Notes: generated by a model not told the origin, from the letters alone. 25,207 nucleotides of DNA from a candidate division WOR-3 bacterium (GCA_039804165.1 JBDRZZ010000024.1:1-25207), one strand, 5' to 3'; shown: positions 1 to 25,207, counted from the first letter of the stretch. Numbers and translations: made by a program.

Positions 1-63
1 ATCCCACCTTGAGTCACTCATAGGAGCTTGAGAAACTAAAAGTAAAGAAAGAAATAATAACAT
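1..63 (-). CDS. Truncated secreted or membrane protein (N-terminus only)
   Basis: An ATG at 63, preceded by GGAGG at 68-72 with a 4-nt spacer, opens a frame that runs off the left edge after 21 codons. The peptide begins MLLFLSLLLVSQAP, a hydrophobic stretch followed by small and polar residues, which looks like a signal peptide or a lipid anchor, although it lacks the usual N-terminal lysines. The mature protein is outside the window, so no function can be assigned. It is transcribed divergently from the histidine kinase at 430 and has a long leader with its own consensus promoter. What is seen: start, ribosome binding site and hydrophobic N-terminus. What is inferred: export. Confidence 0.6.
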   Translation of the reverse strand, partial: MLLFLSLLLVSQAPMSDSRWD

Positions 64-82
64 AAAACCTCCTTTTTTTCTT

Positions 83-170
83 TTTCTTGTTAAATTTGGT
101 GTTTCCTCTTGAAGGATTTAAGAGATCTTTGAATCTTTATACTTTTCAAAAGAACAAATTTAACAAGAAA
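83..170 (-). repeat. 16-bp perfect inverted repeat in the leader of the secreted-protein gene
   Basis: Positions 83-98 and 155-170 are exact reverse complements (arm TTTCTTGTTAAATTTG), separated by 56 nt. The spacer contains an imperfect palindrome centred on AGATCT at 115-135, so the leader RNA of the minus-strand gene could fold into one long hairpin ending about 10 nt before its Shine-Dalgarno sequence. No U-tract follows the stem, so it is not an intrinsic terminator. A role in mRNA stability or translation control is inference. Confidence 0.6.
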
Positions 171-191
171 TTTAAATCTTCTTAAATTTCT
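166..191 (-). repeat. 10-bp inverted repeat that competes with the 83-170 stem
   Basis: AGAAATTTAA (166-175) and TTAAATTTCT (182-191) are perfect complements around a 6-nt loop. Positions 166-170 are also the end of the outer arm of the 16-bp inverted repeat, so the two stems cannot form fully at the same time. Such mutually exclusive folds are typical of attenuators and riboswitch-like leaders, but no known riboswitch class is recognised here. Confidence 0.45.
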
Positions 192-200
192 AAAAATTAC

Positions 201-218
201 CTTTAATCTGGATTAAAG
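201..218. repeat. 18-bp operator-like palindrome
   Basis: CTTTAATC and GATTAAAG flank a 2-bp centre (TG). The loop is too short for a good RNA hairpin, but the symmetry fits binding of a dimeric DNA-binding protein. It lies in the transcribed leader about 60-75 nt downstream of the predicted start site of the minus-strand promoter. Confidence 0.35.
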
Positions 219-233
219 TCTCTTTTATAAAGC

Positions 234-257
234 TTAACGCTTTTTAGTTTTCTTCAT
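234..257 (-). other. Possible leader peptide with a full anti-SD match
   Basis: On the minus strand, AAAGGAGGTGAT (267-256), the complete complement of the bacterial 16S rRNA 3' end, is followed at once by an ATG at 257. This opens a 7-codon frame, MKKTKKR, ending in TAA (236-234). The SD-to-start spacing is only 2 nt, shorter than optimal. A small stem (229-233 with 239-243) overlaps the stop codon. It could be a translated uORF, a ribosome standby site, or chance. The strength of the SD match is the main argument that it matters. Confidence 0.3.
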
Positions 258-284
258 CACCTCCTTTCAGTTTTTAAATTGTTA

Positions 285-312
285 ATTATAATATTCATTT
301 TTTATTTGTCAA
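285..312 (-). promoter_or_regulatory. Sigma70-type promoter for the divergent minus-strand gene
   Basis: TTGACA (312-307) and TATAAT (290-285) are both perfect consensus hexamers with a 16-nt spacer. The predicted start site is near 277-279, giving a leader of about 215 nt before the ATG at 63. This is the best promoter match in the window. The leader holds the uORF-like site and the competing stems listed separately. Confidence 0.7.
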
Positions 313-334
313 TATATTGAAAAGTAATTAATAC

Positions 335-381
335 TTGACAAGAAAGATTTTTTTTGTTATTTTTTAAAAAATAAATATTAT
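335..381 (+). promoter_or_regulatory. Weak candidate promoter of the histidine kinase
   Basis: A TTGACA at 335-340 has no good -10 element at standard spacing. TTGTTA (354-359) followed after 16 nt by TATTAT (376-381) is a second possibility. The stretch is so AT-rich that such matches are expected by chance. A promoter must lie here, because the kinase has no upstream neighbour on its strand. Confidence 0.3.
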
Positions 382-429
382 AAAATAATAGTAAAAAATT
401 TTTAAATTTTATTTGATAGAGGGTTTGAA

Positions 430-3051
430 ATGAAAAAAAGATTAAAACGAAAAGATAGTTTCTTTAATGCTTACGAAGAGAAAATAGAACTAATATTGGA
501 TGTTATGTCTGAACTTGTGGTTCTTCAAGACTCTAACCACCGAATTTTGTGGGCAAATAAAGCTGCCGGAGATTCTGTTAAGAAAGATCCAAAAGCTCTT
601 CTTGGTAGGAATTGCTTTGAAATCTGGGCTAAGAGAAAGAGAGTTTGTGAGAAATGCCCTGTTGATAGAGCTTTGAAGAGTGGTGAAGTAGAGGAAGGAG
701 AAATAGAAACATCCGATGGTAGATTTTGGTTAATAAAAGGCTATCCAATAAAAAATGATGAAGGGAAAGTGGTGAACGTTTTAGAAGTTACAAGTGATAT
801 AACAAAAAGAAAAAAAATAGAACAAGTGTTAAGAGAAACAGAAGAACTGTATAAAACACTTGTTGATACCTCCCCTTATGGAATCACAGTGACAGACTTA
901 GATGGAGAAATAACTTTTGTTTCAAAGGGAACTCTTGAAGCACATGGATATAAAGGAGCAGAAGAAGTTATTGGGAAGAAAGCTCTTGATTTATTTGCAC
1001 CTTTTGAAAGAAAAAGAGCAAGGGTAGAATTTAGTGAGCTTCTAAAAGGAAAAGTGATAAAGAACGCAGAATATACTTTGTTGAGAAAAGATGGTTCCAC
1101 TTTTATTGGAGAGATTTCTGCTTCTTTAATAAAAAGTAAAGAGGGAATTCCTCAGGCTTTTATGGGCTGTATGAGGGATGTAACAAAGAGAAAGGAATAT
1201 GAAAAAAGTCTAAAGGAGAAAGAAGCCTTTAATTATGCATTATTTAATTATAGCCCTGCCGAGACCATTGTTGTGGATAAGAAAGGCAGGATAATTAAGA
1301 CAAATCTTGCGAAAAGACGGTCAGGGAATAGAATTCCTAAAATTGGAGATGTGATGTATAAAGATTATGGGGGAAAACACGAGATAGATATGCACAAAGA
1401 ATTGATGGATTGTATAAAGAGAGGGAAAGGAAAAGAGTTTCCTGTAATGAAATATAAAGATAAGTATTTGTCTATTAGTATAGCCCCTTTCCCTGAAGGA
1501 GCGATAATAATTTCTGAAGATATAACTGAGAGGATAAAGGCAGAAAAAGCTTTAAGGGAAAGTGAACAAAAATTTCGTTCAATTGTGGAAACACTCCCAG
1601 GATTTCTTACAATAACAGATAAAGAAGGGAGGAATTTTTATGTAAGTCAAAATTGTAAAGAAATTACAGGGTATTCGAAAGAAGAGTTGGAAAATAAGTT
1701 TGTTTGGTGGGTTCATAAAGACGATGAGAAGAAAGCAAGGAAAGTTTTTGAGGAAGCTTTAAGAAATCATAAAGGTGGTAGAAATTTTGAATATAAGGCT
1801 ATAAGGAAAGACGGAAGTGTTTGGTATGCTTCCAGTTCCTGGGAACCAATGATAGATGAGAAAGGAGTTTTTCAAGGATTCGTCCTTCATACAATTGACA
1901 TTTCTGACCGTAAACTAATGGAAGAAGAAATGTTGAAAGCTCAGAAACTTGAATCCATTGGTATTCTTGCTGGAGGAATTGCTCACGACTTCAATAATTT
2001 TCTTACAGGAATCCTTACAAATCTCTCTCTTGCAAGATTAAAAATAAACCCAGAGGATGAGCTTTATGATATAATAACCGAATCTGAAAGAATTGCTCAA
2101 AATGCCAAAAGCTTATCACATCAACTATTGGTTTACTCTAAAGGTGGAGTTCCTGTAAAGGAAAAAGCTTCTATAAAAGAATTAATTATGGAGTCTGCAA
2201 ATTTTGTTCTTACAGGTTCTAAATCAAAATGTAATTTTGATTTTCAGGAGGATCTTTGGGAAGTGGAGATAGATAAAGGACAAATGATTCAGGTTATGAA
2301 CAATTTGTTTTTTAATGCAATTGAGGCTATGCCTGGGGGTGGTTTTATATATGTTAAGGCAGAAAATGTGGAAGTTAGTGAGAAAGAAAATTTACCTCTT
2401 GAGGAAGGTAAGTATGTAAAGATAACTATAAAGGATACAGGGATTGGAATTCCTAAGGAACATTTATCAAGAATATTCGATCCCTTTTTTACAACAAAGG
2501 AAAAGGGGAGTGGGCTTGGTCTTTCAACAGTTTTCTATATAATTAGAAAACATAGAGGGTATATCTATGCAGAATCTGAGTTAGGAGTTGGTAGTTCTTT
2601 TTATATTTATCTTCCAGCTATTCCTGAGCAGAGAGAAAGACAAAAGATAGAAAAGAAATTAATTGAGTATAAAGGAAAAGTTTTAATTATGGACGATAAA
2701 TCTTTTATAAGGAAGGCAGCAAAAAAGGCTTTAAGTTTGCTTGGATATGAAGTGGGGGAAGCCGAAAATGGAGAAGAGGCAATTATTTTGTACAAAGAGG
2801 CAATGGAAAATAGAGAGCCTTATGATGTAGTGATTCTTGATCTTACAGTTCCTGGAGCTATGGGAGGTCTTAAAACTTTGAAAGAACTAAAGAAAATTGA
2901 TCCAAAGGTGAAAACTATTGTCTCTAGTGGTTATTCTGATGACCCTGTAATGGCTGATTATAAAAAATTTGGATTTGATGGAATAATTAGAAAACCTTAT
3001 GAATATAAAAAACTCGTTGAAGTTGTTAGCGCTTTAGTAGAGAGAAAGTAG
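430..3051 (+). CDS. Soluble multi-PAS hybrid sensor histidine kinase with C-terminal receiver
   Basis: This 873-residue protein senses an unknown signal through PAS domains and passes phosphate from a histidine to its own receiver. Four PAS-like segments lie at about 20-125, 135-260, 265-375 and 380-505. The first carries a Cys-x2-Cys-Pro motif seen in many PAS proteins, possibly redox- or metal-linked. The dimerisation domain has phosphoacceptor H519 in AHDFNN. The ATPase domain has the N-box asparagine N629, a DTGIGIP box at 669-675 and FTTKEKGSGLGLS. The receiver (about 750-870) keeps the acidic pair D755/D756, phosphoacceptor D804 and a late RKP lysine. No transmembrane segment is visible, so it is cytoplasmic. 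AGAGGG precedes the ATG by 6 nt. There is no separate output domain, so a partner regulator must exist elsewhere. Its closeness to the chemosensory genes may be coincidental, since lysS and queF intervene. Confidence 0.92.
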   Translation: MKKRLKRKDSFFNAYEEKIELILDVMSELVVLQDSNHRILWANKAAGDSVKKDPKALLGRNCFEIWAKRKRVCEKCPVDRALKSGEVEEGEIETSDGRFWLIKGYPIKNDEGKVVNVLEVTSDITKRKKIEQVLRETEELYKTLVDTSPYGITVTDLDGEITFVSKGTLEAHGYKGAEEVIGKKALDLFAPFERKRARVEFSELLKGKVIKNAEYTLLRKDGSTFIGEISASLIKSKEGIPQAFMGCMRDVTKRKEYEKSLKEKEAFNYALFNYSPAETIVVDKKGRIIKTNLAKRRSGNRIPKIGDVMYKDYGGKHEIDMHKELMDCIKRGKGKEFPVMKYKDKYLSISIAPFPEGAIIISEDITERIKAEKALRESEQKFRSIVETLPGFLTITDKEGRNFYVSQNCKEITGYSKEELENKFVWWVHKDDEKKARKVFEEALRNHKGGRNFEYKAIRKDGSVWYASSSWEPMIDEKGVFQGFVLHTIDISDRKLMEEEMLKAQKLESIGILAGGIAHDFNNFLTGILTNLSLARLKINPEDELYDIITESERIAQNAKSLSHQLLVYSKGGVPVKEKASIKELIMESANFVLTGSKSKCNFDFQEDLWEVEIDKGQMIQVMNNLFFNAIEAMPGGGFIYVKAENVEVSEKENLPLEEGKYVKITIKDTGIGIPKEHLSRIFDPFFTTKEKGSGLGLSTVFYIIRKHRGYIYAESELGVGSSFYIYLPAIPEQRERQKIEKKLIEYKGKVLIMDDKSFIRKAAKKALSLLGYEVGEAENGEEAIILYKEAMENREPYDVVILDLTVPGAMGGLKTLKELKKIDPKVKTIVSSGYSDDPVMADYKKFGFDGIIRKPYEYKKLVEVVSALVERK

Positions 3052-3079
3052 AATTATCCGGGACACCGTTCAATCCCTG

Positions 3080-3107
3080 TTGACATTATTAAAACTTTTG
3101 TTATATT
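3080..3107 (+). promoter_or_regulatory. Promoter giving a leaderless lysS mRNA
   Basis: TTGACA (3080-3085), a 16-nt spacer and TATATT (3102-3107) form a near-consensus promoter. The usual start point, 6-8 nt past the -10 element, falls on 3113-3115, and the lysS ATG begins at 3114. No Shine-Dalgarno sequence lies between them. Confidence 0.65.
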
Positions 3108-3113
3108 CCATCC

Positions 3114-4559
3114 ATGAGTGAAGTGCTTGATCAAGTAGAGTTTAGGAAACAACATCTGGAAGAAATAAGAAAAAGAGGGATAAATCCTTATCCTTATAAA
3201 TTTGATCGAACCGATTTTAATAAGAATATTAAAGATAATTTTGCTTCTTTTGAGAACAAAAAAGTGGCTTCTGCAGGAAGAATTATGAAAATCCGTAGCC
3301 ACGGTAAGAGCACATTTTTAGATATTCAGGATTTTTCGGGTTCTATTCAGGCTTATTTTAATAAAGAGCTTCTTCCTAATAGTTATGATTTAATCAAATA
3401 TCTTGATATAGGAGATTTTTTAGGGGTGTCTGGGAGGTTGACAAAGACAAAAACTGGTGAAATTACAATATTTGTAGAAGACTTTGCTATCCTTGCAAAG
3501 TCTCTCCATCCTCTTCCTGAGAAATGGCATGGCCTTAGTGATAGAGAGGAATGTTATAGAAAGCGATATTTAGACCTTGTTTCAAATGAAGAAAGTATGA
3601 AAGTTTTTAAGACAAGAAGTCTTATAATTCAAGAAATAAGAGATTTTTTGAATGAAAAAGGATTTATTGAGGTTGAAACCCCTATTCTTCAGGTGAGATA
3701 TGGTGGTGGATTTGCGAAACCTTTTAAGACTTATCAGGAGTCCCTTAAGAAGGAATTATATTTGCGTATTGCTGATGAGCTTTATCTTAAACAACTTATA
3801 ATAGGAGGGATGGAAAGAGTTTACGAGATTGGAAAAGATTTTAGAAACGAAGGAATTGATCGATTTCATAATCCTGAGTTTACAATGTTGGAACTTTATC
3901 AGGCTTATGCTGATTATTATGATATGATGGAGATTGTTGAAGAACTTTTTAATCGCCTTCTTGATCGTTTTGTTGGTTCTAAGGTTTTAGAATATCAAGG
4001 TAAAAAAGTTTCTTTTGAAAATGGATGGGAAAGGCTATCTTATTATGAAGGTCTTAGAGAGAAAACCGGTATTGATTTTAGAGGCCTTTCTTTTCAGGAG
4101 GTTAAGAAAAAAGCATTAGAGTTGAATGTAAAGGTGGAAGGGTTATATACAACAGGAAAAATTCTTGAAGCTATCTTTAAGGAATTTGTAGAGCCCTCCA
4201 TTGATAAACCAACCTTTATAATGGATTATCCAAAAGATATTTCTCCTCTTGCAAAAGATAAAAGGGACGAAGAGGGAATTGTAGAGAGATTTGAACCATT
4301 TCTTTTTGGTATGGAGATTGGAAATGCCTATTCAGAGCTTAACGATCCAATTGAACAAAGAAAAAGATTTGAGGATCAAGCAAAGCTAAGAGAAAAAGGG
4401 GATCTTGAAACAGAATCTTTTGATGAGGATTTTCTTTTAGCACTCTCTTATGGGATGCCTCCCACAGGGGGATTAGGGTTAGGAATAGATAGAATTGTTA
4501 TGATTTTACTAAATCAATCTTCAATTAGAGATGTAATTTTATTTCCTCAACTTAAATGA
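3114..4559 (+). CDS. lysS: Lysyl-tRNA synthetase, class II
   Basis: It charges tRNA-Lys with lysine using ATP in the cytoplasm. Its 481 residues are slightly short for the family. An OB-fold anticodon-binding domain occupies about 50-125. Class II motif 1 is near 178-192 (FIEVETP), motif 2 at about 234-265 (ERVYEIGKDFRNEG then HNPEFTMLE) and motif 3 at 452-463 (GGLGLGIDRIVM). Most LysRS carry HHNALD after motif 1; here the corresponding stretch is TYQESLKK (206-213), an unusual substitution near the active site. The ATG at 3114 appears to be both the transcription and translation start, with no SD. queF follows with a 4-nt ATGA overlap, so the two are translationally coupled. Identity is secure; the effect of the substitution is unknown. 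Confidence 0.96.
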   Translation: MSEVLDQVEFRKQHLEEIRKRGINPYPYKFDRTDFNKNIKDNFASFENKKVASAGRIMKIRSHGKSTFLDIQDFSGSIQAYFNKELLPNSYDLIKYLDIGDFLGVSGRLTKTKTGEITIFVEDFAILAKSLHPLPEKWHGLSDREECYRKRYLDLVSNEESMKVFKTRSLIIQEIRDFLNEKGFIEVETPILQVRYGGGFAKPFKTYQESLKKELYLRIADELYLKQLIIGGMERVYEIGKDFRNEGIDRFHNPEFTMLELYQAYADYYDMMEIVEELFNRLLDRFVGSKVLEYQGKKVSFENGWERLSYYEGLREKTGIDFRGLSFQEVKKKALELNVKVEGLYTTGKILEAIFKEFVEPSIDKPTFIMDYPKDISPLAKDKRDEEGIVERFEPFLFGMEIGNAYSELNDPIEQRKRFEDQAKLREKGDLETESFDEDFLLALSYGMPPTGGLGLGIDRIVMILLNQSSIRDVILFPQLK

Positions 4560-4939
4560 AAGAAGATTTAAGTAAATTAAAAAAAAATGGAGAAATTTTA
4601 GTAAGACTGCCAAATCAATTTCCGGAAGCTGATTTTCCCGTTGAGTTTGAAACTTCAGAACTAACAGCCTTATGTCCTTTTAGTGGCCATCCTGATTTTT
4701 ATACTCTAAAGATTAGATATAAACCAAAAGACTTTATTGTAGAGCTAAAGAGTGTTAAGCTTTACATTGAGAAATTTAGAAATCTGAGGGTAACTCATGA
4801 GACCCTCCTAAATATTATATTTGAGCATTTTAAGTCCCTTTTATCACCCAAATATCTTTTTGTAGAGTTAAAAGTTAATGTGAGGGGTGGGATAAAAACA
4901 ACTCTTTTTAGAGAAGAAGATTTTGTTCCCGTAGTTTAG
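4556..4939 (+). CDS. queF: NADPH-dependent preQ0 reductase
   Basis: It reduces the nitrile of 7-cyano-7-deazaguanine (preQ0) to the amine preQ1 in queuosine synthesis. Its 127 residues match the short single-domain QueF type. The nucleophile C40 (TALCPFSGHPDF), the catalytic D47 and the E82 of THE have the same relative spacing as C55, D62 and E97 of the Bacillus enzyme. ELKSVKLY at 63-70 followed by FR is the family's NADPH-binding signature. The start overlaps the lysS stop by 4 nt. Another gene of the pathway, queG, lies at the far end of the window, supporting a functional queuosine route. Confidence 0.95.
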   Translation: MKEDLSKLKKNGEILVRLPNQFPEADFPVEFETSELTALCPFSGHPDFYTLKIRYKPKDFIVELKSVKLYIEKFRNLRVTHETLLNIIFEHFKSLLSPKYLFVELKVNVRGGIKTTLFREEDFVPVV

Positions 4940-4976
4940 AAGGCTTTTATATAAATTTACAAAAAGAGTTAACCTC

Positions 4977-5005
4977 TTGACTTATTAATGCTTTGTTTTT
5001 ATAAT
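4977..5005 (+). promoter_or_regulatory. Promoter of the long accB-queG gene run
   Basis: TTGACT (4977-4982), a 17-nt spacer and TATAAT (5000-5005) give a strong sigma70-type promoter with a start expected near 5012, just before the accB ribosome site. A small inverted repeat, AAGAG-TTAAC-CTCTT (4964-4978), overlaps the -35 element and could be an operator or a weak end signal for queF. It is the only clear promoter upstream of the next 18 kb. Confidence 0.65.
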
Positions 5006-5025
5006 TTAAAAATGGAGGAGACTCA

Positions 5026-5499
5026 ATGAATATCAAATTTATCAAGAATTTAATAAATGTATTAGAAAAGAGTAATATAGAAGAGATTGAAATTCAACGC
5101 TTTTGGACAAGAATAAGATTGACAAAGAATAAACAAGAGAAGAGTTCTCTCCCTAAGACAAAAACTTTAATTTCAGAAACAATAGAGGTCAAAGAAAAAG
5201 AAGAAAAGAAAGTTGAAGAAAAGCCAATAAAGGAAGAAGTAATAAAAGAAGATAAAGATCTCCATATTATAAGATCTCCAATGGTTGGAACTTTTTATCA
5301 AGCTCCTTCTCCAGATGCTCCTCCTTATGTGGAGGTTGGGGATGTGGTTAAGAAAGGAGATGTAGTTTGTATCATAGAAGCTATGAAAATAATGAATGAG
5401 ATTGAGTCTGATGTTAGAGGAGAAATTGTTGAAATTTTAGTCTCTAACGAACAGCCTGTAGAATATAATCAACCATTATTTGTTGTGAGGAAATTATAG
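5026..5499 (+). CDS. accB: Biotin carboxyl carrier protein of acetyl-CoA carboxylase
   Basis: It carries biotin between the carboxylase (AccC) and carboxyltransferase during malonyl-CoA formation, the first step of fatty acid synthesis. Its 157 residues are normal for the family. The N-terminal helical segment (1-35) is followed by a Lys/Glu-rich linker (about 36-78) and a biotinyl domain (about 80-157). EAMKIMNE places the biotinylated lysine at K121, and [17 protein letters not shown] is typical of the family. A strong GGAGGAG (5014-5020) precedes the ATG. Its usual partner accC is present but separated by pilT, which is odd. Confidence 0.96.
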
Positions 5500-5501
5500 C
5501 T

Positions 5502-6584
5502 ATGGATATTAAGCCACTTTTAAAGAAAATGATAGAGGTAGAAGCTTCGGATCTCCATCTTAAAGTTGGGATACCCCCAATTTTGAGAATTAATGGGGAA
5601 CTCGTTCCTATGGAGATGAACAAACTTACAAAAGAGGATCTCAGGATAATCGCTTCTTCCCTTATGACAAAGAAACAACAGGAGGCTTTTTTAAGGGAGA
5701 AAGAGGCAGATTTTGGAATTGGAATTCCAGGGATTTCTAGGTTTAGAGTCAATATATACGTTCAAAGAGGAAGTATTGCTCTTGCCATAAGACCTATTTC
5801 AAGAGAAATAAAAACAATTGAAGAGTTAAATTTACCTCCTGTTTTAAATGAGTTAGCTTCTCTACCAAGAGGTTTAATTCTTGTTACAGGAACAACAGGT
5901 TCGGGGAAATCAACAACTTTAGCGTCAATGATTGATCAAATTAATAAGAGTAAAAGAAAGCATATCATTACTATTGAAGATCCAATTGAATATCTCCTTA
6001 TAGATAAAAAGTCTATCATTTCTCAAAGAGAGATTGGAACAGACACTAAAAGCTTTGCTAATTCTCTAAAGTATATCTTGCGTCAAGATCCCGATATCAT
6101 AATGATTGGAGAAATAAGAGATGCAGAAACAATGGAGACAGCTTTAAAAGCAGCAGACACTGGACATCTTGTATTTTCAACACTTCATACTCTTAATGCG
6201 GCAGAGACAATAAATAGGATAATTACATTCTTTCCTCCTTATCAGCATCAGCATATAAGAGTTCTACTATCGAGTGTCTTAAGAGGTATAATTTCTCTCC
6301 GATTGCTTCCTAAAAAAGATGGAACAGGCCGAATTCCTGCTACAGAAATTCTTGTTTCTACTCCAACAATAAGAGAATATTTGCTGGATGAACAAAAGAC
6401 TCCCTTAATTATGGAAGCTATTAGAGAAGGCACAAAATATGGAATGCACTCTTTTGATCAAAGTGTGATGGATTTATATAGGAATGGGATTGTGGATCTT
6501 GAGACTGCTTTAGAGAATGTTAATAATCCAGATGAATTTAAGATGAGACTTAAAGGGATTGAACAGACTTCTAAACGCTGGTAA
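5502..6584 (+). CDS. pilT: Type IV pilus retraction ATPase (PilT/PilU family)
   Basis: A hexameric motor ATPase that drives pilus retraction for twitching motility. It has 360 residues. The N-terminal PAS-like domain begins with EASDLHLKVGIPP. Walker A is GTTGSGKST (130-138). Acidic residues follow in TIEDPIEY, Walker B is DPDIIMIGEIRD (196-207, catalytic E204) and the His box is GHLVFSTLHT (221-230). The C-terminus (IREGTKYGMHSFDQ) resembles PilU-like members as much as classical PilT, so the exact subtype is open. It starts 2 nt after accB and ends 3 nt before accC, so it interrupts the usual accBC pair. MglA and chemosensory genes downstream suggest that its activity is under spatial and sensory control. 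Confidence 0.93.
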   Translation: MDIKPLLKKMIEVEASDLHLKVGIPPILRINGELVPMEMNKLTKEDLRIIASSLMTKKQQEAFLREKEADFGIGIPGISRFRVNIYVQRGSIALAIRPISREIKTIEELNLPPVLNELASLPRGLILVTGTTGSGKSTTLASMIDQINKSKRKHIITIEDPIEYLLIDKKSIISQREIGTDTKSFANSLKYILRQDPDIIMIGEIRDAETMETALKAADTGHLVFSTLHTLNAAETINRIITFFPPYQHQHIRVLLSSVLRGIISLRLLPKKDGTGRIPATEILVSTPTIREYLLDEQKTPLIMEAIREGTKYGMHSFDQSVMDLYRNGIVDLETALENVNNPDEFKMRLKGIEQTSKRW

Positions 6585-6587
6585 GAG

Positions 6588-7934
6588 ATGGAGAAAATCC
6601 TTATCGCTAATAGAGGAGAGATAGCTCTTAGAATAATAAGGGCGGCAAAGGATTTGGGAATTAAAACCGTTGCAGTTTTTTCAGAACCAGATAAGGATTC
6701 ACTTCATGTTAGATTCGCGGATGAGGCAGTTTGTATAGGAGATGGCCCACCTACTGAGAGTTATTTGAATATCTCTAGAATAATTGCAGCTGCAGAAATT
6801 ACTGGAGCAGATGCAATTCATCCCGGATATGGTTTTTTAGCTGAAAATCCTTCTTTTGCAGAAATATGCGAAGAAAATAAATTCATTTTTATTGGTCCTT
6901 CTTCAGAAGCTATAAGAAAAATGGGAGATAAGGCTGAGGCTAAAAAATTTATGAAGAGCGCTGGAGTTCCTGTGACTCCCGGAAGTGAGGGGGTTATTGA
7001 AAATGTAGAAGAAGCTATTTCAGTTGCGAATGAGATTGGTTATCCTATTCTTATAAAGGCTGTCGCTGGAGGTGGAGGAAGAGGAATGAGATTAGCAAGA
7101 AATGAAAAAGAACTCAGAGCAGGTTTTGTAATGGCTCAGTCTGAGTCACAAGCTGCTTTTGGAGACAATAGAGTTTATATAGAGAAGGCAATTGAGAATC
7201 CAAGACATATAGAAATCCAAATCCTTGCAGATTCTTATGGAAATGTTATTCATCTTGGAGAAAGGGAATGTTCCATTCAAAGAAGGCATCAAAAATTACT
7301 TGAAGAAGCTCCTTCTCCTTTTGTCTCTCCCGAGCTAAGGGAAGAGATGGGCGAAGCGGCAAAGAGAGGGGTAAAAGAATTAGGTTATAGGTCTGCAGGA
7401 ACTGTTGAATTTATAGTTAACGAGGATGGCTCTTTCTATTTTATGGAAATGAATACAAGAATTCAGGTAGAACATCCTATAACAGAATTGGTGACAGGAT
7501 TTGACATATTGGCAGAACAGATTAAAATTGCAAATGGTGCTCCTCTTGAGATAAAGGATCAAAGGGAAGTGCAAATTAAAGGCCATGCAATAGAAGTTCG
7601 TATTAACGCCGAAGATCCAAAAGCTTCCTTTGCTCCAAGACCAGGAACGATTCATCATCTATATCTTCCAGGAGGAGCAGGGGTAAGAGTGGATTCTCAC
7701 ATCTATGAGGGTTATACAGTTCCCCCTTATTATGACTCTCTTTTGCTTAAATTAATTACCTACGGTAAAGATAGAGAAGAGAGTAGAAGGAGGATGCTTA
7801 GAGCTATAGACGAATTTACAATTAGGGGGGTTCCTACTACTGCCCCTCTTTTTAAGGAAATCTTAAATCATCCAGATTTTATTAAGGGAAATATAAATAC
7901 GAATTTTCTTAAAAAGCTAAAGATATTAGAATAG
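6588..7934 (+). CDS. accC: Biotin carboxylase subunit of acetyl-CoA carboxylase
   Basis: It uses ATP and bicarbonate to carboxylate biotin on AccB. Its 448 residues are standard. The N-terminal domain starts with the family hallmark [14 protein letters not shown]. The ATP-grasp core has the glycine-rich loop [12 protein letters not shown] (157-168), and the catalytic cluster [12 protein letters not shown] contains E287 and R291. The C-terminal domain includes RINAEDP and RPGTI. AccA/AccD are not in the window. It is co-transcribed with accB despite the intervening pilT. No missing catalytic residue was seen. Confidence 0.97.
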
Positions 7935-7963
7935 GATTTTCGACATAGAGGTTAGTTAATTTA

Positions 7964-8560
7964 ATGGCTGTAATTAAATATGCATCAAGAGAAATTGTTT
8001 GTAAGATTGTTTATTATGGACCTGGAAGGGCGGGAAAGACTACCAATGTTAAATACATTTTTTCAAAAATTCCAGAGGACAGAAAATCTGATATTATTTC
8101 AATGGCAACTAAGCAAGATAGGACATTATTCTTTGACTTTATGCCAGTAGATCTTGGTACTTTTAAAAACTTCAATACAAGGCTACAAGTGTATACGGTT
8201 CCAGGACAGGTTATCTATGATTCTACAAGGAAACTGGTTTTAAGAGGAGCTGATGGAGTTGTATTTGTTGCTGATTCTCTTAGAAGTAGAATGGAAGATA
8301 ATATATGGAGTTGGGAAAATTTGATTGAGAATCTGAAAGAGAATAATATCAATATCGAAGAAATTCCTATAATTATAGAATATAATAAGAGAGATTTAGA
8401 AGATATAGCCTCTATAGAAGAATTGGAAGCGCAATTGAATCCTGATCATTATCCTTCTTTTCCTTCTATTGCTACAACCGGAGAAGGGATAATAGAGGTT
8501 TTTAAGGCTATTGGAGTTGAAGTTTTAAAGTCTGTTAAGATTAAACTTGGAGAAGAATAA
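7964..8560 (+). CDS. mglA: MglA-type Ras-like GTPase (motility polarity)
   Basis: A small GTPase of the family that sets the leading pole in gliding and twitching bacteria such as Myxococcus and Thermus. Its 198 residues are typical. The P-loop is GPGRAGKTT (19-27). Switch 2 carries TVPGQ (78-82), a hallmark of bacterial MglA in place of the eukaryotic DxxG. The specificity motif NKRD is at 141-144, and LRGADGVVFVADS (93-105) is near-identical to the family pattern. The ATG is 29 nt after accC with a weak AGAGG. No MglB/roadblock GAP gene is in the window. The next gene abuts directly and encodes an unusual ATPase, a plausible partner. Confidence 0.93.
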   Translation: MAVIKYASREIVCKIVYYGPGRAGKTTNVKYIFSKIPEDRKSDIISMATKQDRTLFFDFMPVDLGTFKNFNTRLQVYTVPGQVIYDSTRKLVLRGADGVVFVADSLRSRMEDNIWSWENLIENLKENNINIEEIPIIIEYNKRDLEDIASIEELEAQLNPDHYPSFPSIATTGEGIIEVFKAIGVEVLKSVKIKLGEE

Positions 8561-9745
8561 TTGAAAGAGATAATTTATTCTAAATTTAATATTGCAGCTA
8601 TTAAGGCTATAAGAAAAGCTCTAATGGGAAGGGAGGTAAATCCTCTTTTTATATATGGACCTTCGGGTTCAGGTAAGAGTTTTCTTGTTGAAAATATGCA
8701 AGAGGAATTTAAAGGTAAATCAAAACTTGTCGAGGCAGAGGATATTAATCCTAGTCTTTTAGAAGAGTGTAAAGAAATTAATTTACTTATAATTGAAGAT
8801 CTTGAGACTATACCTACCACAAAAGTTATAATGGATATTCTTTTTGATTTACTTAGAGAGTTTACGGAAAATGAGAATAAACAAATAGTCCTTACAGCAA
8901 ATCGTCACCCAAAAGGTTTGAATTTGCCTGAAAGAATAATGGCTAAGATTGAAATTGGTGTTACGGTTCCCATAAAGGAGTTTGATCCTTTTTCTAAGAA
9001 AAAAGTTATTGAAATCCTTGGTAAAGGTTTGCCTAAGACCTTCTTAGCAAAGCTTGAGAAAAAAGACATAAGGACAATGAGTCAAGCGATAGGAGCTGTA
9101 AAAAAAGTTAGGCTATTTGGATATGTCCCTGATGAGAGGGATGAATTAAGAGAAGAAAAGGAGAAAGAAAAAGAAGAGGTAAGAAAGAAAGAGGAAATAA
9201 AAAAACAAGTGGGAGAATTTGAGAAATTTATTCAAGAGGTAAAAAAGGGATTTCCTGAAGAGATTGTTGAGACAGAAAAGGCAGAGATTTTGCGAGATGA
9301 GTATAGGGCTAAGATGTTTGTTTGGGAAATGAAAGGTTTTAACACCGATAGGATAAAAAAAGTTATAGATAAAGAGTTGGATTTACTAACCGGAGAATTT
9401 GTTTCTTATACAACAGACATTCAGAGATTGATAGAGTTACAGAAAAGGTATGGTATGCTAGCAATAGATAATCTTATAAAGAATGGGATTCTTAAGGAAG
9501 AAGAGAAGAAAGAAATAGAAGCTAGTCTTTTTAATCCCGATAAGGTTGAATGGCTTACAAAAACAATTGAGAAATTAGAAGAAGAAGAGGATAGTTTGGC
9601 GGAGAAGGTTCATAGAAGGCTTGAGATTTCAAGAAGGAAGTCTCTTGGGGGAAGGAAACTTTCGAAAGAGAAAATGGAGAATTTGGTTAAAATATTATCT
9701 ATTAACTTACAAGATGAAAGTTTTAGGCTTTTAGAGGATTTTTAA
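8561..9745 (+). CDS. DnaA/Hda-like AAA+ ATPase with a coiled-coil C-terminal region
   Basis: A 394-residue protein of unknown role. Residues 1-185 resemble the DnaA domain III/Hda AAA+ core: Walker A GPSGSGKS (33-40), Walker B NLLIIEDLE (74-82), a sensor-like LTANRHPKGL (111-120) and LPERIMAKIEIG (122-133), which matches the DnaA arginine-containing segment. The DnaA helix-turn-helix domain IV is absent, so it is not a replication initiator. Residues 193-230 are a highly charged Lys/Glu coiled coil. The rest is helical with a WEMKGFNTDRIKK motif (255-267) and no family I recognise. The start is TTG at 8561, directly after the mglA stop, with GGAG at 8549-8552. Adjacency to mglA suggests a scaffold or localisation factor for motility (inference). 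Confidence 0.75.
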   Translation: MKEIIYSKFNIAAIKAIRKALMGREVNPLFIYGPSGSGKSFLVENMQEEFKGKSKLVEAEDINPSLLEECKEINLLIIEDLETIPTTKVIMDILFDLLREFTENENKQIVLTANRHPKGLNLPERIMAKIEIGVTVPIKEFDPFSKKKVIEILGKGLPKTFLAKLEKKDIRTMSQAIGAVKKVRLFGYVPDERDELREEKEKEKEEVRKKEEIKKQVGEFEKFIQEVKKGFPEEIVETEKAEILRDEYRAKMFVWEMKGFNTDRIKKVIDKELDLLTGEFVSYTTDIQRLIELQKRYGMLAIDNLIKNGILKEEEKKEIEASLFNPDKVEWLTKTIEKLEEEEDSLAEKVHRRLEISRRKSLGGRKLSKEKMENLVKILSINLQDESFRLLEDF

Positions 9746-9746
9746 T

Positions 9747-11321
9747 ATGCCTATAAAAGGTTCTCTTTCAGACATTTCAATTATGGATCTCTTACAAATG
9801 CTTCATTTGGGGAGTAAGACGGGAGAACTTGCTATAACAAACGAAGAGAATCTTGTATATCTTTACTTAGAAGGAGGGAATCTTACCCATATTCATTGGA
9901 TGAATAGGAAAGATAGATTAGGGTCTATTCTTTTAGAGAATGGAGTAATTAATGAAGAACAGTTAAAAGAAGCTTTAGAGCTCCAAAAAGAAAAAAAGAA
10001 TGTTCCTCTTGGAGAAATTCTTTTAGAATTAAATTTAATAGATAAAGGAACATTAGCAGAATATATAAAGAAACAGATGAGAGACACCATAATAGAGCTA
10101 TCAGGATGGACAAAAGGATATTTTGTTTTTGAAGCACGAGAATCCTGTCAAACCGAAGGTTTACCAGTTTCTATTAGGATAGATGATGTTCTCCTTGAAT
10201 CTGCCGCATTTAAAGATGAATTGGCTGCCTCTTCTTTGCCGGATAAGAATTCAATACTCGTGATTTCTCCTGAGTTTAAGGATCTTTCTACTCTAACAGA
10301 AGAAGAGAGAATGGTTTTAAATAAAGTAGATGGAGAGAAAAATCTTTCTTCTCTTATAAGTGTTATTCCTATAGAAGAGTTCAAAACATTAAAAATTCTT
10401 TCTGATTTGTTGAAGAAAGGGGTTTTGAAGGAGTTAAAGGTTGAAAAGGAGTCTCTTATAAAAGAGAGAGAAAAAATAGAAGAGCATAGGAACTTAGGAG
10501 TTGCTTTTGTTAAGATAGGAATGTTAAATGAGGCTTTGAGAGAGTTTAATAGGATTCTTGAATTAACTCCAAATGATTCTGAAGCCCTATTTTACAAAGG
10601 AATAATAAATTTTAAGATGGGTGAACTTGATGAAGCTGAGAGGTTATTTAAAGAGAGCTTAAAGTCTAATATTAGAGCTTCAACGTTGAATAATCTTTAT
10701 TTAATAAATGAGCTTAAAGGAAATACTGAGGTTGCTTTAGATTATTTATCTCAAGCTTTAAAAATAGAAGAAAGTAATGAGAAAATTCTTCTAAATAAGG
10801 CCATTATATATTTAAAACTCAAAAAATATGACGAGGCTCTGGATATATTGAATGGAATTAAAGTTAAGAATCCTTATATAGAGTTTTATCGCAGTTACAT
10901 TATGATAAGAAAAGAGAATATTGAAGAAGCAATAAATATTTTAGAGGAAGGTCTATCAATGGCACCAGAATTTGGAGAATATTTCTATAATCTTGGTAAA
11001 TTGTATGAGTTTACAGGAGATGAGAAAAAGGCCGCCGAGATTTACCAAGAAGGATTAAAGTCGGATCCTAATTGTTTGGTTCTTTCTAAAGCACTAATTG
11101 ATTATTATTATAAAAATAAACTCTTTGATCTTTGTGAGGTAAAAATTGAAACTCTTATATCTGGAGGGGTGCAAGATTGGGAATTGTATTTTAAGAAAGG
11201 GAATATCCTTTATCAAAGGGGAAAAGCAAAAGAGGCGATTGAGTTATGGAAGAAAGCATTGGAATTGGATCCAGAAAATAAATTGATAAAGAGAACTATT
11301 GAACTTGCAAAGAAGGCATGA
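9747..11321 (+). CDS. DUF4388 (PATAN-type) protein with C-terminal TPR repeats
   Basis: It has 524 residues. The N-terminal part (about 1-130) has the DUF4388/PATAN layout: GSLSDISIMDLLQMLHLGSKTGELAI, then DRLGSILLENGVINEEQLKEAL and a GYFVFEA strand. A middle segment (about 165-245) looks winged-helix-like. From about 250 to the end there are seven or so TPR-type helical pairs (for example ALREFNRILELTPNDSEALF). DUF4388/PATAN domains occur in proteins tied to type IV pilus regulation and surface motility, for example PATAN response regulators in cyanobacteria. It is probably a cytoplasmic adaptor linking MglA, pilus motors or the chemosensory complex. It starts 1 nt after the DnaA-like gene and overlaps cheR by 4 nt. 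Confidence 0.8.
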   Translation: MPIKGSLSDISIMDLLQMLHLGSKTGELAITNEENLVYLYLEGGNLTHIHWMNRKDRLGSILLENGVINEEQLKEALELQKEKKNVPLGEILLELNLIDKGTLAEYIKKQMRDTIIELSGWTKGYFVFEARESCQTEGLPVSIRIDDVLLESAAFKDELAASSLPDKNSILVISPEFKDLSTLTEEERMVLNKVDGEKNLSSLISVIPIEEFKTLKILSDLLKKGVLKELKVEKESLIKEREKIEEHRNLGVAFVKIGMLNEALREFNRILELTPNDSEALFYKGIINFKMGELDEAERLFKESLKSNIRASTLNNLYLINELKGNTEVALDYLSQALKIEESNEKILLNKAIIYLKLKKYDEALDILNGIKVKNPYIEFYRSYIMIRKENIEEAINILEEGLSMAPEFGEYFYNLGKLYEFTGDEKKAAEIYQEGLKSDPNCLVLSKALIDYYYKNKLFDLCEVKIETLISGGVQDWELYFKKGNILYQRGKAKEAIELWKKALELDPENKLIKRTIELAKKA

Positions 11322-12106
11322 ATAAATTTGAGAATAGAGAAATTGAAGTAGTTTTTACAGCAATAAAAGATTTTTTAGATTTTGAACCGGAGAATTATAA
11401 GGAAAAACCTTTATTGAGAAGAATTCGTTATAGAATGAGGAAAGTGGGCGTTGAGAATTGGGAAGATTATGCTGAGTTAATTAAAACTAATGATGGAGAA
11501 AGAGAAAATCTTAAAAAAGCTCTAACTATAAATATTACGAGTTTCTTTAGAGATAAAAGTGTGTTTGAGACTCTTAAAAGTAAAATTCTTCCTTCTATTA
11601 AAGAACCTTCAATTTGGAGTGCAGGTTGTGCTAATGGTGCAGAACCTTATGCTATTGCAATTCTTTGTAAGGAGCTTAATCTTAAATGCTCAATTTTAGG
11701 AACAGATATTGATGAAGATTCTATAGAAATGGCTAGAAAAGGAGAATATGAGGAAATTGAACTTTTTGAGTTACCAATAAATTATAAAATAAAATATTTT
11801 GAAAAAATTGAAGGTAAATATAGAATCATTCCAGAAATTAAAAGCCTTGTAGAATATCAGGTTCTTGATTTAAAAGATGCAGATTTTGAAAATAAGTTTG
11901 ATTTAGTGGTTTGTAGAAATGTTCTTATATACCTTAAAAAGGAGTTTCAGGAAAAGATTCTTTTGACTTTCTGGAAAGCCTTAAGAGGAGATGGATTTTT
12001 AGTTCTTGGAAAGGTTGAGATGTTACCTGAGAGGTTAAGAGGTTTCTTCCATACAGTGGATTTAAGAGATAGAATTTATGTTAAGGGAAAAGGGATTGTT
12101 AGTTGA
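11318..12106 (+). CDS. cheR: Chemoreceptor glutamate methyltransferase CheR
   Basis: It methylates receptor glutamates using S-adenosylmethionine for sensory adaptation. It has 262 residues. The N-terminal helical domain includes RRIRYRMRKVG (34-44). The catalytic region has NITSFFRD (72-79), the SAM loop SAGCANGAEPYAIAI (101-115), the acidic strand end GTDID (128-132) and DLVVCRNVLIYL (195-206). The SAM loop differs from the common GCSTGEEPYS by an alanine in place of the first glutamate. Translation is coupled to the upstream DUF4388 gene by an ATGA overlap. The receptor substrate is presumably the MCP at 15802. Confidence 0.95.
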   Translation: MNKFENREIEVVFTAIKDFLDFEPENYKEKPLLRRIRYRMRKVGVENWEDYAELIKTNDGERENLKKALTINITSFFRDKSVFETLKSKILPSIKEPSIWSAGCANGAEPYAIAILCKELNLKCSILGTDIDEDSIEMARKGEYEEIELFELPINYKIKYFEKIEGKYRIIPEIKSLVEYQVLDLKDADFENKFDLVVCRNVLIYLKKEFQEKILLTFWKALRGDGFLVLGKVEMLPERLRGFFHTVDLRDRIYVKGKGIVS

Positions 12107-12560
12107 AGCTGGAAGTTTTAAGATAGCTTGTCCTCCAATGGTTCTTACAATAAATGGACTTGGTTCTTGTGTAGCAGTTGCTTTATACGATGTGAAGAAA
12201 AATTTAGGTGGAATGATTCATTTTATTCTTCCTGAAAATCCTGGGGATAAGAAGAAAGAAAAATATGCGGATTCTGGGATTCCTCTACTTTTAAATAAAT
12301 TAATAGAGGCTAAAGGGGAGAAGGAGAATATTGTTGCAAAAATGGTGGGAGGAGCAGTAATGTTTCCTAAATTTATAGAAGATGCAGAGAATTCTATAGG
12401 GAAGAGAAATGTAAGGAAAGCAAGAGAAATTCTTGAGAACCTTGGAATTAAAATTGTGGGAGAGGATACTGGGGGAGATTATGGAAGATCTGTGAGTTTT
12501 GAGTTAAGAAGTGGAAAGGTTTTCATAAGTTCATATAAAAATGGAGATAAGGTAATTTGA
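12078..12560 (+). CDS. cheD: Chemoreceptor glutamine deamidase CheD
   Basis: It converts specific receptor glutamines to glutamates and in some bacteria partners CheC. It has 160 residues from this ATG. The catalytic cysteine is C31 in GLGSCVAVALYD, the histidine is H48 in GGMIHFILPE, and T24 precedes the GLGSC motif. The ATG at 12078 overlaps cheR by 29 nt. A TTG at 12096, with AAGGG upstream, would shorten the overlap to 11 nt and fits the family's N-terminus almost as well, so the start is uncertain. No cheC or cheX is present in the window. Confidence 0.93.
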   Translation: MLREKGLLVEAGSFKIACPPMVLTINGLGSCVAVALYDVKKNLGGMIHFILPENPGDKKKEKYADSGIPLLLNKLIEAKGEKENIVAKMVGGAVMFPKFIEDAENSIGKRNVRKAREILENLGIKIVGEDTGGDYGRSVSFELRSGKVFISSYKNGDKVI

Positions 12561-13576
12561 TTGACGTTTTAGTTGTTGAAGATTCAGCTTTTATGAGAAA
12601 AGTTCTCTGCGAAATTTTAAATAGAGATCCTGAAATTAATGTTATTGATACGGCGGCAAATGGAATTGAAGGGGTTAGGAAAAGTATTCTACTTAAGCCA
12701 GATGTGATAACAATGGATGTTGAGATGCCTCATATGGATGGAATTGAAGCTGTAAAAGCAATAATGAGAGAAGCTCCAACTCCTATAATAATGATCTCTG
12801 CTTATACAAAAAAAGGAGCCCAGAAGACAATAGAAGCTCTTGTGGCTGGAGCTATTGATTTTGTTGAGAAACCTGGGGGGCCAATTTCTCTCAATTTAAG
12901 AGAAGTAAAGGATGAGATAATTAGAAAAGTGAAGATAGCCTCAGAGGTTAATCTAAAAGGAAGTAGAAAGAAAGGGGAAAAGATTAAATCAAATAAGGAA
13001 ATAAAAGGGGAGACTTTGGTTATAATAGCAGCTTCTGCAGGGGGGCCTAAAGTTATAAATTCAATATTTGAAAAGTTGCCCTCCAACTTCCCTGCTCCTA
13101 TAATTGTGGTTCAGCATATGCCAAAACTTTTTACAAAAGTTTTTGCGGAAAGGTTAAATGAAATTTCAGATTTGTCTGTTGTTGAAGGGAGGAATGGCGA
13201 TCTTCTTGAAAAGGGCAAAGCTTATATTGCTCCTGGTGATTTTCACCTTGAAATTACAGAGACAAGGAGGATAAAATTAAGCAAGGCTCCTCCAATTCAT
13301 GGAGTAAGACCTTCTGCTGATGTGACGATGAATTCTGCGGCAGAAAAATTTAATGGTAACATTGTTGGCGTTATTCTTTCTGGAATGGGGAAAGATGGAG
13401 CTATAGGGATAAGGAAGATTAGAAAAAGGGGAGGGTTCATAATTGCGCAAGACGAAGAGACTTCTATTGTTTTTGGAATGCCTAAGGTGGCTATTGAGAG
13501 CGGTTGCGTAGATTTAGTTCTACCATATTATGAAATTGCAGATAAATTAATTGAATTGGTCAAAGGAGATGTTTGA
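12557..13576 (+). CDS. cheB: Chemotaxis response regulator methylesterase CheB
   Basis: It removes methyl groups from receptors when phosphorylated. It has 339 residues. The receiver domain (1-115) has D54 as phosphoacceptor (VITMDVEMPHMDG) and K105 late. A basic linker follows (about 130-150). The methylesterase domain has S160 (AASAGGP), H187 (VVQHMP) and D280 (GMGKDG), the full catalytic triad. The start is TTG at 12557, overlapping the cheD stop by 4 nt (TTGA), giving IDVLVVEDSAFMRK. CheB needs a CheA kinase for activation, yet no cheA lies in this window. Confidence 0.95.
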   Translation: MIDVLVVEDSAFMRKVLCEILNRDPEINVIDTAANGIEGVRKSILLKPDVITMDVEMPHMDGIEAVKAIMREAPTPIIMISAYTKKGAQKTIEALVAGAIDFVEKPGGPISLNLREVKDEIIRKVKIASEVNLKGSRKKGEKIKSNKEIKGETLVIIAASAGGPKVINSIFEKLPSNFPAPIIVVQHMPKLFTKVFAERLNEISDLSVVEGRNGDLLEKGKAYIAPGDFHLEITETRRIKLSKAPPIHGVRPSADVTMNSAAEKFNGNIVGVILSGMGKDGAIGIRKIRKRGGFIIAQDEETSIVFGMPKVAIESGCVDLVLPYYEIADKLIELVKGDV

Positions 13577-14369
13577 AAAAATAAAAAATTTATTATTAGA
13601 GATTGAAAAAACCGGAGTAAAGGAAGAAAAGGAAGAGAGATTAAGGATGATCCTTTCTACGATAAAAACGATTAAACAAGAGCTCCTTGAGATAGAGAAA
13701 AAAGCGAAAGAGTTATTGGGAGAGAAAGAAAATAACTTTAAGGGAATGGTAAAAGAGACTATAGATTCAACTGATTTTATTAGGAAGATTCAATCGGCGA
13801 GAGTTAATATTACAACTTTGATAGATAAGGGATGGAATCTAATAGTTAGCGGAAAATATAAAGAGGCAGTGGAGACTCTTAATAAGGCAAGAAAAATGGA
13901 TTCTGAAAATACGAAAGTTTATAACCTCTTAGGTTGGGCTTATATAAATCTTGAGGAGTACGATAAAGCTTCTCTTATTTTTCAGGAAGTTTTAAAAATT
14001 GATCCTCATAACGAGATGGCCCAGGTGAATCTTGGCTATATTAGTTATAAAAAAGGTTTATATGGAGAAGCAATTGAGAAGCTTTCTTTAATAGAGAAAA
14101 ACGCAAAGGATAAACAAGCAGTTCTTTACGCCTTATTTTATCTTGGAGTTATGTATTACGAAAGAGAAATGCTTGATGATTCTATAGAATTTCTTAATAA
14201 AGCAATAAGTCTTGGACCAAATTTATATGAAGCTTATTATTATTTAGGGAAAGCTTATCAGAAGAAAGGCTTACCTAATCTTTGTTCTCAAATTTGGGAG
14301 AAGTTGATTAGTGTTAATAAATATAATGTCTGGGCACAAAAAGCGAGGCGTGAATTAGATGGTAAATGA
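13569..14369 (+). CDS. TPR-repeat protein with N-terminal coiled coil
   Basis: About 266 residues from the chosen ATG. Residues 1-65 are charged and helical (KEERLRMILSTIKTIKQELLEI), probably a coiled coil. From about 88 to the end there are four or five TPR units (for example AVETLNKARKMDSENTKVYN and SIEFLNKAISLGPNLYEAYY). It has no catalytic motif, no signal peptide and no membrane segment. The start is ambiguous: AAAGGAG abuts the ATG at 13569 with no spacer, and a TTG at 13551 would add six residues without an SD. It overlaps cheB by 8 nt and the next ATPase gene by 11 nt. It is likely a protein-protein adaptor of the motility cluster, with unknown partners. Confidence 0.8.
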   Translation: MFEKIKNLLLEIEKTGVKEEKEERLRMILSTIKTIKQELLEIEKKAKELLGEKENNFKGMVKETIDSTDFIRKIQSARVNITTLIDKGWNLIVSGKYKEAVETLNKARKMDSENTKVYNLLGWAYINLEEYDKASLIFQEVLKIDPHNEMAQVNLGYISYKKGLYGEAIEKLSLIEKNAKDKQAVLYALFYLGVMYYEREMLDDSIEFLNKAISLGPNLYEAYYYLGKAYQKKGLPNLCSQIWEKLISVNKYNVWAQKARRELDGK

Positions 14370-15159
14370 GTATTGGGGACTTTCTAAAAAACCTTTCTCT
14401 AATACTCCAGATTTAAATTTTATGTTTAATAGCAATGGATTTGAGGAAGGTTATGCAAGACTTCTTTATAATATAACTGAGATAAAAGGAGGGCTCACTC
14501 TTATTACAGGAGATGTTGGTTGTGGCAAAACTTATCTTGCAAATGCATTAAGAGAAAGTTTAAAAAAGCAAAATGCTCTCCCTTTTATAATAGGAAACCC
14601 AAAATTATCTTCAAATCAATTGATAAAAGTAATTCTGCAAAAAATAGGTATTGAAGAAATTCCAAGGTTTAAACTTGCAATATTAAACCTTTTAGAGAAA
14701 AAACTTGAAGAACTTAATAATAAGGGGATTATAGTTGTAGCTTTGATTGATGAAGCCCAGATTCTTTCCTTAGATGCTCTTAGAGAGGTGCGTCTTCTTC
14801 TTAACCTGGAGACTTCTCAGGAGAAGCTATTACATATTGTTTTGCTTGGTCAACCAGAATTAAAAAGAATAATAGATAGGGTTCCCCAACTAAAGCAAAG
14901 AGTTAACGTTCGTTTTCATCTTGAGCCTCTTTCGAAAGAAGAAACCAAAGCTTATGTTATTCATAGGCTTAAAGTGGCAGGAAGCGAAAGAGAGATATTT
15001 GAGGAAAGTAGCTTGGATAAGCTATATGAGGTGAGTAAGGGAATTCCAAGAGTTATAAATAATATTGCTCAAAATGCTCTTTTTGTGGCTGCGACCGAGA
15101 ATTTGAAGAAGATCCCTCCTGAGATAATAGAGGCTGTTGCTTTTGATTTGGAGGTCTAG
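14359..15159 (+). CDS. ExeA/GspA-like AAA+ ATPase
   Basis: A 266-residue ATPase of the ExeA (GspA) type, whose better-known members help assemble secretion or pilus machinery by acting with cell-wall-binding partners. The N-terminus EYWGLSKKPFSNTPDLNFMF matches the family's YWGL-kPF-tPD signature. Walker A is GDVGCGKT, Walker B is VVALIDEAQ, a sensor LLGQPEL follows, and the C-terminal lid contains GIPRVINNIAQNA. The usual ExeA C-terminal membrane anchor and peptidoglycan-binding domain are missing, so this is the bare soluble ATPase. Related ATPases also serve transposons (TniB), but no transposase is near. The start overlaps the TPR gene by 11 nt. Confidence 0.87.
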   Translation: MVNEYWGLSKKPFSNTPDLNFMFNSNGFEEGYARLLYNITEIKGGLTLITGDVGCGKTYLANALRESLKKQNALPFIIGNPKLSSNQLIKVILQKIGIEEIPRFKLAILNLLEKKLEELNNKGIIVVALIDEAQILSLDALREVRLLLNLETSQEKLLHIVLLGQPELKRIIDRVPQLKQRVNVRFHLEPLSKEETKAYVIHRLKVAGSEREIFEESSLDKLYEVSKGIPRVINNIAQNALFVAATENLKKIPPEIIEAVAFDLEV

Positions 15160-15818
15160 TGAAAAAAAAGAAGATAAGCTTTAAAAAAATATTATCACAA
15201 GAGAAATTAGAGCTTCCTAAAGAGAAATCTGAAAGAATAAAGCCGGAAAGGACTAAATTCGAAAGAAAGTTTTTTTCTGAAGGAAAGCTTATTAAAAAGA
15301 AGGATAAGGTTGAAGAAAAAGAAGTTCTTGAACCCTTAGTAAAAAAGAAAATTGAGAAAAAGAAAGAAGAGATAATGATTGTGAGAATAGGAGAGGAATA
15401 TTATGGAATTCCACTTTCAGATGTAGAGGAAATAAAAAAGGATTTAAGATTAACTAGCACCTCTCAGTCAGAGTTTCTTATTGGCATTGCAGAATTGAGA
15501 GACTCAATTATTCCAGTAGTAAATTCTTGGCAAATCTTAGGGTTAAAGATGGAAGGCGAGAGATTAAAAGATGCTTTTCCGGTTGTTGTTTTAAGAGTTT
15601 CTAACGAACTTGTGGGATTAGAAGTTTCTGAGATTGTAGAAATTGTGGAAATTTATGAGAATGAAATTTTGCCTTTACCAGATGTTTTTCCTCCTAATCT
15701 TTTCTCTGGCGGATATTCTTATAAATCCAAAATTGTGGGTGTTCTAAACATTGGCAATTTATTGAAAGGGAAACAAATTCAATCATTTAAGGAGAAATTA
15801 GATGAAACTATCAAATAA
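15159..15818 (+). CDS. cheW: CheW-type adaptor with basic N-terminal extension
   Basis: A 219-residue protein. Residues 1-72 are extremely lysine/glutamate rich and probably disordered. Residues about 73-208 form a CheW domain: MIVRIGEEYYGIPLSDVEEI, then FLIGIAELRDSIIPVVNSWQILGL, VVVLRVSNELVGLEVSEIVEI and the closing IVGVLNIGNLL. CheW couples receptors to the CheA kinase. The start is GTG at 15159 with GGAGG at 15150-15154. It overlaps the ATPase stop by 1 nt and the receptor gene by 17 nt. The long basic tail is not typical of CheW and may bind another partner or acidic lipids (inference). Confidence 0.9.
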   Translation: MKKKKISFKKILSQEKLELPKEKSERIKPERTKFERKFFSEGKLIKKKDKVEEKEVLEPLVKKKIEKKKEEIMIVRIGEEYYGIPLSDVEEIKKDLRLTSTSQSEFLIGIAELRDSIIPVVNSWQILGLKMEGERLKDAFPVVVLRVSNELVGLEVSEIVEIVEIYENEILPLPDVFPPNLFSGGYSYKSKIVGVLNIGNLLKGKQIQSFKEKLDETIK

Positions 15819-17457
15819 AATTGCTTTAATTTCTACTGTTTTGAGTATTTTAATTGGAACTCCAATATTATTTTCTTCTCTTTATTGGTTTCTTTCTCCT
15901 GAGAATTATAAAGATATATTTTTAAATCTCTTGAGTGCTACTTTATTTCTTTCCTTTGTCTTTTACTTTATAGAAGAGAATAAATTAAAAAAAGCAATTG
16001 TTATTGGAGATGGAGAGATTCTTTATAGCATTCCAATGATATATGGTTTTCATATATTTTTAAATTTTGGAGTATTCCTTTTTCTATTTTATTTGATTTT
16101 AAGATCTCTTTTTGGGTTTCCATCTTTAGAGGAAATCTTTAAGGCTCTTTTTTCTTTCCTCTCTATAGGAGGGTTAGAATTCAGTATAATTTACTTTTTG
16201 AGTTTTTCTTTGCTTTCTCCTAAGTTCAAAGAACTCAAAGATTTTAAATTTAAAGGTCTTAATTTGGGTAAGAAGATCTCTTTTTTTGGAAGTTCTGTTA
16301 TTATTTTTTCTTTCTTTGTTGGTTATATTGCCTCAAAAAGTCCTTTTTGTTTAATTTATCTTATCTTTGCTCCTTTTCTCCTTTGGGTTTTAATAAAAAT
16401 TGTGAGAGAACCTATTTTAGAGATTCGGGAGAAACTTCAAAATTTTACAAGAGATTTTTCTGTGATTGAGAGAAAAGTTATTTCTGGAGATGAGATAGAG
16501 GAGATAGACGATTCTGTTACTCTTTTTATTAAGGATAGAAATTCTTTGATTTTTAGATTAAAGGATGCCTATGAGAAGATTAATACTCAAGCAGAAGCAA
16601 TACTTACCGGTATAGAAAGATTAGCTTCTTCTACAAGTAAAGTTAATAAATTTATAAATGAAATCTTGAGTATTAAGGATGAAAGTGGAGGAGTAATTAA
16701 TTCTGTTCATAAGAAAAACGAAGGAATTTATTCTCTTTCTACCGAGATAGAATCTCAGATTAAGACTTTTATTCATTCATCTAAAGATTCTATTGATCTT
16801 GCAAACTCTACAGAATTGAGAACTGAAGAGAAGGTAGAGAGAATCACTGCTTTCGTTAAGAAGGTTAAGGAAGGTTCAAGGGTTTTAGAAGAGCTCTCCA
16901 AAGCTTTTGAGGAAATTAAAGAAATTAATTTTCTTATGGAACAGATCTCCGAAGATACAAATTTGCTTGCCCTAAATGCTTCAATTGAAGCTGTAAGGAA
17001 GGAGGGAGAGGAAAGCAAGGGTTTTGCTGTGATTGCCGAGGAGATTCGAAAATTGTCAAATGACTCTGCTTCTTATTTGGAAAAAATAAGAGAGAATATA
17101 AAAAGGATGGATGAGGCTGTGAATTCTATAGTTGCCACAACAGAAGAGTCAATTTCTATCTTTGAAGAGACTAAATCGATAATTCAGAAGACAAAAGAAG
17201 ATTTAAAGAAGATCTCGGAATCAATCGTGATTAACACAAACATGGCAGAGCAAATTTCAGGGATTCTAAAGGAAGGATACGAATCTACAGATGAGATAAG
17301 GAAGTTATCCAATAAATTATCCCAATTAAATGACAAACAAGTAGAAAATGCATTATTAGTTTTAAGGGAAATGGAGGAGGAGACAGCTTCAATAGAGGAA
17401 GCTAGAATGAGGATTCAGACATTAATTTCGCTTACAGAGAAAATTAAGGAGCTTTAA
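15802..17457 (+). CDS. Methyl-accepting chemotaxis protein with a multi-TM N-terminus
   Basis: A 551-residue receptor. About six hydrophobic segments (near 8-30, 38-58, 78-101, 116-138, 160-177 and 180-201) occupy the first 200 residues, with only short loops, so no large extracellular sensor domain exists; sensing may be within the membrane. A HAMP-like or linker stretch follows, then a long helical signalling domain. The hairpin tip (about 378-410) reads DTNLLALNASIEAVRKEGEE then KGFAVIAEEIRKLS, close to consensus but one residue longer. AGGAG precedes the ATG by 6 nt. It overlaps cheW. It should be the substrate of the upstream CheR, CheB and CheD. Confidence 0.92.
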   Translation: MKLSNKIALISTVLSILIGTPILFSSLYWFLSPENYKDIFLNLLSATLFLSFVFYFIEENKLKKAIVIGDGEILYSIPMIYGFHIFLNFGVFLFLFYLILRSLFGFPSLEEIFKALFSFLSIGGLEFSIIYFLSFSLLSPKFKELKDFKFKGLNLGKKISFFGSSVIIFSFFVGYIASKSPFCLIYLIFAPFLLWVLIKIVREPILEIREKLQNFTRDFSVIERKVISGDEIEEIDDSVTLFIKDRNSLIFRLKDAYEKINTQAEAILTGIERLASSTSKVNKFINEILSIKDESGGVINSVHKKNEGIYSLSTEIESQIKTFIHSSKDSIDLANSTELRTEEKVERITAFVKKVKEGSRVLEELSKAFEEIKEINFLMEQISEDTNLLALNASIEAVRKEGEESKGFAVIAEEIRKLSNDSASYLEKIRENIKRMDEAVNSIVATTEESISIFEETKSIIQKTKEDLKKISESIVINTNMAEQISGILKEGYESTDEIRKLSNKLSQLNDKQVENALLVLREMEEETASIEEARMRIQTLISLTEKIKEL

Positions 17458-17464
17458 AGGGATA

Positions 17465-17893
17465 TTGGAGAAACTGCTGATATTCTCTATAGATAATATT
17501 TTTTTCGGCGTTAACATTAATGAAGTTGAAAGTTTAGGTAGGTTAAAGAGGATAAGAAGGATTTCTAAAATTCCAAAGTGGATCGGGGGATTTGTAGAAA
17601 AGGGAGGAAGAAAAGTGCCTTTTGTTAAAATTTGGGAAATTCTAAGGTTAAATTCTCAAGAAAGAGGGGTTTTACTTTTCCCAAAATACATAGATTATTG
17701 TGCTTTTCTTATTTCTGGAGTGAAAGGAATTTATGAGCTCGAAATTGATAGGGAAGCAACCGACTTTTATTCTTTATCTTATTTAAAGGGATTTGGAATC
17801 TTTCAAGATAAAGTAGTCCTTCAGGTTAATTTAGAAGGGCTTTTAAAAGAGGAGCAAAAGAGAGAAATAAAGAGATTAAATGAAAAGGGATAG
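17465..17893 (+). CDS. Short divergent CheW-like protein
   Basis: 142 residues with the CheW layout: LLIFSIDNIFFGVNINEVESL, then IPKWIGGFVEKGGRKVPFVKIWEIL, a middle strand pair around YCAFLISGVKGIYELEI and a closing VVLQVNLEGLL. Sequence similarity to CheW is weak and several usual positions differ, so it may be a CheW that lost part of its receptor- or kinase-binding surface. The start is TTG at 17465, 7 nt after the receptor stop, with AAAGGG just upstream. It overlaps pgpA by 14 nt. It is the second CheW-type protein of the cluster. Confidence 0.72.
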   Translation: MEKLLIFSIDNIFFGVNINEVESLGRLKRIRRISKIPKWIGGFVEKGGRKVPFVKIWEILRLNSQERGVLLFPKYIDYCAFLISGVKGIYELEIDREATDFYSLSYLKGFGIFQDKVVLQVNLEGLLKEEQKREIKRLNEKG

Positions 17894-18326
17894 GAATTCT
17901 CTTGAGAAAATAATTGGAAGCTTATTCTTTTTGGGAAAAATAAAAGGAGGAGGGACTTATTCTTCTTTTATTACGGCTTTTCTTCTTTTTTTATTTCTTG
18001 ATTGGTCTTCTCTTTATTACTTTATAATTGGATTTGTTTTAATATTGCTTAGTTTCTTGTTATCTTTAAGAATTTCTGAAGATCCTACTTGGTTCACTCT
18101 GGATGAGGTTAGTGGGACGATTGTGACTTTTGCTTTTCATGGTAAAAGTTTATCAGTATTAATTCTTGGTTTAGTGCTTTTTCGTTTTTTTGATATTTTT
18201 AAGATTCCTCCATTAAAGAAAATTGAGCATCTAAAAGGTGGAATAGTTTTAGATGATATTTTTGCAGGGATCTTGGCAAGTATTTTTTTGTTTGTTTTGG
18301 ACTTTATTAAATCTTTATATGGATAG
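17880..18326 (+). CDS. pgpA: Phosphatidylglycerophosphatase A
   Basis: An integral membrane phosphatase making phosphatidylglycerol from its phosphate precursor. Its 148 residues, with about four hydrophobic segments, match the family. Conserved elements are GKIKGGGTYSS near the N-terminus, EDPTWFTLDEVSG (D/E metal ligands), LFRFFDIFKIPPL and the signature GGIVLDDIFAGILA. The common start GK-PGAPGT motif is altered to GKIKGGGTYSS, but the acidic residues are intact. It overlaps the CheW-like gene by 14 nt and pncC by 8 nt. It has no obvious functional link to chemotaxis; it supplies membrane lipid together with accB/accC of the same run. Confidence 0.88.
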   Translation: MKRDRNSLEKIIGSLFFLGKIKGGGTYSSFITAFLLFLFLDWSSLYYFIIGFVLILLSFLLSLRISEDPTWFTLDEVSGTIVTFAFHGKSLSVLILGLVLFRFFDIFKIPPLKKIEHLKGGIVLDDIFAGILASIFLFVLDFIKSLYG

Positions 18327-18804
18327 GAAAGTTATAAACTTGGTTTTAGAAGTGGGAGAACTATTAAGAAAGAAGAAATGGACTATTTCAGTGGCAGAGT
18401 CTTGTACAGGTGGACTTTTGGGTAGTTTTCTTACCTCTATTCCTGGAAGTTCTGATTATTTTAAAGGAGGAATAATTGCTTATTCTAATGAGATTAAGGA
18501 GAAATTGCTTTCAGTTTCTTCGGAAACTCTGAGAAAATTTGGAGCAGTTTCGGAGGAAGTTGTTAAAGAAATGGCTTTTGGAGTCAAAAGAATTTTAAGA
18601 ACCGAAGTTGGATTATCTATTTCAGGTATTGCAGGCCCTTCTGGAGGGACCAAAGAAAAACCTGTAGGAACTGTAGTTTTGGGAGTTGACATTCCAGGAA
18701 AGACTGTTACTAATATAGTGCATCTTAAGGGTGAAAGGAATAAAATAAGGAGAGAGGCAAGTTTAAAAATTTTAGAAATTTTAAAGAGTTTACTGGAGGT
18801 TTAA
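18319..18804 (+). CDS. pncC: Nicotinamide-nucleotide amidase (CinA C-terminal domain protein)
   Basis: A stand-alone CinA C-terminal domain of 161 residues that deamidates NMN to nicotinate mononucleotide in pyridine nucleotide salvage. Signature stretches are TISVAESCTGGLLGS, YFKGGIIAYSNEIK and LSISGIAGPSGGTKEKPVGT. The CinA N-terminal (MoaB-like) domain is absent. The ATG at 18319 is chosen because it matches the family N-terminus; an upstream ATG at 18253 would add 22 residues unlike any CinA protein and run deep into pgpA. The overlap with pgpA is 8 nt and no SD is visible. In many bacteria cinA lies next to recA, as is roughly the case here, with thpR between. Confidence 0.92.
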   Translation: MDRKVINLVLEVGELLRKKKWTISVAESCTGGLLGSFLTSIPGSSDYFKGGIIAYSNEIKEKLLSVSSETLRKFGAVSEEVVKEMAFGVKRILRTEVGLSISGIAGPSGGTKEKPVGTVVLGVDIPGKTVTNIVHLKGERNKIRREASLKILEILKSLLEV

Positions 18805-18805
18805 A

Positions 18806-19354
18806 ATAAGATTGTTTATAGGAATCGAAATACCTCAAGAGGCAAAGGATTTAATATCAAACCTTTGTAAAAAACTTCCTCCTTTTTCTTTTATTAAGTG
18901 GGTGGAGAAGGAAAATTTACATATTACTTTAAGATTTTTGGGTGAAACAGATAAGCGCACCTTGATTGAAGAAAAGATGAAGGAAGTTGGCGGAAAGTTT
19001 ACTCCTTTTAAGGTTTCTTTGAAAGGTGTGGGAGCTTTCCCTTCTCTTAAAAGAGCAAGCGTTATTTGGGTTGGAATAGAAGAGGGAAAGAATTTTTTAA
19101 AAGGATTATATTTGACTCTTGAAGATAAGATAGTTCAGCTTGGGTTTAAAAAAGAAGAGAGAGAGTTTACCCCACATATAACTCTTGGGAGAGTGAAAAG
19201 GGGTAAATACAGCTTACCAGAGGGTATTGATTTTTCTTTTGGAGCTTTTCCTGTAGATAAGATTACTCTTTTTAAAAGCACTTTAAGAAAAGAAGGACCT
19301 ATATATGAGGTCTTAGCTAAATTTCCTTTAATAGGAGGTAACCCTTGCCTGTAG
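18806..19354 (+). CDS. thpR: RNA 2',3'-cyclic phosphodiesterase, probable ATA start
   Basis: A 2H phosphoesterase that opens 2',3'-cyclic phosphate RNA ends. It has about 182 residues. Two HITL motifs (H39 and H124 counted from the ATA) form the active site. The family normally begins MRLFIAI. Here the frame reads ATA-AGA-TTG-TTT-ATA-GGA, that is I-R-L-F-I-G, and GGAGG at 18795-18799 sits exactly 6 nt before the ATA. A TTG two codons later (18812) is the alternative, but its spacing from the SD would be 12 nt. The ATA is therefore the better-supported start. The frame ends at 19354, overlapping the permease start by 10 nt. cinA-thpR-recA is a recurrent bacterial gene order. Confidence 0.85.
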   Translation: MRLFIGIEIPQEAKDLISNLCKKLPPFSFIKWVEKENLHITLRFLGETDKRTLIEEKMKEVGGKFTPFKVSLKGVGAFPSLKRASVIWVGIEEGKNFLKGLYLTLEDKIVQLGFKKEEREFTPHITLGRVKRGKYSLPEGIDFSFGAFPVDKITLFKSTLRKEGPIYEVLAKFPLIGGNPCL

Positions 19355-20346
19355 AAGTAAGTTTTCCTGTTCCGGTAGCTTATTTTTTCCTCGTTTTGTT
19401 TTTGAGTTTTATGTCTGCTTCTATTAAGCAGTCTAAGGTTATTGATTTTTTTGGTGAAAAAATTTTGGGGGAGAAAAATAGTAGAAAGGCCATTCTTATG
19501 CTTATTGCTCTCTCGTATCTTTTATCCCCTTTTTTTCTTTCTTTTGTTCTTATTACTTATTTTCGCAATTGGATCCTTAGGTTTGAAGAGAAGGCTAAAA
19601 CTTTAACTTTACTTATTCTCTCTACATTGATTGGAAGTATAATCACACCTTTTGGCAATCTTCAAAATGTTTTTATAGTGCTTGCGTTTGGGAACGGAAA
19701 ACCTGGGATAAGTATTTCTTCTTTTGTTTCCATAATGCTTCCTCTTTGGGTATCAGGGTTTTTTGCTCTTGTCCTTATTTCTTATTTTATCTCTAAAGGG
19801 GAGGAGATTAAAAATATAAGAAAGTCTGTAAAGATAAGAAAAAAGGAATTGGTTTTTTCTATTATTCTATTTCTTTTTATTCTTGGGTACTTTAATATTG
19901 GTAGGCAATACAATTTTAACCTTTTGGGGCTTATTATTATTGGAGGGATATTCTCCCTTGTTTTTATGGGCATGGAAACCTTAAAGGCTGTAAATTGGGA
20001 ACTCTTAATCCCAGTAGGAATCTCTTTTGTGTTTTACTACTTATTCAAGTACTTACCTATAGGTATTTTTAACGTTAACCCATTTATAATATACTCTATC
20101 GGAGTTCTTGGAGCTAGTGGTTTTTCTTCTAATGTTCTTGCATTTATTCTTCCTTTTTTAAGTAGAAATGTAAGTTTTATTCTTTATTCTATTTCTGTTG
20201 GAAGTATTGCAAGTGTTTTCGGTTGTTATGAGCTAATATTGTTATTTATAAGGACTAAAGAAGAGAAGATAAATAAAGTTCTTTTGTTTGGAGTATTTAT
20301 GGTGTTTTTAGTAATATCTATTTTATTACTTTTTGGGAGGAGGTAA
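19345..20346 (+). CDS. YbiR/ArsB-like ion transporter (IT superfamily)
   Basis: A 333-residue membrane protein with about 10 hydrophobic segments. Family hallmarks are TPFGNLQNVFI (101-111), resembling the TP-G-PQN motif of YbiR/ArsB/NhaD proteins, and SSNVLAFILPFL (261-272), resembling the second-half SNVPA motif. A degenerate VGSIASVFGCYELILL follows near 285-300. It is shorter than most relatives (about 370-430 residues), and the second-half SNVP proline is missing, so the substrate (an anion, arsenite or a sodium-coupled solute) cannot be predicted. The start is TTG at 19345 with AGGAGG at 19333-19338, spacing 6 nt. It sits between thpR and recA with no obvious link to either. Confidence 0.7.
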   Translation: MPVEVSFPVPVAYFFLVLFLSFMSASIKQSKVIDFFGEKILGEKNSRKAILMLIALSYLLSPFFLSFVLITYFRNWILRFEEKAKTLTLLILSTLIGSIITPFGNLQNVFIVLAFGNGKPGISISSFVSIMLPLWVSGFFALVLISYFISKGEEIKNIRKSVKIRKKELVFSIILFLFILGYFNIGRQYNFNLLGLIIIGGIFSLVFMGMETLKAVNWELLIPVGISFVFYYLFKYLPIGIFNVNPFIIYSIGVLGASGFSSNVLAFILPFLSRNVSFILYSISVGSIASVFGCYELILLFIRTKEEKINKVLLFGVFMVFLVISILLLFGRR

Positions 20347-20349
20347 TTT

Positions 20350-21384
20350 ATGGACAAGGATAAAGAAAAGGCTCTTGAAGCAGTTATGAGTAAAATAAAC
20401 AAGCAGTATGGGGAAGGGGCATTGATGAAGTTGGGTAGTAAAGAGACAATAGAAGTTCCATATATACCAACAGGTTCTATTTCCCTTGACTATGCACTTG
20501 GCATAGGAGGAATACCAAAAGGTAGAGCAATTGAAATATTTGGAATGGAGGCTTCTGGTAAAACCACTCTTGCTCTTCATATCGCTGCTGAAGCACAGAA
20601 AAGAGGAGGAACAGTCGCTTTTATAGATGTAGAGCATGCCCTTGATCCTCAATATGCAAGAAATCTTGGGGTGAACACAGATGATTTATTAATTTCTCAA
20701 CCGGACACCGGAGAGGAAGCTTTGGAGATAGCTGAAATGTTGGTTAGAAGCGGTGCAATAGAACTTATAACGATTGATTCGGTCGCAGCACTTGTTCCAA
20801 AAGCTGAAATTGAAGGTGAGATGGGAGACGCTCACATAGCTTTAAGAGCACGCCTAATGTCACAAGCTTTACGAAAACTAACAGGGGTTTTGAGTAAAGC
20901 TTCAACTTCTGCCGTTTTTATAAACCAAGTTAGGCAGAAAATAGGGATAACTTTTGGGAATGCTTATACAACTCCAGGAGGGCTTGCTCTTAAGTTTCAC
21001 GCTTCTGTGAGATTGGAGATAAGAAAAGTTAGTAATTTGCAGCAAGGAGAGGAGTCCACTGGGATAAGAGTAAAAGTTAAGGTTGTGAAGAACAAACTCG
21101 CCCCTCCCTTTAAAGAAGCAGAGTTTGACATAATGTATGGATCTGGCATATCAAAAGAAGGGGAACTCATTGATCTTGGGCAGTCTTTGAATCTTATTGA
21201 AAAATCAGGAGCTTGGTATACTTATGGAGGAATCTCACTTGGACAAGGTAGAGAAAATGCAAAGCTTTTCCTAAAAGATAATCCTGAGATATCTAAAGAA
21301 CTGGAGGTGAAGATAAGGAAGGCACTCAATATCTATCATGAAAATAACCAGGATAGAGGAACAGAGGAAAAAGGACAGGGTTAA
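20350..21384 (+). CDS. recA: RecA recombinase
   Basis: It catalyses strand exchange in recombination and triggers SOS. It has 344 residues. Walker A is GMEASGKT (65-72), where almost all RecA proteins have GPESSGKT. The catalytic glutamate is E95 ([10 protein letters not shown]) and Walker B is [11 protein letters not shown]1 is [18 protein letters not shown]. The L2 DNA-binding loop reads [16 protein letters not shown] (196-211), where the usual text is KIGVMFGNPETTTGG, so Y206 stands at the position of E. coli E207. Strong GGAGGAGG precedes the ATG. No LexA-type palindrome is visible upstream; the gene follows the permease by 3 nt. The polar tail after 325 is dual coding with recX. Confidence 0.97.
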
Positions 21385-21949
21385 TGTTTATATAAATGGA
21401 AGATTCTCCTTTGGTTTATATAAAGACACTCTTATTAATTTTCATCTTTACGAGGGTAAGGAAATTTCAGAGGAAGAGATTGTTTCTATAAAAGAATATG
21501 AAGAATTAGTGGGAGCAAAGGAGAAAGCAAGGAGATACATTTCCTATAGAGAAAGATCAAAGAAAGAAATTGAAAATTATCTTAAAAACAAAGGTATTCA
21601 AGAAGGAATTATAAATAAGGTCTTAAGCGATTTTGAAAAAGTTGGGCTAATAGATGATAGGAGATTCGCTTTAAGTTGGATAAAAAATAGAAGTAATGCA
21701 AACCCAAAAGGGAGATTTGCCATAAAGATGGAGTTGTTGTATAAGGGTGTTCCAGAAAATGAGATGGAAGATTTATTAAGAAGTATTGATGAGAAAGAGA
21801 ATGCAAGAAAAGCAATTGAGAAAGCAGTTAGGAAGTATAAAGGTAAGCCAAATAAAAAAGAAAAGGTTATTGAGTATTTAAGGAGAAGAGGCTTTGAGAT
21901 GAGTACTTTAAGAGAAGTGGTAAAAGAATTTTTTAGAAATGGATCTTAA
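21338..21949 (+). CDS. recX: RecA regulator RecX
   Basis: It binds RecA filaments and modulates recombination. It has 203 residues. The N-terminus [20 protein letters not shown] then FSFGLYKD matches family members, so the ATG at 21338, inside recA, is the real start and the overlap is 47 nt. Helical three-repeat RecX features follow: [36 protein letters not shown] with [17 protein letters not shown], and a C-terminal [19 protein letters not shown]. No good SD is visible inside recA, so translation probably depends on coupling to recA. It ends 11 nt inside queG. Confidence 0.93.
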
Positions 21950-22904
21950 GAAAAGAATCAAAGAGAAAGCGATAGAAATAGGTTTTGACCTTTTTGGGGT
22001 AACCACATTAGAGCCTTCCATTTATAAAGAAGAGTTTTTATCTTCTTTGGAGAGATACTCTTATTCTGATCTTGAATATTTAAAAAGAAATATTGAAGAA
22101 AGAGTTAATCCAAAGTTAAGATTTCCCTGGGCAAAGAGTGTTATTGTAGTTGGAATAAACTATTGGCAAGGGCCTCTTCCAGAGTTAAGAGAAGGGGAAG
22201 TAAGAATATCAAGATACGCATTAGGTAAAGACTATCACGAAGTTATGAGAGAAAAATTGACTATTCTTTCAGAATTTATTATTAAAGAAGTTGGTGTAAG
22301 AAAAGTAAAAGGATACTCAGATACAGGGCCTCTACCAGAAAAAGAATTGGCTAAAAGAGCAGGTCTTGGATGGATAGGGAAAAATACACTTTTAGTAACC
22401 GAAGAATTTGGGTCCTGGGTTTTTCTTGGAGAATTACTTATTGATTTTGAACTTGAACCGGATAGAGAGAAGGAAAATAAATGTAGAGATTGTAAGATAT
22501 GTGTGGATGTTTGTCCGAGTAACGCTCTTTATAAACCTTACTCTTTGGATCCTGGGAAGTGCACTGCATATTGGACTGTAAGTAGAGGTGATTATTTACC
22601 AGAATGGTTTCCTTCTCCTTTAAACGAATACATTTTTGGATGCGATATATGTCAGGAAGTTTGTCCTTTCTCAAAGAATGCAAGGCAAACTAAAATTAGA
22701 GAATTTCTTCCTTCTAAGAAGTTAATCAATCCATCCTTAGAATTTCTACAATCTCTTTCGGATAAAGATTTTAATAATTTGTTCGGCGAGACTCCAATAT
22801 CCTGGGTGGGTAAGAGGATTCTTATCCGCAATTTAAAAGCTTTTGCTAAAGGATGCTCTTCTAATTCATCTTCAAATTTACCTTTAAGTTCCTTTAGGTC
22901 TTAG
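21939..22904 (+). CDS. queG: Epoxyqueuosine reductase
   Basis: A cobalamin- and Fe-S-dependent enzyme that makes queuosine in tRNA, the last step of the pathway. It has 321 residues, shorter than the E. coli protein because the C-terminal HEAT-like repeats are absent. RYALGKDYH (92-100) and KELAKRAGLGWIGKN (135-149) are family motifs, with catalytic D128 in SDTGPLP. Two [4Fe-4S] sites use C182/C185/C188/C192 and C208/C235/C238/C242, all present. The usual C-x-YxTIE motif reads CTAYWTVS here. It overlaps recX by 11 nt and is the last gene of the plus-strand run. With queF at 4556 it supports a working queuosine pathway. Confidence 0.95.
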   Translation: MDLKKRIKEKAIEIGFDLFGVTTLEPSIYKEEFLSSLERYSYSDLEYLKRNIEERVNPKLRFPWAKSVIVVGINYWQGPLPELREGEVRISRYALGKDYHEVMREKLTILSEFIIKEVGVRKVKGYSDTGPLPEKELAKRAGLGWIGKNTLLVTEEFGSWVFLGELLIDFELEPDREKENKCRDCKICVDVCPSNALYKPYSLDPGKCTAYWTVSRGDYLPEWFPSPLNEYIFGCDICQEVCPFSKNARQTKIREFLPSKKLINPSLEFLQSLSDKDFNNLFGETPISWVGKRILIRNLKAFAKGCSSNSSSNLPLSSFRS

Positions 22905-23271
22905 CAGAGTTTCTTTAATTTGAACTTCTCACTGAGGTATAAAATCACCTTTAGTTTTTAACACCGTTTAAACTTCTTATTAAATTTTATTAAAAAATTT
23001 CTTTAACTCCTAAAGAAAATCGGTTTAAGCCCAAGTCTCTTTTTATTGCACGAACAACAGGCTATACTATTTTTTTTTCACTTTATTAGAGACGGCTTTC
23101 GGAAAATTGTGGATGGGAGAGGTAATAAACTATTAATGAGCTGGAAATAGTTATTTCTTGACCTTCTTGGTTTTTGTATGTAGAGATAAGCAAATGTGGA
23201 TTTTCTTTTTGCATTTTTTCTTAGGAAGTATCAAAAAGAAATTCAGAGCATATCTATCTAATCTTTTTACT
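22905..23271. other. Convergent intergenic spacer, 367 bp
   Basis: This separates queG (plus) from the kinase-FGE gene (minus). It should hold the terminators of both, but none is strong. Candidates are a 5-bp stem, GAGGT/ACCTT near 22934-22951, followed by a T-rich stretch, and AACTATT/AATAGTT (23128-23134 with 23146-23152). A 9-T run lies at about 23070-23078. No tRNA fold, convincing promoter or transposon end was seen. Confidence 0.5.
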
Positions 23272-24747
23272 CTACTCAATGTCAAAGAATCCTATCCAGC
23301 TATAAATATTTCTTTCTGGGATTTTTATTTCCTCTGGATTAAATATTATCAGATTCCCACCGCAAAGAGGACAACTTTCCATTTTACCTTCTAATGGAGG
23401 TAAAGTCCTTTTATTTTCTTTTACTTCTTTAGCGCACCTGAAGCCAAATATATTCTTTTGTGAAGTCTCGCCCGTTGATTCCTCATGCGATGCTATATAA
23501 TGAAGCGCGGGCAATCCTAAGAGTTCACAGGAAACAGCCCAAGAGCCTCCTCTAAGATATTTATAAGAAGGAGCCTGAGGCAAGGGCTCATTTACCCATT
23601 CAAACACATTTCCCACCATTTGATAACAACCATACGGGCTTTTCCCTTCGGGATATTTATCAACAGCAACAGGTCCATAATTTCCAGACTCTGCGGTATT
23701 GCAAAAACTAATATTATACTCATCACCCCAAGGATAAAGTCTTCCATCGGGGCCTCTTGCAGCTTTTTCCCATTCATCACCGGTTGGCAATCTCAGGCCT
23801 GCCCATTCACAATAAGCTAAAGCATCCTTGTATGAAACATTAGTGACAGGGAAATTAGCTTCCTCTGGTGGATATGGAGGGTCTTTAAATCCCCAATCTT
23901 TCCAATGCGAAGGAATTTTTCTGTATCCAGTCTCTTTAATGAATCGATAATACTGCTCATTTGTAACAGGATAAATGTCTATCCAGAAAGAAGGAAGTTC
24001 CAATTTTTGATATTTTTCTTCGTCCAAGAGTTCTTTTATATCTGGTCTATTATATTTTCTCAATATTTTTCTTTTTTGTTCTTCATTTAAACCTTTATAG
24101 AATACCCCACCAGGCACTTTTACCATTTTGTGACCATGATACTCTATGAGGGCTTCCTCTTCTTCTCTTTCTATTCTCTTGAGAACCACAAATCCACAAG
24201 ACACGCATCTTAAATTTTCTTTTATTTTTACTTCGCCTTCTTTTATCTTTTTTAATAACTTGATCAATTCTTCTCTTAGTTCTCTAAAAGATTGATATCT
24301 TTCAGATGGCGATCTTTTTAAACATTTTTCCAATATTCTTTTAAGTTCAATCGGTATATCCTGGTAAAAATCTAAGTCATTTTCTACAAAAGGTATTTTT
24401 CCTCCTAACAATTCATACATTGTTACGCCAAAAGAATAAATATCTGATGAAGGCATAACAGATTCATAGTTTAGCTCTTGTTCTGGAGACTTATACGGTG
24501 AAGTTCCCGGTGTTATAATATGGCGGCCGAACCCCGAAGTCAAGCTTGATGGTTGAACAAATTTAGCAAGACCGAAATCGATAATTTTTATTTGATTTTT
24601 CTTTGTAATGAGTATATTATTTGGTTTTATATCTCTATGAACAAATGCTATGGCAGGATTTTTGGGATTCATCTGGTTGAATGCTTTAAGCAATTCTTCA
24701 CTTATGTACATCATTCCATTACAGAATGATATTCCAATATGGATCAC
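23272..24747 (-). CDS. Kinase C-lobe plus FGE-sulfatase domain (downstream half of a TAG-split gene)
   Basis: 491 residues if it starts at the GTG at 24747. Residues 1-170 are the Ser/Thr kinase C-lobe: HRDIKPNN (37-44), IIDFGLAKF (55-63) and SPYKSPEQ (83-90), with catalytic D39 and metal-binding D57 intact. CVSCG (181-185) is a Cys knuckle. Residues about 209-442 are a formylglycine-generating-enzyme/C-type-lectin-fold domain: MVKVPGGVFYKG, IDIYPVTNEQYYRFI, LRLPTGDEWEKAARG, GNVFEW, LRGGSW and FGFRCA. The FGE active-site cysteine pair is not seen, so it is likely a binding domain rather than an enzyme. A second knuckle, CPLCGG (459-464), closes the protein. The frame continues upstream without shift through one TAG into the kinase N-lobe. 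Alone, this half lacks the ATP-binding loop and would be an inactive kinase. Confidence 0.8.
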   Translation of the reverse strand: MIHIGISFCNGMMYISEELLKAFNQMNPKNPAIAFVHRDIKPNNILITKKNQIKIIDFGLAKFVQPSSLTSGFGRHIITPGTSPYKSPEQELNYESVMPSSDIYSFGVTMYELLGGKIPFVENDLDFYQDIPIELKRILEKCLKRSPSERYQSFRELREELIKLLKKIKEGEVKIKENLRCVSCGFVVLKRIEREEEEALIEYHGHKMVKVPGGVFYKGLNEEQKRKILRKYNRPDIKELLDEEKYQKLELPSFWIDIYPVTNEQYYRFIKETGYRKIPSHWKDWGFKDPPYPPEEANFPVTNVSYKDALAYCEWAGLRLPTGDEWEKAARGPDGRLYPWGDEYNISFCNTAESGNYGPVAVDKYPEGKSPYGCYQMVGNVFEWVNEPLPQAPSYKYLRGGSWAVSCELLGLPALHYIASHEESTGETSQKNIFGFRCAKEVKENKRTLPPLEGKMESCPLCGGNLIIFNPEEIKIPERNIYSWIGFFDIE

Positions 24748-24855
24748 TTCAAGTGGAGAAAGATAATTGAAGCCTGTTTTCTCCCCATGCGTTTGAAGAA
24801 ATGAAGAGAGATCCTCAGCATCGGTTATAAATTCACATTCAAAAAACGGTTGCCC

Positions 24856-24858
24856 CTA
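24856..24858 (-). other. In-frame TAG splitting the kinase gene
   Basis: The codon lies in the hinge of the kinase fold. Upstream the frame reads RGIDYWFTE; downstream it reads GQPFFECEFITDAEDL and runs 36 codons to the GTG at 24747 and on to 23272. The conserved fold continues on both sides, so this is a single nonsense codon, a sequencing or assembly error, or a readthrough site. TAG is an ordinary stop in queF, accB, accC, pgpA and queG here, which argues against general recoding. Confidence 0.75.
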
Positions 24859-25194
24859 TTCTGTGAACCAGTAATCGATGCCCCTCAGCACATTAGGATG
24901 CCCCTGTGCTTGACACAAAATTTTAGCCTCTCTAATAAAAATTAAATAAATATATTCTCCAATACTTAAAGGACGATCTATGATTTGCTCACTATCAATA
25001 GATTTTACTAAGCTCCAGCATGAGGAAAGATTGTATTCTTCCCATATTTTTCTACAAATAGTTTTTATCACAACTTTCATTTGTCTCCTTGAGCAAAATG
25101 CAAAATACACTCTGCCAAGGCCACCTTCCTTAATATCAAAAACCTTGAAAGAATCTTTTATAAGCTCACCATTTTGAAATTCTAAATAACCCAT
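24856..25194 (-). CDS. Ser/Thr kinase N-lobe (upstream half of a TAG-split gene)
   Basis: 112 residues, ending at the TAG at 24858-24856. The glycine-rich loop is IKEGGLGRVYFA (21-32), the ATP-anchoring lysine is K44 in VVIKTI and the helix-C glutamate is E89 in FIREAKIL, followed by GHPNVLRGIDYWF. The start ATG at 25194 has GGAG at 25204-25207, 9 nt upstream, right at the window edge. By itself it cannot be a working kinase; joined to the downstream frame it gives a complete Hanks-type kinase with an FGE-sulfatase tail (about 640 codons). Kinase-FGE fusions are known in several bacterial phyla (for example Pkn1-type proteins), usually with unknown targets. Anything upstream lies outside the window. 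Confidence 0.8.
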   Translation of the reverse strand: MGYLEFQNGELIKDSFKVFDIKEGGLGRVYFAFCSRRQMKVVIKTICRKIWEEYNLSSCWSLVKSIDSEQIIDRPLSIGEYIYLIFIREAKILCQAQGHPNVLRGIDYWFTE

Positions 25195-25207
25195 TGCTTA
25201 TTTCTCC

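Follow-up and report, generated by a model that had tools for sequence, protein, structure and literature searches.

Frz-type chemosensory systems are recognized by two fusions, that of CheA with a receiver (FrzE) and that of CheR with TPRs (FrzF). In Myxococcus xanthus, Frz together with MglA/MglB/RomR and SgmX represents one of the closest counterparts of the locus described here: its CheA-type pathway controls MglA/MglB and, through them, type IV pili. The TPR protein SgmX is bound by MglA-GTP and in turn localizes PilB, which MglB prevents at the lagging pole (PMC7519303); in a STRING search, SgmX was found to co-occur with PATAN as well as TPR proteins (PMC11580455). As cited in PMC7519303, the MglA of Thermus thermophilus matters for unipolar pilus placement. 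Regarding gene organization, MglA genes are occasionally found near PATAN genes, the mglA of Myxococcus not being located near the genes of its partners (PMC4316618). Chemosensory control of PilB/PilT-driven pili is also known from Pil-Chp in Pseudomonas and Pix/Tax in cyanobacteria, and PATAN regulators bind PilB in Synechocystis (PMC10519157, PMC9090330). Here, we report on a locus from a candidate division WOR-3 bacterium which shares features with each of these systems and of which no description was found in the open-access literature.

The window, i.e., the whole stretch of 25,207 nucleotides analyzed (G000:C24:1-25207), belongs to a genome of 1.96 Mb in 49 contigs, 95% complete, whose inventories were drawn from genome-wide searches and about 0.9 Mb of sequence stretches examined. 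Gene calling and domain searches in the window recovered all the genes named in an earlier note, which had claimed a mostly overlapping run from pilT to cheW2. They lie on the same strand, in the order described, between positions 5502 and 17893, with accC between pilT and mglA (accB, upstream of this run, is listed as well):

5026-5499, accB, 2 bases upstream of pilT
5502-6584, + strand, pilT, type IV pilus retraction ATPase (PF00437, 9.8e-48)
6588-7934, + strand, accC, biotin carboxylase (PF02785/PF02786/PF00289)
7964-8560, + strand, mglA, Ras-like GTPase with the MglA TVPGQ motif (M. xanthus MglA structures, E=4e-63; P-loop, TVPGQ, NKRD)
8561-9745, + strand, DnaA-like AAA+ ATPase (Bac_DnaA, 3.5e-14; profile against DnaA structures, 6e-60)
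9747-11321, + strand, PATAN (DUF4388)-TPR protein (DUF4388, 2e-29)
11318-12106, + strand, cheR, receptor methyltransferase (PF01739, 8.7e-49)
12078-12560, + strand, cheD, receptor deamidase (PF03975, 8.5e-29; Cys and His motifs GSC/MIH)
12557-13576, + strand, cheB, receiver and methylesterase (PF01339, 3.8e-66, and PF00072; catalytic motifs intact)
13551-14369, + strand, TPR protein, hereafter TPR2 (TPR models)
14359-15159, + strand, ExeA-like ATPase of the ExeA/XrtA-associated AAA type (AAA_22, 2e-20; TIGR03015, 214.7 bits, below the cut-off of 324.5)
15159-15818, + strand, cheW1, CheW domain with a charged N-terminal extension (PF01584, 9.7e-19)
15802-17457, + strand, membrane chemoreceptor MCP1, six predicted hydrophobic segments and an MCP signalling domain (PF00015, 4.3e-24; hydropathy)
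17465-17893, + strand, cheW2, divergent CheW (PF01584, 8.5e-10)

Intergenic distances in the run go from +29 (accC/mglA) down to -29 (cheR/cheD), and all seven junctions from the PATAN-TPR gene through the receptor gene are overlapping, the size of the cheR/cheD and cheB/TPR2 overlaps being possibly owed in part to starts having been set mechanically at the first start codon. Downstream, pgpA overlaps cheW2 and the gene run hence extends past 17893. Because gaps do not exceed 29 bases and most junctions overlap, the transcription unit probably spans accB to at least cinA. Elsewhere in the window, the protein encoded at positions 23272-24747 on the minus strand combines a Ser/Thr kinase with a formylglycine-enzyme-type domain; the N-lobe of the kinase lies upstream in the same frame, cut off by one in-frame stop.

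The absence of cheA, cheY, cheC and mglB, which the earlier note had also pointed out, is true of the window itself, but each of these genes has a copy in the same genome. Searched for genome-wide, cheA, cheY and an mglB-like gene were located together on contig C2 (locus L025):

6854-10024, soluble receptor with an SBP_bac_5 domain
10021-10425, cheW
10438-10803, cheY
10809-12596, cheA
12577-13194, cheC

After cheC come, in order, a TPR protein of 879 aa, a PATAN-TPR protein of 338 aa, a TPR-Roadblock protein of 231 aa, two Roadblock proteins of 111 and 154 aa, and TamB. This CheA is the only one found by the whole-genome search, and the genome contains four CheW domains, two in the window and two on C2. 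With one CheA, three CheW proteins, three MCPs and CheY, the parts of a chemosensory pathway are complete, and a motif scan established that the catalytic motifs of CheA, CheY, CheB, CheD and CheC are intact, including both CheC sites ([DS]xxxExxNx22P). The C2 cluster has no cheR, cheB or cheD, and the window has cheR/cheD/cheB without cheA/cheY/cheC. The cluster is therefore the complement of the window block and not a complete, unrelated che operon to which these components would belong.

Two further receptor observations were made on this contig. The soluble receptor, a protein of 1056 aa conserved across many WOR-3 CheA loci, combines in one chain two MCP tip-like hairpins followed by an oligopeptide-binding SBP_bac_5 domain, with no membrane segment; a periplasmic-type binding domain is thus apparently used in the cytoplasm. 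A few kb past the CheA locus (L043:6107-7750), the genome encodes its third receptor, which matches HAMP weakly.

Regarding MglB, the sole curated match of the 154-aa Roadblock protein is the Thermus MglB model NF052242 (4e-13, 49.7 bits, below the 200-bit cut-off) and its best eight PDB matches are all MglB (5e-8). Its Roadblock domain being nearest to MglB, we consider it a putative MglB-like protein. This match recalls the MglA/MglB pair of T. thermophilus, from which our system differs by its che linkage, none having been met for Thermus in the open-access literature. A second Roadblock(mglB)-mglA pair, whose MglA is 54% identical, is located about 25 kb from the CheA locus (L142:4833-5911).

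In other lineages, both gene sets form one run. In G017, from another WOR-3 lineage, the order is cheY-cheA-cheC-TPR-PATAN-Roadblock x3-DnaA-like-PATAN-TPR-cheR-cheD-cheB, while in G060, from Edwardsbacteria, it reads cheW-cheY-cheA-cheC-TPR-PATAN-Roadblock x3-mglA-DnaA-like-PATAN-TPR-cheR-cheD-cheB-TPR-cheW-receptor-receptor, with two small extra genes. Among other Edwardsbacteria, G061 has the G060 gene set with more inserts, G063, G065 and G068 keep the G060 core over the stretch examined, and the DnaA-like protein is encoded in all ten genomes examined; in G060 and G061, mglA adjoins the MglB-like gene. Because both halves are contiguous in G017 and Edwardsbacteria, the two loci are probably parts of one system, for which the term "CheA-less" is not supported, its single CheA as well as CheY, CheC, CheW and the MglB-like Roadblock being encoded on C2.

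The gene order, far from being unique to this genome, recurs with minor losses in the family (G001-G005) and in order- and class-level relatives (G007-G009), and its core is found in much of the phylum and in Edwardsbacteria. Each of these relatives whose cheA region was examined also has the cheA locus, with the same CheA cluster. In 41 of 44 loci, the gene before the DnaA-like gene is mglA or MglB-like, and in 41 of the 43 scorable loci the PATAN-TPR gene comes after it, so this order is far beyond chance. The PATAN-TPR gene is followed by cheR in 38/42 loci, and cheB and TPR2 are adjacent in 25/37 scorable loci, TPR2 being the cheB neighbour in most lineages. This recurring order supports the proposal that the adaptation enzymes, MglA, the PATAN protein and the DnaA-like ATPase form one functional module. 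The run includes the ExeA-like ATPase and accB/accC in certain lineages only: the ExeA-like gene is at the locus in class-level relatives only, and accC, an interloper, is in the run in class-level relatives and in L055/L056 and absent there from L037, L074, L129 and Edwardsbacteria. In G003 (L027), TPR2, the ExeA-like gene and MCP1 are missing at the locus.

Several loci show particular arrangements. In L055/L056, a soluble-receptor gene adjoins the mglA locus. In family f18 (G034 and G058; L101:11878-13698 and L100), a 606-aa protein without Pfam match follows cheR, in the place expected for cheD/cheB. In L063 (G062, from a third lineage, labelled Gemmatimonadetes), the gene of the long TPR protein is directly followed by that of a 697-aa DnaA-like protein, and cheW-cheY-cheA-cheC are on another contig (L106). 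Additional candidates were discarded: the conserved gene found between accC and mglA in relatives is thiE, a housekeeping gene; neighbours of the block in other WOR-3 genomes look like a small membrane protein, a DHH phosphoesterase and an inositol monophosphatase and not like signalling genes; a loss of the che part as a unit in L061 is not a clean case, since a CheA match is still present in that genome.

It is probable, in our opinion, that the window block is the adaptation and output half of one chemosensory pathway split over two loci, which would control type IV pili by means of MglA/MglB, PATAN and TPR proteins, and the signal most likely runs via CheA and CheY. The genome encodes two PilB-like proteins (both with MshEN), four PilT-like proteins and a pilMNO-secretin operon; with PilB, PilM, PilN and the secretin all present, it possesses the type IV pilus machinery. 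A link of the block to type IV pili is supported by gene co-occurrence. With DnaA-like and PilM presence classes assigned by hand from match tables (match extent, frame length), a canonical PilM of about 350 aa was found in 24/28 genomes with the DnaA-like gene vs 2/32 without (n=60; Fisher 1.6e-10, shared ancestry ignored), and cheA likewise in 26/28 WOR-3 genomes with the gene vs 2/32 without (n=60; Fisher 2e-12, shared ancestry ignored). FliG was above cut-off in three of the 60 genomes, each without CheA and without the module, and in none of the 28 DnaA-like genomes. MglA was present in 28/28 module genomes and in 12 genomes without the DnaA-like gene; because of the latter and of the second mglB-mglA pair in the window's genome, the assignment of the MglA partner rests on synteny. 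One WOR-3 genome without CheA or DnaA-like module contains four tandem MglA genes (G045:C2:208594-211541).

A single chemosensory pathway might instead have an output other than type IV pili, such as gliding, adhesion or gene regulation, pilT being a bystander among accB/accC/thiE. Such an output would fit pilT being flanked by accB and accC in the class of the window, the existence of four PilT-like genes in the genome and the four DnaA-like genomes in which a canonical PilM was not found (G007, G008, G009 and G038). However, pilT directly precedes mglA, with no accC in between, in L037, L060, L074, L076, L078 and L129, and in G020, from one WOR-3 family, the pilMNOPQ genes (pilM-pilN-pilO-x-pilQ) are found a few genes upstream of pilT-mglA-DnaA-like-PATAN-TPR-cheRDB. 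Together with the strong association between the DnaA-like gene and canonical PilM, and with PATAN and MglA being known pilus regulators (PMC10519157, PMC7519303), this makes a non-pilus output unlikely.

The earlier note proposed a membrane-sensing switch acting on pilus retraction; read as truly CheA-less, its model has the receptor and CheW address MglA directly, by way of the two ATPases. The window without cheA and the direct adjacency of ATPase and mglA genes are in line with this model, as is G012, which keeps the DnaA-like, PATAN-TPR, TPR2, MglA and PilM genes with no CheA. However, cheR/cheD/cheB are likewise missing at the G012 locus, CheA, CheY and CheC are encoded in the window's own genome and in one run with the block in G017 and Edwardsbacteria, and the active sites of CheA, CheB, CheY and CheC are intact, leaving such a switch highly improbable. 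The G012 pattern rather suggests that the DnaA-like, PATAN-TPR, TPR2, MglA and PilM proteins form an output core and the che genes its input, and, since G012 keeps the former without CheA, that part of the block is able to work without chemosensing. Least probable of all is operon hitch-hiking of functionally separate che and mglA/ATPase genes in slowly rearranging small genomes, as accB, accC, thiE, pgpA, cinA and recA are likewise conserved around the block but change between lineages while the core order stays, including in a second phylum and in lineages whose flanking genes are quite different, and as DnaA-like presence tracks cheA.

To return to the split pathway acting on pili, its likeness to M. 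xanthus Frz/MglA/SgmX extends to a TPR effector protein, a soluble receptor and more than one CheW-type protein. The CheA consists of a single Hpt, P2, dimer, ATPase and terminal CheW domains, with no fused receiver, and CheR, with 262 aa, has no TPR, so that neither hallmark of Frz is found. In contrast to Frz, the WOR-3 system also has a separate cheY, both CheC and CheD, a DnaA-derived ATPase and a PATAN-TPR protein. In Myxococcus, mglA is away from the genes of its partners (PMC4316618), whereas Edwardsbacteria have their che and mgl genes at one locus. The system would work like Frz plus MglAB yet is not a Frz system, because its CheA is without receiver, its CheR without TPRs, and CheC and CheD are present. 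With cyanobacterial Pix/Tax, it shares PATAN domains, which in cyanobacterial regulators bind PilB (PMC10519157, PMC9090330). Unlike in Pil-Chp and Pix/Tax, PATAN is borne here by a TPR protein carrying a nested MshEN motif instead of by a receiver, the CheA contains a single Hpt and an MglA/Roadblock layer is added.

While MglA matches M. xanthus MglA structures over its full length (residues 1-192) and has the TVPGQ motif, the DnaA-like protein matches only domain III of DnaA in the Bac_DnaA search, in the profile against DnaA structures and in a Foldseek search with its AlphaFold model (pLDDT 85). Like DnaA and Hda, it has the AAA+ domain III fold and Walker motifs, the Walker A lysine being kept in 38 of 42 sequences; the window copy has K129 where 27/42 have arginine. 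Unlike them, it is devoid of DnaA domain IV (no DNA-binding helix-turn-helix was found in the protein), possesses a new helical domain and carries two AAA+ copies in most of the distant relatives, the second being absent from the window's family and G017. With domain IV missing from its sequence, this protein does not appear to be a DnaA replication initiator; a separate DnaA-type protein of 441-453 aa is encoded on contig C3 of the same genome. The helical domain, at about residues 240-362 after the first AAA+ domain, contains invariant W255-xMKGF and FxP motifs (W255, M257, K258, G259, F260, L290, F324 and P326 in a 42-sequence alignment) and had no Pfam or NCBIfam match, Foldseek matches following the AAA+ part. 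The DnaA-like protein ends with an acidic-aromatic tail recurrent in orthologues (RLLEDF, RLIEEY, ELIEENY, RIFEDY). It resembles a docking peptide, and no similar tail was seen by eye on other module proteins.

Regarding the PATAN-TPR protein, an MshEN-type motif is nested inside its PATAN domain (residues 57-110). NF053729 matches it with 54.3 bits against a cut-off of 38, and matches 38/39 orthologues; the first published 24-residue MshEN motif is exact at residues 57-80 and the second is degenerate (P for R, N for G), one or more relaxed published motifs being found in only 21/39 orthologues. In the AlphaFold model, the insert superposes on c-di-GMP-bound MshE 5htl (57 columns, rmsd 1.7 A, prob 1.00) and also on Thermus PilF structures, with weak Foldseek E-values (0.06 and above), since the insert makes up little of the chain; the PATAN fold beyond it gave no significant match in structure searches. 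Two GGDEF proteins were found in the sampled 46% of the genome. The PATAN-TPR protein is a probable c-di-GMP receptor.

From the computed gene content, motifs, linkage, co-occurrence and domain make-up, we infer how CheY could be coupled to MglA, which role the ATPase could have and that the output would be the pilus. The six-segment MCP of the window and the soluble SBP_bac_5 MCP of C2 would act via the CheW proteins on the single CheA, which would phosphorylate CheY, with CheC dephosphorylating it and CheR, CheD and CheB tuning receptor methylation. The output would be the MglA GTPase, controlled by the MglB-like Roadblock proteins, whose cycle with MglA CheY-phosphate may alter. The DnaA-derived AAA+ protein may provide an ATP-dependent oligomeric platform and, with MglA-GTP, the PATAN-TPR protein and the long C2 TPR protein, would decide where or when PilB and PilT run the pilus. 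More tentatively, and with slightly less than even confidence, we propose that this AAA+ protein is a dedicated core part of a pathway of ancient origin that links chemosensing, a Ras-like GTPase and pili in WOR-3 and Edwardsbacteria. At the pilus machine, it would bring CheA signalling together with MglA and with c-di-GMP (the latter through PATAN-MshEN-TPR), and the output of CheA would go via MglA and not straight to a motor.

What is new here is one component family, the DnaA-like AAA+ proteins, the rest being a variant of the Frz-plus-MglAB kind. While Frz and MglA/MglB of Myxococcus have been tied together by genetics and cell biology, with mglA apart, two phyla group here the CheA, Roadblock, MglA, PATAN, TPR and adaptation genes. 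These grouped genes constitute a ready parts list for the step from CheA to MglA, in which a new AAA+ component is named and a probable c-di-GMP sensor is placed inside the PATAN protein. Finally, they suggest that uncultured bacteria lacking flagella commonly direct chemosensing to their pili via a Ras-like GTPase.
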